Shown here in pieces: positions 1 through 64,000 of a stretch of 64,000 nt of DNA; the first letter of the stretch is position 1, and every line of letters begins with the position of its first letter. A model generated the notes under the pieces. The model was given only the letters and a program-made list of their open reading frames with translations, was not told where the DNA came from and did not search any database. Both the position numbers and the translations under genes were made by a program. Source of the DNA: Halobacteria archaeon HArc-gm2 (GTDB lineage: Archaea > Halobacteriota > Halobacteria > Halobacteriales > Haloarculaceae); NCBI GenBank assembly GCA_025517465.1, contig JAOPKE010000001.1:248001-312000 (forward strand), in the 5' to 3' direction.

Positions 1-584
1 AGTACTCCGCGGAGAACGACGAGATCAACGTCCGGGACGTCTACGAGTGGCGCGCCGAGACGGACGAGTACATCCAGATGGGCAACTCGAACACCCTCGA
101 GGAGATCAAGTTCGACCGCGGCTGGACCCAGGAGAAACTCGACGAGGAGCTGTTCAAGCGAAAAGTCGTCCTCGCCTACCTCATGGAGAACGGGCTCAAC
201 ACGTACGCGCAGGTCGCGGCGACGATCCAGGCGTTCGTCAACGATCCCGACACCATCCTGACCCTCATCGCGAACGACCAGCTGGAACACTCGCTCGAGG
301 ACCTCCGTGAGATGGAGTCGGTCGAGATCGACATCGACGAGGCCAAAGAGGAGATGGTTCCCCGGCCCGACGCCAGCGGCGAGATGCTGGAGGAGACGGG
401 GGACGTCCTCGAGAACGCACAGCCCCTGTTCGACCGGTACCAGGAGATGGAGACGCCTGACATCATCTCCGCGCTCACGAGCGTCAACTCCGAGAACGGT
501 AGCGGCGAAGCGGGGGAGGCCGAGGACGGCATCGACTTCGGCCAGTTCGTCCCCAAGGCGGGGAAGGAGGCAGATAGCGAATGA
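1..584 (+). CDS. Type II/IV secretion system ATPase (GspE/PilB-like), C-terminal part
   Basis: The reading frame enters from the left edge (first full codon at base 3), so only about 193 C-terminal residues are present. The segment with EINVRDVYEWRAETDEY and the following helix-rich stretch (KRKVVLAYLMENGLNTYAQV) match the C-terminal region of haloarchaeal PilB/GspE-type ATPases that power pilus assembly or secretion at the membrane. The Walker motifs lie upstream of the window and cannot be checked. The tail is acidic and low in complexity. The stop overlaps the start of the next gene (ATGA), and that gene encodes the partner membrane platform, so the two are surely co-transcribed. The family is clear, but which pilus or secretion machine it drives is inference. 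Confidence 0.88.
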   Translation, partial: YSAENDEINVRDVYEWRAETDEYIQMGNSNTLEEIKFDRGWTQEKLDEELFKRKVVLAYLMENGLNTYAQVAATIQAFVNDPDTILTLIANDQLEHSLEDLREMESVEIDIDEAKEEMVPRPDASGEMLEETGDVLENAQPLFDRYQEMETPDIISALTSVNSENGSGEAGEAEDGIDFGQFVPKAGKEADSE

Positions 585-2605
585 GCGTCGACACCCGGGA
601 CCAGCAGACACTCGGGAGTGGCGGTGCGCTCGGCGACACGTTCTACCCGGCCTACCAGTGGGCCTTCGACGAGGAGGGCGAGTTCGTCGCGAGCGTCGAG
701 AAGAAACTCGCCCAGGCCCGGATGGCCGACAACGTCGAGATGTTCCTCGCGCGAGCCATGGCCGTCGGCACGCTCTCGGGCGTTGCGCTGTGGCTCGTCG
801 GCACGCTCGTGGGCTATCTCGTCGTTACGATGCTGTTCGCCGGCGCCGGCGACGCGCCGACGTTCCTCGGCCTGACCGGCCTCCCGGAGGGGGTCGTGGC
901 GGTGCTCAACGCCGTCAAGATCCCGTTCCTCATCGTGGTCACGGGCGTCGTCTTCGGCGCCATCGGCTTCGGCATCGGTTTCGGCTCGCTCGTCTCGATT
1001 CCGTACTTCCGCGCGTCCGCCCGCAAGCGCGAAGTCAACGTCCTCCTCTCCGACGCTATCTCGTTCATGTACGCCCTCTCCGTGGGCGGGCTCAATCAGC
1101 TCGAAATCCTCCAGGCGATGGCCAAGGCCGACGACACCTACGGCGAGTGCGCCAAGGAGTTCCAGTCCATCGTCCTCGAGACCGAGTACTTCGATACGGA
1201 CTACCGGACGGCTATCCGAAACCAGGCCCTGGAGACTCCCTCCGGGGAGTTGAGCCAGTTCCTGACGGACATGCTCTCGATCATCAACTCCGGTGGTGAC
1301 ATGACGAGCTTCCTCCAGGACCAGAAAGAGAAGCACATGCGGACCGCCAAGCAGGAACAGCAAAAGCAACTCGACACCCTCGAGCTCTTCGGCGAGATGT
1401 ACATGACGCTCTCGCTGTTCCCGCTCCTCCTCATCATCATCCTCGTCATCATGTCGATGATGGGCGAGTCCCAGGAGACGCTGCTGTACGGTACCGTCTA
1501 CGGGCTCATCCCCCTCGTGGGGGTCGGCTTCCTCGTCCTCGTCTCGACGGTGACCCAGGACACCATCGGTGACGGTTACCTCCGCCCGAGCGACGGTGAC
1601 GACGAGTTCGTCGTCGACGAGGGGATGGGCATCCTGGATCTCGGTCTCATCGAGAACTACACCGGCGACTACAGCCTCTTCGACCGGATCCGGAACCGGG
1701 AGGGGACCTACGAGCTGATGCAGATCATCACGGCGCCCCACATCTTCTTCCGCGACCACCCACTGATGGTCCTGGCCGTGTCGACGCCGCTGACTATCGT
1801 CGCGCTCATCTTCACCGTCGTCTTCAACTGGGCGCCGATGTCGCTCGACGGAATGATAGCGAACCCCGTCCGCGGGACGTTCTTCTGGGTGTACGTCCCG
1901 CTCTATCTGAACCTCTTGCCGCTGGCGATCTTCTACGAGTGGAACCAGCGCGCACGCAAGGCCATCGTCGGCAACCTCTCGGAGAACCTGCGGAAACTCG
2001 CCAGCGCCAACGACACCGGGATGACGCTGCTCGAGTCCATCCGCGTCGTCGCAGACACCTCCGCCGGCAAACTCTCCGACGAGTTCGAGGTGATGCACGC
2101 GAAGGTCAACTACGGGACCAGCCTCAAGGACGCGCTCCGGGAGTTCAACAACAACTACCACGTCCCGCGGCTGGCCCGGACGGTCAAGCTGATCAGCGAG
2201 GCCCAGGAGGCCTCCAGCCAGATCCAGGACGTGCTCTCGACGGCCGCGCAGGCCTCCGAGAACCAGGACGACATCGACCGCGAGCGCATCGCCCGGACGC
2301 GGATGCAGGTCGTCATCATCCTGATGACCTACCTGACGCTGCTGGGCGTGATGGCGCTGCTCAAGACGCAGTTCCTCGACGTGATGTCCGGGCTCGGCGG
2401 ATCGGGCGGTGGCTCCGGGGCCGGCTTCGGCGGCAGCGTGGACACCCAACAGCTCTCGATGCTGTTCTTCCACGCGGTGACGATGCAGGCGCTGCTGTCG
2501 TCGTTCATCGCCGGCTATATCAGGGACGTCGACCTGATTTCGGGAGTGAAATTCGCGGTGATACTCCCGACCATCGCGCTGGTGGTGTGGATGGCAGTGG
2601 GCTAG
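581..2605 (+). CDS. Type II secretion F-family membrane platform protein (PilC/TadC-like)
   Basis: A 674-residue integral membrane protein with two copies of the T2SF layout. A cytoplasmic helical domain (about residues 145-265 and 455-575) is followed each time by hydrophobic segments (near 270-320 and 580-674). Extra membrane helices lie near 57-77, 107-135 and 395-450. A glycine-rich linker sits near residue 607. This doubled form is typical of archaeal PilC/TadC-like proteins, which form the inner platform on which the ATPase adds pilin subunits. It starts inside the stop codon of the ATPase gene. Five genes for single-helix pilin-like proteins follow, which supports a role in pilus or pseudopilus assembly. 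The exact pilus type cannot be told from this sequence. Confidence 0.9.
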   Translation: MSVDTRDQQTLGSGGALGDTFYPAYQWAFDEEGEFVASVEKKLAQARMADNVEMFLARAMAVGTLSGVALWLVGTLVGYLVVTMLFAGAGDAPTFLGLTGLPEGVVAVLNAVKIPFLIVVTGVVFGAIGFGIGFGSLVSIPYFRASARKREVNVLLSDAISFMYALSVGGLNQLEILQAMAKADDTYGECAKEFQSIVLETEYFDTDYRTAIRNQALETPSGELSQFLTDMLSIINSGGDMTSFLQDQKEKHMRTAKQEQQKQLDTLELFGEMYMTLSLFPLLLIIILVIMSMMGESQETLLYGTVYGLIPLVGVGFLVLVSTVTQDTIGDGYLRPSDGDDEFVVDEGMGILDLGLIENYTGDYSLFDRIRNREGTYELMQIITAPHIFFRDHPLMVLAVSTPLTIVALIFTVVFNWAPMSLDGMIANPVRGTFFWVYVPLYLNLLPLAIFYEWNQRARKAIVGNLSENLRKLASANDTGMTLLESIRVVADTSAGKLSDEFEVMHAKVNYGTSLKDALREFNNNYHVPRLARTVKLISEAQEASSQIQDVLSTAAQASENQDDIDRERIARTRMQVVIILMTYLTLLGVMALLKTQFLDVMSGLGGSGGGSGAGFGGSVDTQQLSMLFFHAVTMQALLSSFIAGYIRDVDLISGVKFAVILPTIALVVWMAVG

Positions 2606-2677
2606 CGGGCGGAACACGGGTGTGGGAACCAATGTACGACAGCAAATTCGCAGCAGCGACCAGGGGTGTGGGATCCG

Positions 2678-3202
2678 ATGAATAACAGGGGCCAGACGCC
2701 GCAGGACTTCGTCGTCGGCGCGAGCATCCTGCTCGTGACGATCATCGCGACGTTCACGTTCGTCCAGGGCAGCGTCTACCAGGCCTACGAGGATCCGATC
2801 GACGGTGACCTCGAAACCGCGTCCGGACAGGTGGCGACGTACCTCGTGGAACACTATAGCGTCGACGCCGAGCGAAACGTTCTCCGGTACAACGAGTCCG
2901 ACGGCATCTACGAGGAACTCGAGGCCGACACCGATCTGCGTAATTTGAAAGCCGCCAGTGGCATCGACGTCGGGACCGACCGACGGCGAACGCCGAACGT
3001 CAACGTCACCATCGTCAACAGTTCGGCGATAGAGGACGGGACACGCGCCCCCGCCGAACGCGGTGTGGACTCGGACCACCTGGCCTGGGGGCCCGAATAC
3101 AGGGGACAGGACGGCGCGGCGAGTACGACCCGGATCGTTCGCCTCTCCGACCCCGGGCACAAGTGCAAGACAGTGTGCTGGCTGACAGTGAGGGCGTGGT
3201 AA
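2678..3202 (+). CDS. Pilin-like membrane protein, set 1 (DUF7287-like)
   Basis: A 174-residue protein with a short N-terminal basic/Gln motif (NNRGQTPQDF) followed by one hydrophobic helix (about residues 11-31) and an acidic extracellular domain. This is the layout of a type IV pilin-like minor subunit. A GTG at 2666 would add four residues; ATG 2678 is preferred because the RGQT-helix start then matches the paralogue at 10684. Both paralogues end in Trp and join the next gene through the same bases (TGGTAAGATGGAC). The body is poorly conserved against the paralogue, so set 1 has diverged strongly. The DUF name is recalled from haloarchaeal annotation, not computed. Function unknown; a minor pilin or assembly factor is likely. 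Confidence 0.75.
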   Translation: MNNRGQTPQDFVVGASILLVTIIATFTFVQGSVYQAYEDPIDGDLETASGQVATYLVEHYSVDAERNVLRYNESDGIYEELEADTDLRNLKAASGIDVGTDRRRTPNVNVTIVNSSAIEDGTRAPAERGVDSDHLAWGPEYRGQDGAASTTRIVRLSDPGHKCKTVCWLTVRAW

Positions 3203-3203
3203 G

Positions 3204-3782
3204 ATGGACCGAGCCCAGGCGTACACGCTGGAGGGTACCATCGCCGCCATCGTCGTCGTCCTGGCGGTGTTCTATGGCCTCCAGGCCGTCGACACGGGGC
3301 CGTGGTCGGGCGATTCGGACCGGGAACCGGACCAGCTCGGTACCCAGGCCGCCGACTTCCTGAGCGTAACCGCCGCCAACGGGTCGCTCGGTGAGGCGGT
3401 CAGGTGTTACAGCTCGAGCAAACCGGTCATCGACGGGGATTCGCCCGCCGGGGATCCGGCTCCGTTCGAGCGACAGTTGAACCATACGTTCGATAGACAG
3501 GGGGTGAACTACAACCTCTACGTCAGCTACTGGACTGGTTCCGATGGACGAGAGCGTGCAGTACTCACGAGTACCGACGACGATTCGCTCGCCATCCCGC
3601 AGCAAAACGCCGGTTCGGCGACGTACCAGCTGGCCCTCTACGACGACGACCGGGCCCGGTACAACGACGACTGTTCGGACGAAGGGCCGCGGATATCCGA
3701 CCTCGACGACTTCTACGTCCCGGACGTCAACGAGGACTCGCAGCTGTACAACGTCGTGGAGGTGCGACTCATCGTATGGTGA
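3204..3782 (+). CDS. Pilin-like membrane protein, set 1 (DUF7288-like)
   Basis: A 192-residue protein starting MDRAQAYTLEG and followed by one hydrophobic helix (about residues 10-28), then an acidic soluble domain ending in NVVEVRLIVW. The N terminus is nearly the same as that of the set 2 protein at 11267 (MDRGQAHTLEG), and both end with an NVV.V....W motif, so they are paralogues. The RGQ/RAQ..LEG segment before the helix resembles a prepilin-type signal, with the Glu placed as in type IV prepilins. The gene starts one base after the stop of the previous gene and overlaps the next one. Its role is not known; by context it is a minor pilin-like subunit of the neighbouring secretion or pilus motor. 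Confidence 0.75.
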   Translation: MDRAQAYTLEGTIAAIVVVLAVFYGLQAVDTGPWSGDSDREPDQLGTQAADFLSVTAANGSLGEAVRCYSSSKPVIDGDSPAGDPAPFERQLNHTFDRQGVNYNLYVSYWTGSDGRERAVLTSTDDDSLAIPQQNAGSATYQLALYDDDRARYNDDCSDEGPRISDLDDFYVPDVNEDSQLYNVVEVRLIVW

Positions 3783-4663
3783 GAACGGACCGCGGCCAAC
3801 TGTTACTCATCGGTGCCGTTCTGATCGGCCTCACCATCCTCGGAACCGTCGTCATGCTCAACGGTATGCAGTACGCCGACGCCACGGGCACGCAGACCGA
3901 GTACCGGGTACTCGACGACGCTGAGCGGACTGAGGAGATGGTCGAGCGCGACGTCGGTCGGCTGACGAATCAGATTCTGGCGAAAAATCCGGATCCCGGA
4001 AACGCGTTCACGTACGTCGAAAGCAATGTGACCACGTACCACAACTACACGCGGAACATGACGCTTGACGGTTCCAGTGGGACCGTCAACGTCACGTACA
4101 ACGACTCGGTCACTCGTGGACACCAGGGTTACCGAATCCAGCAGACGACGAGTCAGCCGTTCGCGCCGGGAACGCCCCACCTCGTCGTCGACGACGTCGA
4201 ATACGTTCGGAGCTTCGTCCTTCGGATCGACTCGTTCTCTGCACCGGGGCGTACGAACTCGTTCGACGTCGTCGCCAGGAACGCCACGACCGGCGAAACC
4301 TGGAAGCTCGAAGCGTACGAGTATCCGCCGACGCCGGCGGCACGGGTAACCGTGACGACGGCCGACGGGTCCGTGACCCACTGTGATACCGATGCGGCCC
4401 CAGAGCTGGACCTCGTTCAGGGGACGAACGAGAGCGGTGAGTGTTCGTTCCCCGGCGTCCGTGAGGACATCGGCACGCCCTCCTCGTTCCGGTTTGAAGG
4501 GGACGACGACGTTGAGGGAACCTATCGAGCCCTGGTCGAAGGTAACCCGCGTGTAGCCGCCGATGACTACCCCGTCCGCCCCGGTGTAACGGTTCGATAC
4601 CGGAGCGCCGAACTCTCGTACAACCGAACGATCTTGGTCGAAGATCCGGAGGCACCACGATGA
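3776..4663 (+). CDS. Pilin-like membrane protein, set 1 (DUF7261-like)
   Basis: A 295-residue protein with N-terminal TDRGQLLLIGAVLIGL, a single hydrophobic helix, then a long acidic beta-rich domain carrying several N-x-S/T glycosylation sequons (for example NVT, NYT, NMT, NAT, NES). The paralogue at 11839 has the same RGQL(L/I)L start and a similar exterior segment, so this is the third member of the five-gene set. The start ATG lies inside the end of the preceding gene, and the stop overlaps the next start (ATGA), a sign of tight translational coupling. No catalytic motif is visible. A surface-exposed subunit or assembly factor is the most likely role. Confidence 0.75.
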   Translation: MVRTDRGQLLLIGAVLIGLTILGTVVMLNGMQYADATGTQTEYRVLDDAERTEEMVERDVGRLTNQILAKNPDPGNAFTYVESNVTTYHNYTRNMTLDGSSGTVNVTYNDSVTRGHQGYRIQQTTSQPFAPGTPHLVVDDVEYVRSFVLRIDSFSAPGRTNSFDVVARNATTGETWKLEAYEYPPTPAARVTVTTADGSVTHCDTDAAPELDLVQGTNESGECSFPGVREDIGTPSSFRFEGDDDVEGTYRALVEGNPRVAADDYPVRPGVTVRYRSAELSYNRTILVEDPEAPR

Positions 4664-5106
4664 TCGACGACCGGGCCGTCTCGACGGCCGTCTCCCACGC
4701 CATTACCATCGGCATCACGTCCATCATGCTTACCGGGCTGATGATCGGTGCCAGCCAGATGGTCGACGACCAGCGCCAGTACGTCGTCGAACGCGGGCTC
4801 GAAGACGTCAGTAGCGCCGTCGTCAGCGATCTGATGCGGATGGATCAGTTCAACACGACGAACGCGCCGGTGTCGTTCACCGCCGAGCATCCTGAACGGA
4901 TCGGTGGCAGCCACTACAGTATCGACGTCCATCCGGAGCCGAGTGAGACCATCGTCTTCGTCAATAGCAGTGCGTCGGTCAGGCACGACTCGGTTCCGGT
5001 CCGATTCACAGCCGAGAGTGACGTCTGTGAGAGCACTGTCGACGGTGGCAAGGTCGAAGTCGCCTACGACACGGACAGAGACTGCATCGTCCTGAGGGAG
5101 AACTGA
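4660..5106 (+). CDS. Pilin-like membrane protein, set 1 (DUF7266-like)
   Basis: A 148-residue protein starting MIDDRAVSTAVSHAITIGIT, with a hydrophobic helix at about residues 8-30 and a C-terminal acidic domain. It is paralogous to the 146-residue protein at 12852, which starts MTDRAVSSTLNYVLSLGI. Both have the DRAVS motif, a helix with Gly, then a V.DQR/V.DRQ segment and a beta-rich end. DRAVS just before a hydrophobic helix is common in haloarchaeal pilin-like proteins. It overlaps the previous stop by four bases and lies two bases from the next gene. Function unknown beyond the operon context. Confidence 0.74.
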   Translation: MIDDRAVSTAVSHAITIGITSIMLTGLMIGASQMVDDQRQYVVERGLEDVSSAVVSDLMRMDQFNTTNAPVSFTAEHPERIGGSHYSIDVHPEPSETIVFVNSSASVRHDSVPVRFTAESDVCESTVDGGKVEVAYDTDRDCIVLREN

Positions 5107-5108
5107 CC

Positions 5109-5882
5109 ATGCGAAGGATACCTCTCCCTGACTGGGCCAGCAGCGATTCACGCGGTGTCTCTGACCTCGTCGCGTTCGTCCTGACGTTCTCGATCATCAT
5201 CACCGCCGTCGGCGTCGTCTCTATCGGTGGACTCGGGTCACTGGAGGACTACCGCGACGGCGCGCGCGCCGAATCCGCCGAGGTGGCGATGACCGGCTTC
5301 GACTCGTCGATGGAGGACATCAGAGTCGACGGCGTCCCACAGCGCTCCCACCAGCTCCAGTTGAACGGTGACCAGCTCGAACGCCACAGTTCCGTTATCG
5401 AGATCACTATCTCCGGGACGCCGCGGGGACCGCCACCGCTATCGATTACCGTCGACGTCGGTGCGTTCGTCCGCCAGACCGGCCGTGATACGGAGATTGC
5501 CTACGAAAGCGGCGCCGTCTACCGGAGCCAAGACCGCGGGCAGACAGTCGTCAGTAAACCGCCGTTCCGTTGCGGGGCGGATACTGCCAACATCGGTCTG
5601 GTGTCGGTGCGCGGCGACGTGAACGTCTCCAGCGACTCGCTGGCGTTGCGGGCTCGCGAGAACGGGTCTATGTCGGCGTATCCCAAGCTGACTGACGGTG
5701 AGAACGGGTCCGCGTCGGACGTTACGATCGACGTTAGCCGGACGCACAACCCTGACGCCTGGCAGCAACTCTTCGACCGCGAGATGGACGAGTGGACTGG
5801 GGGCGGCGGAACCTACACCTGTGACGACGTCGACCGCGTCTACGTGCATAACACGTCGGTCGAGCTATCTGCTGTGAACTGA
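5109..5882 (+). CDS. Pilin-like membrane protein, set 1 (DUF7289-like)
   Basis: A 257-residue protein that closes the first five-gene set. The N terminus has RGVSDLVAFVLTFSIIITAVGVVSIGGLGSLE in two parts, a pilin-like helix followed by a Gly-Leu-Gly-Ser-Leu turn that is also found in the set 2 paralogue at 13285 (VSVSGLGSLE). The next region (..A...F..L...M.DI) and the central GAVYR and PPFR/PPFV motifs are shared by both copies. Conserved GA-(I/V)-(Y/F) and PPF motifs also occur in the two ~600-residue proteins at 14079 and 16124, which suggests a common fold. The gene ends convergent with the giant protein downstream. Likely a surface subunit; unproven. Confidence 0.75.
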   Translation: MRRIPLPDWASSDSRGVSDLVAFVLTFSIIITAVGVVSIGGLGSLEDYRDGARAESAEVAMTGFDSSMEDIRVDGVPQRSHQLQLNGDQLERHSSVIEITISGTPRGPPPLSITVDVGAFVRQTGRDTEIAYESGAVYRSQDRGQTVVSKPPFRCGADTANIGLVSVRGDVNVSSDSLALRARENGSMSAYPKLTDGENGSASDVTIDVSRTHNPDAWQQLFDREMDEWTGGGGTYTCDDVDRVYVHNTSVELSAVN

Positions 5883-6336
5883 CGGATCGCTCTCCGTAGC
5901 GGCGTAATTTACCATCCGACGACTGTGCGCCGACGAGGAATGAAGTCTGCCTGTTTCGGGATATATCGTTTGCGTGCACGCAGAGCGAAGCGCTCGACGT
6001 GCTAGTCATGTGTCGAGATTGGCACCGCGACGTCAGTTACTCCCCACTGAATCAGTTTGAGGACACGGACGGTACGGTGCTACTCGCGCGTTTCAAAACG
6101 TGGTCGGAGTTGACGGTCAAGTCAGTAACTGATCAGGCTGACGGGTCAACCGACTACCTGTAAGTGGCGCTGGCCAACTGGCTTCTCGAGCAAGTGGAAT
6201 CTGATACGGTGCGGGGCAACGTTGTCCAGATCCTGATACACGTGCGTTCTTTCGACGTATCGAGGACTGTTCGGAAATCTTCCAAGGCGTGTCGCCTGTT
6301 CAGGCGACGAAAATCAAACCGCTCGCAACCACCCGG
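5883..6336. other. Intergenic region between convergent genes
   Basis: No coding frame here has a convincing start, haloarchaeal composition or family signature. The only clear structure is a perfect 8-bp inverted repeat near the end, listed separately. Both flanking genes point into this stretch, so it should hold the two 3' ends and their termination signals. Confidence 0.5.
6291..6308. repeat. Perfect 8-bp inverted repeat, possible terminator
   Basis: GTCGCCTG and CAGGCGAC face each other with a 2-base centre, about 30 bases beyond the stop of the giant minus-strand gene. It lacks a T-run on either strand, so a terminator role is only suggested by position. Confidence 0.4.
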
Positions 6337-9300
6337 TCAGCCCGAGATGACGACTTCGTTCGAGTCGACAGAGATGGGCGAACTACTGTTCTTCGCGTCC
6401 CCTGCGTCTACTTCGTTACTGATGAACAGTTCACCCTCCCACGTATCTTCGACTCCCGCGTGGTCCTCCACGGTGAGCGAGTAGTCGTAGTATCCGGTGT
6501 CGAGGCCCACGGGGAACGTGAGCCACTTGGGATACGACGAGTAGATACGGCCATCACCGACCTGGACGGAATCCTCGGTGAACTTCTGCTGATCAGTGTC
6601 GTTCCCGACGACGAGTTCGACGTCGCGGACGCCACCGACGTCGCCGCCGTTCTCCAGTTTGAAGCTCATCGTGTCCGCGTTGCGGCGTTCGATCAGGTCG
6701 CCACCGCTTCCGTACGTCGAAGTTCCGATGGCCAGCGACTCGATGGCGACGTCGGATTCACCGTAGTAGATCCGCTGTTCGCGTGTCGTCGTGTCGTCCG
6801 TCGCCGCCTTGAAGTACACCTCGCCGGAGCTACCCCGTGTAGGGAGATCGAGGGTGACGGTCTTCGACTCGTGCGAGGCGAGGTCCATCTGGACGGAGTC
6901 GATCTCGTCACCGAAGTTGTAGGGCTCTTCGAGAATTCGAACGTCCTGTGAACCGGCGCTGTTCCCGGTGTTCGTTACCTTGAGTTCGACTGTCGGAGAT
7001 TCGTGGGTCTCGTTCACGTTGGGCGCTGACATCGACGTGATCTGGAAGTTCGGCCCGTCTTCCTCGCCGATCGTGATTGCCCCGTAGTGGGACTCGCGCG
7101 GTGCGGACCCGAGCAGAATGGTGTACTGGTACGTATCTGGATCCACGTCCGTGGGAATGTCGAGTGTCACGGTGTCAGTTTCCCCGGGCTCCAGTTCGTT
7201 CGTCTGCCCCTGGATCATGTCCTGGGCTTCCATGTCGAACAGGACACTCGTGTCGCCCGCTGTTCCGCCGGTGTTGTTGACGGTGATCGATATCTGGGCG
7301 TCTTCGCCGCGCGAGACACTTTCAGGAGCGTCGACGTCCTCTATCGTGAAGTCCGCTGGAGTCTGCACTGTTCGCTGAACGTCGACTACGCGGAACAGCG
7401 CGACGGCGTCGTTGTAGTCTGGGTCGCCCGACCCTGTCGCTTCCTCCGGGCGGGCATTCGGATCCGACAGTTCGTAGAGGAACACTCGTTCGTCGTTCCC
7501 CAGCGACAGCGTTCCGTCGTCTTCGATGCGGTGCCCCAGCATGTCGTTGAGGTCACGTTGGTACGCATCGGCGGCACCAAACGCTGGAACCTCGTCACCG
7601 TCACTCAGGATGACCACGTTCTGGCTGTTCGAGTCGTCACTGATGGTGATTCGTTCACCCCCCTTTGTACACTTTAGCCCCTCTGCGTCCTCACCGCCAG
7701 GCATGATCCCCTCGAATATCACACCCGTCTCAGACGTGTCCCCGCAGTAGTACGACCTCGCGAACAGGGATATCTCGGTACCGGCGCCGAACGTCTGTGT
7801 AACGGTGTACGCGCTCGAATTCTCGATCATCGCTTTCTCGGCCGCGGGGTGGTTGACGTCCCCGTCGTATTCGTCTTCGAAGAGATCGACCCGCTCGTTG
7901 GAACTGTCGTTCTCGACGTCCAGCCACATCTCCGTCGGCGCCTGTGTGATGTGGTTTCCGTCGTCGTAATACCAATTCCTCCCTTCTAGTTCGGCGCCGA
8001 GAACCTGTATCTCGGCCCTGACGTTTTCGTTGACGACGATAGTACCGTTGTCACCTCCACCGATGTTATCGCGTTCCTGAACTATCAGCGTCTTCGAGAC
8101 GGAGGCGTTCGCTGTCTTCACGGTCACGGAGTTGTGTCCGATATCGAACCGCGAGTCGGTAACGTGGCCCTGTTGATGGATTGTCTCACTTTCACCTGGG
8201 TCGACAGAGACGAACTCCGAAGCGATGGTCTCGCCGTCTTCGTTGCGAACTTGGACGTGCTGGTTCGCAGTCTCAGGTCCGGCGTTTTCGACCGTCACGT
8301 TGAACCACGAGTACCTGTCGAACGTCGTCGGGTTCGGATCTATTTCGACCGAATCGACCACGAGCATCGGTTTCTCCGGGGAACCGACGTGGAACGTCTC
8401 GGACGTCGTCTCGTTCGGCGTCTCGATCGTGTACCGGTATTCACCCTGTCGAGTGAACGTATTCCGGTAGGTCACGTCGTCTTCGTTCGACGAGTAAGCA
8501 GTCCCGTCGATCGTTCGCGTCACACGTTTCGTATCCACGTGTGACCAACCGGAACTCGCGTTCCGTTCGATGATGACGTCGACGGGCATTTCTCCCTGTA
8601 GGTTTCCGATGTTCTCGATGGTGACGTCCAGTTCGTAGTCGTTGTACGAGTGGACCACTGCGGGACTGTCCGTCTCCTTGATTGAGAAGTACGGATTGGA
8701 CCCGACGGCATACTGGCCGGACTCCGTGCTTCCGTCTATCTTTGCCCGCCAGTCGTACAATCCTGGACTCTCTGTTGGCAAGTCGTATTGGACCGTCTCG
8801 TCGGTACCGGGATCAACTACGACTGTCTTCGTCCCCACTGAGGTCCAATCGGAGTCACTGGCGGCTTTGTACTCGAATTCGACGTCCTCGTAGGCAGTCA
8901 TCCCGCCCGTATTGTCTATAGTGACGTCTGCTTCGACGTCCTCTCGTGTACTGGCGTTCTGTGGCACGTCACTGTCGAGTGCCGCGTTAGGCGTTCCAGT
9001 TGGGGACCCGAACGCAATGTCGACGTCCTTCGAGTCGTTCTCGGTCCGGACTTCCAGGTTGTATTCTGGCGGGGTAGATTCGATGTCCCCATCCGGGACG
9101 CTGAACGATACCGTTGTCGATTCCCCGGATTCGAGTTCGACATTGTTTTTCGCATCCGAACCAGTCTTTGGGCCCGTGTAGTCGAACTTGACGTCCTGAC
9201 TCCCGTCGAGGCCGCCGTCGTTGGTTATCTCTGCCTCGACGATCATGTCGGACGTGCCAGTCGCGCGCGACACGTCGTAATCGGTGATGTTGTAGTCCGG

Positions 9301-10095
9301 ATTCGAGACGTCGCCAAGCTGGAACTTGACCTTGACAGTGTCTCCAGGTTCGATCGGATCCGAAGTCTCGACGCTTACCAGCTTATCTTCGTAGTTCGAT
9401 TCGAAGTACCGAGCCCATGCACTGGCGTACTCGCTGTCTTCTATCCAGAGCGTCGCGCTGTCGAGCTCGGCCGGCGAGCAGACGACCGAGTAACTGCCAG
9501 TCTCGTCGTAGTCGAGGTCGGTGTAGAGAGCCTTCGAGAGTCGCTGGTTGTGGAGGTCCTGTCGAGAGACGTTCGAGGAGAGCGAGACCCGATTCGACGT
9601 CGTCATCTCTCCAGTGATGTTCGGGAATCGAACGCTGAGAGAACCTTCCTGGTACGTTAGTTCCGGCGGTGTATCCATCGTCGCGCCGGATTCGTCTTTC
9701 TTCCAGATGCCGCCACCTTCGTAGCCGACGGTCTGTTCGTCGCTTTCGTAACGCATCTCCCCCATTCGACGCGTTCCGGAGTAACAATCGGAATCGTCGT
9801 TGAGTCGCAACCGCCACGACGAGTCCCGGACCTCGACGTCCCCGTTCATCGACTCGGGAAGTTCGACCGTTCGACTGCGGTTTCGATCCTGACGCGCGAA
9901 CGCCTGGAACGCTTCGTCGGTCTGGGCGAACGTCTGCCCAGCGACCTCTGCCTTGTTGTCCTCGTTGACGTCCCCTATCGTCCCTGTGCCGGCGACGATG
10001 ATCAGCACGACTGCCGTCATCGTGATACCGATTAGCAGGACTGCGCCAACGAGGTGAGATATGCCACGCTGTTCGGATTCGGGCCCACACCCCAT
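6337..10095 (-). CDS. Giant pilin-like surface protein with repeated CARDB-type domains
   Basis: A 1252-residue protein on the strand opposite to its neighbours. An in-frame start 18 codons earlier (10149) exists, but ATG 10095 is chosen because it places EQRGISHLVGAVLLIGIT at the N terminus and leaves an AT-rich promoter-like stretch about 30 bp upstream. After the single pilin-like helix comes a region shared with DUF7289-type proteins (MRYESDEQTVGYEGGGIW; PPE..Y). Then follow roughly seven Ig-like modules with the CARDB signature (xxV.v.N.G......v.....G...........PGES.TV.....), a non-repeat insert near residues 690-920, and two to three further modules. No membrane anchor is seen at the C terminus. 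CARDB modules are usually extracellular adhesion or binding domains, so a cell-surface adhesin built on a pilin anchor is inferred. Confidence 0.8.
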   Translation of the reverse strand: MGCGPESEQRGISHLVGAVLLIGITMTAVVLIIVAGTGTIGDVNEDNKAEVAGQTFAQTDEAFQAFARQDRNRSRTVELPESMNGDVEVRDSSWRLRLNDDSDCYSGTRRMGEMRYESDEQTVGYEGGGIWKKDESGATMDTPPELTYQEGSLSVRFPNITGEMTTSNRVSLSSNVSRQDLHNQRLSKALYTDLDYDETGSYSVVCSPAELDSATLWIEDSEYASAWARYFESNYEDKLVSVETSDPIEPGDTVKVKFQLGDVSNPDYNITDYDVSRATGTSDMIVEAEITNDGGLDGSQDVKFDYTGPKTGSDAKNNVELESGESTTVSFSVPDGDIESTPPEYNLEVRTENDSKDVDIAFGSPTGTPNAALDSDVPQNASTREDVEADVTIDNTGGMTAYEDVEFEYKAASDSDWTSVGTKTVVVDPGTDETVQYDLPTESPGLYDWRAKIDGSTESGQYAVGSNPYFSIKETDSPAVVHSYNDYELDVTIENIGNLQGEMPVDVIIERNASSGWSHVDTKRVTRTIDGTAYSSNEDDVTYRNTFTRQGEYRYTIETPNETTSETFHVGSPEKPMLVVDSVEIDPNPTTFDRYSWFNVTVENAGPETANQHVQVRNEDGETIASEFVSVDPGESETIHQQGHVTDSRFDIGHNSVTVKTANASVSKTLIVQERDNIGGGDNGTIVVNENVRAEIQVLGAELEGRNWYYDDGNHITQAPTEMWLDVENDSSNERVDLFEDEYDGDVNHPAAEKAMIENSSAYTVTQTFGAGTEISLFARSYYCGDTSETGVIFEGIMPGGEDAEGLKCTKGGERITISDDSNSQNVVILSDGDEVPAFGAADAYQRDLNDMLGHRIEDDGTLSLGNDERVFLYELSDPNARPEEATGSGDPDYNDAVALFRVVDVQRTVQTPADFTIEDVDAPESVSRGEDAQISITVNNTGGTAGDTSVLFDMEAQDMIQGQTNELEPGETDTVTLDIPTDVDPDTYQYTILLGSAPRESHYGAITIGEEDGPNFQITSMSAPNVNETHESPTVELKVTNTGNSAGSQDVRILEEPYNFGDEIDSVQMDLASHESKTVTLDLPTRGSSGEVYFKAATDDTTTREQRIYYGESDVAIESLAIGTSTYGSGGDLIERRNADTMSFKLENGGDVGGVRDVELVVGNDTDQQKFTEDSVQVGDGRIYSSYPKWLTFPVGLDTGYYDYSLTVEDHAGVEDTWEGELFISNEVDAGDAKNSSSPISVDSNEVVISG

Positions 10096-10433
10096 GATTA
10101 TCGTTAATTGAAGGAGTATGGAGGTACGAAAAACTATCGATCGTTTCACGACTCGTAATGGGAAAAATGGCCCTACGTCGCTGCAATGACAGTTTTCGGC
10201 ACCAGCGAAGTCGAGTTGCAGACGTTGTTATGTGGGACTCGTGTAAAAAATCGCACCCCGGACCGCCGTTCGCGAGATCTCACGTAGCGCGCCCGCGTCA
10301 CTGATAGCTCACGTGAAATCGTTCGTCGAGTCCACGATTGCAATGGGCGAGTTGGTCGGATCAATCGATGGCGTCATCTGAGTATCGGCCAGAGCGAGAA
10401 TCGAGTTCGACGAGCACAGCAGCCAAAACGGGA

Positions 10434-10505
10434 TGGACTCGCCGGGATTTGAACCCGGGGCCTCTCCCATGCCAAGGGAGTGATCTACCACTGATCTACG
10501 AGCCC
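10434..10505 (-). tRNA. tRNA-Ala (GGC)
   Basis: Read on the minus strand, the acceptor arms GGGCTCG and CGAGTCC pair with a G3:U70 wobble, the identity mark of alanine tRNA. The anticodon stem CTCCC/GGGAG encloses the loop TTGGCAT, giving anticodon GGC. The T-arm has the standard GGTTCAAATCC. CCA is not encoded. It lies between the giant CARDB protein and the second pilin-like set. Confidence 0.95.
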
Positions 10506-10683
10506 GCACTCATTCGTATCCGGTCGGTTTTGATAAAGGCATCGAAGCGCCGGACGGCGTGTCACACGTTCCCGTTATTCCTCGGGTAGAATCGGCCACA
10601 ATGGCTAAGAGAGTCGAGACTAACCTGTCTGCAGACACGGTCCGTCGAGCGATTAGAGACGTTCGGCGTTGATTGGATTACCA

Positions 10684-11265
10684 ATGTTTAGGGGGGACGA
10701 CGATGCGAAGGGAAGCAGCGGAGAGAGTCGCGCCCAGACGACGCTCGATTTCGCCATCGGGATCAGTATCTTCCTCGCGGTGGTCATGTTCATCTTCCTG
10801 TTCGTCCCTGGTATCGTCGAGCCGTTCACCGTCGGTGCCCAGGACGAGACGGTGACGGTCAATCGCGTCGCTGACGGGCTGACCCAGGACCAGCTCGGGT
10901 CGTCCCAGCGGCCCGGTGTCCTCGATACGGCGTGTACGATCGACTTCTTCGAGCACGCCGAGGACGGGACCGACATCACCGCGTGTGGCCCGTCGAAGGA
11001 CGACCTGGCCGATTTCGTCGGGATCAAGGACAGACAGAACGTGAACGTCACAGTCCAGGGGAACACGTCCGCCGCGGACGTCGGGTCCGAACAGCTCTGC
11101 TGGGACGGCTCGAGCGACGCGCTGGTCGAAGCGGACGACGGGACGTGTGACGTCAGGCTGGCTGCCGGGGAGACGCCACCGACGACCAACGCGGATGCGG
11201 TGACGGCGACGCGCGTCGCGTCCCTCGCGGGCGAGGACGTGACGGTCGTCGTGGAGATGTGGTAA
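10684..11265 (+). CDS. Pilin-like membrane protein, set 2 (DUF7287-like)
   Basis: A 193-residue protein starting MFRGDDD, then RAQTTLDFAIGISIFLAVVMFIF in parts: a pilin-like signal with the helix at about residues 19-41, followed by an FVPG turn and an acidic exterior domain with three or more Cys. A TTG five codons upstream is ignored. It is the first gene of a second five-gene set and is paralogous to the gene at 2678. AT-rich sequence near 10650 could serve as its promoter, so this set may be transcribed on its own, without an ATPase or PilC gene next to it. Function unknown; likely a minor pilin or assembly component. Confidence 0.8.
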   Translation: MFRGDDDAKGSSGESRAQTTLDFAIGISIFLAVVMFIFLFVPGIVEPFTVGAQDETVTVNRVADGLTQDQLGSSQRPGVLDTACTIDFFEHAEDGTDITACGPSKDDLADFVGIKDRQNVNVTVQGNTSAADVGSEQLCWDGSSDALVEADDGTCDVRLAAGETPPTTNADAVTATRVASLAGEDVTVVVEMW

Positions 11266-11266
11266 G

Positions 11267-11851
11267 ATGGACAGAGGCCAAGCACACACGCTGGAGGGGG
11301 TCGTCGCCGCACTGCTGTTGCTCGCGAGCGTCATCTTCGCACTGCAGATGACGGCGGTGACGCCGCTATCGGCGAGTACGTCGAGCCAGCACATCGAGAA
11401 CCAGCAGCGGTCGGTCGCGTCCGGCGTCCTCTCGGCCGCCGCCGAGCGGGATGGACTCGAAGAAACGGTGCTCTACTGGAACGAGAGCGACGGCGACTTC
11501 CACAACACGAGCTCCATCGGCTACTACACGTCGGACCCGCCGAACACGACGCTCGGGAGTATGCTGTCTCGGTCGTTCGACCAGGAGGGAATCTCGTACA
11601 ACCTGTACGTCAGTTTCCAGTCACCCTCCGGGAAAACCATCCAGAACCGCGTCGTGTATCGGGGCGTCCCGAGCGACAACGCGGTGAGTGCGTCGCGCAC
11701 GGTGACGCTGGCCGACGACGACCGACTGTACGATCACGACCTGCGGCGGACCAACGTGACGCTCAACGAGTCGTCGTCGTTCTACGCCCAGGACGTGGGG
11801 ACGGGCGTGTACAACGTCGTCCGCGTGGAGGTGGTCGCGTGGCGGATCTAG
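11267..11851 (+). CDS. Pilin-like membrane protein, set 2 (DUF7288-like)
   Basis: A 194-residue protein with MDRGQAHTLEGVVAALLLLA at the N terminus, a single helix, then a TAVTPLSASTSSQHIENQQ segment that I recognise as strongly conserved in haloarchaeal proteins of this family. It ends NVVRVEVVAWRI. The paralogue in set 1 (3204) keeps the MDRxQAxTLEG signal but not the TPLSASTSSQ segment, so this copy looks like the canonical one and set 1 the derived one. The start is one base after the previous stop; the next gene begins inside this one. By context it is a pilin-like subunit. Confidence 0.82.
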   Translation: MDRGQAHTLEGVVAALLLLASVIFALQMTAVTPLSASTSSQHIENQQRSVASGVLSAAAERDGLEETVLYWNESDGDFHNTSSIGYYTSDPPNTTLGSMLSRSFDQEGISYNLYVSFQSPSGKTIQNRVVYRGVPSDNAVSASRTVTLADDDRLYDHDLRRTNVTLNESSSFYAQDVGTGVYNVVRVEVVAWRI

Positions 11852-12855
11852 GGTCACGGAGTCGCGGGCAGCTCATCCTCGTCGCCGCCTTCGCCCTCGC
11901 CGTGACGTTCGTCGCGCTCGCGCTCGTGGTCAACTCCGCCATCTTCACGGAGAACCTGGCGAGTCGCGGCGAGACGGGCGGGAGCGGTGACGCCCTGACG
12001 CTCAGACACGACGTCGAACGCGGCGTCGGCCAGAGTATCGCGTCGGCGAACGTCTACAACACGACAGACCAGAGCACACTCGAACAGGGCGTCGACAGGG
12101 GAATCGGCAACGTGAACACGGCCTATTCGAGACAGAGCGCGGCCGACACGGCCATCGTCAACGTCTCGCGGAAATCCGGATCTATCGAGTACGGCTCTCG
12201 GATCGCACAGAACACCAGCGGTGGCCGGGCGTTCCAGGACAGAAACGGGAACTCCGACTGGCACGTGGTCGACGACGTCGACCGATCCGGGAGCGAGGGG
12301 AACGCGACGCGGGCGTTCGAACTGAACGTCACGAAGTCGTCTCTCGAACCCGATGAGAGCGGCGCCTTCCGGATCGTCGTCGAGGAGTGGAAGGGTTCCG
12401 CGACCTGGACGATGACGCTGTGGCGCGACGGACCGTCGGACGACGTCCACGTCGAAGTCGAGGTCGACAGCGAGCCCGAGGCACGATGTATGCAGGAGGT
12501 GGACGGGGCGTTCGTCCACGTCGACGTCACGGAGGGTCGCCTCGCCGGCGAACCCTGTGGGGCGCTCCGGCAGGGTCCCAATACGAACGGCGACTTCGGG
12601 AACTATCGCTTCGCGAGCGGCGTGGGCGACCGGTACAACGTCACTTTCGAGCACGGCGACGAGGCCCGCGGCAACTACTCGCTGGTCACGCGAAACCAGT
12701 CGATGGCGAGTTCGAACACCCTCAACGCCAGCGTCGGTTCGGACTCACCGTACTGGGACGACGCCATCTACGACGTGACCGTCCGGTACGTCTACAACTC
12801 ACCGAAACTCGAGTACGAGACGGACGTCCGGGTCGCCCCGGGTGAGTCACGATGA
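11839..12855 (+). CDS. Pilin-like membrane protein, set 2 (DUF7261-like)
   Basis: A 338-residue protein that uses a GTG start overlapping the end of the previous gene. It has SRGQLILVAAFALAVTFVAL as signal plus helix, followed by a long acidic domain rich in N-x-S/T sequons. It corresponds to the set 1 gene at 3776 (DRGQLLLIGAVLIGL). Two Cys pairs are visible in the second half (CMQEVDG... and EPCG). The stop overlaps the next start (ATGA). No enzymatic motif is seen. The most likely role is a surface-exposed part of the pilus-like machine; that is inference from position and layout. Confidence 0.8.
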   Translation: MADLGSRSRGQLILVAAFALAVTFVALALVVNSAIFTENLASRGETGGSGDALTLRHDVERGVGQSIASANVYNTTDQSTLEQGVDRGIGNVNTAYSRQSAADTAIVNVSRKSGSIEYGSRIAQNTSGGRAFQDRNGNSDWHVVDDVDRSGSEGNATRAFELNVTKSSLEPDESGAFRIVVEEWKGSATWTMTLWRDGPSDDVHVEVEVDSEPEARCMQEVDGAFVHVDVTEGRLAGEPCGALRQGPNTNGDFGNYRFASGVGDRYNVTFEHGDEARGNYSLVTRNQSMASSNTLNASVGSDSPYWDDAIYDVTVRYVYNSPKLEYETDVRVAPGESR

Positions 12856-13292
12856 CCGACCGTGCCGTCTCTTCGACGCTGAACTACGTGCTCAGTCTCG
12901 GCATCATGGCGGTACTCGTCACCGGGCTCCTGTCGGCGGGCGGCGGCTTCGTCGAGGACCGCCAGGAGGAGGTCATCCGGTCCGAACTCGAGGTCATCGG
13001 CCAACAGGTCGCCTCGGACGTCCAGCGCGCCGACCGGCTCGTAACGGCCGGTGACGGCAACCAGGAGGTGACCCTCTCTCAGTCGCTTCCCGAGCGGATC
13101 AGCGGAACGGGGTATCGGCTCTCGCTGGAGACCGGGCCTCCGGCGGAACTCGTTCTGACCTCGACGGATCCGGAGATAACCGTCTCGGTCCGGGTCCAGA
13201 CGACCACGCCCGTGGCGGCGTCCAACGCTGGCGGCGGGACCGTCGTCGTCACGCACACCTCGGCGAACGAACTGGAGGTGACGAATGACTGA
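12852..13292 (+). CDS. Pilin-like membrane protein, set 2 (DUF7266-like)
   Basis: A 146-residue protein starting MTDRAVSSTLNYVLSLGIMA, with one helix, a VEDRQEEVIRSELEVIGQQ amphipathic segment and a beta-rich C-terminal part. The helix-plus-amphipathic layout (an extended alpha1 as in type IV pilins) is clear here. It is paralogous to the set 1 gene at 4660. It overlaps both neighbours by a few bases and belongs to one transcription unit. Function not known. Confidence 0.8.
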   Translation: MTDRAVSSTLNYVLSLGIMAVLVTGLLSAGGGFVEDRQEEVIRSELEVIGQQVASDVQRADRLVTAGDGNQEVTLSQSLPERISGTGYRLSLETGPPAELVLTSTDPEITVSVRVQTTTPVAASNAGGGTVVVTHTSANELEVTND

Positions 13293-14043
13293 CCGGGCCG
13301 CCAGCGAGGTGCTGAGCTTCGCCCTCGTGTTCGGTCTCGTCGTCGCCTCCGTGGCTATCGTCAGCGTCAGCGGCCTGGGATCGCTCGAGTCGGCGCGCGA
13401 CGCCGAGCAGATGAACAACGCCGAGCGGGCCTTCGACGTCCTCGGCGACAACATGGCCGACATCTACGAACGCGGGGCGCCGAGCCGTGCGACGGAGGTC
13501 AGCCTCGGTGAGTCACAGCTGTACACCGACGAGAACGTCTCGATAAACGTCACCGTGAAAGACAGCGCTGGGAACCCGACGACGGTGACACGCGACATCC
13601 GTCCGATCGTCTACGACGGGGACCGGGAACGCGAACTCGTCTACGAGGCCGGCGCCGTGTTCCGCGTCGAGCGTGATGGGGCCCTGGTGTTGCAGGAACC
13701 GCCGTTCGTCGTCGAGAACGACCGCGTGCTGCTCCCGGTCGTCGCGACTCAGTCTTCGAGCGTGGAGAGCACTGGCGGGTCGACTGTCCTGTTGCGTGCC
13801 AACAACCGTGGGACCGACGTCGCCGTGTCGGACTCTCGCGGCTCCGTCGACTCGCTGTACTTCAATGTCTCTTCGCCTCGCAACGGACTGTGGCGCGACT
13901 ACTTCGTCGACGACCCCGACTTCGACTGTGGCGCGACGCCGATAGAAACGATCAACGGCGAGGAGTACCTGGAGTGCGAGCACTCGAACCCACGCGTCGT
14001 CCACGTCGTCGTCTACGACGTCGGCGTCACCATCGACCGGTGA
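13285..14043 (+). CDS. Pilin-like membrane protein, set 2 (DUF7289-like)
   Basis: A 252-residue protein with DRAASEVLSFALVFGLVVAS as pilin-like signal and helix, then VSGLGSLESARDAEQMNNAE, a conserved segment of this haloarchaeal family. Downstream are GAVFRVERDGALV and the PPFV motif. Its set 1 counterpart is at 5109. The gene ends 35 bases from the stop of a convergent gene that shares the same N-terminal and YQGGGVW/PPEF-type motifs. It is probably one of several pilin-like subunits that differ in their exposed domain. Confidence 0.8.
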   Translation: MTDRAASEVLSFALVFGLVVASVAIVSVSGLGSLESARDAEQMNNAERAFDVLGDNMADIYERGAPSRATEVSLGESQLYTDENVSINVTVKDSAGNPTTVTRDIRPIVYDGDRERELVYEAGAVFRVERDGALVLQEPPFVVENDRVLLPVVATQSSSVESTGGSTVLLRANNRGTDVAVSDSRGSVDSLYFNVSSPRNGLWRDYFVDDPDFDCGATPIETINGEEYLECEHSNPRVVHVVVYDVGVTIDR

Positions 14044-14078
14044 TAGACACCGCCGGCGGCGCGGGTTCCGGGTGAGTC

Positions 14079-15872
14079 TCAGTTCGTGACGTTGACGCGG
14101 TTGACGGAGATGTGGAGGTAGGTGACTTTGGTCGTCCGGGCTGCCTCCGGGACGGCGCGCGTGTTCTCGAGGGCTTTGTCGTAGTGGATGACGCCGTCGT
14201 CCAGGATTTCGATCTCGTTCGTGACGATACCGCCGTACACCTCGCTCTTCCGCAGTATCATCTCGCTGTCGCTCCCCGGTGCGTATATCACGCCGACGAT
14301 CTTCGAGTCTCCGCCGTTCTGCACTGAAGTGGCCTCGAAGTCGCTCTTCCCGTAGAACCACACCTGCGTGGCGTTCTCGTCACCGCCGGTGTGGACGGTA
14401 CCGCCCTCGACGAGCAAGTTCGGCTCGACCGAGTTGCTGGTCGCAGACGGGGAGAACGACGAGAGCGAGTTCTCGCCCTTGATGTAGAAGCGCACTGGGT
14501 GGTCGCCGACCACTTCGATAGTTCCCTGGTTCAGTCGGACGTAGTCGCGCACGCCGATGGAGACGTTGCCGTCAGTCGCGTCGACGGTCAGAGTCTCGGT
14601 CGACCCGAGGTCGATGTGGTCGACGTAGAACATCGTTCCGCCGGGCGACTCCTCGCCGATGGTCGCGCTGCTCGTGATCGTGTCGCCCGAGAAGTCGCTG
14701 TCACCGTCCCGGTTCTTCCTGATGTGGTCGACGCGCTCGTTGATCGGTCCGTCTATCTTCGAAGTGTCGGCGGTCTCGGAGATTTGCTCGGTCTCGACCC
14801 CGGCCGGCGGCGAGGGGTTGATGCTCGTCCCGTACTCGACGCGCTGGCCGTGGAAGTTGTTGGACCAGTCCTTCATGTCGACCGCGCCACCGGCCGAGAT
14901 GTTCCCGTAGATCTGGACGCCGTTGTCCTGGACGTCGACGTCGCCGGCCGTCGTGAGCGTCGCGTTGTTCCAGCCGTTGTCCTTTCCTTCGCCGGCGTAT
15001 CCGTCGCCGTCCGCCGACGTGTACGCGTCGATGCTGGGGTCGGTCGATCCCTTGAACGTAATCGTTCCCGACGTCGACGAGGCGTGAACTGCTTGCTTCA
15101 CTCGCCGGTCACCGACTGGGACCGTGAGCGACGCCGTGACCCTGTTCTCGCCGTGCTGGTAGGTAACCTCGCCGTCAGTTCGCTGTTCGAAGTACGACCC
15201 CCAGGCGCGGTAGTACGGCCCACCGACCGTGACGTTGACCTTCCCGCTCACGAGCGGGTTCACGAAATTCGAGTTGATGCTCTCGTTCGGGTAGTACCGC
15301 GTCGTCGAGTTGCGGGTGATGGTCGCACGGCGCGTGAGCGAACGGTCACCCTTGACCTGGACCATCGGGAGCGTGAGCGTCGCGTCACGGTAGTGGAACT
15401 CCGGTGGGGAGACCATCACGCTCCGGTCCCCGTCGGCCCGCCAGACGCCGCCACCCTGGTAGGCGATGGTCTCGGTCCCGCTCCGGTAGACGATGGCTCC
15501 CATCGACTCGTTGTAGATGGTCGTCACGGCGCGCGTGGCCGTGTTCTGGTAGGAGACGTTCATCCAGCCCGACTCGTTCTCGACGCTGAATCCCTCGACC
15601 GACTCCGAGTCCAGTGGGATCTGCTGGGTCTTCGAGTCGCCGATGGCGACCATCGCCGCCTGCGAGTCGAGCTGGGTCATCGTGTTCGAGGCTCGCTCGA
15701 CGTCGAGCCTGTTCTGGGTATCGGTGATGGCCTGGCCGCCGGTGACGACGACCAGCGTGCTCCCGGTTATCACGAGCGCGAACACGAGTATGACAGCGAG
15801 CGGTCCCGTCTGCCCTCGCGATCCCCCGATCCCCTTTTTCCGGGGCGTAGAACGGAGTTCCGGCTCACTCAT
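14079..15872 (-). CDS. Large pilin-like surface protein A (DUF7289-type N terminus, beta-solenoid-like C terminus)
   Basis: A 597-residue protein. A cytoplasmic lead of about 20 residues ends in SRGQTGPLAVILVFAL, a pilin-like helix. Residues about 45-230 carry motifs common to DUF7289-type proteins (SQAAMVAIGDS, GWMNVSY, MGAIVYRSG, YQGGGVWR, PPEFHYRDATLTLP). The C-terminal half has repeated short beta segments, then GVIYAPGS....VYGGIVTNEI....IHYDKAL, which resembles the C-terminal domain of bacterial PilX-like pilus proteins (DUF7305, from memory). It ends in YLHISVN-VNVT. A TATA-like stretch (GTTTATGG) lies about 30 bp ahead of the start. Paralogue: the next gene at 16124. A surface or pilus-associated role is inferred. 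Confidence 0.78.
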   Translation of the reverse strand: MSEPELRSTPRKKGIGGSRGQTGPLAVILVFALVITGSTLVVVTGGQAITDTQNRLDVERASNTMTQLDSQAAMVAIGDSKTQQIPLDSESVEGFSVENESGWMNVSYQNTATRAVTTIYNESMGAIVYRSGTETIAYQGGGVWRADGDRSVMVSPPEFHYRDATLTLPMVQVKGDRSLTRRATITRNSTTRYYPNESINSNFVNPLVSGKVNVTVGGPYYRAWGSYFEQRTDGEVTYQHGENRVTASLTVPVGDRRVKQAVHASSTSGTITFKGSTDPSIDAYTSADGDGYAGEGKDNGWNNATLTTAGDVDVQDNGVQIYGNISAGGAVDMKDWSNNFHGQRVEYGTSINPSPPAGVETEQISETADTSKIDGPINERVDHIRKNRDGDSDFSGDTITSSATIGEESPGGTMFYVDHIDLGSTETLTVDATDGNVSIGVRDYVRLNQGTIEVVGDHPVRFYIKGENSLSSFSPSATSNSVEPNLLVEGGTVHTGGDENATQVWFYGKSDFEATSVQNGGDSKIVGVIYAPGSDSEMILRKSEVYGGIVTNEIEILDDGVIHYDKALENTRAVPEAARTTKVTYLHISVNRVNVTN

Positions 15873-16123
15873 TCTTCTCTCCGTGTTGTGTACCAGTGGC
15901 CATAAACTAGCACGTCAGGTTATCGCTCCGTATAATCGTGCTGTAGCTCGGCTTCGATTCCCGCGGTGAGAGACCAGTTCACCGCAGCGTGAGGTGACCC
16001 CTGTTCGGATAGCATGCTAGCTGCCCTCGGGGGACACTCATTAGCGCTTGTGGCCACCTGTCTTTTCAGGTACAGCTTCAGGGAGTAGTGAAGTGGGCAG
16101 CGTAGGGAGCGGCGAAGGGCGAA

Positions 16124-17923
16124 TCAGCCACTCGTCACGTTGACGCTATTGACGGAGATGTGGAGGTAGGTGACCCGGACGACGTCTGCGTCGGGCGCGA
16201 GCGCCTGTTCCGCGGCGAGCGCCTCGTCGTAGTGGAGTCCCGCTTGCGTGTTGATGTTCGCCGTGCCGGTGACGATACCGCCGTACACGTCGCCGTGCCC
16301 GACAGTGACTGTGCCTGGGCCGTCACTGCCCGACGGTGCGTAGATGACGCCGGAGAATCGGGCTCTGCTAGAGCCGCCTGCCCCCTGAATCGTCGCGTTG
16401 AAATCGTCTTTCCCGTAGACGTAGAGCTGCGTCGCGTTGTTGTGCGGAGTGGCAATCGAAGACTTCTTTCCGACGTGGAGGCCGGTGCTTCCGCCCTTCT
16501 TCTCGGAGGTGTTGACGTAGACCCGCACGTCGTTGCCACCGGTAACAGTGATATCGTATCCGCCGTCGCTGACGTGGATGTAATCGTTCACTGCGATGGT
16601 GACGTCGCCGCCTGTCGTATCGATCTCGAGTGAGTCGACCGAACTGCTACCCATGTCGATGCGTTCGAGGTAGTACGTACCGCTTTCGAGCGTCGGATCG
16701 CTCCCGGTCAGTCGGTCGCTCCCGTCTATCGGAACGCCGGCGTCGCCGTTGTCGTTGTCGCTCTCGATGTCGTTCACACGTCCTGCAACGTGCGTGTTGA
16801 TCGGACTCGCCGACTCGACGCCGTCTATCTGTTCGACCGACCCACCGACGCGGGAGTTGCTCGGTTCGGATCCCGAGGCGTAGTAAACGTCTTCCGTGAC
16901 GTAGGAACTCCCTGTGAGGTGGACGTATCCTCCTCCTCGGATACTCCCTTCGAAGTTCGCACTCCCGGACATCGTGATATCGCCTGCGTAGGTGACGTTC
17001 CCGTTAGTACCGTGGGTCTGGCTGCAGTAGTCGTCGAGCGTGTTCGAGGAGTTGTAGCTGTCGAGGTAGTTCCAGTCCGCACACGAACCTGGGCCACCAC
17101 CGGTTCCCTGGACGTTGAGATTTCCACCGGCGCCTGCTGCGAGTGCCGACGTGACGGTCGTGCTCTCGGGCGGAGTCACCAGCTCCAGCGTCACGCGACC
17201 GTTCGAGTGGTCGTACTCGACGTCACCGTCGGTTCTCGTCTCGAAGTACTTCCCCCACGCCTCGTAGTACTCGCTCTGGACCGTGACTTCGACCCGTCCG
17301 TCGTCGAGCGGGTTTCTGAAGTCACTGTTGTCCCGGTCGGGGTAGTGCTGTGTCGTGCTGTTGTGCGTGACAGTGGCCCGCCGGTTCAGGGACGAGTCGC
17401 CCCTGACCTGGACCATCGGGAGCGTGAGCGTCGCGTCGCGGTAGTGGAACTCCGGCGGGGAGATCATCACGCTCCCCTCGCCGTCAGACCGCCAGACGCC
17501 ACCGCCCTGATACGCCAGCGTGCTGTCTCCCGACGTGCGGGTGACCGCTCCCATCGAGGAGTTGTACACCGTGGTGACGTCGCCACTGGTACCGTCCGTG
17601 TAGGAGACGTTCATCCAGCCCGATTCGTTCCGAACCGTGTACTTCGATGCCCCGCTCGACTCCAGACTCACCTGCTGAACGCTGGCACTGCCGATCGCGA
17701 CCATCGCGGCCTGGGAGTCGAATTGCGTCATCGTGTTCTCTGCCCGTTCCCCGTCGAGTCGGGTCTGCGTCTCAGAAATAGCCTGCCCGCCGACGGCGAT
17801 GACGAGCGTCGATCCCGCGATGACCATCGCCAGGACCAGAATGACTGCGAGCGGCGCAGTCTGGGCGCGAGAATCCCCCCTTCCCCCAGTCGATACTCCC
17901 ACCCTGTCCGTAATCCTCCACAT
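16124..17923 (-). CDS. Large pilin-like surface protein B, paralogue of A
   Basis: A 599-residue paralogue of the protein at 14079. Signal and helix (SRAQTAPLAVILVLAM), the SQAAMVAIGS, GWMNVSY, YQGGGVWR and PPEFHYRDATLTLPMVQV motifs, and the C-terminal GVIYAP..VYGGIVTG..LHYDEAL and YLHISVNSVNVT are all kept. The middle (about residues 240-430) is quite different and has a Cys-containing insert (CADWNYLD and DYCSQ). The pattern of conserved ends with a variable centre suggests fixed assembly and folding parts around a variable exposed region. A TATA-like GATATAAG lies about 31 bp upstream of the start, so transcription is probably separate from gene A. Confidence 0.78.
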   Translation of the reverse strand: MWRITDRVGVSTGGRGDSRAQTAPLAVILVLAMVIAGSTLVIAVGGQAISETQTRLDGERAENTMTQFDSQAAMVAIGSASVQQVSLESSGASKYTVRNESGWMNVSYTDGTSGDVTTVYNSSMGAVTRTSGDSTLAYQGGGVWRSDGEGSVMISPPEFHYRDATLTLPMVQVRGDSSLNRRATVTHNSTTQHYPDRDNSDFRNPLDDGRVEVTVQSEYYEAWGKYFETRTDGDVEYDHSNGRVTLELVTPPESTTVTSALAAGAGGNLNVQGTGGGPGSCADWNYLDSYNSSNTLDDYCSQTHGTNGNVTYAGDITMSGSANFEGSIRGGGYVHLTGSSYVTEDVYYASGSEPSNSRVGGSVEQIDGVESASPINTHVAGRVNDIESDNDNGDAGVPIDGSDRLTGSDPTLESGTYYLERIDMGSSSVDSLEIDTTGGDVTIAVNDYIHVSDGGYDITVTGGNDVRVYVNTSEKKGGSTGLHVGKKSSIATPHNNATQLYVYGKDDFNATIQGAGGSSRARFSGVIYAPSGSDGPGTVTVGHGDVYGGIVTGTANINTQAGLHYDEALAAEQALAPDADVVRVTYLHISVNSVNVTSG

Positions 17924-18315
17924 CTCTGTGTATTCCCTGTTCCCCGGCGTCTTATATCCGTGCGACCGGTTTCGCGTTCTGAGAAGGCCACGTCGAAATT
18001 TTCCCGGCGGCGATTCGGTACAGTTCGCGCGCGAAGGACCGGTTTCGGACGGACAGATGGAAACCGTTTAGTCGGGCGCTCGTCGTTGTAGAGACGGGAA
18101 CAGCACGACCGCAAATCTGACTCGTCGCCCGTTTGGGCGGCTTCGAGATTGCGGCCGTGTTCCGTGCGTCCGGACGGAGCGAGTGAACCACCAGCGCTCA
18201 CGGCTCACGCCGTTCGCGTTCGACGTGGTCCTCACTTCGCTCGGACCACGCAACATCACGCCAGACGCTGCTCTGCAGGAGCGTCATAGCGGTCTGTGCC
18301 GTTCCAATACGAACA
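17924..18315. other. Divergent intergenic region with a hairpin
   Basis: No gene is supported here. It should hold the promoter of the minus-strand pilin-like gene (TATA-like at about 17951-17958) and that of the rps15 operon. A 7-bp inverted repeat at 18225-18249 is listed separately. Confidence 0.5.
18225..18249. repeat. Stem-loop with a TCACTTCGCTC loop
   Basis: GTGGTCC and GGACCAC form a perfect 7-bp stem around an 11-base loop. On the minus strand the loop reads GAGCGAAGTGA, the same loop motif as in the triple stem-loop near 56.7 kb. Confidence 0.5.
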
Positions 18316-18780
18316 ATGGCACGAATGCACACACGCCGCCGAGGCTCGTCCGGTTCGGACAGGCCCGCGGCAGACGAACCGCCGGAGTGGAGCGACGTAG
18401 ACGAAGACGCCATCGAAGAGCGCGTCGTCGAGCTGGCCGAGGACGGCCACTCGTCGAGCGTCATCGGCCAGAAACTGCGCGACGAGGGCGTCCAGGGCAC
18501 GCCAGTGCCGGACGTCAAACTCGCGACGGGCAAGAAAGTCACCGAGATCCTCGAGGAGAACGACGCCGAGCCGGAGTTCCCCGAGGACCTGCGCAACCTG
18601 ATGGAGCGGGCCGTTCGACTCCGTGAGCACATGGACGAGAACCCCGGCGACCACCAGAACAAGCGCGCGCTGCAGAACACGCAGTCCAAGATCCGTCGCA
18701 TGGTCGACTACTACCGCGGCGACGAGATCGACCAGGACTTCACCTACAGCTACGACACCGCCGTCGAACTCCTCGACTAG
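18316..18780 (+). CDS. rps15: 30S ribosomal protein S15
   Basis: A 154-residue protein with the archaeal/eukaryotic S15 (S13e-type) layout. A basic N terminus (MARMHTRRRG) is followed by a helical N-terminal extension (about residues 28-75), then the S15 core (EDLRNLMERAVRLREHM...KRALQNTQSKIRRMVDYYR). It binds 16S rRNA in the platform of the small subunit. It is the first gene of an operon with a RecJ/Cdc45-like gene, pcc1 and rps3ae; the next ATG follows its stop codon directly. This order is common in haloarchaea, from memory. Confidence 0.97.
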   Translation: MARMHTRRRGSSGSDRPAADEPPEWSDVDEDAIEERVVELAEDGHSSSVIGQKLRDEGVQGTPVPDVKLATGKKVTEILEENDAEPEFPEDLRNLMERAVRLREHMDENPGDHQNKRALQNTQSKIRRMVDYYRGDEIDQDFTYSYDTAVELLD

Positions 18781-19923
18781 ATGTCCACGACCGGTCGCGA
18801 CCAGTCGTCCGCCCCCGCCGCCAGCGACCTCGCCGCCGCGCTCCGCGAGGCCGGATTCGTCCGCCTCGTCGCCCGCGCCGACGGCGATTCGCTGGCCGCG
18901 ACGGGTGTGCTCGCCCGGGCGCTCGACGCTCGCGGGACGCCGTTCCAGGCGACCGTGGTGCGCCCGTTCAGCGACGCGACTCGCGCGACCGACGCAGACC
19001 TGACCGTCGCCGTCGGTCACGACGACGCGACGGCCGACGTCTCCGTCACGGGCCCCGAGCCGTCCAGCGTGACCGCCTTCGAGGCAGCTGGCGAACTCGG
19101 CGACCCAGCGGATCCGACCCTCGCCCTCGCCGGTACGATCGCCGCGGGCGACGTGTCGGGGCTGGTTGCCGAAGCCGCCGAAACCGCCGGGATAGAACGC
19201 CGTCTGGGCGTCGCCGTCCCGGTCCCGGACCTGGCTGACGGGCTCGCACACTCGACGCTCGTCAACGCGCCGTTCTCCGGCGACGCGGACGCGACGGCCG
19301 ACGCCCTCGCGGAACTCGACCTGCCGGCGGACGGCGAAGTGCCCGAAGCGCTCGACGAGGACGACCACCGGCGCGTCGCGTCGCTGGTCGCCCTCGCCGT
19401 CACGGGCTCCGAAGACGCCGCCGACCGCGCGGGCGAACGCGTCGAACGCGCGCTCCAGCCCTACGTGGGTGGGCCCTTCGAGACAGTCGACGGGTACGCC
19501 GACGTGCTCGACGCCGCTGCCAGGGAGCGCCCTGGTATCGCCGTCGCGCTGGCGCTCGGCCACGACGGCCTCCGCGAAGAGGCGCTCGCCGCGTGGCGCA
19601 GCCACGCCGAGCGGGCACACGATGCCGTCGCCGACGCGACGACGCGCCGGTACGACGGCGTCTTCGTCGCCCGTGGGGCTGCGATGCCCGTCGGCACCGT
19701 CGCGCGACTCGTCGCCGACTTCCGCTCGCCGGAACCGGTGACGCTCGTCGTCGGCGAGGACCGGGCGGCCGCCCGGTCGACGGACGGCACCGACGTCTTT
19801 GCGGCGCTTTCCGCCGCGGCCAGTGCGGCAGACGGCGACGCGACCGGTACCGAGGACAGGGCCCGCGCGCAGTTCGCGGGCGAACGCTACGAGTTCGTCG
19901 AGACGTTCCGGGAGGCACTATGA
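18781..19923 (+). CDS. RecJ/Cdc45-like protein lacking DHH motifs
   Basis: A 380-residue Ala/Asp-rich protein in the slot that haloarchaea use for a RecJ-related gene, between rps15 and pcc1. The N-terminal Rossmann-like start (FVRLVARADGDSLAATGVLARAL, in parts) lines up with the first DHH-family motif, usually HxDxDG. Here the His and first Asp are replaced (A-R-A-D-G-D-S at about residues 31-37), and I see no DHH triplet afterwards. It is therefore unlikely to be an active exonuclease. Archaeal members of this family are related to Cdc45 of the replicative helicase, so a structural role in replication is plausible. Family placement rests on context and weak similarity. Confidence 0.65.
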   Translation: MSTTGRDQSSAPAASDLAAALREAGFVRLVARADGDSLAATGVLARALDARGTPFQATVVRPFSDATRATDADLTVAVGHDDATADVSVTGPEPSSVTAFEAAGELGDPADPTLALAGTIAAGDVSGLVAEAAETAGIERRLGVAVPVPDLADGLAHSTLVNAPFSGDADATADALAELDLPADGEVPEALDEDDHRRVASLVALAVTGSEDAADRAGERVERALQPYVGGPFETVDGYADVLDAAARERPGIAVALALGHDGLREEALAAWRSHAERAHDAVADATTRRYDGVFVARGAAMPVGTVARLVADFRSPEPVTLVVGEDRAAARSTDGTDVFAALSAAASAADGDATGTEDRARAQFAGERYEFVETFREAL

Positions 19924-20156
19924 GACGCGCGACTATCCGCACGACACACGCCGACCGCGAGACTGCGGAGCGACTCGCGTGCGCCGTCCGCCCGGACAAC
20001 ACCGACGAGATACGAACGACGGTCGAGGACGACGCGCTCGTGACGACCATCGAGCGCGAGACGACTGGCGGGCTGCAGTCGACTGTCGACGACTACGTCG
20101 TCAACCTCTCCGTCGCGGCACAGTTATCCGACCACACGACTACTAACAACACATGA
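19920..20156 (+). CDS. pcc1: KEOPS complex subunit Pcc1
   Basis: A 78-residue protein in the frame of a longer open stretch; ATG 19920 is chosen because it overlaps the preceding stop (ATGA) and gives a Pcc1-like N terminus (MRRATIRTTHADRETAERL). The pattern of A..I.T.H, A.RPDNT, a beta-hairpin, and DDYVVNLSVA fits Pcc1, the small dimerising subunit of the KEOPS complex that helps make t6A37 in ANN-decoding tRNAs. The gene overlaps rps3ae by four bases. The last residues (DHTTTNNT) are an unstructured tail. Confidence 0.88.
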   Translation: MRRATIRTTHADRETAERLACAVRPDNTDEIRTTVEDDALVTTIERETTGGLQSTVDDYVVNLSVAAQLSDHTTTNNT

Positions 20157-20815
20157 GCGAACGATCCGTATCCCGACGCAAGCAACAGAAGCGGTGGTAC
20201 ACCGTGCTCGCCCCCGAACAGTTCGACCGGGCGGAGCTCGGCCAGACCACGGCAGACGAACCGGACAAGGTGCTCGGTCGCACCATCGAGACCACGCTGG
20301 GTGACCTGAACAACGACGCCAGCGAGAACAACATCAAGCTGACCTTCAAGATCAACGAGGTCGCCTCCGACTCCGCCTACACGGAGTTCGTCAAACACGA
20401 GCTGACGCGGGACTACCTGCGCTCGCTCGTCCGCCGGGGATCCTCGAAGATCGAGGCGTTCATCACCGTCCTGACGACGGACGACTACCGCGTCCAGATC
20501 CAGCCCGTCGCGCTCACCACGAAGAGCGCCGACGAGTCCCAGGAGCAGGCTATTCGCCGGACGATGATCGACCTCGTCCGCGAGTCGGCCCAGGACCGGA
20601 CCTTCGAGCAGGTCGTCGACTCCATCGTCGAGGGGCGGCTCTCCTCGGCCATCTACGGCGAGGCGAAGGACATCTACCCGCTCCGCCGGGTCGAGATCCA
20701 GAAGACGACCCTCGAGGCACACCCCGAGGAAGTCGCCGCCGAAGAGGAGGCCTCCGTCGACGTCGACGAGGAGGACGTCGGCGACGTCGTCGAGGAAGAA
20801 GAAGCCGCCGAGTAA
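20153..20815 (+). CDS. rps3ae: 30S ribosomal protein S3Ae
   Basis: A 220-residue protein with a clear S3Ae/eS1 signature: a basic N terminus (SRRKQQKRWYTVLAPEQFD), the NDASENNIKLTFKINEV region, and LTRDYLRSLVRRGSSKIEAF near the middle. An acidic tail rich in Glu and Asp (about residues 185-220) is usual in haloarchaea. It is part of the small ribosomal subunit near the mRNA exit. It is the last gene of the rps15 operon and is translationally coupled to pcc1. Confidence 0.97.
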   Translation: MSERSVSRRKQQKRWYTVLAPEQFDRAELGQTTADEPDKVLGRTIETTLGDLNNDASENNIKLTFKINEVASDSAYTEFVKHELTRDYLRSLVRRGSSKIEAFITVLTTDDYRVQIQPVALTTKSADESQEQAIRRTMIDLVRESAQDRTFEQVVDSIVEGRLSSAIYGEAKDIYPLRRVEIQKTTLEAHPEEVAAEEEASVDVDEEDVGDVVEEEEAAE

Positions 20816-20888
20816 GCCGGTTTTCGCCGCAGCGTTTCGAATTTTTCACCGTCGACGAGTGGCGATGCGTTCGCTCGTCACTCGTTCG

Positions 20889-21338
20889 TTATTCGGTCGA
20901 TTCTGTCTCTGTGTCGCCGACCACGACGGTCCCGGCCATCCCCGCCTGCTCGTGGGGGACGCAGAAGTAGTGGTGTTCCCCGGGGACCTCGAACGTCCAC
21001 TCGTACTCGTCGCCCTGGTAGAGCGCGCCCTCGGACCCCTGCCTCCAGCCCTCTTCGGCCGCCGTCTGCGAGTCAGAGTCGCCGGACGCGAAGTACGCGG
21101 CGTCCGCTGGGATGGCGTCTTCGTAGGCGGTGACGGTGTGGGCGTGGGAACTGGTGTTGCGCCAGACCACGGTCTCACCGGGGTCGATCTCGATACGCGC
21201 CGGTCGGAACGCGGACGACGACATCCCGACGTCGTAGGCCTGACTCCCGGTCCCCTGTTCGGCGACGAGTCCGGAACAGCCAGCCAGCCCGACGGTCGAG
21301 AGCCCACCCACGGCCCGGAGGTACGCGCGACGGTCCAT
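20889..21338 (-). CDS. Halocyanin-type blue copper lipoprotein
   Basis: A 149-residue protein with a Tat-type signal (MDRRAYLRAVGG) and a lipobox ending at Cys21 (LAGC), so it is probably a membrane-anchored lipoprotein. The plastocyanin fold has the type I copper ligands His67 (in SSHAHTVT), Cys126, His129 and Met134 (C-x2-H-x4-M). It should shuttle electrons at the outer face of the membrane, for example to a terminal oxidase. The insert between the first His and the Cys is somewhat long and hydrophilic. It stands alone, with the ribosomal operon converging on its 3' end. Confidence 0.93.
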   Translation of the reverse strand: MDRRAYLRAVGGLSTVGLAGCSGLVAEQGTGSQAYDVGMSSSAFRPARIEIDPGETVVWRNTSSHAHTVTAYEDAIPADAAYFASGDSDSQTAAEEGWRQGSEGALYQGDEYEWTFEVPGEHHYFCVPHEQAGMAGTVVVGDTETESTE

Positions 21339-21419
21339 TGTCCGAGACTCTGTGCCCGACAGGCTTCAAAACCGCGATCGGTCCCGGAATTCGGGAACGA
21401 AGCGGAGCGACGTCCTGAT

Positions 21420-21974
21420 CTAGATTCGGTCGTCGTATCCGGCGGTCTGCGCGTCGTCGAGAATCTCCTCGATGACGTCCGACTTGGCCTTCGTGTACTC
21501 GAACGGTTCGTCGGCGTGTCGCGCGGCGGCGTCGCGTTTGACCGCCTCGTAGCCCTCGCGGGCTTCTGGGTGTTCGCGCATGTACTCCCGCAACAGGAGG
21601 TTTCGTCGCCAGCCGTCCCCGTCCTCGAACCGAACGTTGAGGTTGAACCGCTGTCCGTCCTCGGGCCACCGGCCGAGTTCGAGCCGTCCGTCGGGCTCGT
21701 CCCACTCCCCGAAGAACTCGTACCCTATCGATTCGAGTCGGTCCACGCACTCCCAGCCGACGTTTTCGTCTGGGACAACCACGAGGACGTCTACGATGTC
21801 CTTGGCCGCGAGGCCGGGCACCGACGTGCTACCGACGTGTTCGATCCGGCGGACGTCGAGTTCAGCAAGGGCGTCGCTGAGGCGTGCCGCTTCGCGCTCG
21901 AAGCGGTCTGGCCACGCCGGATCGTACTCGACGACGCTGATGGGCTCGCTGTAGTCGATGTCGGGCTCGTCCAT
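21420..21974 (-). CDS. GrpB family protein (nucleotidyltransferase-like)
   Basis: A 184-residue protein of the GrpB/UPF0157 family. The motifs VVEYDPAWPDRFEREAARL at the N terminus, RIEHVGSTSVPGLAAKDIVDVLV (in parts), and a basic C-terminal helix region fit this family throughout. The HVGSTSVPGLAAK-DI-D segment corresponds to the nucleotidyltransferase-like GS/D motif. The substrate is not known for the family; members are often fused to CoaE or found alone. The gene is divergent from mvaD, with about 160 bp between them. Confidence 0.9.
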   Translation of the reverse strand: MDEPDIDYSEPISVVEYDPAWPDRFEREAARLSDALAELDVRRIEHVGSTSVPGLAAKDIVDVLVVVPDENVGWECVDRLESIGYEFFGEWDEPDGRLELGRWPEDGQRFNLNVRFEDGDGWRRNLLLREYMREHPEAREGYEAVKRDAAARHADEPFEYTKAKSDVIEEILDDAQTAGYDDRI

Positions 21975-22135
21975 CTCGTCCCGGGGAATCGCCTGCGTCC
22001 ATCATGGGGGTGTCGATGGACTGTCCCGATCGGGGAAACGGTCCGCCCGGTCGCGGTGTTTGTCCACCGTTCAACGAGGAAACACTGGCAGCTGAGAGAC
22101 GCAACTGCAAAGTACACCCCACAGAAGAAACCAGT

Positions 22136-23116
22136 ATGAAAGCGACGGCGAAGGCACACCCGATCCAGGGGCTGGTGAAGTACCACGGGATGCGCGACGA
22201 GGAGTTGCGGCTCCCCTACCACGATTCGATCAGCGTCTGTACGGCGCCGAGCCACAGCCTGACGACGGTCGAGTTCGATCCCGAGCTCGATGCGGACGAG
22301 TACGTCATCGACGGGGAATCGGTGGCGGGACACGGCGCCGACCGCATCCGGAAAGTCGTCGACGAGGTCCGCGACAGGGCGGGCGTCGACCAACGGGTCC
22401 GCTTCGAGTCCGAGAACGACTTCCCGACGAACATCGGCTTCGGGTCCTCGGCGTCGGGATTCGCCGCTGCCGCGATGGCGCTGAGCGAGGCGGCGGGGCT
22501 GGACCTGACCCGACCCGAGGTGTCCGCCATCGCCCGTCGCGGGTCCGCTTCGGCCGCGCGCGCGGTCACTGGCGCGTACTCACACCTGCGCACCGGCGCG
22601 GACGACCAGGACTGCCGCTCCGAGCGCATCGACGTGGCGGACGAACTGGAGGAGGACGTTCGTATAGTCGCCGGCATGGTTCCGAGTTACAAGGAGACCG
22701 ACTCCGCCCACGCCGAGGCCGCCGAGAGCCACATGTTCGAGGGCCGGATGGCCCACATCCACGGACAGATCGCGGCGATGCGCGGCGAACTCCGCGATGG
22801 CGACTTCGAGGACGCCTTCGAACTCGCCGAGCACGACTCGCTCTCGCTGGCGGCGACGACGATGACCGGCCCCGCGGGGTGGGTGTACTGGCAGCCCCGG
22901 ACCATCGAAATCTTCAACGCCGTGCGAGAGCTCAGGACCGAGGAGGACGTCCCCGTCTACTTCTCCGTCGACACCGGCGCGAGCGTCTACGTCAACACGA
23001 CTGCCGAGTACGTCGATCGCGTCGAGGAAGCGGTGGCCGACTGCGGTGTCGACACCCGCCAGTGGAAGGTCGGCGGTCCCGCACAGGTCCTCGACGAGTC
23101 CGACGCGCTGTTCTGA
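22136..23116 (+). CDS. mvaD: Phosphomevalonate decarboxylase (mevalonate pathway)
   Basis: A 326-residue GHMP-kinase-fold enzyme. ATG 22136 is chosen over upstream in-frame starts because it gives the typical start MKATAKAHPIQGLVKYHG. Visible motifs are the GHMP glycine loop PTNIGFGSSASGFAAAA, then SGSASRA replaced here by GSASAARA, and a C-terminal SVDTGASVYV segment. In Haloferax this orthologue acts on mevalonate 5-phosphate to give isopentenyl phosphate, which isopentenyl phosphate kinase then converts for lipid synthesis. It stands as a single gene here. Confidence in the family is high; substrate choice follows from haloarchaeal precedent. Confidence 0.93.
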   Translation: MKATAKAHPIQGLVKYHGMRDEELRLPYHDSISVCTAPSHSLTTVEFDPELDADEYVIDGESVAGHGADRIRKVVDEVRDRAGVDQRVRFESENDFPTNIGFGSSASGFAAAAMALSEAAGLDLTRPEVSAIARRGSASAARAVTGAYSHLRTGADDQDCRSERIDVADELEEDVRIVAGMVPSYKETDSAHAEAAESHMFEGRMAHIHGQIAAMRGELRDGDFEDAFELAEHDSLSLAATTMTGPAGWVYWQPRTIEIFNAVRELRTEEDVPVYFSVDTGASVYVNTTAEYVDRVEEAVADCGVDTRQWKVGGPAQVLDESDALF

Positions 23117-23218
23117 GGGTTCGCTGGGAACGCTCGGCGCTTCTACGTGCGACCGGCTCTTACCGACGCGACCTACTGTCGCACACTGACCGACAGAATG
23201 GGGATTCGAGAACCCCTC

Positions 23219-23419
23219 TCAGGCGAGGGTGACGCCGTTCATCGCCAGGAAGTCCGTGGCCTCCTTGATCTCGACCGGCGAACCGATGATGCGGACCTGT
23301 GGGCCTTCCTGGCGAACGGTGAGGGTAAATCGGGTTTCGAGTTCGTCCCGAATCCCGTCGAGGGCAGTCGCTGGCAGCAGAATCTGCGTGCTGTCGCGAA
23401 ACCGATCGACGTCTGCCAT
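23219..23419 (-). CDS. Small conserved haloarchaeal protein (VNG_1110C-like)
   Basis: A 66-residue protein; ATG 23419 is taken because the sequence from MADVDRFRDSTQILLP to the C-terminal VRIIGSPVEIKEATDFLAMNGVTL fits a small conserved haloarchaeal family I recall as VNG_1110C-like. The beta-alpha layout near the C terminus could be KH-like, but no GXXG loop is visible. It converges on mvaD and is divergent from the DRG GTPase gene. Function unknown. Confidence 0.7.
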   Translation of the reverse strand: MADVDRFRDSTQILLPATALDGIRDELETRFTLTVRQEGPQVRIIGSPVEIKEATDFLAMNGVTLA

Positions 23420-23685
23420 TGTCGGTTGTGGTGTGGGGCCCCGTATTAGTGTGTCGAAATGCACGTGTGACTGAGAGATTCGCCCGTCAGGAGGAGTGTC
23501 GAAGCCGTTCCCTCGAATTCATCGTGTCGGTTGCACGCGGCACCGACGGCCCACGGCGCCGGGTCTCACGAGCCGACGCTGCCAGTGACCCGGCGGGTGA
23601 CCGCGGCCGGGGGCGCGCCGACCGGAGGGCCGTCGCCGGGACGGTAGGAAAGCCTTATTCGGGACGGCGGGCGGACGTTAACGTA

Positions 23686-24795
23686 ATGGGGCTCGAAGAG
23701 GAGATCCGCGAGATCGAAGAGGAGATCGCCAGCACGCCCTACAACAAGTCGACCGAGGCCCACATCGGTCGGCTGAAGTCCAAGCTCGCGGAGCTGAAGG
23801 AGAAACTCGAGAACCAGTCCTCCGCCGGCGGCGGCACCGGTTACTCCGTCGAGAAACACGGCGACGCCACCGTCGCCCTGGTCGGGTTTCCCAGCGTCGG
23901 CAAGTCGACGCTCATCAACGCCCTCACCAACGCCGACAGCGAGACCGGCGCCTACGAGTTCACGACGCTCGACGTCAACCCCGGCATGCTGCAGTACCGC
24001 GGCGCGAACATCCAGATGCTCGACGTCCCGGGGCTCATCGAGGGCGCCGCCAGCGGCCGCGGGGACGGCCAGGCCGTGCTCTCGGTCGTCCGGACAGCCG
24101 ACCTGGTCGTCTTCGTCCTCTCCGTCTTCGAGATCGAACAGTACGCGCGCCTGCGCGAAGAACTCTACAAGAACAAAGTCAGGGTCGATCGGGACCCGCC
24201 GCGGGTCTCCATCCGCCGGAAGGCCAAAGACGGCCTGTCGGTCAACGCCAGCGTCGACCTGGACCTGGACGAGGAGACCATCAAGGGCGTCCTGCGCGAG
24301 CACGGCCACGTCAACGCCGACGTCACCATCGGCGAACAGGTCGACATCGACCGCCTCATCGACGGCGTGATGGACAACCGGGTGTACCTCCCCTCCGTCG
24401 TCGCCGTCAACAAGGCCGACCTGATCGAGCCCGACTACAAGGGGACCGTCGACGAACAGCTGCGCGAACACGACCTCGACCCGGAGGAGGCCGTTTTCAT
24501 CAGCGCCGCGGAGGAGAAGGGCCTCGACGCGCTCAAGGACGTCATCTGGGAGGAACTGGGCCTCATCCGTATCTACATGGACAAGCCCGGCCGCGGAATC
24601 GACTACGAGGAACCGCTCATCCTCCGGGCGGGCCAGACCGTCGAAGACGCCTGCGAGAAACTCGGCGGCGACTTCGAGGACCGGTTCCGCTTCGCTCGCG
24701 TCACCGGTCCGAGCGCCAAACACGACGAGCAACAGGTCGGGCAGTCACACGAACTCGCCGACGAGGACGTGCTCCGGATCACGACGAGCAAGTAG
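23686..24795 (+). CDS. DRG family GTP-binding protein
   Basis: A 369-residue OBG-superfamily GTPase of the DRG type. A helical N-terminal domain (about 1-50) precedes the G domain: G1 GFPSVGKST at residues 67-75, G2 around EFTTLD (91-96), G3 DVPG at 113-116, and G4 NKAD near 243. The C-terminal TGS domain starts at about residue 290 (IYMDKPG). DRG proteins associate with ribosomes and translation factors. The start at 23686 fits a leaderless mRNA, with a TATA-like CCTTATTC about 30 bp upstream. Upstream in-frame sequence looks non-coding. Confidence 0.95.
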   Translation: MGLEEEIREIEEEIASTPYNKSTEAHIGRLKSKLAELKEKLENQSSAGGGTGYSVEKHGDATVALVGFPSVGKSTLINALTNADSETGAYEFTTLDVNPGMLQYRGANIQMLDVPGLIEGAASGRGDGQAVLSVVRTADLVVFVLSVFEIEQYARLREELYKNKVRVDRDPPRVSIRRKAKDGLSVNASVDLDLDEETIKGVLREHGHVNADVTIGEQVDIDRLIDGVMDNRVYLPSVVAVNKADLIEPDYKGTVDEQLREHDLDPEEAVFISAAEEKGLDALKDVIWEELGLIRIYMDKPGRGIDYEEPLILRAGQTVEDACEKLGGDFEDRFRFARVTGPSAKHDEQQVGQSHELADEDVLRITTSK

Positions 24796-24941
24796 TACAC
24801 GACGAGCAGGTGGTTCTCCTTCGCGCACGCACGTGAGCGCAAGCCCGGTATCCGAGGATCGATTTCCCACTCGCTCGCTGCTCTGTCACCTGCGCGACCA
24901 CTGGCGGTACGTTTTTCGGCGGTCCGGACCTCTATACGACC

Positions 24942-25697
24942 ATGTCGTTCACTGTCGACCACACGATGATCCGCGTCGAAGACCTCGACGAGTCCCTCGA
25001 CTGGTACCAGACCCACCTCGATTACGAGGAGAAGGGCCGCTGGGAGGCCGACACCTTTACCAACGTTTTCCTCGGGCCCGAGGACGTCCACGACGACGGC
25101 GCCCTGCTGGAGCTCACCTACAACCACGATGGGCGCTCCTACGAGATGGGCGACGCGTGGGGGCACATCGCCGTCCGCGTCGCGGACGTCACCGAGGCCT
25201 ACCACGAGCTGATGGACGAGGGCGTCGAGGACTACCGCCCGCCGGAAGAGAACCCCGGCTACGCCTTCGTGAAGGACCCGGACGGTCACGAGATCGAGAT
25301 CGTCGAACGGGACTACGGCGCCTGCTGGAGCCTCGACCACACGATGATCCGCGTCGAGGACGCCGACGACGCGCTGGGCTGGTACACCCGTAAGCTCGAC
25401 TACGCTCCCGCGGGTCGCTGGGAGTCGGACACCTTCGCGAACTACTTCGTCGCGCCCCAGGACGCCGCCGAGGAGGCGATGACCGTCGAACTCACCTACA
25501 ACTACGACGGGCGGTCCTACGAGATGGGCGACGCCTGGGGCCACCTCGCCGTCCGGACGGACGACCTCGACGAGGCCTGGGAGACGCTGATGGAACGCGA
25601 CGCCGAGGACTACCGCGACCCCGAGTCCTGCGACATGAACTACGCCTTCACGAAGGACGCCGATGGGCACGAGATCGAAGTCGTGACGGCGGAGTAG
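24942..25697 (+). CDS. Fused double glyoxalase I-type (VOC) protein
   Basis: A 251-residue protein made of two glyoxalase I/VOC domains, residues 1-125 and about 128-251, which are clearly related to each other (DHTMIRVED, ELTYN-DGRSYEMGDAWGH-AVR, DPDGHEIEIV in the first; DHTMIRVED, ELTYN-DGRSYEMGDAWGHLAVR, DADGHEIEVV in the second). Each half keeps the His, Glu, His, Glu metal ligand positions, so both metal sites look intact. Glyoxalase I isomerises the thiol adduct of methylglyoxal. Haloarchaea use gamma-glutamylcysteine instead of glutathione, so that is the likely cofactor. An internal gene duplication is apparent. It is a single gene. Confidence 0.92.
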   Translation: MSFTVDHTMIRVEDLDESLDWYQTHLDYEEKGRWEADTFTNVFLGPEDVHDDGALLELTYNHDGRSYEMGDAWGHIAVRVADVTEAYHELMDEGVEDYRPPEENPGYAFVKDPDGHEIEIVERDYGACWSLDHTMIRVEDADDALGWYTRKLDYAPAGRWESDTFANYFVAPQDAAEEAMTVELTYNYDGRSYEMGDAWGHLAVRTDDLDEAWETLMERDAEDYRDPESCDMNYAFTKDADGHEIEVVTAE

Positions 25698-25980
25698 CGC
25701 GAGCGACGGGGCCCGTTTTCTGACTTGATTCGTTCTCGCCACGTTCGTCCAGTGAGCCACGCCTCGACTAGTCGAGCACCTGTGTCGGGGGCAGTCCATC
25801 GATTGTCGCGGGCGAACCGACCCTTCATGGCGCAGCCCATAACGTCAATGAGAATTAGTTTACGAATTGTAACACGTCTCCGATCACCGATTCCCTGATG
25901 GTAATTGTCTAGACCGGAGGCGTTGAAATATCGAACTTCCATTCTCTCAGTAAATATATTCTATACTTAACAGTATCGAC
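25698..25980. other. AT-rich upstream region of the S-layer gene
   Basis: No gene is supported. The part nearest the S-layer gene is unusually AT-rich for this genome (for example AGTAAATATATTCTATAC at 25951-25968), and a similar AT-rich block lies upstream of the second S-layer gene (about 28503-28530). It may hold extra promoter or activator sites. Confidence 0.45.
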
Positions 25981-26129
25981 AAGGCTTATTACCACTTAGA
26001 TAAGACCATTCAAGCACCCCTACCCATGGCGCCGACAACGAGTACTCAGGTTCGGTTCGGACGCGGGGCGACCGCGTCCGTGCTGGGAGGAAAGCTGTTG
26101 ACGCCGCCCAATCGGACAATCGACAACCT
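25981..26129 (+). promoter_or_regulatory. S-layer gene 1 promoter and long 5' leader
   Basis: A TATA-like CTTATTACC starts 145 bp before the ATG, implying a leader of about 115 nt, which is long for haloarchaea but matches known S-layer genes. Shared with gene 2 at the same distance are CCCCTACCCATGG, CAACGAGTACTC and CGCCGCCCAATCGGACAA. A perfect 8-bp hairpin (GGACGCGG/CCGCGTCC, 26059-26079) is present in this copy. Confidence 0.65.
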
Positions 26130-28319
26130 ATGACAACGACAAACGACAAACTTCGTAGCCTGTTCCTGGCTGCGCTGATGGTCTTCTCGGTCTTCGCGAT
26201 GACCGTCGCGCTGCCCGGCTCAGCTGCTGCGAACCATACAAACGCTCTTGACGCTGGCGATTACGACGACGAGCTCGTCAGCGGCACGACGTATTGGCAA
26301 GGACAGCAACTCGTAATCTACGACCCTAGTGCTGAGAGCGGTCAGTACGAGCTCCGTGAGTATGACAGCTCCGACGGAGTGGGCTCGCTTGAAGAGCAAT
26401 TCCCACTGAACGATGACGACACATACGTCATTGACACCAGTGACCTTGATGGTTCATATGTCATTGAGGATCCCAGTGGTGACTATCTAGAATTCGGTGT
26501 TAGTACAACCACGGACGGTCACGTTAGTAACGAAGGCGCTACTGACAGCGACGCAGCGTTCGAGGTCACGACCCAGAGCCTCAACGCTGACTTCGACGAC
26601 AACAACGTGACCAACGAGGACTCCACGGATCTCGAGATCGACTCGAACCGTGGTACCTACACGGTCAACGTGACCGCTGACGGCCTGGACGACGACGACC
26701 TCTCGAACATCTTCACCGACGCGACGGATTACTCCGACGCCGAAGACGAAGATGACGACACGGTCTACTTCGACCAGATTTCCGACAGCACTGTCACTGC
26801 GGACTTCACCGACATCGACACCGGTGACTACACGTTCGACTTCGAAGTGACTGACACCAGCGCGTCCTCGAGTGACACGGTCAACGTCAGCGAGGCCGGC
26901 GATGGTGACATTCAGTTCTCCGAGGACGTTGCCCAGGACCAGGTCGGTGACGTCGCCGACATCACGCTCGAGATGGACAACACCGACGAGGGAACGGTCA
27001 CCATCGGGAGCAACGACCAGAACTACTACATCGTCGCCCACGTGACCGACGACGACGGTGACGGTGAGGTCAACCTCGAATTCAACTCCTTCGAAGCTGG
27101 CACCTACGACGCTGGGTCCGGTAACGACGTCCTGACTGGTGCAGACGCGGACGACGATGTCGTCAACGTTCAGGCCGAAGGTGGGTCCTTCGCCAACAAT
27201 AACAACGGAGCAGCCGGTGCTTCCCTCTTGGACGCGACGCAGTACGACATGAACGTCTCCGTCGGGCACAACACCCAGACGCAGGACACGGACGATGCGT
27301 ACTACAACGCTGACGAGGTCGGCACGCTCTCGCTGCAGGAGCGCTCGACCAACAACGCGACCGTCTGGACTGCACCGGACGACGCGAACGTCAACACTGA
27401 CTGGGACGCCGACACCGTCGCCGCTGGTGTTGGGTCGAACCTGACCCAGGCCGACGACATCGCGACCGACGACTGGATTGTCGTCCAGGTTGAGGCGACC
27501 GGCCTCGAAGGTGCACTCGGCGACGACGGCCTGTCGCAGGGTGACGTGACGCTCGCGCTCAACCACACCAACCCCGGTGCGAACCAGAATGGTGACGACG
27601 TTGTGCTTGCCGGTGCTGGCGGAGGCAACGACGCGACTGCGGCGTTCATCGCCGATGGTGACAACGACACGTACTACTACGCAGTCGATAGTACGGCATC
27701 GACGCTCGACGTGGACCGTGAGTATGAAGTGAACTTTACGGTCGACGCGGGGAGCGAACTCAACACCAATGACGACGAGCCCGAAACTGTCACTGACAGC
27801 TTCGGCATCGTCGACATCGACTCCGAACTCAACACGAACGAAGACGACATGGTCCTGGTGGCGGCTGCCGATAACCAGTCGTTCAGTGGCAGCTCGAACC
27901 TCGCACCCGGGACGGAACTGACCTCGACGGTCGAGTCCGACGACTCGACGAGTCCGTTCCTGACGCGACCGGAAGCGACGGTTCAGCCCGACGGGACGCT
28001 CAGCTTCAGCGCGGATTACAGCGACCTGGCGGTTGGGACGAACCTGACCATCGACTTCGAGACCGGTGACGGCTCCGAAGAGTACGACGGGCAGGTCGTC
28101 GAGCAGGTCGAAGAGACTGAAACCGCAACACCTGAAGAGACTGAGACGGCCACCGCTACGCCGACTGAGTCGACTGAGGAGGCTACCGAGGAGACGACCG
28201 AAGAGCCGGACACGGAAACCGACACGCCCACTGACGACAGCGGGCCCGGCTTCACGGTCATCGCGGCTCTCGGCGCCCTCATCGCTGCGGCACTGCTGGC
28301 AGTCCGCCGCAACAACTGA
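26130..28319 (+). CDS. S-layer glycoprotein 1 (PGF-CTERM)
   Basis: A 729-residue acidic surface protein. It has a haloarchaeal surface-glycoprotein signal peptide (MTTTNDKLRSLFLAALMVFS), cleavage probably after Ala34, and an N-H-T sequon right at the mature N terminus. The body is a series of beta-domains rich in Asp with many N-x-S/T sites. A Thr/Glu-rich stalk (about residues 650-702), the usual O-glycosylated spacer, precedes PGF at 706-708, a hydrophobic helix and RRNN. The PGF-CTERM tail is the recognition signal for archaeosortase ArtA, which trims it and links the protein to lipid. It is the first of two tandem paralogues upstream of artA. It should form the cell-wall lattice. Confidence 0.92.
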   Translation: MTTTNDKLRSLFLAALMVFSVFAMTVALPGSAAANHTNALDAGDYDDELVSGTTYWQGQQLVIYDPSAESGQYELREYDSSDGVGSLEEQFPLNDDDTYVIDTSDLDGSYVIEDPSGDYLEFGVSTTTDGHVSNEGATDSDAAFEVTTQSLNADFDDNNVTNEDSTDLEIDSNRGTYTVNVTADGLDDDDLSNIFTDATDYSDAEDEDDDTVYFDQISDSTVTADFTDIDTGDYTFDFEVTDTSASSSDTVNVSEAGDGDIQFSEDVAQDQVGDVADITLEMDNTDEGTVTIGSNDQNYYIVAHVTDDDGDGEVNLEFNSFEAGTYDAGSGNDVLTGADADDDVVNVQAEGGSFANNNNGAAGASLLDATQYDMNVSVGHNTQTQDTDDAYYNADEVGTLSLQERSTNNATVWTAPDDANVNTDWDADTVAAGVGSNLTQADDIATDDWIVVQVEATGLEGALGDDGLSQGDVTLALNHTNPGANQNGDDVVLAGAGGGNDATAAFIADGDNDTYYYAVDSTASTLDVDREYEVNFTVDAGSELNTNDDEPETVTDSFGIVDIDSELNTNEDDMVLVAAADNQSFSGSSNLAPGTELTSTVESDDSTSPFLTRPEATVQPDGTLSFSADYSDLAVGTNLTIDFETGDGSEEYDGQVVEQVEETETATPEETETATATPTESTEEATEETTEEPDTETDTPTDDSGPGFTVIAALGALIAAALLAVRRNN

Positions 28320-28331
28320 GGTAGCTAACTA

Positions 28332-28367
28332 CCGGACTTCGTCCGGCTCCTGAATTTCGTTTTTTCT
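28332..28367 (+). terminator. Hairpin terminator of S-layer gene 1
   Basis: CCGGAC and GTCCGG pair around a 3-base loop 13 bases after the stop codon, followed by a T-rich tract (TTTCGTTTTTTCTT). The same hairpin follows gene 2. Confidence 0.75.
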
Positions 28368-28745
28368 TCGACGCTAACTGACGAGCGGTAGCTGTGGCGA
28401 TATTTCATACCAAGCAGTCAACAGAACTGCATAATGGGCTGATCCGGATTGCGGAAATTCTCCGCCGAGACAGGGGCTAACGCCAGTTCATTACTGACCT
28501 CCGATATAATTAGAAATATAACATATAGTTTCAAAGCGGCCGAAATCTGGCGGTAGTGGCCTTGAGAAGCGATGTCAACACTCCCACATTACCACAAAGG
28601 ATTTATAACACCCACCATACCGTTTGAATGTACCCCTACCCATGGTGGCATCAACGAGTACTCCTGTTCGGTCAAAAACACGCCGCTCGGACGGCCGAAC
28701 GGGACGAAAGCTGCTGTCGCCGCCCAATCGGACAACCGACAACCT
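28368..28745 (+). promoter_or_regulatory. S-layer gene 2 promoter and long 5' leader
   Basis: The TATA-like ATTTATAAC (28601-28609) lies 145 bp before the ATG, the same distance as in gene 1. The block 28625-28745 shares several segments with the gene 1 leader, including the last 36 bp almost unchanged. Upstream of the TATA box is an AT-rich run (about 28503-28530). A start at 28572 is in frame but would lie upstream of the TATA box, so it is rejected. Confidence 0.65.
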
Positions 28746-30971
28746 ATGACAACGACAAACGACAAACTTCGTAGCCTGTTCCTGGCTGCGCTGATGGTCT
28801 TCTCGGTCTTCGCGATGACCGTCGCGATCCCAGGTTCAGCCGCTGCGAACCACGAAGATGGCGACCTGGACTATGACCAGGAACTCGACAGTGGAACAAC
28901 CTTCTGGCAAGGCCAGGAGCTCGTCTTCGACGACGAGAATAACCAGAATCTGGAAGACAGTTACGAACTCCGTGAGTTCGACGCCGACGGTGACAATAAC
29001 GTTGGTACACTGGAAGAGCAGTTCCCATTGAATGATGATGGGACGTACGTGCTCGATACGAGCGATCTCGATGGTGAATACGTCATTCAGCATCCCAATG
29101 GAGAGTACCTCGTAATCGAGAATGGTCACGTCACTGGAACTGACGCTACCGATAGTCCAACCAGTGCTGCATTCGAGATCACGCAGCAGAACCTCGATGC
29201 TGAATTCGAGGACGACAATGTCACCGACGAGGATGGCGAAGTCGAACTCGAACTCGACTCGAATCGGGGTACCTACGACCTCAACATCAGTGCCGATGGC
29301 GACCTCGACACTGATGAGCTGCAGGATGTCTTCGTCAACGAGGACAATGACGACAGCTTCGACAGTGCTGACGTTAACGTTCATGAGGACGACGACATTA
29401 TTACCGTCGAGGACGTCTCTGACGGCACCTACAGTACGAACTTCACCGACATCGATACGGGCGAGTACACAGTTGACTTCGAAGTGACTGATACAAGCGC
29501 GAGCTCAACCCAGTCCATCAACGTGAGCGAAGCAGCAGAAGGCGACATCCAGTTCGAAGAGGACGTTCCCCAGGACGAGGTCGGTGACATCGCCGACATC
29601 ACCCTGGAGATGGAGAACACCGACGAAGGAACGATCACCATCGGTAGTGAAGACCAGAACTACTGGATCGTCGCCGAAGTGACTGACGAGGACGAAGACG
29701 GTGAGGTCACTGTCCAGTTCAACTCCTTCACGGCTGGTGCTGAGGGCCTCGCCGACGAGACGCTCACCGCGGAAGGTGACGACGACGATGTAAACGTCAT
29801 CGAACAGGGCGGTTCCTTCTCGTACGTCGACTACGTGAACGGAGGGAACGACGACTACACGTACCCCAGCCAGAGTCTTCTGGACGCGACGGAGTACGAC
29901 ATGAACGTCACGACCGGGCACAACGACGGCTCGGACGCTGACGAAGTCGGTGCGCTGTCGCTGCAGGACCGCTCCACCGATAATATGTCGATCATGACCA
30001 CGCCGAGCGACTTCAGTGACTGGGAGGAGGACGTTATCGCTGCCGGCCTCGGCAGCAACGTCACCCAGACTGACGAAGTCGCGACTGGCGACTACGCGGT
30101 CGTCCAGCTCGAAGCATCTGGTCTCGAGGGCTACTACGAATACGCCGGCGAGTCTGCATTCCTCGACAGCAACCTCACTACGATGGTAGTCGAGGAAGCC
30201 GACCCCGGCGCCAACGCTGATGCCGAAGGAATCGAACTCGACTCCGAGGACATCGAAGTTGTCGCTGACGGAAACAACAACTCGTACTACGTCGCGATGG
30301 ATACGGACAACGATAACTTCTCGGAGACGGAATACACCGCTGAATACACCGTCTACGACGAAATCGACGACGGTGAAGACGAAGGCGACGACAACGTCCT
30401 GAACTTCGACGAGGACGACGAGGACGAGACGGTCGCCTCGAACTTCGACGTCGTCGAACCCGAAGTCAACCTCGACATGAACGAGGACGACCTCGTGCTC
30501 GTCGAGGCTGCCGACAACCAGACGGTCTCCGGCACGACTAACATCGCGCCCGGGTCCGAACTGCGCATCACCATCGAGTCCGACGACTCGACGAGTCCGT
30601 TCCTGACGCGGCCGGACCCGACGGTCCAGCCCGACGGAACGTTCAACGCGAGCGTCGACTTCAGCGACCTCAGTGAGGGGACAAATCTATCGCTGACCAT
30701 CGACGACTACGACGTCGACGAGGACGGTCAGGTCGTCGCCGAAGGCGAACTCGGTGGCCCGACCGAAACCGCCACGGAGAACGGCACGGAAACGGAAACC
30801 GACACGGAAACGGAAACCGACACGGAAACCGAGACCGAGCCGGAGGACGGCGACACTGAAACCGACACCGAGGAGTCGCCCACTGACGACAGTGGACCTG
30901 GCTTCACGGTCGTCGCGGCACTCGGCGCCCTCATCGCTGCGGCACTGCTGGCAGTCCGCCGCAACGACTGA
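28746..30971 (+). CDS. S-layer glycoprotein 2 (PGF-CTERM)
   Basis: A 741-residue paralogue of S-layer glycoprotein 1. The first 27 residues are identical (MTTTNDKLRSLFLAALMVFS and on), also at DNA level, and the domain order is the same (ELREFD..GTLEEQFPLND, DFEVTDTSASS, IADITLEMENTDEGTITIG, LLDATEYDMNV, SDDSTSPFLTRP). The stalk contains short tandem Thr/Glu repeats (TETETDTETETDTETE). PGF is at residues 718-720, then a hydrophobic helix and RRND. It should be processed by the adjacent ArtA. Two expressed copies could allow a mixed lattice or switching between conditions; that is inference. Confidence 0.92.
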   Translation: MTTTNDKLRSLFLAALMVFSVFAMTVAIPGSAAANHEDGDLDYDQELDSGTTFWQGQELVFDDENNQNLEDSYELREFDADGDNNVGTLEEQFPLNDDGTYVLDTSDLDGEYVIQHPNGEYLVIENGHVTGTDATDSPTSAAFEITQQNLDAEFEDDNVTDEDGEVELELDSNRGTYDLNISADGDLDTDELQDVFVNEDNDDSFDSADVNVHEDDDIITVEDVSDGTYSTNFTDIDTGEYTVDFEVTDTSASSTQSINVSEAAEGDIQFEEDVPQDEVGDIADITLEMENTDEGTITIGSEDQNYWIVAEVTDEDEDGEVTVQFNSFTAGAEGLADETLTAEGDDDDVNVIEQGGSFSYVDYVNGGNDDYTYPSQSLLDATEYDMNVTTGHNDGSDADEVGALSLQDRSTDNMSIMTTPSDFSDWEEDVIAAGLGSNVTQTDEVATGDYAVVQLEASGLEGYYEYAGESAFLDSNLTTMVVEEADPGANADAEGIELDSEDIEVVADGNNNSYYVAMDTDNDNFSETEYTAEYTVYDEIDDGEDEGDDNVLNFDEDDEDETVASNFDVVEPEVNLDMNEDDLVLVEAADNQTVSGTTNIAPGSELRITIESDDSTSPFLTRPDPTVQPDGTFNASVDFSDLSEGTNLSLTIDDYDVDEDGQVVAEGELGGPTETATENGTETETDTETETDTETETEPEDGDTETDTEESPTDDSGPGFTVVAALGALIAAALLAVRRND
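30786..30840 (+). repeat. Short tandem repeats in the S-layer 2 stalk
   Basis: In-frame units of ACGGAAACGGAAACCGAC occur twice and then degrade, encoding TETETD repeats. This part could vary in length between strains. Confidence 0.7.
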
Positions 30972-30983
30972 GGTAACTAACTA

Positions 30984-30998
30984 CCGGACTTCGTCCGG
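30984..30998 (+). terminator. Hairpin after S-layer gene 2
   Basis: The same CCGGAC-TTC-GTCCGG hairpin as after gene 1, 12 bases beyond the stop. It is followed by a C-run and only a short T stretch, so readthrough toward artA is possible. Confidence 0.65.
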
Positions 30999-31121
30999 CT
31001 CCTGAATTCCCCCCCATTTCTTCGCGTGCTACCAACCCGATAGCGTCAGCCATTCTCGACGCGCACAGTCACGCAACGATAAAGCATATAGCGGGCTTCG
31101 GACAACGGTAACGTAGAATCG

Positions 31122-32123
31122 ATGGCACTCCAGGCTGCGTTTCTCGCGATTCAGCCGCTCGACGTCTCAGCGCCGCTGTCGTGGCTGGTGGTGGTCGCGT
31201 TCCTGACGGCGGCCGTGGTCGAACGGTGGGACATGGAGCTGGCTCGGCGAGTCGCCGTCGGTGGCTGGGTCCTCTTCGGGCTGTTCTGGCTCGTGCTCGT
31301 GCCACACTTTGTCTTCGAAATCGGGAGTATCGTCGAGGGCCTGGGCAGCATCGCCGCGGTGCCGATGTCGCTGTACGCGGGCTATCGACTCTGGAACGGC
31401 AGGGACTCGCTGTTCGTACTGACGCGGGCCGTCGGACTGATGGGGCTCATCTACCTCCCCTTCGTCTACGTCCCCGGCATCGAATCGATCCCGCCGCGCA
31501 AGTGGCTGGTCGAGACCGTCGCCGGGCAGACGGCCTATCTGATGTCGCTGCTGGGGTTCGACCCGACGCTGGTCGGCGGGATGGCGCACGACGGGTTTCC
31601 GATCACCGGGAAGAAGTATCCCGACCGTAGCACCTTCGTCTTCGAGGGGAACACGGCGCCGATTCGGTACACCATCATCACGGCGTGTACGGGCATCGGC
31701 AGCATGTCCATCATCGCCGGCGGTATCCTGGCGGTGTCGGCCCCGCTCCGCCGGAAGGCGAAGGCGCTGGCCATCGCCCTGCCGATCATCTACGTGTTGA
31801 ACCTGTTCCGCAACGTCTTCATCGCGGTCATGTTCGGCCACCAGAAGATGCAGTTCTTCGTTGAGCCGATCATGGGGCTAATCGGGACAGACGACCCCCA
31901 GTACGTCTCGTATTTCCTCGCCGACCGGATGCTCGCCCAGTTCGGGTCGGTGTTCGCGATGATACTCATCACCTGGCTGGTCGTGAAGACGCTGCCGGAG
32001 ATACTGGTCGTCGTCGAGGACCTGCTGTACCTCCTCACCGGAAGCGAGTACGACCTCCAGGACGCGTTCGGCGTTTCGGGTGAGCCGGGGCGGTCGCCGC
32101 CGGACGAGGCGGGCGCGGACTAG
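31122..32123 (+). CDS. artA: Archaeosortase A
   Basis: A 333-residue polytopic membrane protein with about eight hydrophobic helices. The three catalytic residues known from Haloferax ArtA (Cys173, Arg214, Arg253) appear here with a constant shift of 16: Cys189 (TACTG), Arg230 (NLFRNV) and Arg269 (LADRM). It recognises the PGF-CTERM tail of surface proteins, cuts it and transfers the new C terminus to an archaeal lipid. It lies just downstream of two PGF-CTERM S-layer genes, so enzyme and main substrates are clustered. A TATA-like GATAAAGCATATAG lies about 35 bp upstream, suggesting its own promoter. Confidence 0.95.
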   Translation: MALQAAFLAIQPLDVSAPLSWLVVVAFLTAAVVERWDMELARRVAVGGWVLFGLFWLVLVPHFVFEIGSIVEGLGSIAAVPMSLYAGYRLWNGRDSLFVLTRAVGLMGLIYLPFVYVPGIESIPPRKWLVETVAGQTAYLMSLLGFDPTLVGGMAHDGFPITGKKYPDRSTFVFEGNTAPIRYTIITACTGIGSMSIIAGGILAVSAPLRRKAKALAIALPIIYVLNLFRNVFIAVMFGHQKMQFFVEPIMGLIGTDDPQYVSYFLADRMLAQFGSVFAMILITWLVVKTLPEILVVVEDLLYLLTGSEYDLQDAFGVSGEPGRSPPDEAGAD

Positions 32124-32237
32124 CGGGAGTGAATGACGGTGAGTTAGCTTTGCTCTCTCTGCGATGAACTGATTGTAGCTTCGGTGTGTTTACTGAACGG
32201 GTGGTTCTTCTGAATTACGCTGGCAGAAACGAGACTG

Positions 32238-32350
32238 CCAACAGCCAGAAAGCCCTCGGCGCGCTCCGGTCCCGGGGCTTGCTGCGCTCCTCACTCCGTT
32301 GCGGTGCTTACTGCGCCCGGGTTCCCGCAGCCCGCCTCGCCCTTTCAGTC
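32238..32350. repeat. Repeat element 1, left arm
   Basis: It runs from CCAACAGCCAGAAAGCCCTC to CCTCGCCCTTTCAGTC and is roughly 85% identical, by eye, to the reverse complement of the right arm of element 2 (52776-52894). No open frame of interest. Confidence 0.65.
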
Positions 32351-32546
32351 TGCTCTGTAGGATCGCTAGTTCGCCAGTCTCGAGAGTCGGTTATTGATGG
32401 GTCCGAACAACAGTATCCGGCTACGATTCACCGATCATCTACAGCGAAGTAGGTAAAGAGTGAGTGCTTCTGGCGTCAAACTGCTAAGCTATTTTCAGAG
32501 GACGATTTCGTTCACCACTGACCCACTCAAGCGATCCTACAGAGCA
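32351..32546. repeat. Perfect 17-bp inverted repeat flanking a 162-bp spacer
   Basis: TGCTCTGTAGGATCGCT at 32351-32367 is the exact reverse complement of 32530-32546. The outer sides of both copies touch the CTTTCAGTC and TTTCAGTCC ends of the repeat modules, so the 196-bp block could be an insertion or an inversion junction. Confidence 0.65.
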
Positions 32547-33021
32547 TTTCAGTCCGCCAGGCCAGCACAGCACCGCAGCCCTGCCCTTCCCCTGGTCGCG
32601 AGAGCCTCGCTTTCGCTCGGCTACTCGCTCCCGGCCGACCGCCGCGCGGTTGCGGAAGGAAGCGTGATTCGCGCCGGGAGGGTGGCGCGTAGCGCCACCT
32701 CAATGCGAACGGCGCAGCCGTGAGCAAGGCGCGAATCCGGGGAGGGGTGGCGGAGTCAACCGCGAGCGCCTCCGTGCGCGAGCTACGGCTGCCCCTGGTG
32801 TCCTGGCGAGCGAAGCGAGCCAGGGCTCAGGAGAGCTTGCTCTCCTGGTGGACTGAAAGGGCGAGGGGCGGTCGACGAAGTCCGAACCCGTAAGCACGCG
32901 AGGAACAAGCGCGCGCAACGGGTTCGCACGAGTCGAGCGTGCCGAGGGCTTTCTGGGTGTTGGCGGTCCCGATTCCGACTCCAGAGAGCGCGCCGAGGGC
33001 TTTCGACGTGTTGTCGTCCCC
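32547..33021. repeat. Repeat element 1, core and right arm
   Basis: The core (about 32566-32676) matches the reverse complement of 52662-52771 at roughly 90% by eye. It is followed by stem-loops (GGTGGCGC-GTA-GCGCCACC at 32681-32699; CTGG..CCAG and CAGGAGAG-CTTG-type stems near 32810-32850). Then comes a right arm starting GGACTGAAAGGGCGAG and ending GCCGAGGGCTTTCTGGGTGT (to 32963), with a second partial arm end at 32988-33021. Confidence 0.65.
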
Positions 33022-33141
33022 TACTCAGTCGCAATCTCTAACACACCAAATCACTCACTACACACACTGTACTGACCAGTGAACTAGCACAGAAGGAGGA
33101 GCAGGTGAACTGACGAATCCAACACTCACGGCGACCGTCGA

Positions 33142-33924
33142 TCAGACCACGTCGTCCGGAGCATCACCGAGTTCCACGAGCGCGTCGCGTTCCATGTCGT
33201 GGAGGTCGCCGGGGACGATCAGGAGGTGGAGTGGTCGGCCGAAGTCCTCGTCGGCGAGCCGGTCGATGCGGTCGGCGGCGACGACGGGGTTGGCGCTCCC
33301 GGCGCGGGCGACGACGACGCCGAGTTCCGCACCGAACTCGTCGGCGAGCAGCGAGGCCGCCTGGTCGGCGCGCATGAACTCTTCGTCGCCGTCCCAGTGG
33401 GGGTCGTCGACCTTGATGTCGAGGTAGACGAGCGTGTGGAGGTTGCGGTCGCGGTTGTCTCGGATGGTGTCGACGACGCTGTCCGGAACGTCGCCGCCGC
33501 CGTGGGCGTCGGGGAACGGGAGCGTCGTCGCCTTGCCGAACCGGTAGTTCTGGAGGCCGGTGAGCGACGACGCGGCGGTCTGGGCCGTCGTCCCGTGGAC
33601 GATCCTAGTCCTGATCCCGCGTTCGTGGGCGCGCAGGCGGAGATCGACGTGGGTCGTCGAGATCATCGTGTCGCCGGCCGTGACGAACGCGACGTCCGCC
33701 GATTCCGCTGCGTCGAGGACGGGCTCGGGGTCCTGTTCGACGCCGGCCCGGTCGAGAATCTCGAAGGAGGCGTCGTGGTAGTACTCCAGTCGCTGGAGGT
33801 CCGTCCCCACGAGCTTGCTGGTGTAGAACTCGGCGAATATTCTGTCGGCGGTCTGGAGGGCTTCGCGGCCCTCGACGGTGATAGAGCGCTCGTCGTAGAG
33901 GCCGAGTCCGACGAAGGTGAGCAT
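33142..33924 (-). CDS. dphB: Diphthine synthase
   Basis: A 260-residue SAM-dependent methyltransferase of the tetrapyrrole-methylase fold. Typical DphB features are the N-terminal MLTFVGLGLYDERSITVEG, AEFYTS near residue 31, TAGDTMISTTHVDLRLRAHERGI (in parts) in the middle, and a C-terminal HLLIVPGDLHDMERDAL segment. It methylates the modified histidine of elongation factor 2 on the way to diphthamide. It is divergent from trm5, with about 75 bp between them. No anomaly seen. Confidence 0.96.
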   Translation of the reverse strand: MLTFVGLGLYDERSITVEGREALQTADRIFAEFYTSKLVGTDLQRLEYYHDASFEILDRAGVEQDPEPVLDAAESADVAFVTAGDTMISTTHVDLRLRAHERGIRTRIVHGTTAQTAASSLTGLQNYRFGKATTLPFPDAHGGGDVPDSVVDTIRDNRDRNLHTLVYLDIKVDDPHWDGDEEFMRADQAASLLADEFGAELGVVVARAGSANPVVAADRIDRLADEDFGRPLHLLIVPGDLHDMERDALVELGDAPDDVV

Positions 33925-34000
33925 ACGCCGGATCGGTCGGGGCGGTGCATAAAGGACGCGAAGCGTCAGCCTTACCGCCGGCCGCTGGCGAAGAGAGTGT

Positions 34001-34981
34001 ATGAGCGTCCAGTGCGTCCGGGTCGACAGGGAGGCTGGCGAGGAGACGCGCCAGCGGCTGGCCGAGGTCGACCTCGTCGAGGACGGCTACGACATCGTCG
34101 TCGAGGACGGGTGGCTCTACATCCCGGTGACCGACTCGGCGTCGGTGCCCGCGGACCTCGACGTCGTCGCCCGTGACCTCCCGGTGCGCGAGACGCAGAC
34201 GATGCCCGCCGACCTGGTGGATTTCACCGCGAGCTACGAGCGCATCGGCGACGTAATCGTGATCGACGAGGACGACCCCGAGCGAGCCGCCGCCCTCGCC
34301 GACGCGCTGATGGAATCGGACCTGCCGGTCCGGACAGTCCTCAACCGCGCATCGAAGATCAAGGGCGAGACGCGCGTGCGTGACTGGGAGGTACTAGCTG
34401 GAGACGGCACGGAGGCGGTCCACCGCGAGTACGGCTGCGAGTTCGCCATCGACCTGGCGAAGGTGTACTTCTCGCCTCGCCTTGCCACCGAGCGCCACCG
34501 CGTCGTCGAGCAGGTCAGCGAGGGCGAGCGCGCGTTCGACATGTTCGCCGGCGTCGGCCCGTTCGTGATACCGTTCGCAACGCGCGGCGCGGAGTGCGTC
34601 GGCTGTGACGTCAACGAGTCCGCCATCGAGTACCTCCGCGAGAACGCCGAGCGAAACGGCGTCGCGGACCGGATCACCGCGATAGAGGGGGACGTCCGTG
34701 AGGTTGCGCCGGAGTACGCTGACTGGGCCGACCGGCTCGTGATGAACCTCCCTCACAGCGCCGACGAGTTCCTCGACACGGCCGTCGCCCTCGCGGGCGA
34801 CGACTGCGTGATCCACTACTACGACATCCAGCACGAGGACGACCTCTTCGGACCCGGTGAGCGCGCGATCCGCGAGTTCGCCGAGCCCGAATACGACGTG
34901 ACGGTCGAAACCCGTCACGTCGTCAGGTCCTACGCGCCACACGAACAGAACGTGGTTCTGGACGTGCGACTCTCTCGCTAA
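34001..34981 (+). CDS. trm5: tRNA (guanine37-N1)-methyltransferase Trm5
   Basis: A 326-residue protein with an N-terminal domain (about 1-90), a middle RNA-binding part containing NRASKIKGETRVRDWEVLAG (residues about 112-131), and a Rossmann SAM-binding domain. The motifs are FDMFAGVGPFVIP, GCDVNESAIEYL and MNLPHSADEFL, the NLP(H/P) motif of this amino-methyltransferase-like class. It makes m1G37 in tRNA to keep the reading frame, and archaeal versions also feed wyosine synthesis. A Taw-type paralogue is the main alternative, but the motif set favours Trm5. Confidence 0.9.
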   Translation: MSVQCVRVDREAGEETRQRLAEVDLVEDGYDIVVEDGWLYIPVTDSASVPADLDVVARDLPVRETQTMPADLVDFTASYERIGDVIVIDEDDPERAAALADALMESDLPVRTVLNRASKIKGETRVRDWEVLAGDGTEAVHREYGCEFAIDLAKVYFSPRLATERHRVVEQVSEGERAFDMFAGVGPFVIPFATRGAECVGCDVNESAIEYLRENAERNGVADRITAIEGDVREVAPEYADWADRLVMNLPHSADEFLDTAVALAGDDCVIHYYDIQHEDDLFGPGERAIREFAEPEYDVTVETRHVVRSYAPHEQNVVLDVRLSR

Positions 34982-35047
34982 CCCGCCCCGAGTCGCAATC
35001 CTTATTGCGGTTATCGCCGGACAATTCATTGGTCGCGAGGCCGACGC

Positions 35048-35121
35048 GCCGGAGTAGCTCAGACTGGTAGAGCGAATCCTTCGTAAGGATTAGGTCGGGG
35101 GTTCAAATCCCCCCTCCGGCT
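35048..35121 (+). tRNA. tRNA-Thr (CGT)
   Basis: GCCGGAG pairs with CTCCGGC in the acceptor stem. The anticodon stem AATCC/GGATT encloses TTCGTAA, anticodon CGT for threonine. The T-arm GGGGG-TTCAAAT-CCCCC is regular and the discriminator is T. CCA is not encoded. Partial copies of the 3' half follow downstream. Confidence 0.95.
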
Positions 35122-35294
35122 TCCTGCTGCGAACAGTTCGTGAGCAGCGGAAGCCGTGGGGGATTTGAACGAGAGAAGTCGCAGCGGCCGAACACCGTGA
35201 GGCCGACCGTCTTCGCGTAGTTCACAAACCCCCCTCCGGCTCTTTTTGACCGAGTACCACGAGGTCGGAAGAGACCTCTGTGGGGGGATTTGAA
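35101..35294. repeat. Alternating T-arm copies downstream of tRNA-Thr
   Basis: The tRNA T-arm/3' end (35101-35121) is followed by an inverted copy GGGGGATTTGAAC (35158-35170), a direct near-copy of the whole 3' end (35220-35241, GTTCACAAACCCCCCTCCGG), and another inverted copy TGGGGGGATTTGAA (35281-35294). Spacing is 57-62 bp. The direct copy is followed by TCTTTTTG, which could end transcription. Confidence 0.75.
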
Positions 35295-35306
35295 GGAGAC
35301 TTCTCG

Positions 35307-35582
35307 TTACGCTTCCGAGAGGCGGCCGCTCCGCCATCCCCAGACGATGTCGAGAACCAGCCAGGTCGCCGCCCAGAGCGTCAGGAACACGACCACCAGC
35401 GCCGTCGTCGAGAGGACGTGAAGCGGTTGGACCAGCGCCACGATCCAGCCGTAGAGAACCGCCAGACAGAGCCAGCTAATTGCGAGGCTGAGCGCTCCCG
35501 TCGAGAAGTATTCGAGCGAGCCCAGCGTCTCCCGGTCCTCGGATCGCTGCCCGAGCCCACCGTTCCTGTCTAGTGGTACCAT
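35307..35582 (-). CDS. Small two-helix membrane protein, hypothetical
   Basis: A 91-residue protein with two hydrophobic segments, about residues 29-53 and 58-82, the second Trp-rich (LWAATWLVLDIVWGW), and short polar ends. The frame is typical haloarchaeal sequence and a TATA-like stretch lies about 35 bp upstream of the ATG. I do not recognise the family. It stands between the T-arm copies of tRNA-Thr and the small zinc-binding protein gene. It could be a conserved membrane protein of unknown role; start and reality are moderately sure. Confidence 0.55.
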   Translation of the reverse strand: MVPLDRNGGLGQRSEDRETLGSLEYFSTGALSLAISWLCLAVLYGWIVALVQPLHVLSTTALVVVFLTLWAATWLVLDIVWGWRSGRLSEA

Positions 35583-35695
35583 CCTTCACGATCGATCGTT
35601 CACGGGACAGCCGCATAAGCATTTACTGTGCATTGATTGCCGAATACGTGCCATTCCCGGGCTCGAGGCGTGGTCGAACCGGACTCGGACGGTGC

Positions 35696-35938
35696 TCAGT
35701 GCGTCAGCAACAGCAACTCGTCGTCGGTCCGGACGACGCAGAACGGGCTGTCGGGCTTCCCGAAGGTGTTCTGCCGACGCTCCGAGACGAGGAGACGGTC
35801 GAACGGCTCGCCGCAGGCGGGACAGCCGAAGTCGTTCCGGTTCGCGAGGTGCATCTGGCCGCGGTCTTCCGTGAGGAGCTTGAGGCCGTGGCGGTACTCG
35901 TGCACGTCGAAGCCGTCCGTGACGTCCAGCCGCGTCAT
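35696..35938 (-). CDS. Small CPxC zinc-finger-like protein ('flagella cluster' family)
   Basis: An 80-residue protein inside a longer open frame; the start MTRLDVTDGFDVHEYRHGL is chosen because from there to the end (CPACGEPFDRLLVSERR, PFCVVRTDDELLLLTH) it matches a small haloarchaeal family often labelled flagella cluster protein. A CPxC motif plus a later single Cys suggest an incomplete or shared zinc site. Despite the name, there are no archaellum genes in this window. It lies downstream of the DUF1508-repeat gene on the same strand region. Function unknown. Confidence 0.78.
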   Translation of the reverse strand: MTRLDVTDGFDVHEYRHGLKLLTEDRGQMHLANRNDFGCPACGEPFDRLLVSERRQNTFGKPDSPFCVVRTDDELLLLTH

Positions 35939-36057
35939 TGGCGGTTCGAGGAGAAGGTTCGGCTTCAAGCTATGGGTGCAGCTATCAGAACTCAGATCGC
36001 GAACCGGAGACGGAACACGGCGGCAGGGAACGGCGAACGAAAGCCAGCGCGAGGCAG

Positions 36058-38862
36058 TTACTCGGCGATCGAGATCTCGGATTCGGGGCCGTACTCCTTG
36101 ACGACGGAGAGTTCCTCCTGGGCCTCGGCGCGGGTCGGGAACGTCGCGATGCTCTCGGCGATTTCCGAGCCGGCTTCGTCCACGAGTCGCCAGCGCCAGC
36201 CGTCGTCGCCCTGGTGGAACTCGAAGGCGGCCGAGTCGATCTCGATGACGCTCGCGTCGGCGATGTGCGCGCGGACGTCGTCGAGTTCGGCCTCGGCGGC
36301 GTTCCGGCTCTCGTGGCGGCCCGCGCCCTTGGCGATGACGCGCTGGTGCTCGTCGATGAAGCGCCAGGTCCAGCCGTCCTCGTCCTGGAACAGTTCGAAG
36401 GCGACGTCGTCGTAGTCGACGAGTTCCGCTTCCATTCCGAGCTCGCGGGCGTTGGCGGCGTCCTCTTCGGCCTCGGCGAGGCTCTCGAACGTCGACGGCG
36501 AGGTCGCGACGACCTCGTGGTCGGCGTCGATGAGGCGCCAGGTCCAGCCGTCGTCGCTCCGGTAGCAGTCGAAGGCGGCCTGACGGATCTCGTACACTGT
36601 GGTCTCGCTCGCGTTCCGCTGGAGGTCCTCGACGACTTCGGTCACGGCGTCGCGGTCCTCGTACTGGAGGGCACCGACGGCGATCTGCTCGCGGTCGTGG
36701 TCGACCAGTTCCCAGTGCCAGTCCTCTGGCTGGAGCAGGATGGCGAGGTCGCCGATGGTCTCGACGGCCGCGGTGCCTGCGACGGCCTGGATACCCTCGA
36801 TGGCGTCCTCGGCGGCGTGTCGCGTCCCGAAGCTCTCGGGGGCGTCTGCGATGGTCGTCCCGTCGGGGAGGACGAAGCGCCACCACCACTCGTCGTCCGC
36901 GTCGGCGTACACCTGGAAGATGCCCTCACCCATGGCGCGCTTGTCGGCCTCCTGGACGGTGGTGACGAGGCTGTCCATGGAGTTGCGGGCGCCCTCCTCG
37001 GTCTCGTGGCGGTCGCCGCCCTCGGCGATGGTGTCACCGATGTCGTCGACGAGGCGCCAGCCCCAGCCCTCGTCGTCCTGGAAGATCTCGAAGGCGGTGT
37101 TCTCGATCTCGAGGTGTTCGGCGTCGGGGGCGTGTTCTTTCAGCGTCGTCATCGCGCCCATCGCGCCGTCCTTGGACTCGTACTCGCCCTGACCGCTGTC
37201 GGAGAGGACGTTGCCGTCCTCGTCGATGAGCCGCCAGCGCCAGGCGCCCTCCTCGGCCTCGTACACCTGGAAGGCGGCGTTGTCGAACTCGATGAGGTCG
37301 GCGTCGGGCGCCTCCTCGCGGACGCGGTCGACGTTCGCTGCGGCTTCCTCCTCGGTGTCGTAGCGCTCCGTGCTCTTGGCGCGGACCTCGCGGTCGGAGG
37401 AGACGAGGCGCCAGTGCCAGGAGCCGCCGCGTTCGTACGTCTCGAAATCGAGGTCCTCGATCTCGACGACGTCGGCCGCTGCGGCGTGTGCGCGCATCTG
37501 TTCGGCCTGCTCGGTCGCGTCCGACTGTCCGCGGCTGTCGCCGTGGCCGGTCGCGACAGCGGCGCCGTCGTCGACGAGGCGCCAGCCCCAGTCGCCGTTC
37601 CGGTCGAACACGTCGTAGGTCGGCTCGCCGGCCTCGACGATACTCGCGTCTGGAATGTCCGCGAGCAGGTCGTAGACGGCGTCTTCGGCGACGCCCTTGG
37701 ACTCGTAGGCCCCGGCGCTCACCGCCATGTTCTGGTGGCCGCTGTCGCGGAGCCGCCAGGCCCACTCGTCGTCTTGCGGGACGAGTTCGACGCCGTACGA
37801 CTCGATGACCAGGTCGGTGGCGTCGGCCGTCAGTCCGCGGAACTCCTCGATGCCGTCGACGGCGCTCCCGTGGGCCGAGTATTTCTCGGCACCGCGGGCG
37901 AGCGTGGTCCGGTCCTCGTCCATGAGGCGCCAGCCCCACTCGCCGTTCTCCTGGAAGCAGTCGTAGCCCGCCCGGTCGAGGACGAAGACGTCGGCGTCGG
38001 CACCGTGGTCCTTCATCGCGTTGATGGAGTCCTCGGCACCGTCGCGCGAGTCGAAGTCCCGGCCGCCCTCGGCGAGGACGGAGCCGTCCTCGTGCATCAG
38101 GTACCACTGCCAGGCGTCCGAGCCGGACTCGTACAGCCTGAAGGCGGCGTGTTTGATCTCCAGTAGCCCGGCGGCGGCGACCTGTTCCTTGACCGCGTCG
38201 ACGCGGTCCTCGGCCTCGATGCGCGAGAGGAACTCCTCGGTACTGGAGGCGACTGCGCTCTGGTCGATGAGGCGCCAGGTCCACTCCGTACCGCGCTTGA
38301 AGACGGCGAAGAGACCGCCGCGGTCGGTCTCGCCGATCATGATGTCCGGGTGGTCGTACTCGTGGCCAGCCGTCGTCTCCGAAAAGTAACTGCGTTCGCC
38401 CGTCACCACGGGCACCATCACGACGACGCCCGCGACGAGCGCCAGGCCAGTGGTGTAGATGGGGATGATCTGGTCGCTGTAACTGGCTCCCTGGGACCAG
38501 TCGTTCGGATACGCCACGGTGAACCAGCCGATCGCGACGAGACAGAGAAGCGCGCCGAAGATAGCGAGTATCGTCCCGCGTCGTCTGACTGGTAGCATCA
38601 GGACGATGCCAAGCAGCGTCGCCACGAGCCCGATGGCCGCGGGCGTGATGGCGATCTCCTGGACGAGGTAGGCCATCGCACTGTTCCCCTCGGAGGGTCC
38701 GAGCAGGTACAGCCCGATGCCGCCCATCGCGAGCAGGTAGCCCACCACCAGCAACGTGTAGCCGTAGACGTGTTTGGTCGACTCCGGCTCACTGACGTAC
38801 TTCGTATACAGTTTGAAGAGCGTTCCACCGATCCCCGTGTGTTGCGTCGTTTCTACCCCCAT
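36058..38862 (-). CDS. Membrane protein with 13 tandem DUF1508 (YegP-like) modules
   Basis: A 934-residue protein. ATG 38862 is chosen; the open frame upstream has non-coding composition. Four transmembrane helices lie in the first 170 residues (about 32-56, 64-89, 97-119, 130-152). Thereafter I count 13 modules of about 55-60 residues, each with the core ..F..(Y/F)....(G/D/E)W.WRL(V/I/M)D.. followed by a helix rich in Ala and Glu. This core is the DUF1508/YegP-like repeat (HVO_2922-type proteins in haloarchaea have one or two). The modules differ enough (for example WWWRFVLPD, WHWELVDHD) to rule out a very recent expansion. Function of the module is not known; a membrane-tethered binding array is inferred. 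Confidence 0.85.
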   Translation of the reverse strand: MGVETTQHTGIGGTLFKLYTKYVSEPESTKHVYGYTLLVVGYLLAMGGIGLYLLGPSEGNSAMAYLVQEIAITPAAIGLVATLLGIVLMLPVRRRGTILAIFGALLCLVAIGWFTVAYPNDWSQGASYSDQIIPIYTTGLALVAGVVVMVPVVTGERSYFSETTAGHEYDHPDIMIGETDRGGLFAVFKRGTEWTWRLIDQSAVASSTEEFLSRIEAEDRVDAVKEQVAAAGLLEIKHAAFRLYESGSDAWQWYLMHEDGSVLAEGGRDFDSRDGAEDSINAMKDHGADADVFVLDRAGYDCFQENGEWGWRLMDEDRTTLARGAEKYSAHGSAVDGIEEFRGLTADATDLVIESYGVELVPQDDEWAWRLRDSGHQNMAVSAGAYESKGVAEDAVYDLLADIPDASIVEAGEPTYDVFDRNGDWGWRLVDDGAAVATGHGDSRGQSDATEQAEQMRAHAAAADVVEIEDLDFETYERGGSWHWRLVSSDREVRAKSTERYDTEEEAAANVDRVREEAPDADLIEFDNAAFQVYEAEEGAWRWRLIDEDGNVLSDSGQGEYESKDGAMGAMTTLKEHAPDAEHLEIENTAFEIFQDDEGWGWRLVDDIGDTIAEGGDRHETEEGARNSMDSLVTTVQEADKRAMGEGIFQVYADADDEWWWRFVLPDGTTIADAPESFGTRHAAEDAIEGIQAVAGTAAVETIGDLAILLQPEDWHWELVDHDREQIAVGALQYEDRDAVTEVVEDLQRNASETTVYEIRQAAFDCYRSDDGWTWRLIDADHEVVATSPSTFESLAEAEEDAANARELGMEAELVDYDDVAFELFQDEDGWTWRFIDEHQRVIAKGAGRHESRNAAEAELDDVRAHIADASVIEIDSAAFEFHQGDDGWRWRLVDEAGSEIAESIATFPTRAEAQEELSVVKEYGPESEISIAE

Positions 38863-38977
38863 GAGAAGTACCCGTTGAGCGCCGGTGGAATAACTGTTAG
38901 GTTTGTTCAGACCAGTGACGACTTTCAGAAAACCCGCAGACGGCGCGTATATTGTTCGATGACCGATGTGAACCGGT

Positions 38978-39844
38978 CTAGAAGACGGCCGTACCGACGT
39001 AGAGGACGACGACGAGGAACACCCAGACGACGTCGACGAAGTGCCAGTACATCGACACCGTCGAGACGGAGGTGTGCCGGTCACTGGAGTACTGGCCGTA
39101 GAGCGACCGGATGAAGACGATGCCCAGGAGGACTGCGCCCATCGAGACGTGGAGGCCGTGGAGGCCGGTGAGGCCGTAGAACGCGCTCGCGTAGGCGCCT
39201 TCGGCGACGGTGTATCCCTCGTTGACGATGAACTCGTAGTACTCGTACACCTGCCCGCCGATGAAGACGATCCCGAGCAGCAGGGTCGCCGCGAGCAGGT
39301 TGATGTAGCGCTGACGGTCGTCGCGCCGGAGCGCCACGTGGCTGTAGTGGAGCGTGACGGAGCTGATGATCAGGATGACGGTGTTGACGAAGACGAGCGG
39401 GCCGGTGACGCCGCCGTGGGGCAGCAGGTCTGCGCTCCAGACCGCGCCGCCGCGGATGAAGAAGTAGTAGACGAAGCCGGCGCCGAAGGTCGCCACTTCG
39501 CTGACGAGGAACAGTAACATCGCGAACCGGAGGGTCCGGTCGGAGTGGTGGTCCGTCCCGCCTTCCCAGAAGTTGACGACGAAGGCGTGGTAGAGCCAGC
39601 CGTACAACCCGACCAGGAAGAGGCCGACGCTGCCGACCGTGACGCCCGCGGCGATGGTCGAGGAGACGAGCGGTTCCTCACCCAGCGCGAGCACGAACAG
39701 CGCCGCGCCGAGGTAGAGGCCGGCGGCGCCGGCAGCAGTGATGAACGGCCACCAGCTCGCTTCGCCGAACCCCTGGGGCCAGTCCTCGACCGCAGGGAGG
39801 TGGTGCCCGCCGTGATCCTCCGCTGAATCTTCGGCAACAGTCAT
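38978..39844 (-). CDS. Cytochrome c oxidase-type subunit III
   Basis: A 288-residue heme-copper oxidase subunit III. ATG 39844 is chosen; a TATA-like CTTTTTAGTA sits about 28 bp upstream, consistent with a leaderless transcript. Seven hydrophobic helices and the family motifs are seen: FLVSEVATFGAGFVYYFF, SSVTLHYSHVAL (in place of SS.T.H.A..A), TGLHGLHV, and a C-terminal YWHFVDVVWVFLV with the conserved WHFVD. It stabilises subunit I in the terminal oxidase. No subunit I or II gene is in view. The gene is divergent from a large membrane protein gene. Confidence 0.95.
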   Translation of the reverse strand: MTVAEDSAEDHGGHHLPAVEDWPQGFGEASWWPFITAAGAAGLYLGAALFVLALGEEPLVSSTIAAGVTVGSVGLFLVGLYGWLYHAFVVNFWEGGTDHHSDRTLRFAMLLFLVSEVATFGAGFVYYFFIRGGAVWSADLLPHGGVTGPLVFVNTVILIISSVTLHYSHVALRRDDRQRYINLLAATLLLGIVFIGGQVYEYYEFIVNEGYTVAEGAYASAFYGLTGLHGLHVSMGAVLLGIVFIRSLYGQYSSDRHTSVSTVSMYWHFVDVVWVFLVVVLYVGTAVF

Positions 39845-39942
39845 ACGGTCATCTTGCGATTCGACTACTAAAAAGGCATCCAAGTGCGTCTGCGCGACCA
39901 CAGATCGATGGGTACACACACCAGGAGGACGAATCGCCGCCG

Positions 39943-41364
39943 ATGGATCGTCGCCGTCGTCTCGGTCTCGCGCTGCTGGTGGCCGGGGTAACGCTCGCGG
40001 GCCGGGCCAGCGCCCACGGTGGGAGCCTCGACGCCGGTGCGCGCGACTCGCTCGTGGTCCCGACCTGGCTGTTCCTCACGACGGGCGGGGCGGCCGTCGG
40101 CGCCTCGTTCCTGCTCGCGAGCTTCGTCACCGACCGGTCGTTCATCGCCGCGATCCACGACTGGCACCGCGAGTTCCCGGTCCCGGGCCGCCGCCTGCTC
40201 GCGGGCGCGGTCTCGATACTCGGCGTCGCCGGCCTGGCGGCGGTCGTCGTGATCGGTTTTCTGGGCCCGTCCGAGGCCGTCGAGAACGCCGGCTACCTGC
40301 TCGTGTGGGTCGGCTGGTGGGCCGGGTTCACGATGACCACCTACCTCGTGGGTAACTGGTGGCCCGCGTTGAACCCCTGGCGGACGATGGCCGGTCTGCT
40401 CCCGTCGCTCGACCGGCCGTACCCGGACCGCTACGGGGCCTGGCCCGCCGTCGTCGGCCTGCTCGCGCTCGTCTACCTGGAGGTCGTCGGCCCGCCCGCG
40501 GCGCTGGCCGACACCCTGACACCGCCCGTCTTCATCGCGACCCTCGCTGTCGCCTACTCCGTGGTGGCGCTCGCGGGCGCGCTCTACTACGGAACTAGCT
40601 GGTTCGATCGAGCCGACCCGGTCTCGCGCGTCTTCCGGTACTACGGGCGCGTCGCGCCGGTCGCGTTCGAGCGTGGCGCTACCGACGGCACCGCCGGCGA
40701 TGGTGACGGGAGCGGCTTCCGACTCCGTCTCCCCGGGACGGCGCTGTCGGAGCCCCGCCTCGTCGACGGCCGCGACGAGGTGGCGTTCGTCGTCGCGCTG
40801 CTGTGGGCGACGACGTTCGACGGCCTCGTCTCGACGCCGGCGTGGCGGGCGCTGCTCCGCCCGCTCGGGGTGTCGGACCTCGCCGCACGCGCGGTCTACC
40901 TGGTCGCCATGGCGGTGGGCTTTCTCGTCTTCTACTGGGTCTACCGGCTCGCCGTCGGCGCCAGTCGCGACCTCTCCGAGGCCCACGTCTCGCGTGCGGA
41001 ACTCGCCCACCGGTTCGCGCCGCCGCTGCTGGCCATCGCGGCGGGCTACCACCTCGCGCACTACCTGGGCTACTTCCTCCGCCTGTCGCCCGGGATGGTC
41101 GAGTCGTTCCTCGACCCGTTCACGGCCTCGGGGACGGTGCTGACGCTCTCACTCCCCGACTGGTTCGGCGGCGTGGGCCTGGCGAGTATCATCCTGGGCC
41201 ACCTGCTGGCCATCTGGGTCGCCCACGCGAGCGCCTACGACCGCTTCCCGAGTCGCCTGCAGGCGATCCGGTCGCAGTACCCCTTCATCGCCGTGATGGT
41301 GCTGTACACGATGACCAGCCTCTGGATCCTCTCCCAGCCGGTAATCGAACCGCCCTTCCTATGA
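39943..41364 (+). CDS. Polytopic membrane protein, unknown function
   Basis: A 473-residue protein with an N-terminal signal-like helix and about ten further hydrophobic segments. Trp-rich stretches (LLVWVGWWAGFTMTTYLVGN, NWWPALNPWRT) and three His in a helix (AGYHLAHYLGYF) stand out. The latter could bind a metal or heme. I do not recognise the family. It is divergent from the oxidase subunit III gene and is followed by a small zinc-finger membrane protein with overlapping stop/start (ATGA), so these two form an operon. A respiratory or metal-related role is suggested by the neighbour only. Confidence 0.8.
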   Translation: MDRRRRLGLALLVAGVTLAGRASAHGGSLDAGARDSLVVPTWLFLTTGGAAVGASFLLASFVTDRSFIAAIHDWHREFPVPGRRLLAGAVSILGVAGLAAVVVIGFLGPSEAVENAGYLLVWVGWWAGFTMTTYLVGNWWPALNPWRTMAGLLPSLDRPYPDRYGAWPAVVGLLALVYLEVVGPPAALADTLTPPVFIATLAVAYSVVALAGALYYGTSWFDRADPVSRVFRYYGRVAPVAFERGATDGTAGDGDGSGFRLRLPGTALSEPRLVDGRDEVAFVVALLWATTFDGLVSTPAWRALLRPLGVSDLAARAVYLVAMAVGFLVFYWVYRLAVGASRDLSEAHVSRAELAHRFAPPLLAIAAGYHLAHYLGYFLRLSPGMVESFLDPFTASGTVLTLSLPDWFGGVGLASIILGHLLAIWVAHASAYDRFPSRLQAIRSQYPFIAVMVLYTMTSLWILSQPVIEPPFL

Positions 41365-41663
41365 CCGAGACTGTCACCGACCACGAACCGGACGCGTCTG
41401 ACCCGTTCGCCGACGACGTCGAACGCCGCCCGGACCTCCCGGTGTACGAGTGCGAGTACTGCGGTCGGCCGTTCGCCCGCGAATCGTGGCTCGCCCTCCA
41501 CCGCGGGCAGTCCCACCCGGGCGACCTCGACGACGAACAGATAGCGTCGTTTCGCGAGGCCCACGCCGACGAGGAGGCCGACCTCCGCCGGTTCCGGCTG
41601 AAGGCCCTGGGAACGCTCGTGCTCCTGTACTTCGCCCTGCTGATGGTGTACGCGGTCGTGTGA
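41361..41663 (+). CDS. C2H2 zinc-finger protein with C-terminal membrane helix
   Basis: A 100-residue protein translated from an ATG that overlaps the preceding stop. A classic C2H2 finger (YECEYCGRPFARESWLALHRGQSH) covers about residues 29-52. An acidic linker and a single hydrophobic helix (about 82-100) at the extreme C terminus follow. The cytosolic finger with a membrane tail is an unusual combination but occurs in small haloarchaeal proteins. It is coupled to the polytopic protein upstream, so they may work together. Function unknown. Confidence 0.82.
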   Translation: MTETVTDHEPDASDPFADDVERRPDLPVYECEYCGRPFARESWLALHRGQSHPGDLDDEQIASFREAHADEEADLRRFRLKALGTLVLLYFALLMVYAVV

Positions 41664-41720
41664 GTGCGGGCCAAGCCAGAAGCGAAGGTTTCAAGCGCGC
41701 GAGGGGCCGATTCACCTGAT

Positions 41721-42005
41721 ATGGATCTGCGCGTCATCGAGAAGGAAGACACGATGCTCTCTATCGAGGTCGCCGGCGAGGACCACACGTTCATGAACGT
41801 CCTGAAGGGGGCGCTCCTGGAGACCGACGGCGTCACCGCCGCGACCTACGACATGAACCCCGAGCAGTCCGGTGGCCAGACCGACCCCGTCCTCACTGTC
41901 AAGACGGAGACGGACGTCGATGCACTCGACGCGCTCGAAGCCGGCGCCGAACGCGTCATGGAGAAATCGGACAACTTCACCGACGCCTTCGAAGCGGCGG
42001 TCTGA
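41721..42005 (+). CDS. rpoL: DNA-directed RNA polymerase subunit Rpo11 (L)
   Basis: A 94-residue protein matching archaeal RpoL/eukaryotic Rpb11: [30 protein letters not shown], then [23 protein letters not shown] and a C-terminal helix. It pairs with Rpo3 (D) to start assembly of RNA polymerase. ATG 41721 is preferred over an upstream in-frame GTG, because the resulting N terminus matches the family. It is a single gene. Confidence 0.96.
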
Positions 42006-42098
42006 GCGTCGCGCTGGCCTTCTCCGGTCGTTCTTCGATCTTCGTTCTGGATTCGAGACCTGAGAGTACTCGCTGCCGCGTCGCCGGAGTTATCCGGG

Positions 42099-42941
42099 CT
42101 AACAGATAGCGATCGTCACGAACACCCGGTCGTCCGTCGCGACGTGGACGTCGACGCCGACTCTCTCGCGTTCGGGGTCGAGCAGGTCGTCGAATCGGTC
42201 ACCGTTTTCGACTCGCTCGACTAGTGCCGACGCGGCCGCGTCGGCGCTTTCGGCCTCGACGATGGCCGTACCGTCCGGCCCTTCGAGATTTTGGTGCTGG
42301 GGAGTCTGTGGTCGCGACGCACAGCCGTGGTCGAACCGGTCGATGGCGTCGCGCGCTGGGCCGCTCCCGTCGTCGTAGATCGCGTCGACGCTGGCCTTGT
42401 TGTAGTAGGCGGCCAGGCGGCCGAGGGTCTCGTCGGTCGCCAGGGGCGAGGCACCCGCCGACTCGCGGCGCTCGTTGAGTTCGGCGACGTACGCGTCCTC
42501 GACCGCTGCCAGCGAGAGGTTCCCCGCCGTTTCGGCGTCGCCCGGTGCGTCGGGAATGTCCGGTTCGCCCATGCCCGGCAGGTCGATGACGCCGACGAAG
42601 CCCAGGCCGAGCACCACGATGATGATGCCGACGGCGACGTAACCCGCGACGTACTTCGCTTCGACGACGTCTCGCCAGCCTGTCCCGATGTCCTCCAGCG
42701 GGTCGTCCAGGTCTGCGACGTCGCGCTGTTCGAGTTCGAGGTTCCCACAGCGACTGCACGGCGGCGAGTGCTTCTGGTGCTGGCGGCCACACTCCGGACA
42801 GACCCACACCGACCCCTGTGGCTGGTCGGCCGTCGCTGGCACCCGCTCGACGGCCTTCTCGAACTTGCCGTGCCCGCAGTTGTCACATGGCGGGTCGTCG
42901 GATTCGTGGGGCTTGCCACACCACTCACACCGCCACTCCAT
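42099..42941 (-). CDS. Zinc-ribbon membrane protein with a CAP/SCP-like extracellular domain
   Basis: A 280-residue protein. Two CxxC...CxxC zinc ribbons sit at the N terminus (CEWCGKPH..PPCDNCG and CPECGRQH..PPCSRCG), then a membrane helix (about residues 98-120), then an extracellular domain. That domain has LAAVEDAYVAELNERRESAGASPL (in parts) and DETLGRLAAYYNKASVD, the pattern of CAP/SCP (PR-1-like) domains. ATG 42941 is chosen because it begins with the conserved MEWRCEWCGKPHESDDPPC. Haloarchaea often pair such ribbons with a CAP domain. The substrate is unknown. Confidence 0.85.
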   Translation of the reverse strand: MEWRCEWCGKPHESDDPPCDNCGHGKFEKAVERVPATADQPQGSVWVCPECGRQHQKHSPPCSRCGNLELEQRDVADLDDPLEDIGTGWRDVVEAKYVAGYVAVGIIIVVLGLGFVGVIDLPGMGEPDIPDAPGDAETAGNLSLAAVEDAYVAELNERRESAGASPLATDETLGRLAAYYNKASVDAIYDDGSGPARDAIDRFDHGCASRPQTPQHQNLEGPDGTAIVEAESADAAASALVERVENGDRFDDLLDPERERVGVDVHVATDDRVFVTIAIC

Positions 42942-43080
42942 TGGAGGGCTCTGGGGAAGTACGTGCAAAAGCGTACTGATGTCACTCCCGCCGAGCGACC
43001 CTGGGCCCGGTTCGTTTCACGGCACGACACCGGCGCCACCCGGCGGTACGTTTATCTCGGGCGCCGTAATCGGTCGGTAC

Positions 43081-43953
43081 GTGCGCCAGTGGGATCGCGT
43101 CCTCGGGCCGCTATCGCTTGCGGTGATGGGCGTCGTCGGCCTGCTCGTCCACGCGCTACCGGCCGTCTCGCTCGAACAGCGTGCACCGCTCGTCGGTCTC
43201 TGGGGACTCGTCCTCGCGGTGACCGTCGGTCAGGCCTCTCTGTCGCTCGCAGCTGAACTCGACGAACGGGGCCGTGGAGCGGTGTCGGACGCCGACGCGA
43301 GCGAGTACAGGGCGGCCGTCTGGGAGCTCGCCGGCGACCTCGGGATTTCCATGCCGGCGGTGACCGTCGTCGAGACGGCGGATCCGATCGCGATGGTCGA
43401 CCAGAGCCGCCTCCGACCGCACCTGTACGTCAGCGACTCGCTGTTCGAGCGCCTCCCGCCGGACGAACGGACGGCGGTCCTGGGTCACGAACTCGGCCAC
43501 GTCCGCTCGCACGACGCGCTCCTGGCGATCGCGAGCAGCTACGTCGTCGAAGTCACGGGCGCGACGGTTCTCTGGCTGGCGGTCCTGCGCCACGCGCCCG
43601 TCACCGTCCAGGTCGGCGGGGTCGTCGTCTACCTTGCGACCGGCGTTCTGACGTCGTCCCGGGCGACAGTCCTCTGGCTGGCTCTCGGTGGATTCACTCA
43701 GTTGCCGCTACTGGTGCTCTCCCAGACCGTCTCGCGATGGCGGGAGTATCGCGCCGACCAGTGCGCGCTGGCGTGCTGTTCCGACCCCGCGGCAGTCGAG
43801 CGCGCGCTCACCAACGTCTCCCTGTCCGCAGCAGCCGCCTCCACGCCGGCGCCCGGAGACGTTCCACGCTACAGCGACAGGCGAACGTGGATCGACCGTC
43901 TGCTGGCGTCACATCCGCCCCTCGACGCGCGGCTGGAACGGCTCGTCAGGTGA
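43081..43953 (+). CDS. M48 family membrane metallopeptidase
   Basis: A 290-residue protein with the zinc motif HELGH at about residues 136-140 and the third ligand Glu222 in REYRAD, as in HtpX/Ste24-type M48 peptidases. Membrane helices flank the motif (about 10-30, 36-58, 148-172, 176-215). GTG 43081 is preferred: a TATA-like GTTTATC lies about 30 bp upstream, and the longer frame back to 42976 has no promoter and runs into the divergent gene. It probably degrades or processes membrane proteins. The C-terminal SHPPLDARLERL is the usual end of the family. Confidence 0.88.
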   Translation: MRQWDRVLGPLSLAVMGVVGLLVHALPAVSLEQRAPLVGLWGLVLAVTVGQASLSLAAELDERGRGAVSDADASEYRAAVWELAGDLGISMPAVTVVETADPIAMVDQSRLRPHLYVSDSLFERLPPDERTAVLGHELGHVRSHDALLAIASSYVVEVTGATVLWLAVLRHAPVTVQVGGVVVYLATGVLTSSRATVLWLALGGFTQLPLLVLSQTVSRWREYRADQCALACCSDPAAVERALTNVSLSAAAASTPAPGDVPRYSDRRTWIDRLLASHPPLDARLERLVR

Positions 43954-43997
43954 AACGCTTACGGTGACCGCCTGTGGACGTGCTGGGAACCAGTCGT

Positions 43998-45950
43998 ATG
44001 TCGACGACGAACGACCAGGTCCGGGCCCTCCGGGACCCGGACCCCCGCCGGAGACGAGATGCGATAGACGCGCTCGTCGAACAGGAGGCCGCGCGGGCCG
44101 TCGGTCCCCTCTCGGCGCTCGTCGAGCGGGAGAGCGACCCGACGGTCACGGCGGCGGCGCTCCGTGCGATAGGTCGTCTCGGAGCGGAGGGTGAAGGCGT
44201 TCCGACACTGCTCGACCACCTGGACGACGAGAACGGCGAGATCAGGCGTGCCGCCCGCGACGGGCTTCGGTCGCTCGACGGCGTTGCGGGCGCCTCCACC
44301 GTCGAACGTCTCCTCGACGCCCTGGCCGAAGCGACGCCGGCAGACGACGGAGCTGACGCCGCGGACCGGGGTTCAGGTCCCGACGACGCGGCGGCCATCG
44401 CGGCCGCTATCGGGGCGATCGACGACCAGTCCGCCCTGCCGGCGGTCCGCACTGCGCAGTACGAGGACGACGACGTCGCGGCGGCGCTGGCGGACGTGTC
44501 CATCGCAGCCGCCGAACTGGTCCGCGAGGACGTCACTCTCACCGACCAGGCGGCGTTAACCGCACTGGATCCGTTCCTCCGGCGAGACGCGGTCCGGGCC
44601 CACGCGGAGGCGCACGGGAGCGAGGCGAGAGCGCCGATCGAGGCACGTCTCGACGACGACCACCCGGCGGTTCGCGTCGCGGCCGCCGAGGCACTCGGCT
44701 CTATCGGCGATCCGCGGTCGCTCCCGACGCTCTGTCGTCATCTGGTCGACGAGCGAGACGAGGTATTCGACGCCATCAACGAATCGGTCGACGACGTGAC
44801 GGGCCCGCGCAGAATCCAGCGTCTGTGCTGGGTCGTCGAGACCGCCCCGCGAGACAGCGCGATCGCCGCCGAGGCGCTCCTCGAGCGCCGGATGGGACTG
44901 ATCGCCTCGCTGGGGCTGGAATCGCGTTCTAGCGCCCGCGAATCGATCCGCGAGGTCGCGATAGAGATGGTCGAGACGGACGTCACGAGCGAGCGCGCCG
45001 AGGGCCTCTCGCTGTTAGCGGTATACGGGACCGCCGACGACGTCGGCCGCTGTGTGGACGCACTCTCGGCTGACGACCCCGCGGTCCGGGAGCAGGCAGC
45101 GCTCGCACTCGGTCACCTCGGTGTCGACCACGGTCGGATGGTCCGTTCCGTCGCGGGCAGACGTCTCCCGCTCACTGGGGCGGCAGTCGGTCTCGATGCT
45201 CCGGGCGAACGCGTGAGACCGTTGCGCGACCGACTCGACGGCGAGACCGACGACGACGTCGTGGCCCAGTTGCTCGACTCGCTCGGCGTCCTCGGCGACG
45301 CGTCCGTCCTCCAGACGGTGGTCGGCCGGTTGACCCACCGCGATCCGGTCGTCCGCGAGCGCGCGGCGTTCGCGGTAGCGAAGCTCGGTGACTGTGACAC
45401 GCTGCCGGCGGTCCGGTCGGCGTTCGACGCCGAGTCGGCGCCACGGGCGCGAGCCGCCCAGGCGGCCGCCATGGGCGTCCTCTACGAGACCGACTGTCCG
45501 GCCGCGGGAGACGTTCGGGCGGCCCTGGAGACCGCCGCAGTGGAGGACGAGGCGGCCACTGTCAGGCGGTGGGCGACGATCGGGCTGGGATACGTCGGCG
45601 ATTCGAGCGCGGCGGAGACGATCCGGGCCGTTGACGCCACGGATCCCTCGCCCCTCGTGACGACGGCCGCCGACAGCGCGCTCGCTCGCATCGCCCGCCG
45701 GAACAGCCGCCTGCTACGCGCCGCCGATAGGATTATCGGTGCGACGGCGGACGCGACCGACCGCGTGATCCGGTTCGGTCTGGAACACGAGCGCATCCTG
45801 TCTACGGCCTGGAGCGGCGTCGCTGTCTCGCTGGGTCTGGTCTGGCGACTGCTCGCCTTCGTGATCAACGGCATCCTCGGGTGGCTCCTCATCCTCCTCG
45901 TGCTATCGGTCGGGTTCCTGGTCCTGGACTTCCTGCTCGGGCTTCTCTAG
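43998..45950 (+). CDS. HEAT-repeat protein with C-terminal membrane anchor
   Basis: A 650-residue protein made of repeated helical pairs. HEAT/PBS-lyase-type units appear as D..V...A..ALG.(I/L)GD....P.L...L.D (for example DDDHPAVRVAAAEALGSIGDPRSL, in parts, and DPVVRERAAFAVAKLGDCDTL). Two hydrophobic helices close the C terminus (about 600-650). ATG 43998 is used instead of a GTG eight codons upstream. Such proteins act as scaffolds or as lyase-like partners; no Cys expected of phycobilin lyases is conserved. It is 44 bp downstream of the M48 gene on the same strand, so an operon is possible. Function unknown. Confidence 0.85.
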   Translation: MSTTNDQVRALRDPDPRRRRDAIDALVEQEAARAVGPLSALVERESDPTVTAAALRAIGRLGAEGEGVPTLLDHLDDENGEIRRAARDGLRSLDGVAGASTVERLLDALAEATPADDGADAADRGSGPDDAAAIAAAIGAIDDQSALPAVRTAQYEDDDVAAALADVSIAAAELVREDVTLTDQAALTALDPFLRRDAVRAHAEAHGSEARAPIEARLDDDHPAVRVAAAEALGSIGDPRSLPTLCRHLVDERDEVFDAINESVDDVTGPRRIQRLCWVVETAPRDSAIAAEALLERRMGLIASLGLESRSSARESIREVAIEMVETDVTSERAEGLSLLAVYGTADDVGRCVDALSADDPAVREQAALALGHLGVDHGRMVRSVAGRRLPLTGAAVGLDAPGERVRPLRDRLDGETDDDVVAQLLDSLGVLGDASVLQTVVGRLTHRDPVVRERAAFAVAKLGDCDTLPAVRSAFDAESAPRARAAQAAAMGVLYETDCPAAGDVRAALETAAVEDEAATVRRWATIGLGYVGDSSAAETIRAVDATDPSPLVTTAADSALARIARRNSRLLRAADRIIGATADATDRVIRFGLEHERILSTAWSGVAVSLGLVWRLLAFVINGILGWLLILLVLSVGFLVLDFLLGLL

Positions 45951-46080
45951 TTCGAGAGACGAACTGATTCCTCGATTCGCTCGCTCGACCCGCTCGATGG
46001 GGTCGACTGGTCACGGTCGGCCCCACAGAAGCGTGTGCTGGGCGCCGCACATATGTTGTTGGCTGTCTAATATGTTCGAC

Positions 46081-47148
46081 ATGGCCCTCGAAGACTACTT
46101 CCAGCCATTCTCCCGGCGCGACTGGGAGCGAAAATCCGTCGACGGGACCGTGCGGATGGCCGTCGTCGGCCTGGGCGGCTTCGCACTGAACCGCGCACTC
46201 CCCGCCATCGCGGCCGGCGAGTACTGCGAGACGACGACGCTGGTCAGCGGGTCGGTCCAGAAGGCCGCGCGGACGGCCGACCACTACCGCGCCGACCACG
46301 TCGTCGACTACGACGAGTTCCGCCGCGGCGAGGTCTCCGACGCCTACGACGCGGTGTACGTCGCGACGCCGAACGCGCTCCACGGCGAGTACGTCAGTGC
46401 CGCGGCAGACCAGGGCAAGCACGTCATCTGCGAGAAGCCCCTGGAGACGACGGCCGAACGCGCGCGGGAACTCGTCGAGGTCTGCGCCGACGCTGGCGTG
46501 ACCCTGATGACGGCCTACCGCATCCAGCTCGGACCGACGGCCAGGCGGACCCGCGAGATCGTCGCCGACGGCTACATCGGCGACGTCGTCCAGGTGTACG
46601 GCGGCTTCTCTCACCCCGTCCTGGAGGCGACGAGCCCGGACACCTGGCGGCTGGACCCCGACCTCGCCGGCGGCGGCGCGCTCGTGGACCTGGGCATCTA
46701 TCCGCTCAATACCACGCGATATTTCCTGGAAAGCGACCCCGTCGCGGTCAACGCCTGGACCTGCTCGATGGACCAGGCGTTCGCCGAAGTAGACGAACAC
46801 GTGACGTTCACGCTCCGGTTCCCCGGCGAGATCACGGCCTCGTGTACGGCCAGCTTCGACGCGCACGCGAGCAGCCACCTCCGACTCGTCGGGACGGACG
46901 GGATGATCTCGATTTCGGCCCCGTTCGGCGGGGTCGTCCCGCAGAGCATGGTCGTCGAACGCGGCGAGTTCAGCGTCGAGTACACTGGCAACCCGGACGA
47001 CGAAGTCGAGGAGGAGTTCGACTACTTCGGCTACTGCGTCCTCACCGGGACCGAACCCGAGCCGAGCGGCCGAGACGGCCTCGAAGACGTCCGGGTCATC
47101 GACGCCGCCTACGAGTCGGCCGAGACGGAGCAGTGGGTCGAACTCTGA
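46081..47148 (+). CDS. gfo6: Gfo/Idh/MocA family sugar dehydrogenase (Gfo6 / xylose dehydrogenase-like)
   Basis: A 355-residue NAD(P)-dependent oxidoreductase: Rossmann N terminus with VRMAVVGLGGFALNRALPAI (in parts), the CEKPLETT motif at about 119-126, DLGIYPLN in the catalytic domain, and a beta-sheet C-terminal domain. Haloarcula uses a homologue (Gfo6) as D-xylose 1-dehydrogenase in the oxidative pentose route. The start at 46081 fits a leaderless promoter (TATA-like ATATG at 46051); an ATG nine bases earlier is possible. Substrate assignment is by resemblance only, as no xylose genes surround it. Confidence 0.8.
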   Translation: MALEDYFQPFSRRDWERKSVDGTVRMAVVGLGGFALNRALPAIAAGEYCETTTLVSGSVQKAARTADHYRADHVVDYDEFRRGEVSDAYDAVYVATPNALHGEYVSAAADQGKHVICEKPLETTAERARELVEVCADAGVTLMTAYRIQLGPTARRTREIVADGYIGDVVQVYGGFSHPVLEATSPDTWRLDPDLAGGGALVDLGIYPLNTTRYFLESDPVAVNAWTCSMDQAFAEVDEHVTFTLRFPGEITASCTASFDAHASSHLRLVGTDGMISISAPFGGVVPQSMVVERGEFSVEYTGNPDDEVEEEFDYFGYCVLTGTEPEPSGRDGLEDVRVIDAAYESAETEQWVEL

Positions 47149-47193
47149 ATGAGACTCGGCCAGAAAAAGCGGCCTCGGTTCGCTCGGCCGATC

Positions 47194-48009
47194 CTACAGT
47201 CGGATCGGCAGGCCCTTCTCGTCGAGGTATTCTTTCACTTCGCGGATGGAGTACTCGTCGAAGTGGAAGATGCTCGCGGCGAGTGCGGCGTCGGCCCCCG
47301 CGTCGGTGAACACTTCTTCCATGTCCTCGGGGCCCCCACAGCCCGAGGAGGCGATGACCGGCGTCGAGACGGCGTCGCAGACGGCCTTCGTCAGCGGGAT
47401 GTCGTAGCCGTCCTTGGTCCCGTCGGCGTCGATGGAGTTGACGAACAGTTCGCCGGCCCCCCGGTCCTCGGCCTCCTTCGCCCACTCGACGACGTCGAGG
47501 TCGGTGCCCTCGCGGCCGCCCTTGACGGTGCACTCGAACCAGCAGGACTCGCCGTCGACCGACGCGTAGTACTCGCCTTGCTCGTCGAACCGGCGCCGGG
47601 CGTCGACCGAGATGACGATGCACTGGTTCCCGAACGAGCGCGCGCCCTCGGTGATGAGTTCGGGGTTCGCGATGGCGCCGGAGTTGATGGAGACCTTGTC
47701 CGCGCCCGCGCGGAGCGTCTCCTTGATGTCCTCTCGCGTGCGGATGCCACCGCCGACGGTCAGCGGGATGAACACCTCGTCGGCGACGGCGGAGACGGTG
47801 TCGAGCATCGTCTCGCGGCCCTCCGCGGAGGCGGTGATGTCGAGGAAGACGAACTCGTCGGCGCCCGACTCGTTGTACTTGCGGGCCATCTCGACGGGGT
47901 CGCCGGTGTATGCCAGGTCCTCGAAGTTGACGCCGGTGTAGACGGCGGCGTTCCCGTCCTCGTCCAGGTCGACGTCGATGCAGGGGATGATCCGCTTGGT
48001 GAGGGCCAT
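47194..48009 (-). CDS. hisF: Imidazole glycerol phosphate synthase subunit HisF
   Basis: A 271-residue (beta/alpha)8 barrel with catalytic Asp12 (IIPCIDVD) and Asp136 (VISVDARRR), the [11 protein letters not shown] phosphate-binding segment and a C-terminal [10 protein letters not shown] second phosphate loop. It takes ammonia from HisH and closes the imidazole ring in histidine synthesis. ATG 48009 is used; upstream codons are non-coding in composition. No other his genes are adjacent, as is usual in haloarchaea. Confidence 0.97.
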
Positions 48010-48115
48010 TGGATACCTGACGGTAGGCACGCCGAAGGTCAAAAGAAGTCCGAATCGTCCGAATCCTGCCGCGGATCGACCTCCCCTGTCTCTGGATAGC
48101 GGACTGTCCTCGCAG

Positions 48116-49249
48116 CTACGGCTGTCCCTCGTTCGGGCCCGGAATTGCCTGTGGATCGGGTCGTTCGATGACCGTCGTGTTGACGGTCGTCTGCTCGCCG
48201 TCACGGACGATAGTGAGATTCACCTGGTCGCCGGGGCGGGTCTCTGCGAGCAGGACCGAGGCCAGGTCCTCGGACGTCGAGACGTTCTGGCCGTCGACCG
48301 CGACGATGACGTCGCCGCCGATGGGGACGTACTGGCGGTCGGCGCGTTCCAGCCGGTCACTCCCCTGGAGGACGTCTGCCGCGGGTGCGCCCTCGTTCAC
48401 CGAGGCGACGATGACGCCCCGGTCGCTCTCGAGGTCGTTCGCGTCGGCGATGGCCGGCGTCACGCCCGTCCCGGCGATGCCCAGGGCCGGATGCGTGAAC
48501 TCGCCGGTCTCGATGAGCGACGGGACGACGCGTTCGACGGCCATCGAGGAGACGGCGAAGCCGATGTTCTCTGCGCCCTGTGCGGCGATTCCGGCGGTGT
48601 TCACGCCGACGACCGCACCGTCACAGGAGACGAGCGGGCCACCGCTGTTGCCCGGGCTGATCGGCGCGTCGGTCTGGACGACGTTGGGGATTTCGAAGCC
48701 CAGCTGCGTCGGCATCGACCGGTTGAGCCCGCTGACGATGCCGTGGGTGATGGTCTCTTCGAGGCCGAACGGACTGCCCAGCGCCGCGACGCGTTCGCCG
48801 TGTTCGGTCTGGTTCTCGGCGACGGGCAGCGCTTCGACGTAGCCGGGCGTCTCGTTCACCCGGACGACCGCCAGGTCGCTGTAGACGTCCGCGCCGACGA
48901 CGGCGCCGTTCAGCGACTCGCCCTCCGTGAACTGGACGGTGACGTCCGTGGCGTTGCCCACGACGTGCGCGTTCGTCACCACGTAACTCGCCGACCCGTT
49001 CTGGTCGGTTTCGTAGACGAAACCTGAACCCTGTCCGCGCGCTTGCTGGACCGAGACGACCGAATCGATACTGTCCTCGTAGAGCGCGGTGTAGTCGCAC
49101 GCCCCACCCGCCTGTTGCTGGGACCCACCGGCCTGTTGCTGGGCCGCCGGCCCGACCGGTGCTGCGCCGACTGTGGCCGTCGCGACGCCGCTGACACTGA
49201 GCACCGCGACTATCACGACTACCGTCACGTACCCTGTTCTGTGTCGCAT
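48116..49249 (-). CDS. HtrA/DegP-like secreted serine protease
   Basis: A 377-residue trypsin-like protease with an N-terminal signal/anchor helix (about 7-30) and a Gln-rich linker. The triad is His95 (TNAHVVG), Asp125 (YSDLAVVR) and Ser202 (SPGNSGGPL). A PDZ-like region lies at about residues 255-355. ATG 49249 is used as the start. Several N-x-S/T sequons agree with export. HtrA proteins degrade or refold damaged proteins outside the membrane. A short [14 protein letters not shown] repeat in the linker is a recent small duplication. Confidence 0.93.
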
Positions 49250-49487
49250 CGTTCGGTGGACGGCGGGACCACACAAACCGGGCGACGACCGTTTTTCGCG
49301 GTAATCCGACCGAAAGCTTCGGACCAAACCGCTTCCGTGACGTTACTCCCGCTCGCGAACTCGTATCCCTTGCTTACGACTCGCGGACGACACAGTCGTC
49401 GTGTTTGGAGCACATTTCTGCCGGGGTCGTCGTCGGCCCCGGCCCGGATCCGTCAGCTACAGGTAGGCGGACGCCGAACCCTGGACC

Positions 49488-49694
49488 ATGAGCGACACCG
49501 ACCACGAGCACGGCCACGAGGAAGCGGAACGCCCGGACTACGACCCGAAGAACCCCGAACTTCCCTCCCGGGAACCGCCGCTCCGGACGACGGCTCCCCA
49601 GAGCGAGTACACCTTCGGTCAGGTCACCACCGGTTTCGCCGTCCTCGCCGTCGGTCTCGCACTGACGTTCGGCCTCGCGCTCGCTCTGGTCTGA
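49488..49694 (+). CDS. Small single-helix membrane protein (DUF7550-like)
   Basis: A 68-residue protein with a His/Glu-rich N terminus (DTDHEHGHEEAERPDYDP), a PELPSREPPLRTTAPQS linker and one C-terminal membrane helix (about 45-67). It resembles a small conserved haloarchaeal family (DUF7550 from memory). The His-rich start might bind metal. It lies upstream of the SRP RNA gene on the same strand. Function unknown. Confidence 0.75.
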   Translation: MSDTDHEHGHEEAERPDYDPKNPELPSREPPLRTTAPQSEYTFGQVTTGFAVLAVGLALTFGLALALV

Positions 49695-49925
49695 CCAGAC
49701 GGAGCGGTGTGGCCGATTTCGCCAGACGTTCGATTTGCGTCCGCTCTCTGGCTGTTCGCAGCTACGTTTCTTCCAGCACCAATACAGCAGAATCTTCCCC
49801 TCGGTACACTGCCTCGTCGAGCACGCAGTGTCAGTCAGGGAGCGCCCGGGAACCGGCTTTCGCGCGTCGTCGAGCCAGCGCCATCCAGGGTGGTAGGCTC
49901 CCTCACAGATCGGGTATCCGAAAGG

Positions 49926-49935
49926 CCCTTATGGG
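49926..49935 (+). promoter_or_regulatory. TATA box of the SRP RNA gene
   Basis: CCCTTATGGG is centred about 27 bp ahead of the proposed 5' end of the RNA, as expected for an archaeal TATA element. Confidence 0.55.
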
Positions 49936-49952
49936 GGCACGGCGGAGATTCA

Positions 49953-50264
49953 GGTGGACTAGGTCGGGGGGTTAGGCCCCCCTCCCTCGCCCGCACTATG
50001 GTCTTGAGCGGGGACCGAACCCGGGGGCGTCCGGTCTGCCGGGCGTGGACCCTGTGAGCCAACAGAGAAGCCTCGTCCGCCGGGGCCGACGGTCCGCGGG
50101 AGTACGCCTGCAGGGGCGTCCTGCCGCGGTTTACCGAGGGCAGTTCGTCAGGCGCGGAAGCGAGCAGCGAACCCTCGGACACTCGGCGCTCGTCGGATCG
50201 CGGGGTGGAGGAGGCGAACGGGACTACCCACGTCCGAACGCCGGGCAATTCCGGCGTCCGCCAT
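49953..50264 (+). ncRNA. ffs: Signal recognition particle RNA (7S RNA)
   Basis: About 312 nt. The 5' GGTGGA pairs with the 3' TCCGCC, closing helix 1 as in archaeal SRP RNAs. The SRP54-binding helix 8 core is visible: GGGCAGTTCGTCAGGCGCGG, then AAGCGAGCAGCGAACCC, containing the two internal loops. GGACCGAACCC and TGTGAGCCAACAGAG also match haloarchaeal 7S RNA as I know it. The 3' part ends with the hairpin GCCGGGCAATTCCGGC. Overlapping reading frames on both strands are shadows. Ends are set from the helix and the TATA distance and may be off by several bases. Confidence 0.92.
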
Positions 50265-50398
50265 TCGTACCGTTTCTCGACCCTCGAGCCGTCGCTCCGT
50301 GCATCGAACCGCGTGGAGTAGACGACCTCCGTACCAGTTTCGAGCGGATTGGCCACACAAGCGGTACTTTCATCTCTATTCATATTGAGGTGGCTGTT

Positions 50399-50800
50399 AT
50401 GACGACGCAGTCCGGTCGGCCGGAGAACCTTCTGGTAGTGGAGGACAATCCCGGCGACAGTCGCCTCATCGAGGAGGGATTCCGGGAGGCGAACTCCGAG
50501 GCGACGCTCCACGTCGTCTCGACGGGCGAGGAAGCCCTCGACTTCGTCCACCTGCGCGGTGAGTACGAGGCTGCGCCCGAACCGGACCTGATCCTGCTCG
50601 ACTGGAACCTGCCAGCGATGGACGGCGAACGGCTCCTTTCCGAACTCCAGGCCGCCTACGAGGACGTCCCGGTGGCGATAATGACCGGCTCGCAGGCCAC
50701 GGAAGCGGCCATCAGGTCAGTGGCACCCGACGCTGACGCGTACCTGACGAAACCGACGGAACCGACCGCCTACGTCGACCTGGTTCGCTCGATATACTGA
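50399..50800 (+). CDS. Single-domain response regulator
   Basis: A 133-residue receiver domain of the Rcp1 type. Acidic pair Glu15-Asp16 (VVEDNPGD), phosphoacceptor Asp68 (LILLDWNLP), Thr96 (IMTGS) and Lys118 (LTKP) are all in place. The NPGD and LHVVSTGEEALDFVHLRGEY segments are typical of haloarchaeal partners of histidine kinases without an output domain. The start is set by GAGGTGG eight bases upstream. No kinase gene is near, so its partner is unknown. The open frame upstream belongs to the SRP RNA and is not coding. Confidence 0.93.
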   Translation: MTTQSGRPENLLVVEDNPGDSRLIEEGFREANSEATLHVVSTGEEALDFVHLRGEYEAAPEPDLILLDWNLPAMDGERLLSELQAAYEDVPVAIMTGSQATEAAIRSVAPDADAYLTKPTEPTAYVDLVRSIY

Positions 50801-50902
50801 CGCCGGCAGACAGGGAACTCCAGACCCGACCTGTCTGGACTTCGCTCGAACTTCTTCGCCGACGTGGACAAACTACTTTGACCAGAGCCGCCTGGCAATC
50901 CT

Positions 50903-51115
50903 ATGGACGCAGAACGCACGCTGACGGTGCTCCTGGTCGCGTTCGCGGCCGGGTCGGTCACCCTGTTCGTCGTGTTGACCGTCGTCGGGTCGCTGACCGA
51001 CGGCGCGGACCTGCTCAGGTTCGGCCTGGCCGGGGTCGCCGCGCTGGTGGCCGCAGTGGCTGTCGGACTTACAGTCCACCGGAACGCGTCGGCTGAGCAA
51101 CTGACCGGTCGCTGA
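50903..51115 (+). CDS. Small two-helix membrane protein, hypothetical
   Basis: A 70-residue protein with two hydrophobic segments (about 7-29 and 38-58) and short charged ends. It begins with ATG about 28 bp after an AT-rich stretch (AAACTACTTT), which fits a leaderless transcript. The family is not recognised. It converges on the MscS-type channel gene. Confidence 0.6.
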   Translation: MDAERTLTVLLVAFAAGSVTLFVVLTVVGSLTDGADLLRFGLAGVAALVAAVAVGLTVHRNASAEQLTGR

Positions 51116-51159
51116 GGCGCACCGAAATCTGGAGGCGTGACTGCGAAAGCGCGCCGTCG

Positions 51160-52068
51160 TCAGTCGTCGGCGGGTTCGACGACGCCGTCGACGTTCGAGA
51201 GTTCGATGCCGCCGCCGATTGTCCGGTTCGGGTACGGGATGTCGATGCCTTCCGCGTCGAACCGTTCTTTCACGGACTGGACGTACTCGCCGCGGACCTT
51301 CACGAAGTCCGACCGACTCGGGTTCGAAATCCAGATGCGGGACTGGAGGGCGACCGAGGAGTCGCCGAGTTCGACGAGCCTGACAGAGGGCTCGGGGTCG
51401 TCCATGATCCCCTCGTGGGCGTCGGCCTCCTCGAGGATGATCTCGGTCGCCCTGTCGATGTCGTCGTCGTAGCCGATGCCGAAGTCGAACTTGAGTCGCA
51501 GCTGGTTCTTGGCGACGGGGTTCTTGATGACGCCGTCGGTGAGCTGGGAGTTCGGCACCGTCAGGAGTTCGTTGTCGAACGTCCGCACCCGCGTAACCCG
51601 CAGGGAGATGTCCTCGACTACGCCGGAGTTGCCGTCCCACTCGATCCAGTCGCCGATGCGGAACGGCTTGTCGGTGTAGATGAAGATGCCGGCGACGAAG
51701 TTCGCCAGGACGTCCTGCATCGCGAAACCGATGGCCAGCGTCGCCGCGGCACCGACCGTCGCCAGCGCCGTGAGGATGTTGCCGTAGTCGGCCATCCCGA
51801 AGGCCACGGCGATGGCGACGAAGATGACGGCGAGGTTGACCAGTTTGCGGAGCGGTCGCCGCGCGTGGGCGTCGAGTTCTCGCGAACGGAGGGCGCGGTC
51901 GACGACGGGCAACACGAACAACCGCCCGACCAGATAGATACCTGCCAGAACGACGACGAACACGATCGCGTTGCCGAGGGGGCCCGTGACCGCTGAGGGA
52001 ACGAACGGAATGCTGTCGAGCCAGGCACTGATCGCGTCGGGGGCAGTCTGCTGAAGCAACATCGTCAC
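51160..52068 (-). CDS. Small-conductance mechanosensitive channel (MscS family)
   Basis: A 302-residue protein with three N-terminal membrane helices (about 30-52, 75-95, 97-130). The pore-lining third is GNILTALATVGAAATLAIGF followed by AMQDVLANFVAGIFI, the MscS signature. The beta domain has FRIGDWIEWDGNSGVVEDISLRVTRVRT (in parts) and VPNSQL. It opens when membrane tension rises and releases solutes. The start overlaps the stop of yhbY (ATGA), so they are co-transcribed. Confidence 0.94.
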   Translation of the reverse strand: MTMLLQQTAPDAISAWLDSIPFVPSAVTGPLGNAIVFVVVLAGIYLVGRLFVLPVVDRALRSRELDAHARRPLRKLVNLAVIFVAIAVAFGMADYGNILTALATVGAAATLAIGFAMQDVLANFVAGIFIYTDKPFRIGDWIEWDGNSGVVEDISLRVTRVRTFDNELLTVPNSQLTDGVIKNPVAKNQLRLKFDFGIGYDDDIDRATEIILEEADAHEGIMDDPEPSVRLVELGDSSVALQSRIWISNPSRSDFVKVRGEYVQSVKERFDAEGIDIPYPNRTIGGGIELSNVDGVVEPADD

Positions 52069-52310
52069 TCGAACACAGCAGTGTGGCCACGCGTCTGGAC
52101 CACCGTCGCGCTCGCCAGCTCAGCCAGTTCGTCGGCCAGTTCCTCGGTCGTCGTCCCACCGAGCGAGGACCGGAGGAACTTCACCTTCACGAGGTTCTCG
52201 TTGTCGAGCTGGTTGCGCAGTTCGTCGGCGACGGGGTCGATGCCGCTCTTGCCGACGCGGAGCGTCGCGTCGAGTTCGTGGATCTTCCGGGTTCGGTCGT
52301 CGCTGGTCAT
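52065..52310 (-). CDS. YhbY/CRM family RNA-binding protein
   Basis: An 81-residue CRM-domain protein: HELDATLRVGKSGIDPVADELRNQL (in parts), LVKVKFLRSS, and a C-terminal VVQTRGHTAVFE strand. In place of the GxxG loop of the domain, LRVGKSGID is present. It probably binds pre-ribosomal RNA. ATG 52310 is used; upstream open sequence belongs to the non-coding region. In many haloarchaea it follows the RNase P component 4 gene; here about 700 bp with repeat element 2 lie between them. Confidence 0.9.
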   Translation of the reverse strand: MTSDDRTRKIHELDATLRVGKSGIDPVADELRNQLDNENLVKVKFLRSSLGGTTTEELADELAELASATVVQTRGHTAVFE

Positions 52311-53014
52311 GTACTTCCGAGTTCTATCGACTGGAGGCGTTAAACACTTGCCCAACTGGTCGGGTGTGCCGAAGGTTGGACATTCGATCTGGGGTTCTAG
52401 TTCAGACGTCCGTGTACTGGATCGCTCAGCGCAGATCAAGGACTTAGTGAATTGGCAGAGCTGCTGTGACCTCGAAGTCAAACACCTCGAATGCCCTCGG
52501 CGCGCTCGCGCGCCCTGAACGGGATATCCTCACTGCGTTCGGATAGGGCCCGTTCAGGCCACGCGACCGCACCTCGCCCTTTCATTCCTCCAGGAACTGC
52601 ATCGCTCGCGCGATGAAACGCGTTCGCGATTACAACCACCACTCCCCGGATTCGGCGCCTCCGCGCCGAATCACGCGTCCTTCAGCAACCGTCCGGCGGT
52701 CGGCCGGGAGCGAGTGGCCGAGCAACAGCGAGGCCCTCGCGACCAGGGGAAGGGCAGGGCTGCGGTGCTGTCCTCGGAGGACTGAAAGGGCGAGGTGGGC
52801 TCCGGGAACCCCGGGCCTACAAGCACCGCAGCGAAGCGAGGAGCGCAGCGGGGCCGCGGGACTGGAGCGCGCCGAGGGCTTTCTGGTTGTTGGCGGTCTC
52901 CTTTCTTACAATGCTATCCCATCAAAACACCCACTCAGTTCACACAGCTAGTCATCGAGAGACAGAGCGCGACAGTCCTCACCCGAGTAGCACGGAAAGC
53001 ACCCTCCCAAACAC
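52311..53014. other. 0.7-kb non-coding region holding repeat element 2
   Basis: No gene is supported. The region separates rnp4 and yhbY, both on the minus strand. More than half of it is repeat element 2; see the separate entry. Confidence 0.6.
52482..52898. repeat. Repeat element 2 with inverted arms and conserved core
   Basis: The left arm holds ATGCCCTCGGCGCGCT and CCTCGCCCTTTCATTCCTCC. The core (52662-52771) matches 32566-32676 in reverse, about 90% by eye. The right arm starts GGAGGACTGAAAGGGCGAG and ends GCGCGCCGAGGGCTTTCTGG-TTGTTGGCGGTC. A perfect 10-bp hairpin GATTCGGCGC-CTCC-GCGCCGAATC lies at 52649-52672. Arms face each other, so the whole is a large imperfect palindrome around the core. 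No ORF of note. Confidence 0.65.
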
Positions 53015-53305
53015 TCAGTCGTAGGGATAGCGCGCTTGCGTTCCACAGTCACACGTTATCACGACGTGGCCGTCCTGCAAGCGGACGCGGGCGTTCTTCC
53101 CCGGAATCAGGTAGGCGTCACAGGAGTCACAGGTGAAGCGCTTGAACTCGCGGGGGAGGCCGAGACGGTTGCGTTCGGCGACTCTGCGAGCCCGGCGGAC
53201 GTACTCGCGGGCGCGGTCGGTCTGGCCCTCGCCGGCGGCCTCCTTCGCGAACTCGTGGAGGCGGTCGATGCGCTCGTGGGCGATCTCGGTTTCGCCGGCA
53301 GTCAT
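53015..53305 (-). CDS. rnp4: Ribonuclease P protein component 4
   Basis: A 96-residue Rpr2/Rpp21-type subunit: helical N terminus (AHERIDRLHEFAKEAAGEG), the conserved ARRVAERNRLGLPREFKRFTCD (in parts), and a zinc ribbon with CDSC and CDCG pairs at about 59-62 and 85-87. It helps the RNase P RNA mature tRNA 5' ends. The gene stands just after repeat element 2 with respect to its 3' end; the normal downstream partner yhbY is about 700 bp away. Confidence 0.95.
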   Translation of the reverse strand: MTAGETEIAHERIDRLHEFAKEAAGEGQTDRAREYVRRARRVAERNRLGLPREFKRFTCDSCDAYLIPGKNARVRLQDGHVVITCDCGTQARYPYD

Positions 53306-53431
53306 CGCCCGCTAGTCGGCCACCTCGCCGGGAATAGCTATCGCTTCGTCGTGATAGCCCCGGGACGTCGGCGATCAGCCGATCCGTGGGGATCCGACAC
53401 ATCTTTGTCGGAATGTGGAGGACGGAACATC

Positions 53432-54478
53432 GTGCGCGCGTTGAACTACCTGGAACTGGCGGGGCAACTGGACCGGAGCGGCATCGGCACGTCGGTGAAA
53501 CACCAGCGGGAGGCGCTGGCCGACACCGGCGTCGACGTCGTCACCTCGCCGTGGAACGGCGGCGACCCGGTCCGGGCCGGATTTTCGAAGCTCGGCGGCG
53601 ACCGGTTCTTCTCCGACGTCGACGTGGTCCACTGCAACATGATTGGGCCGGGCACCGTCGCGACGGCACGCCACGCGATGCGGACCGACACGCCGCTGGT
53701 CCTCCACGCCCACGTCACGCGCGAGGACTTCCGCAACAGTTTTCGTGGATCGAACGCCGTCGCGCCGGCACTCGGCCGATACCTCCGGTGGTTCTACTCA
53801 CAGGCCGACCTCGTCCTCTGCCCGAGCGAGTACACGAAGGGCGTCCTCGAATCCTACCCCATCGACGCGCCCATCCAGCCCATCACGAACGGCATCGACC
53901 TGGGGCGGCTCGACGGGTTCGAGGGGTTCCGCGAGGAGTACCGCGAGCGCTACGACGTCGACGGGATGGGCGTGTTCGCCGTCGGCAACGTCTTCGAACG
54001 CAAGGGGCTCTCGACGTTCTGCCGCGTCGCCCGGCAGACTGACTACGACTTCACCTGGTACGGCACCTACGAGAGCGGCCCGAGCGCCTCGGCGACGGTC
54101 CGCAAGTGGACGAACAACCCGCCCGAGAACGTCACGTTCACCGGCTGGGTCGACGACATTCGCGGCGCCTACGGCGCGGGCGACGTGTTCATGTTCCCCG
54201 CGAAGGTGGAGAACCAGGGCATCGTCGTCCTGGAGGCGATGGCCTGCGGGAAGGCCGTCGTCCTCTCTGACATCCCCGTCTTCCGCGAGTTCTACGAGGA
54301 CGGCCACGACTGCCTGATCTGCTCGTCGGAGGAAGAGTTCGCCGACGCGCTTGACCGACTCGCCGAGAATCCCGACCTGCGTGAGCGACTCGGTGAGAAT
54401 GCCCGCGACACGGCCGCCGAGCACGGCCTCGACCGGGTCGGAACCCGGCTGGAATCGCTGTACACAGACTTGATCTGA
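53432..54478 (+). CDS. Glycosyltransferase family 4 protein
   Basis: A 348-residue GT-B enzyme. The GTG start at 53432 is chosen because it follows a GGAGG at 10-15 bases and gives MRALNYLELAGQLDRSGIGT, a normal start; the longer open frame overlaps rnp4. The donor-binding domain has GVFAVGNVFERKGL, VTFTGWVDDI and the E-x7-E motif in VENQGIVVLEAMACG. It transfers a sugar from a nucleotide donor, perhaps to a lipid or surface glycan. It is followed by a second GT4 gene after a 175-bp gap. Confidence 0.9.
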   Translation: MRALNYLELAGQLDRSGIGTSVKHQREALADTGVDVVTSPWNGGDPVRAGFSKLGGDRFFSDVDVVHCNMIGPGTVATARHAMRTDTPLVLHAHVTREDFRNSFRGSNAVAPALGRYLRWFYSQADLVLCPSEYTKGVLESYPIDAPIQPITNGIDLGRLDGFEGFREEYRERYDVDGMGVFAVGNVFERKGLSTFCRVARQTDYDFTWYGTYESGPSASATVRKWTNNPPENVTFTGWVDDIRGAYGAGDVFMFPAKVENQGIVVLEAMACGKAVVLSDIPVFREFYEDGHDCLICSSEEEFADALDRLAENPDLRERLGENARDTAAEHGLDRVGTRLESLYTDLI

Positions 54479-54653
54479 AGGGTAGCGTCCGGATACGCGA
54501 GCCATGCTCGACGTTCCGCCGTCCCGGATCGGCGCGACTAGCAGAGTATCAGTATCGCACCGCTCGCGCCGAACGTGGTCAGTTCCACGTAAGCCCCCAC
54601 CATCTGGATGGAAAGAACAACCATTTAGCCACTGGTCGGTAAAGCCCTCTCCG

Positions 54654-55754
54654 ATGGAACTCCCGCGCGTCGCCGCGTTCACGGACACCTATCTCCCCAC
54701 CGTGAACGGCGTCACCTACACGGTCAAGACGTGGCGCGAGCGGTGGGCCGGCCGCGGCAGTCAGATGGACGTCGTCTACCCGCGGAGCGACCACGAGGCG
54801 ACCGCGGGCGAACACCCGGTGTCCAGTCTCCCGTTCCCCTTCTACGACGGTTTCCGGGTCGGCGTGCCGCAGATTCCCGAGGCGGTCAGTCAGGCCGACG
54901 TCGTCCACGCGCACACGCCCTTCAGCCTCGGGGTGGGAGGCTATCGCCTCTCGCGTCGCCTCGACGTCCCGCTCGTCGCCTCCTACCACACGCCGATCAG
55001 CGAGTACGCCTCCTACATCTCGTTCAACGGCGCCGTCCAGAAGGCCGTCCGCTGCTCGGCCTCGCGGTACGAGCGCTGGTTCCTCGACCGAGCAGACCTC
55101 ATCGTCGCGCCCAGCGAGCGCACCGCCGAGCACGTCCGCGAGAACGTCGGCGTCGCGACGCCCGTCGAAGTGGTCGCCAACGGCGTCGACGTCGAGTTCT
55201 TCCACCCGGTCGATACCGCCTCGTTCCGCGAGCGCTACGACCTGCCCGAGGGCCCGCTCGTCGGCTACACCGGCCGCCACGGCTACGAGAAGTGTCTCGA
55301 CGACGTTATCGACGCCGCCGACGGCCTCGACGTGACCCTGGTGTTCGGCGGTGACGGGCCGGCGCGCGAGGATCTCGAACGCAAGGCCGCCGACGTCGGC
55401 GTCGACGCCCGGTTCCTCGGCTTCCTCGACCGGGAGGAACTCCCCGAGTTCTACAGCGCGCTCGACGTGTTCGCTTTCCCCAGCCCAGTCGAGACGGAGG
55501 GCCTCGTGGCGATGGAGGCCAACGCCTGCGGGACGCCCGTCGTCGGCGTCGACAGCGGCGCGCTGAGCGACACCATCGTCGACGGGAAGACCGGGTTCAC
55601 GTACCCCGAGGGGGACATCGACGCGTTCCGCAGCGACATCGAGCGCGCGCTGTCCGAGTACGACGACCTGCGGGAGACCTGTCTCGACCACCGAGAGAGC
55701 GTGAGCGTCGAACACTCGGTCGACCGCCTCGCTGACGTGTACGGCCGCATCTGA
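54654..55754 (+). CDS. Glycosyltransferase family 4 protein (lipid glycosylation type)
   Basis: A 366-residue GT-B enzyme. The start at 54654 fits a TATA-like CCATTTAGCC about 28 bp upstream. Motifs include AAFTDTYLPTVNGVTYTVKT (the N-terminal signature of this subfamily), VHAHTPFSLG, GYTGRHGYEK, and E-x7-E in ETEGLVAMEANACG. The N-terminal pattern is close to diacylglycerol glycosyltransferases such as MgtA/digalactosyl synthases. A glycolipid role is therefore plausible, though a glycan role cannot be excluded. Paired with the preceding GT4 gene. Confidence 0.9.
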   Translation: MELPRVAAFTDTYLPTVNGVTYTVKTWRERWAGRGSQMDVVYPRSDHEATAGEHPVSSLPFPFYDGFRVGVPQIPEAVSQADVVHAHTPFSLGVGGYRLSRRLDVPLVASYHTPISEYASYISFNGAVQKAVRCSASRYERWFLDRADLIVAPSERTAEHVRENVGVATPVEVVANGVDVEFFHPVDTASFRERYDLPEGPLVGYTGRHGYEKCLDDVIDAADGLDVTLVFGGDGPAREDLERKAADVGVDARFLGFLDREELPEFYSALDVFAFPSPVETEGLVAMEANACGTPVVGVDSGALSDTIVDGKTGFTYPEGDIDAFRSDIERALSEYDDLRETCLDHRESVSVEHSVDRLADVYGRI

Positions 55755-55878
55755 GCTCGTATTTCCGTCGAAATTCTCTCACAGCAGTCCGGGCGGACCC
55801 GTTCGAGTCTCTCCCTGGGTACCTGACAACTAACTGGAAGTCGAAACGGCCACAAGGCCCCGCCTCGAACGGCCCCGT

Positions 55879-56199
55879 ATGGGACTGGGAAGTACGGCCA
55901 AGAAGGTGCAGAAACTGGCCGACGTGGCAGAGAAGACGTACAAACGACTCAACGAACTGCGGGAACAGGTACAGGACGTCCGTTCGACCGTCGACGAGAC
56001 GGGTGAACGCGTCGAGACGCTCGAAACCGAACTGGCCGAACAGCGGGCGATTCTCGACGCCGTCGCCGGGGAACTGGACGTCGAAGCGGACGCCATCGCC
56101 GCAGACGTCGACGCGACCGCCGGGGAGTCCGAACCGGAGAGGTCAGCGGCCGAGGACGCGCCGGCGGATTCGGAAAGTACAGCGACGGCCGAGGACTAG
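55879..56199 (+). CDS. Coiled-coil protein (DUF5798-like)
   Basis: A 106-residue protein with a predicted coiled coil over about residues 8-70 (KKVQKLADVAEKTYKRLNEL, then heptads with E and L) and an acidic, disordered tail. It resembles a haloarchaeal family starting MGLGSTAKK (DUF5798 from memory). No known activity. It converges on the CoA-binding protein gene, with which its end overlaps by four bases. Confidence 0.82.
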   Translation: MGLGSTAKKVQKLADVAEKTYKRLNELREQVQDVRSTVDETGERVETLETELAEQRAILDAVAGELDVEADAIAADVDATAGESEPERSAAEDAPADSESTATAED

Positions 56200-56603
56200 C
56201 CCAGCCGCTCGTGTTCGACCTTCATGCACCGGTCCTGAACGACGTCGAGCCCGGCGTCCTCGGCCCGCTGGGCGGCCTCGTCGTCCTCGATGCCTAACTG
56301 CAGCCAGACGGCTGTCACGTCGTCGCGTTCCAGCGTCGCGTCGACGATGCCCCCGACCTCTTCGCTCGGGCGGAACACGTCCACGACGTCGATTTCGTCC
56401 GGCACGTCCGTCAGGGAGTCGTAGGCTCGCTCGTCCAGAATCTCGTCCGCGAACGGGTTGACGGGAACGATCTGGTAGCCCTGGTTCTGGAGGTAGGACG
56501 GAACGTCGTGAGCAGCCTTGCCCGGCGTCGTCGAACAGCCGACGACGGCGATGGTGTCGTGGTCGAGTATCTCCCGAAGGTCTTCGTCGGATTCGACAGG
56601 CAT
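56196..56603 (-). CDS. CoA-binding domain protein
   Basis: A 135-residue Rossmann-like protein of the COG1832/CoA-binding family. Features are IAVVGCSTTPGKAAHDVPSYLQ (in parts), GYQIVPVNPF, a VDVFRPSEEVGGIV stretch, and VWLQLGIEDDEAAQRAEDAG with conserved Cys near the end (QDRCMKVEH). It binds acyl-CoA or a related ligand; the cellular role is not known. It is a single gene; the upstream region carries three stem-loops. Confidence 0.93.
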   Translation of the reverse strand: MPVESDEDLREILDHDTIAVVGCSTTPGKAAHDVPSYLQNQGYQIVPVNPFADEILDERAYDSLTDVPDEIDVVDVFRPSEEVGGIVDATLERDDVTAVWLQLGIEDDEAAQRAEDAGLDVVQDRCMKVEHERLG

Positions 56604-56672
56604 ACCCGAATAGAGGGGGAGCGCGCAAAAAAGCGTGCTGGCAGCATGCGCGAGCGCAGCGAACGCAGGGCT

Positions 56673-56756
56673 CGGGAGAGGAGCGAAGCGAGTCTCCCGG
56701 CGTCCAGTCGAACAGAGTGAGACTGGGCTCGATAGACGAACGAAGTGAGTCTATCG
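56673..56756. repeat. Three consecutive stem-loops with related loops
   Basis: Stems CGGGAGA/TCTCCCG (56673-56699), CCAGTC/GACTGG (56704-56726) and CGATAGAC/GTCTATCG (56730-56756) have unrelated bases. Their loops GGAGCGAAGCGAG, GAACAGAGTGA and GAACGAAGTGA share a pattern. The array starts 5 bases after the stop of the RecA-like gene and probably ends its transcript. Confidence 0.65.
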
Positions 56757-56760
56757 GGGA

Positions 56761-57417
56761 TCAAGACCCGCGGATTCTGTCGTCCCCGTCGGTCGATGGG
56801 AGGTCGACCGACAGCGACCCGTCGAGGTCGGTCTCGACGACGCCGTCGAACAGCTCGCGGATGGTGCCCATCGCCTCCTCGTCGTGGACCGTCGATTCGA
56901 CGATGGCGACGCCGATGGCGTCGACTTCCTCGATGCGCGTCGTGAGCGCGTGGAGGAACCGGAAGACGGTCTGGAGCGAGGTGTACTGGAGCAGCGTCGT
57001 GACGGAGTTCAACAGGACGCGGTTGTGTTCGACCCCGTGTTCGCACTGGAAGTACTCGATGGACTCGGCGAACTTGATCCCGATGCCGGTCATGTCCGTC
57101 GGCGAGGACGCGTAGCGGACTCGGTCGGTGTCAGTCGGTGACCTGCCCACGTGTCTGGTGACGCAATCGACGATACCCAGCAGGTCGTCGTCGGCACCGC
57201 TGGCGGTCGCGAACACCTCCTCGACCCGCTCGGCCGAGTCGTGCGTCGAGATGACGATCGCCCCCTCACCGGCTGCCATGCCGTGGCGGAGTATCTCGCG
57301 TCCCAGCCGGCGCTTGCCGGTCAACGGCGGCCCGGTGACGAGCACGTTCGTCCCGGGACGGATCGATGCTCCGTCCAGTCGACCACCGAGTGTGTAGCTC
57401 ACGGGTGGTCCCCCCAC
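56761..57417 (-). CDS. RecA/KaiC-like ATPase domain protein (DUF7504-like)
   Basis: A 218-residue P-loop protein: Walker A GPPLTGKR at about residues 29-36, a HDSAERVEEVF segment after the first strand, and VLLNSVTTLLQYTSLQTVFRFLH (in parts) typical of the haloarchaeal HTR-like/DUF7504 group. Gly-Lys is followed by Arg rather than Ser/Thr, so nucleotide hydrolysis may be weak or lost. An alternative GTG start lies five codons in. Such proteins often go with sensory or regulatory systems in haloarchaea. Function unknown. Confidence 0.78.
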   Translation of the reverse strand: MGGPPVSYTLGGRLDGASIRPGTNVLVTGPPLTGKRRLGREILRHGMAAGEGAIVISTHDSAERVEEVFATASGADDDLLGIVDCVTRHVGRSPTDTDRVRYASSPTDMTGIGIKFAESIEYFQCEHGVEHNRVLLNSVTTLLQYTSLQTVFRFLHALTTRIEEVDAIGVAIVESTVHDEEAMGTIRELFDGVVETDLDGSLSVDLPSTDGDDRIRGS

Positions 57418-57556
57418 AGTCCGTTCGAGTCGATTTCCCGCACTGGTGAAGTGGTGTCAGTCGGCTCCTATATCCTTTTCGTCGTGACCTAACACGTGAC
57501 ACCCCCACTCCGAACCGGGGAGTTTAAACCGGAACCGCAGTATAGCAGTTGGTACA

Positions 57557-57631
57557 GGGCGCTTAGCTCAGCCTGGACAGAGTGCATGGCTTCGGACCAT
57601 GTTGTCGGGGGTTCAAATCCCTCAGCGCTCG
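57557..57631 (+). tRNA. tRNA-Arg (TCG)
   Basis: GGGCGCT pairs with AGCGCTC (one G:U). The anticodon stem CATGG/CCATG surrounds CTTCGGA, anticodon TCG for arginine. T-arm GGGGG-TTCAAAT-CCCTC is regular; discriminator G. Downstream carries several partial T-arm copies. Confidence 0.93.
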
Positions 57632-57844
57632 TAGCTTTTCGCGAACGAACGTGAGCGAAATAGCGGAGGGTCTGAGGGATTTGAGGTAGGCGAGACGAGC
57701 GATAGCGAAGTCTCGACGTGGTTCAAATCCCTCAGCGGACGCTCTTTGTTCGTCACGTCCGTTCCTCACAAAATCACGAGCGCTGTGGATTTGAGGGAGA
57801 CCACGAGGGAGCGGAGCGATCGAAGTGGGCGTGGTTCAAATCCC
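57611..57844. repeat. Alternating T-arm copies downstream of tRNA-Arg
   Basis: The tRNA T-arm (57611-57627, GTTCAAATCCCTCAGCG) is followed by an inverted copy TCTGAGGGATTTGA (57671-57684), an exact direct copy of the same 17 bases (57721-57737), a weaker inverted copy TGGATTTGAGGGA (57786-57798), and a shorter direct copy GGTTCAAATCCC (57833-57844). Spacing is about 50-65 bp. A stem GAGAC/GTCTC with a GAGCGATAGCGAA loop lies between. Confidence 0.75.
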
Positions 57845-57959
57845 GAAAGACGCGCAAGCGCGACTTTCGACCTTCGCGAACGCGGGCCGTTCGCTCAGTC
57901 CCGCAGCGCTCCGCTACCAGCCACACCGAAAACGAGACAGTAACTCTCCTCCGACGTCG
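57632..57959. other. Non-coding region after tRNA-Arg
   Basis: No gene here. It is filled by the T-arm copies listed separately, then by sequence to the end of the convergent GH3 gene. Confidence 0.55.
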
Positions 57960-60077
57960 CTACCGCGAAACGCCGGTCTCGACGCGGACGTCCCGGGAGG
58001 ACCGGCCGACTTCCACGCCGTAGGCACCGGGGTCGACCGTCCAGCCGTCCGATTCGTCGTAGCGACGGAAGGCCAGGTCGTCGAGCGTGACGTCGACCGT
58101 GACCGATTCGCCGGCGGGGATCTCGACGGCGGTGTGGCCGGCGAACTCCCGGAGGGGTCGGTCGACGTCGGCGACGCGCGGCGGGCGGACGTACGCCTGG
58201 ACGACTTCGCGACCGTCTCGCGCACTGGTGTTCTCGACGGTGACGCGGACCGTCTCGTCGTCGACCATCTCGACGTCACGGTAGTCGAACTCGGCGTAGG
58301 AGAGGCCGTGACCGAAGGGGTAGGTCGGCTCGGCGTCCGTATCGTCGAAGTGGCGGTAGCCGACGAAGACGCCCTCGTCGTAGCGGACCTCGTCGTCGAC
58401 GCCGGGGTACTGGTGGGGCTCCGTCGCCGGGTATGCCGACTCGGGCGCGAAGGTGACTGGGAGGCGGCCACCGGCGTCGGCGTCGCCGTAGAGCACCGAC
58501 GCGACGGCGTCGCCGTCGGCCTGGCCGGGGTACCACGACTCGACGACGGCGGCGACGTCGTCGCGCCAGGGCAGTTCGACGGGACCGCTGGACTGGACGA
58601 CGACGACGGTCCGGTCGTTCGCGGCGGCGACCGCCTCGACGAGGTCGTCCTGGTCGCCGGGCAGGCGGAGGTCGTCGCGGTCCTCGGCCTCCGTCGTGGC
58701 GTCCTGGACGACGACGACCGCGACGTCTGCCGTTCGGGCCGCCTCGACCGCGTCGTCGATGGCGACGTCTCCCGGCTCGCCGTCCCCGTCCTCCTCGTCG
58801 TCGCCGAAGATGTCGTCGAAGAACGACGGTATCTCGATCTCGGGGACGCCCTGGGCGTAGGTGACCGTCCCGCGGGATCGTTCCCGGATCCCGTCGACGG
58901 TCGGAGTCTCGTCGAACGCCGTCATCTCCGAGGACCCACCGCCGCCGAGCATGGCGACGTTCGCGGCCGGTCCGACCACTGCCACATCCGCGTGGTCGTC
59001 GAGCGGGAGGACGCCGTCGTTTTCGAGCAGGACGGTGCCACGGGTCGCGACCGCCTCGGCGATTTTGCGGTGTTCAGGGGTGTCGATCTCCCCTTCGTTC
59101 CGCTCGTCGTCGAGGACGCCGAACCGCTCCATCTGGCCGAGGATGCGGGCGACCATGTCGTCGAGGCGTGCCTCGGGAACCTCTCCGGCGTCGATGGCCT
59201 CGTCGAGCGGTTCGGCGAACATGCGCGTGCCGGCGGTCTCCGGCGTCGGGAGCGCGTCGGCGTTCCCGAAGTCGATGTCGGAGAGTTCCAGGTCCGGCAT
59301 GTCGAACGATTCCATCATCTCCTCGCTGGTGATACCGGGCATCTCCAGATCGAGGCCGGCGTTGGCGGCGCCGACGGTGGTCTCCGTGCCGAACCAGTCG
59401 GACATGACGAACCCCTCGAACTCCCACTCGTCTTTCAGAATCTCCGTCAGGAGTCGGTGATGGTCGCTCACGTGCGTCCCGTTGACGCGGTTGTAGGCGG
59501 TCATCATCGCGCCGGCGCCGGCGTCGACGGCGGCGCGGAAGCCGGGCAAGTAGCACTCCCGCAGGGCTCTCTCGGAGACGTCGGCGCTGACCCTGGTGCG
59601 TTTGGTCTCCTGGTTGTTCGCGACGAAGTGTTTCGGCGTCGCGACGACGTCCTCGGACTGGACGCCCTCGACGACAGCGCCGGCGAAGGCGCCGGTGAGC
59701 ACGGGGTCCTCCGAGAAGTACTCGAAGTTGCGACCGCAGTGGGGGACCCGTATCAGGTTGAGCCCCGGGCCCAGGAGGACGTCTTGCCCACGCGCGTTCG
59801 CCTCGCGCCCGATGGCCGCGCCCTGCCGTCGCGCGAGCTCGTCGTCGAACGTCGCCGCCAGCGCGATGGACGCCGGGAACGCCGTCGCGGCCTGTCCGGG
59901 GGTTCTGACGCCGAGTGGGCCGTCAGCTAGCTTCAGTTCGGGCACGCCAACTCGGTCAACGCCGGGCAGATAGCCCGTCGCCGTTCCGTCCGGGTCGGGC
60001 GCTCCGTGGACGAGAGCGAGCTTCTCCGCGCGAGTGAGCGATTCGACCAGGTCCGCGATCCGATCGCTGTGGTCCAT
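57960..60077 (-). CDS. Glycoside hydrolase family 3 beta-glucosidase
   Basis: A 705-residue GH3 enzyme. The (beta/alpha)8 domain has ADGPLGVR, CGRNFEYFSEDP at about 114-125, the KHF motif at 149-151 and nucleophile Asp227 (VMSDWFG). The second alpha/beta domain holds AVVGPAANVAMLGGGGSSEM (in parts). A C-terminal fibronectin III-like domain (about 605-690; DREVVQAYV-type pattern) follows. No signal peptide, so it acts in the cytosol on imported oligosaccharides. A clear operator-like palindrome lies between TATA and the start. Single gene. Confidence 0.95.
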   Translation of the reverse strand: MDHSDRIADLVESLTRAEKLALVHGAPDPDGTATGYLPGVDRVGVPELKLADGPLGVRTPGQAATAFPASIALAATFDDELARRQGAAIGREANARGQDVLLGPGLNLIRVPHCGRNFEYFSEDPVLTGAFAGAVVEGVQSEDVVATPKHFVANNQETKRTRVSADVSERALRECYLPGFRAAVDAGAGAMMTAYNRVNGTHVSDHHRLLTEILKDEWEFEGFVMSDWFGTETTVGAANAGLDLEMPGITSEEMMESFDMPDLELSDIDFGNADALPTPETAGTRMFAEPLDEAIDAGEVPEARLDDMVARILGQMERFGVLDDERNEGEIDTPEHRKIAEAVATRGTVLLENDGVLPLDDHADVAVVGPAANVAMLGGGGSSEMTAFDETPTVDGIRERSRGTVTYAQGVPEIEIPSFFDDIFGDDEEDGDGEPGDVAIDDAVEAARTADVAVVVVQDATTEAEDRDDLRLPGDQDDLVEAVAAANDRTVVVVQSSGPVELPWRDDVAAVVESWYPGQADGDAVASVLYGDADAGGRLPVTFAPESAYPATEPHQYPGVDDEVRYDEGVFVGYRHFDDTDAEPTYPFGHGLSYAEFDYRDVEMVDDETVRVTVENTSARDGREVVQAYVRPPRVADVDRPLREFAGHTAVEIPAGESVTVDVTLDDLAFRRYDESDGWTVDPGAYGVEVGRSSRDVRVETGVSR

Positions 60078-60084
60078 AACTGAC

Positions 60085-60098
60085 TGACTATTCAGTCA
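60085..60098 (-). promoter_or_regulatory. Palindromic operator in the GH3 promoter
   Basis: TGACT-GAAT-AGTCA (minus strand) starts 8 bp ahead of the ATG and downstream of a TATA-like CAATTAAG about 34 bp upstream. A bound protein would block initiation. The motif resembles sites I know in front of haloarchaeal TetR/AcrR-type genes. Confidence 0.55.
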
Positions 60099-60201
60099 AC
60101 CTCCACTTAATTGTTGCTGGCGCCGTTCGCCAGACACCCCCCCGGTGTGAGGGAGCTAGTCAGGGAACCGACTCGTCGGATTCACGACCGCCGGTGACCT
60201 A

Positions 60202-60537
60202 TCAGTCCGCGTCCGGCGCTTCGAGGTCGGTCACATCGATAGCCTCCGCACGCGACTCCTGGCGAGCCGACCTGTTGATTCCCCACTGGGTCATCGCGAC
60301 GCCGAGCCAGAACACGGCCAGCATGCTCTGGCGCGTCGCGTCGTCGGTGGAACCGGCCAGAAGCGTCCGCCTGGCCCGAACCGCAGTGATGACCCCCAGT
60401 AGCCCTGCGAGAGCACCCGAGTGCAACGCGCTGCGGGCGTAAGCTATAGCCGTCGAAGACACGCCGCTCGTCTCGGTACTGTGGCGCTGACGCGTGGTAG
60501 ACTCCGGTCCGGTCCGTGCCGTCTGTGATCGTTTCAT
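60202..60537 (-). CDS. Small membrane protein, hypothetical
   Basis: A 111-residue protein with two hydrophobic helices (about 39-60 and 73-88) separated by an RARRTLL basic loop. ATG 60537 is used. I do not recognise the family. It lies between the GH3 gene and a 49-codon gene on the same strand, with clear gaps. Confidence 0.5.
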   Translation of the reverse strand: MKRSQTARTGPESTTRQRHSTETSGVSSTAIAYARSALHSGALAGLLGVITAVRARRTLLAGSTDDATRQSMLAVFWLGVAMTQWGINRSARQESRAEAIDVTDLEAPDAD

Positions 60538-60713
60538 CGTACGTCCGGGTTCGGACGCCCGACGCATACTTTCGTCGGTCAGGCAACACGTCTGCCGGTT
60601 CTCGAGGCTCACGACCTGCGCGTCGTGGAGCCGGAAATCAGCTCGCACACAGCCGAATTCGGCAAATTCGTCGTTCACGTCGTCGGTGGCCTCCAGATCG
60701 GGTCCGAACAGAC

Positions 60714-60863
60714 TTATTCGGAGTACCCTTCCTGGAGAAAGCTCCCCTCCGTCTCGTAGACGGACAGGAGCTCGCTGATGAATTCTTCTGGCGTCTCGTC
60801 GTCCTCGAGGTGTCGTTCGATTCGCTCTCCCAGTTCGTCGTCGAGTTCGATTTCGTAGCTCAT
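60714..60863 (-). CDS. 49-residue acidic protein (DUF7557-like)
   Basis: The start MSYEIELDDELGERIERHLE and the end SFLQEGYSE match a very small haloarchaeal family. The pattern resembles the ribbon-helix-helix part of some antitoxins (short strand, then two helices), but no toxin gene is adjacent. It lies inside a longer open frame whose upstream part is non-coding. Confidence 0.7.
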   Translation of the reverse strand: MSYEIELDDELGERIERHLEDDETPEEFISELLSVYETEGSFLQEGYSE

Positions 60864-60993
60864 TGGTTTGGCTCCCGCACTGGCCTCGACCGGTGCGTGT
60901 GGACAGACGGGGTCTGGAGACAAAAGTCGTCCGTCGGTTCGGACAGTGTCGGCAGGGACGAGCGGATCCGGAACCCGGGTCGAACGGTCCCAG

Positions 60994-61815
60994 TCACTCG
61001 CCGTCGTCGGGGACGTCGCGGACCTCGTAGCTGACGTTCTGGTCGCGGAGGCTGTCGGTGTGCGACGACAGCCGGTCGGCAGTCGCGACCAGTAGCACGT
61101 CGAGTCCCTTCGTCGCCGCCTCTCGGACGGCATCGGCGCTGGCGAAGCGAATGTCGATAGACAGGCCGGCCCGCCGCGCCGCGACGATGGCCTCGTTCCC
61201 GGCGACGGCAACGAGGTCGTGGTCGTCGGCGAACTCGACGATCGCGTCGCCGTCCACCATCTCGCTCCCCCCGTCCTCGATCCGCGGGACGGAGACGATG
61301 GTCACCGATCCGTACTCGTAATCGACGACGCCGTCGAAGTCCGTCACGCCGACGTCCTCGCCCGACTCGGCGTCGGTGGCTGCAACTCCGGTTGCAGTTC
61401 CCGCCGCGCCCGGCGTCGCGTGGAGGATCCCGTCGCGCATCGACAGCGAGACGCGTTCTCCCTCGCGTATCTCGCCGGTCGCGATCGCCGCGTCGATGTC
61501 GACCTGGCCCACGACGTCGTCGGAGACGTGGTCGACGAACTCTCTGAGTTCGGTCGTGTGAGAGATGAGCCAGTCGACGCCCTCCTTGGTGACCTCGTAC
61601 CGGCCGCGGCCGAGTTTGCGGACGTACTCGCGCTCGACGAGGTCCTGAAGGTAGTTGCTGACCGCCTGCGACGTGATGCCGATCACGTCGGCGATCTCCT
61701 GCTGGCTGACCGCCGGCTGGCGGTCCGCTATCTGGACGAGGATCTGGTACTGCGTCGCGTTGCGCTTGTTCCGGAGGACCGACGCGCTCGTCCCGGACGT
61801 GGCGTCCTTCGCCAT
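60994..61815 (-). CDS. Winged-helix transcriptional regulator (MarR-like) of the cobalamin region
   Basis: A 273-residue protein with an N-terminal winged helix (SQQEIADVIGITSQAVSNYL, then LVEREYVRKLGRGRYEVTKEG, residues about 37-80) and a C-terminal part of roughly 190 residues. That part has beta-segments (VSLSMRDGILHA) and a Rossmann-like end (ADDHDLVAVAGNEAIVAARR). The C-terminal domain is likely to sense a ligand. It is divergent from cbiT with 149 bp between starts. Palindromes overlap the promoter of each gene, suggesting self-control and control of the cobalamin operon. Confidence 0.82.
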   Translation of the reverse strand: MAKDATSGTSASVLRNKRNATQYQILVQIADRQPAVSQQEIADVIGITSQAVSNYLQDLVEREYVRKLGRGRYEVTKEGVDWLISHTTELREFVDHVSDDVVGQVDIDAAIATGEIREGERVSLSMRDGILHATPGAAGTATGVAATDAESGEDVGVTDFDGVVDYEYGSVTIVSVPRIEDGGSEMVDGDAIVEFADDHDLVAVAGNEAIVAARRAGLSIDIRFASADAVREAATKGLDVLLVATADRLSSHTDSLRDQNVSYEVRDVPDDGE

Positions 61816-61838
61816 CGACTACCTGTCCGGCGTCGACG

Positions 61839-61854
61839 CGCAAATACCTTTGCG
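61839..61854 (-). promoter_or_regulatory. Operator-like palindrome at the regulator promoter
   Basis: CGCAAA-TACC-TTTGCG covers the probable TATA region (GGTATTTG on the minus strand) about 30 bp ahead of the regulator ATG. Repressor binding here would shut its own gene. Confidence 0.5.
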
Positions 61855-61920
61855 TTAGTTCGCGCTCGCTTGCCCCTATCGGCGTCCACCGACGCCTTTA
61901 CACAATGCAGTTTTGATTAG

Positions 61921-61936
61921 AACAACCATAATTGTT
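61921..61936 (+). promoter_or_regulatory. Operator-like palindrome at the cbiT promoter
   Basis: AACAA-CCATAA-TTGTT overlaps the AT-rich TATA region (ATAATTGTTTTAC) about 30 bp ahead of the cbiT start. It differs in sequence from the palindrome at the regulator promoter. Confidence 0.45.
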
Positions 61937-61964
61937 TTACGAGTCACGAAAGTTGCACTAGTCG

Positions 61965-62597
61965 ATGTCCCGCGTTGCGCTCCCCCACGACGCGAAGGCC
62001 GGACCGACCAAACCGGAGGTTCGGGCCGTCCTCATGAGTAAACTCGCGCTGTCCGACGCCGACCACTTCGTCGAGGTCGGGTCGTGTACCGGCGCCGTCA
62101 CCATCGAAGCGGCCCGCCGGGCGGGCCGGGTCACCGCGCTCGAGCGCAAGCCCGACCGCCTCGACGTCACCCGTAAGAACCTCGACGCGAACGACACCGA
62201 CGCGCCGGTCGACCTCAGGGCGGCCGAAGCCCCGGAGGGAATACCGGACGACGCGACGGCGCTGTTCCTGGGCGGCAGCCGGAACTACGAGGCCGTCCTC
62301 GACCGCGCCGTGGCGGCCGGCATCGACAGAGTCGTGATGAACGTCTCGCGCCTGGAAGTCGCCGGCGCGGCGACGCAGGCCTTCCGCGAGCGCGACGTGC
62401 TCGACGAGGTCGTCCAGTTCCAGGTGAGCCACGGATACGAGCTGGCGGGCGCGACGAGCTTCGACTCGGAGAACCCCGTCTACATGCTCGTCGGTAGCGC
62501 CGACGTCTCCGACGGCGACGACCGGGTCGCCGCGGACGGGGGCCGCACCCCGGCCACCGACAAACAGACCCGTTCCGGCACGGAGGGGTCCCGATGA
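61965..62597 (+). CDS. cbiT: Cobalt-precorrin methyltransferase/decarboxylase CbiT
   Basis: A 210-residue SAM-dependent methyltransferase: Rossmann motif VEVGSCTGAVTIEAA, then ALERKPDRLDVTRKNL, LFLGGSRNYEAVLDRA and a C-terminal strand NPVYMLVG. The N-terminal AGPTKPEVRAVLMSKL matches CbiT. It methylates C15 and decarboxylates the acetate on ring C in the anaerobic cobalamin pathway. A disordered tail (about 175-210) is extra. The stop overlaps the next start, giving an operon with cbiL and cbiF. A leaderless start is likely. Confidence 0.95.
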   Translation: MSRVALPHDAKAGPTKPEVRAVLMSKLALSDADHFVEVGSCTGAVTIEAARRAGRVTALERKPDRLDVTRKNLDANDTDAPVDLRAAEAPEGIPDDATALFLGGSRNYEAVLDRAVAAGIDRVVMNVSRLEVAGAATQAFRERDVLDEVVQFQVSHGYELAGATSFDSENPVYMLVGSADVSDGDDRVAADGGRTPATDKQTRSGTEGSR

Positions 62598-63403
62598 CGC
62601 TCTACGGTGTCGGGCTGGGCCCCGGCCAGTCGGATCTGGTGACCGTCCGCGGGAAGCGAGTCCTCGAACGCGCCGACGTGGTGTACTCGCCGGGCCGACT
62701 CTCCCGGTCGGTGGCGACGGACCACGTCCCCGAGGACCGCATCGGGGACCTCGACTTCCCGATGACGCGCGACGAGGAGAAACTGCGCAGCGCCTGGACG
62801 GAGGCGGCCGCCGCGATCGCGCCGACGGCGCGCGAGGACGACGTCGCGTTCGTGACGCTGGGGGACCCGAACGTCTACTCGACCTTCGGACACCTCCGGC
62901 GGACGATGGCGGCGTTCCACGACGACGTCGACCTCGAAGTCGTCCCGGGCGTCAGCGCCGTGACGGCGTTCGCGACGGCGCTCGGCGTCGAGATTCCCGC
63001 GGGGTCAGGCCTCGCCCTCCGGGAGGCTGCCGGCGGCCACTCGCCGACTGGACCGGACCGGATGGTCCTGTTCAAAGTCACGGACGCGCCAACGACCCAC
63101 GAGGGATTGGTCGACGCGGGCTACGACGTGGTGTACGGTCGGCGCCTGTTCATGGAACAGGGCGAGACGCTGGTCACCGACGACCCCGCCGACGTCGACG
63201 AGCGCGATTACTACACGCTGGCCTACGCCGATCGCGACGACCCGACGGCCGACCTGGCTACCGCCGCGTTCGAGACGACCGACTCCCCGACTGTGACGGA
63301 CGGTGGCACGCCGACGGACGGCGGCAGGCCGATGGGCGAGGCCACCCTCGAACAGGCGGAGAGCGAGGCCTGTGGCGACGAACCGCCGGAGGGGAACCGA
63401 TGA
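62594..63403 (+). CDS. cbiL: Cobalt-factor II C20-methyltransferase CbiL
   Basis: A 269-residue tetrapyrrole methylase with MTLYGVGLGPGQSDLVTVRG at the N terminus, TLGDPNVYSTFGHL and VPGVSAVTAFATALG in the middle, and VTDDPADVDERDYYTLAYA at the end. It adds a methyl group at C20 of the corrin macrocycle, using SAM. It overlaps both neighbours by four bases. The last 45 residues are low in complexity and not part of the fold. Confidence 0.93.
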   Translation: MTLYGVGLGPGQSDLVTVRGKRVLERADVVYSPGRLSRSVATDHVPEDRIGDLDFPMTRDEEKLRSAWTEAAAAIAPTAREDDVAFVTLGDPNVYSTFGHLRRTMAAFHDDVDLEVVPGVSAVTAFATALGVEIPAGSGLALREAAGGHSPTGPDRMVLFKVTDAPTTHEGLVDAGYDVVYGRRLFMEQGETLVTDDPADVDERDYYTLAYADRDDPTADLATAAFETTDSPTVTDGGTPTDGGRPMGEATLEQAESEACGDEPPEGNR

Positions 63404-64000
63404 CGGACCCACAGGACGCGATGGACGCCGAATCCGTCGAACGCGACCCGCGTGTCCACGAGAGAACCGCAGGCGAGGAACAGGAGGGAATCCCCTTCAT
63501 CGGTGCCGGCCCGGGCGACCCCGGGCTGCTGACCGTGAAAGGCCGCGATCTCGTGGAGGCGGCCGACCTCGTGGTCCACGCGGGGTCGCTGGTCAACAGC
63601 GAACTGCTGGAGGAGTTCTGTGCCGACGCCGAGCAGGTGTCGAGCATCGGCAAGGACCTCGAAGAGCTGATCCCGCTGATGCGCGACGCCTACGAGCGAG
63701 GGAGAACCGTCGTCCGCCTCCACAGCGGCGACCCCGCCATCTACGGCGCCGCCCTGGAGCAGATGGACGCGCTGGAGTGCGAGGACGTCCCGACTTACTT
63801 CGTCCCCGGCGTCACGTCGGCGTTCGCCGCCAGCGCGACGCTCCGGACCCAACTCACCCTGAACGAAGTCGCCAACCACGTCGCGTTCACGCGCCCACAG
63901 GGCAAGACCCTCTCCGAGGACGAGGACCACATCTCCGAGTTCGTCGAGATGGGCGACGTGACGACCTGTATCTACCTCGGTACCCACGCCGTCCGCGACA
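63400..64000 (+). CDS. cbiF: Cobalt-precorrin-4 C11-methyltransferase CbiF, N-terminal part
   Basis: The first 200 residues are present; the gene runs off the window. After a 30-residue acidic lead it has IPFIGAGPGDPGLLTVKGRD, VHAGSLVN, LHSGDPAIYGAALEQ and VPGVTSAFAASATL, the full N-terminal signature of CbiF/CobM. It methylates C11 of the macrocycle. Start overlaps the stop of cbiL. The HAGSLV motif separates it from CbiH and CbiL relatives. Confidence 0.93.
   Translation, partial: MTDPQDAMDAESVERDPRVHERTAGEEQEGIPFIGAGPGDPGLLTVKGRDLVEAADLVVHAGSLVNSELLEEFCADAEQVSSIGKDLEELIPLMRDAYERGRTVVRLHSGDPAIYGAALEQMDALECEDVPTYFVPGVTSAFAASATLRTQLTLNEVANHVAFTRPQGKTLSEDEDHISEFVEMGDVTTCIYLGTHAVRD

What the first reader, a model, noticed from the sequence alone, without database searches (positions are those of the whole stretch)
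57611..57844. The same alternating T-arm pattern after an unrelated tRNA (Arg)
tRNA-Arg has five T-arm-like copies in the order direct, inverted, direct, inverted, direct at 47-65 bp steps; the first two direct copies agree over 17 bases including the tRNA-specific CTCAGCG. Each tRNA's copies match its own T-arm and not the other's, so they arose locally at each locus by a common process. The intact tRNA-Ala in this window lacks them. I know of no description of this arrangement.
Basis: seen in the sequence. Interest (0 to 1): 0.65.

Follow-up and report, generated by a model that had tools for sequence, protein, structure and literature searches.

The report
Hairpin arrays copying tRNA 3' ends
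Across nearly all salt-loving archaea examined, many tRNA genes are followed by small ~110-base DNA units, each carrying a spare copy of that same tRNA's last 21 bases plus two stable hairpins, a fast-changing and apparently undescribed kind of repeat that builds up at the tRNA end by an unknown recombination process.

Summary
After tRNA-Arg(UCG) the order direct-inverted-direct-inverted-direct is present at the stated coordinates; shuffles do not reproduce the direct copies. One inverted T-loop/direct T-loop pattern occurs in 345 of 391 haloarchaeal genomes, never in its backwards control, and in only 4 of 164 genomes of other classes of the phylum. In 29 of 30 fetched loci a tRNA lies just upstream whose own 3' end matches the copy. 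Each ~110-bp unit is: T-rich trailer hairpin A, inverted T-loop, hairpin B, direct copy running from G53 to N73 of that tRNA. Direct copies follow species differences of their own tRNA, 316 to 4. Arrays differ in unit number and order between 94%-identical relatives; the distal copy is the decayed one, 22 to 1; internal copies keep terminator-like T-rich trailers. Hairpin B keeps one orientation, with DNA-type C(GNA)G loops on the tRNA-sense strand, 117 to 1. Hairpin modules are shared between different tRNAs. Best reading: micro-cassettes added at the tRNA end by T-loop recombination, integron-like in logic but without IntI. The enzyme is unknown.

The parts
57557..57631 (+). tRNA-Arg(UCG) gene, anchor of the array
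   Evidence: ARAGORN; RF00005 (G000:C1:305557-305631)
57611..57631 (+). template segment G53-N73 of the tRNA (T-loop, 3' T-stem strand, 3' acceptor strand)
   Evidence: extent defined by per-position identity of the direct copies
57632..57671 (+). hairpin A, unit 1 (T-rich trailer hairpin, TTTTCGC-GAACGAACGTGA-GCGAAA)
   Evidence: sequence; fold of the region z = -6.1; T-rich starts after copies
57672..57684 (-). inverted T-loop copy 1, CTGAGGGATTTGA, 13/13 complementary to the tRNA
   Evidence: the repeat finder I8
57685..57720 (+). hairpin B, unit 1 (CGAGAC-GAGCGATAGCGAA-GTCTCG, GNNA loop)
57721..57741 (+). direct copy 2 of G53-N73 (19/21; GTTCAAATCCCTCAGCGGACG)
57742..57786 (-). hairpin A, unit 2; the direct-A-inverted segment is reverse-complemented relative to the orthologous single unit of relative G138
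   Evidence: alignment of G000 and G138
57787..57794 (-). inverted T-loop copy 2, GGATTTGA
   Evidence: the repeat finder D11
57795..57833 (+). hairpin B, unit 2 (GAGC-GGA-GCGA loop); 95% identical to the only unit of G138
57834..57854 (+). direct copy 3, terminal and decayed (15/21)
57899..57911 (+). sixth, partial copy without T-loop (TCCCGCAGCGCTC)
   Evidence: the repeat finder D4
35048..35121 (+). tRNA-Thr(CGU) with its own array
35158..35169 (-). inverted T-loop copy 1 of the tRNA-Thr array
35220..35241 (+). direct copy of the tRNA-Thr 3' end (GTTCACAAACCCCCCTCCGGCT), followed by CTTTTT
35282..35294 (-). inverted T-loop copy 2 of the tRNA-Thr array

Best explanation
The structure is an array of non-coding micro-cassettes of roughly 90-150 bp built at the 3' end of a tRNA gene. 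SHOWN: each unit consists of a T-rich trailer hairpin (A), an inverted T-loop, a structured hairpin (B) that points the same way as the tRNA, and a complete copy of that tRNA's last 21 nt (G53-N73). Units are gained, lost, duplicated and reordered between close relatives, and the copy furthest from the tRNA is the most decayed. INFERRED: a new unit enters by recombination within the T-loop of the tRNA (or of the first copy). It supplies a fresh 3' end with its own T-rich terminator, so the tRNA keeps working, and the old 3' end is pushed downstream. The inverted T-loop plus hairpin B, folded as single-stranded DNA on the tRNA-sense strand, is the likely recognition structure, comparable in logic to an integron attC site with the tRNA as the fixed attachment site. 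Incoming ends come from the same tRNA's arrays (other chromosome copies or other cells), which explains the perfect own-tRNA match. The recombinase is not identified.
For: Exact boundaries: direct copies are about 0.9-1.00 identical to the tRNA from G53 to N73 and drop to background just outside (0.38 at the second base upstream of G53-1, 0.59 and 0.37 downstream). Own-tRNA match: a copy follows its own species' version of the tRNA rather than another species' version of the same tRNA, 316 vs 4. Polarity: in arrays of two or more, first copy better than last 22, worse 1, tie 19. Internal copies are followed by T-rich trailers like real tRNAs (3.90 vs 3.68 T in 8 nt; background 1.40), and terminal copies resemble tRNAs without arrays (3.15 vs 3.00). 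Turnover with conserved flanks: Glu-ttc, Lys-ctt, Val-cac, Asn and Arg-tcg differ in unit number between G000 and G138; Val-tac and Ser-tga units change order. One filled/empty pair at tRNA-Val(cac) differs by a 102-bp unit. B orientation fixed, 117 vs 1. Inner stem Watson-Crick in 185/188 cells with several pair types, 1 G-T and 0 A-C. C(GNA)G loops are the known ultra-stable DNA mini-hairpins (PMC4686876). Inverted T-loops follow their own tRNA's T-loop variant, 42 vs 8.
Against: No enzyme was found: no gene passes the IntI cut-off in 59 genomes and IS200-type TnpA is absent from 21 of 59. Reordering and number changes can also come from ordinary recombination between the 21-bp direct copies; G000 Glu-ttc shows a plain tandem duplication (PQPQR). 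The integrase-bearing element at tRNA-Val uses a longer core. Insertion point and excised circles were not observed. Modules are also exchanged at the inverted T-loop, which a pure cassette model does not predict.
Confidence: 0.45

Rival explanations
1. Palindrome-driven duplication plus gene conversion. Stable hairpins downstream of tRNAs promote template switching and unequal exchange; in polyploid haloarchaea non-allelic gene conversion keeps the copies identical to the selected tRNA. No dedicated enzyme and no function.
For: Exact tandem duplications (Lys-ctt in G138, PQPQR in G000 Glu-ttc). Concerted evolution 316:4. Inversion of a direct-A-inverted segment in tRNA-Arg. Near-perfect stem complementarity with almost no G-T or A-C intermediates, as expected if one arm is copied from the other. 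Units occur in almost all genomes while candidate enzymes do not.
Against: Does not by itself explain the sharp G53 and N73 boundaries, B never being inverted (117:1) although A sometimes is, hairpin modules shared between different tRNAs, or the decayed terminal copy (22:1).
Confidence: 0.3
2. A functional RNA element: the arrays are transcribed 3' trailers whose hairpins terminate, protect or regulate pre-tRNA processing, and selection keeps structure and copies.
For: Sense-strand orientation of B, 117:1; compensatory stem changes; T-rich trailers; RNA fold z = -6.1 for the window array.
Against: Unit number varies from 0 to 5 between close relatives at the same tRNA. The unpaired part of the direct copy (acceptor strand) is as conserved as the paired part, while its inverted partner is not. 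Almost no G-U pairs in the inner stem. Related GNA hairpins at 56650-56745 lie antisense to the flanking genes. No Rfam family.
Confidence: 0.15
3. Remnants of repeated integration of viruses or plasmids into tRNA genes (stacked att sites).
For: Tyrosine-recombinase elements do integrate at these tRNAs, e.g. about 3.7 kb at tRNA-Val(cac) in G000 and at an orphan tRNA-Val end in L061.
Against: The real element's core starts further 5' (AGGAAGTCGGCGG...) whereas unit copies all start at G53. No inverted copies or B hairpins are expected. No units found in plasmid or phage records; the truncated IMG/VR scan gave no haloarchaeal-looking match.
Confidence: 0.07

Closest known systems
Integron cassette arrays (attI/attC, IntI)
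   Same: Polarised array at a fixed attachment site; folded hairpin with complementary end boxes beside the junction; one strand structurally favoured; units reorder and duplicate.
   Different: No IntI above cut-off in 59 genomes; no gene in the units; junction is GTTCAAAT, not GTTRRRY; attachment site is a tRNA T-loop and the unit rebuilds the tRNA.
tRNA-targeting integrative elements (archaeal tyrosine recombinases, PMC8371274)
   Same: Recombination at the tRNA 3' end restores the tRNA and leaves a displaced copy of its 3' end.
   Different: About 110 bp, no integrase; copy starts exactly at G53; alternating inverted T-loops and hairpins; many units per tRNA, almost class-wide.
Small mobile repeats SMR-A and PATEs of Haloquadratum (PMC3119063)
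   Same: About 110 bp, transposase-free, strain-specific, mobilisation unknown, preference for palindromes (SMR-A).
   Different: SMR-A families are >95% conserved with family-specific inverted ends and target IS605/PATE palindromes; these units sit at tRNAs and their ends match the host tRNA.
REP/BIME repeats with RAYT transposases (from memory)
   Same: Short imperfect hairpins, often paired in alternating orientation.
   Different: REPs are dispersed between genes and unrelated to the neighbouring gene's sequence; these are tRNA-anchored with host-specific arms, and Y1 transposase is absent from a third of genomes.

Membership tests
Integron | integron integrase IntI (TIGR02249 over curated cut-off) | tested here: not met
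   0 of 59 genomes over the cut-off; weaker matches are general tyrosine recombinases
Integron | folded recombination site with complementary end boxes and strand bias | tested here: met
   R''/R' = inverted/direct T-loop following the own tRNA, structured B, sense-strand GNA loops 117:1; that it is a recombination site was not tested
Integron | GTTRRRY core site | tested here: not met
   core is GTTCAAAT or own-tRNA variants
Integron | cassettes carry genes | tested here: not met
   units of about 90-150 bp made of two hairpins
Integron | polarised addition at a primary site | tested here: inconclusive
   first copy better than last 22:1 and a proximal extra unit in tRNA-Arg; insertion itself not observed
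tRNA-integrated MGE or its remnant | integrase gene or element body between tRNA and displaced 3' end | tested here: not met
   copies lie about 80-160 nt from the tRNA with no room for a gene
tRNA-integrated MGE or its remnant | same att core as true elements at the same tRNA | tested here: not met
   true element core begins in the variable region, units at G53
SMR-A (Haloquadratum) | about 110 bp, no transposase | tested here: met
   unit lengths
SMR-A (Haloquadratum) | insertion into near-terminal palindromes of IS605/PATE | tested here: not met
   29/30 and 41/44 fetched loci lie at tRNAs
SMR-A (Haloquadratum) | family-specific conserved inverted terminal repeats | tested here: not met
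   ends match the host tRNA
REP/BIME (RAYT) | Y1 transposase of the host | tested here: not met
   PF01797 in 38/59 genomes; genomes without it (e.g. G005, G016, G041) still have units
Known structured RNA | match to an Rfam family | tested here: not met
   only tRNA and sub-threshold chance matches
Known structured RNA | transcription and processing | not testable with these tools
   no transcriptome available

The most novel reading that the evidence does not exclude
Haloarchaea carry an active, dedicated recombination system that uses tRNA T-loops as attachment sites and folded single-stranded DNA hairpins (inverted T-loop + B + direct T-loop) as cassette ends, continually inserting and shuffling tiny cassettes that replace the tRNA 3' end: an integron-like system without genes in the cassettes and with an unknown enzyme.
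Probability: 0.3. Interest if true: 0.9.

Novelty: categorically new. Interest (0 to 1): 0.74.

Why it matters
An almost class-wide, fast-evolving structure sits next to the most conserved genes of the cell, and I found no report of it. The copies follow each tRNA's own sequence, so either a recombination system rebuilds tRNA ends routinely or gene conversion is unusually active there; both are testable in Haloferax. If cassette-like, it would extend hairpin-site recombination to a new setting, with the tRNA as attachment site. It also matters for annotation: ARAGORN called a false tRNA within one array, and such copies can be mistaken for att sites of islands.

Tried and rejected
Chance: rejected. 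Rfam family: none. Plasmids and phages: no match. IMG/VR pattern scan: 120 rows, truncated, mainly AT-rich chance matches; no haloarchaeal-looking unit. Ordinary att-site remnants: rejected because the real element's core differs. IntI and IS200 TnpA as the universal enzyme: not supported; the one G000 IS200 locus has no GNA hairpin or T-loop copy. My idea that the inverted copy is a full-length copy of G53-N73 with the two ends kept looked good by eye (note) but failed a foreign-arm control: N73-end match 3.63 vs 3.42 of 5, so I dropped it. RNA folding energy was indecisive: sense strand lower in 115 of 165 units, but this reflects the G-A mismatches, and G-U counts did not separate the strands cleanly. 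A literature search for tRNA-downstream repeats in haloarchaea found no description, in an open-access library only.

Full report
OBSERVATION. The window is a haloarchaeal chromosome segment (G000:C1:248001-312000). tRNA-Arg(UCG) lies at 57557-57631. Behind it are direct copies of its 3' end at 57721 and 57834 (the tRNA's own segment starts at 57611), with inverted T-loops at 57672-57684 and 57787-57794 between them. Dinucleotide shuffles of the downstream 300 bp never reach the direct copies (0/2000); the inverted copies alone are only marginal (15/2000 and 102/2000). Recurrence settles the matter.

GENERALITY. In the window's own genome, own-T-arm copies of 17-18/18 occur downstream of many tRNAs, and never more than 16/18 upstream of a tRNA (13/18 outside one dense tRNA cluster). 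The alternating order recurs, for example ten alternating events behind tRNA-Glu(UUC). A single strict pattern (inverted T-loop, 30-60 nt, direct T-loop) is present in 345 of 391 genomes of the class and 81 of 86 genera, with zero matches of the backwards control in every genome. In a phylum-wide sample it is found in 29 of 33 members of the class and 4 of 164 others (counted from its table). Of 30 fetched loci, 29 have a tRNA just upstream that matches the direct copy; the exception (L061) is a tRNA-Val end cut off from its gene beside a tyrosine-recombinase gene. A more specific pattern found 44 loci in named genomes, all haloarchaea (Halobacterium, Haloarcula, Halorubrum, Natrialba, Halorussus, Halosimplex and others), 41 of them with a tRNA whose end matches.

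ANATOMY. Identity of the direct copies to their tRNA starts abruptly at G53 (1.00; two bases further out 0.38), stays at 0.9-1.0 through the acceptor strand and ends at N73 (0.59 and 0.37 in the next two positions). The inverted copy is complementary over the T-loop and the start of the T-stem only: 0.84-0.99 for nine positions, falling to background after about twelve. It follows the own tRNA: where the T-loop end differs from the common form, the inverted copy matches its own tRNA better in 42 units, the common form in 8. Between direct and inverted copies lies hairpin A, which starts T-rich; between inverted and direct copies lies hairpin B.

HAIRPIN B. In the largest subtype the inner stem is Watson-Crick in 185 of 188 cells, with different base pairs in different units and almost no G-T (1) or A-C (0). 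Apical loops are mostly C(GNA)G or C(GNNA)G. RC-GNA-GY occurs in 117 of 167 units on the tRNA-sense strand and in 1 on the other. GNA and GNNA loops with G-C pairs are the known extraordinarily stable DNA mini-hairpins (PMC4686876). B is therefore practically never inverted relative to the tRNA in this set; A sometimes is (59 vs 12). The loop type and lack of G-T favour a DNA-level role, but this is inference.

DYNAMICS. G000 and G138 (same genus, about 94% identical, syntenic flanks) differ at the same tRNAs: Glu-ttc 5 units against 2, Lys-ctt 0 (one decayed) against 3, Val-cac 0 against 1, Asn 1 against 3-4, Leu-gag 1 against 0. In tRNA-Arg the distal G000 unit is the G138 unit (B 95% identical) and the proximal one is extra; the direct-A-inverted segment is flipped. 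In Val-tac and Ser-tga the unit order is changed; A and B can be exchanged separately at the inverted T-loop. B modules are shared between different tRNAs, for example Asn and Ser at 98% over 55 nt and Val and Asp at 95% over 56 nt. In arrays of two or more, the first copy is better than the last in 22, worse in 1, tied in 19. Trailers after internal copies are as T-rich as after real tRNAs, and trailers after terminal copies resemble tRNAs without arrays. This fits an old native end at the far side and newer complete ends nearer the tRNA. Direct copies follow species-specific changes of the tRNA, 316 to 4.

WHAT IT IS NOT. At tRNA-Val(cac) G000 holds a real integrase-bearing element of about 3.7 kb. 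Its displaced end starts further 5' than unit copies do, and the flank behind it is the unit-free site that in G138 carries one 102-bp unit. So the units are not ordinary att remnants. No IntI passes the curated cut-off in 59 genomes. IS200-type transposase is absent from 21 of 59, including genomes with units. No Rfam family matches.

MECHANISM. I favour cassette-like insertion by recombination at the T-loop, with the folded inverted-T-loop/B/direct-T-loop structure as recognition site and the tRNA as fixed attachment site (0.45). Shown: anatomy, own-tRNA identity, polarity, turnover, fixed B orientation. Inferred: crossover in the T-loop, single-stranded folding, source of incoming ends, a recombinase. 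The main rival is palindrome-driven duplication with gene conversion (0.3), which explains tandem duplicates and concerted evolution but not the boundaries, the fixed orientation of B, or sharing of hairpins among tRNAs. An RNA function is less likely (0.15).

NOVELTY. The nearest haloarchaeal precedent found is the small mobile repeats (SMR-A) of Haloquadratum: about 110 bp, transposase-free, mobilised in an unknown way, inserted into palindromes (PMC3119063). They target IS605-type elements and have fixed ends, whereas here the ends are those of the host tRNA. The structure works somewhat like an integron array but fails its defining tests. 'Categorically new' refers to the arrangement; the literature check was limited to open-access text, and the mechanism is unproven.

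Noticed in passing
window 56640-56765: Chain of three C(GNA)G hairpins (GAGCGCAGCGA, GAGCGAAGCGA, GAACGAAGTGA) between two minus-strand genes, with no tRNA; same apical motif as the tRNA units but antisense to the flanking genes. Such hairpins may be a wider haloarchaeal DNA feature.
   Followed up: partly
G000:C1:188777-192921 (L015, L361, L365): About 3.7-kb element with a tyrosine-recombinase gene integrated at tRNA-Val(cac); a relative (G138) has one hairpin unit there instead.
   Followed up: yes
L031 (G000:C2:74000-82000); G138:C2:253014-258675: Dense tRNA cluster (about 13-16 tRNAs in 4.5 kb, divergent sequences) without hairpin arrays; possibly a provirus or plasmid tRNA set.
   Followed up: no
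L121:1430-1600; 74 matches in G000: A dispersed repeat of up to about 230 bp with more than 40 copies across the genome, often in inverted pairs, unrelated to the tRNA units.
   Followed up: no
L064, L070, L047, L153, L173, L189: Tandem duplicate tRNA-Asp (or tRNA-Glu) genes, in most cases about 40-50 bp apart, at loci that also carry hairpin units; whole-tRNA duplication may be an outcome of the same process.
   Followed up: no
window 57874-57911; L011; L004: Alternative unit type with GACCTTCGCGAA...TTCGCTCAGTCCC in place of the T-loop, followed by the tRNA's own acceptor strand.
   Followed up: partly
G000:C1:356605-356689 (L042): tRNA-Leu(GAG) is followed by a larger tandem unit (about 214 bp) holding a longer tRNA-Leu 3' part whose T-loop is interrupted by a GAGCAATCGC...GCGATTGCGAAC hairpin.
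   Followed up: no
L061:254-1318: Tyrosine-recombinase gene beside an orphan tRNA-Val 3' end with one hairpin unit, i.e. an island integrated between tRNA and array.
   Followed up: partly
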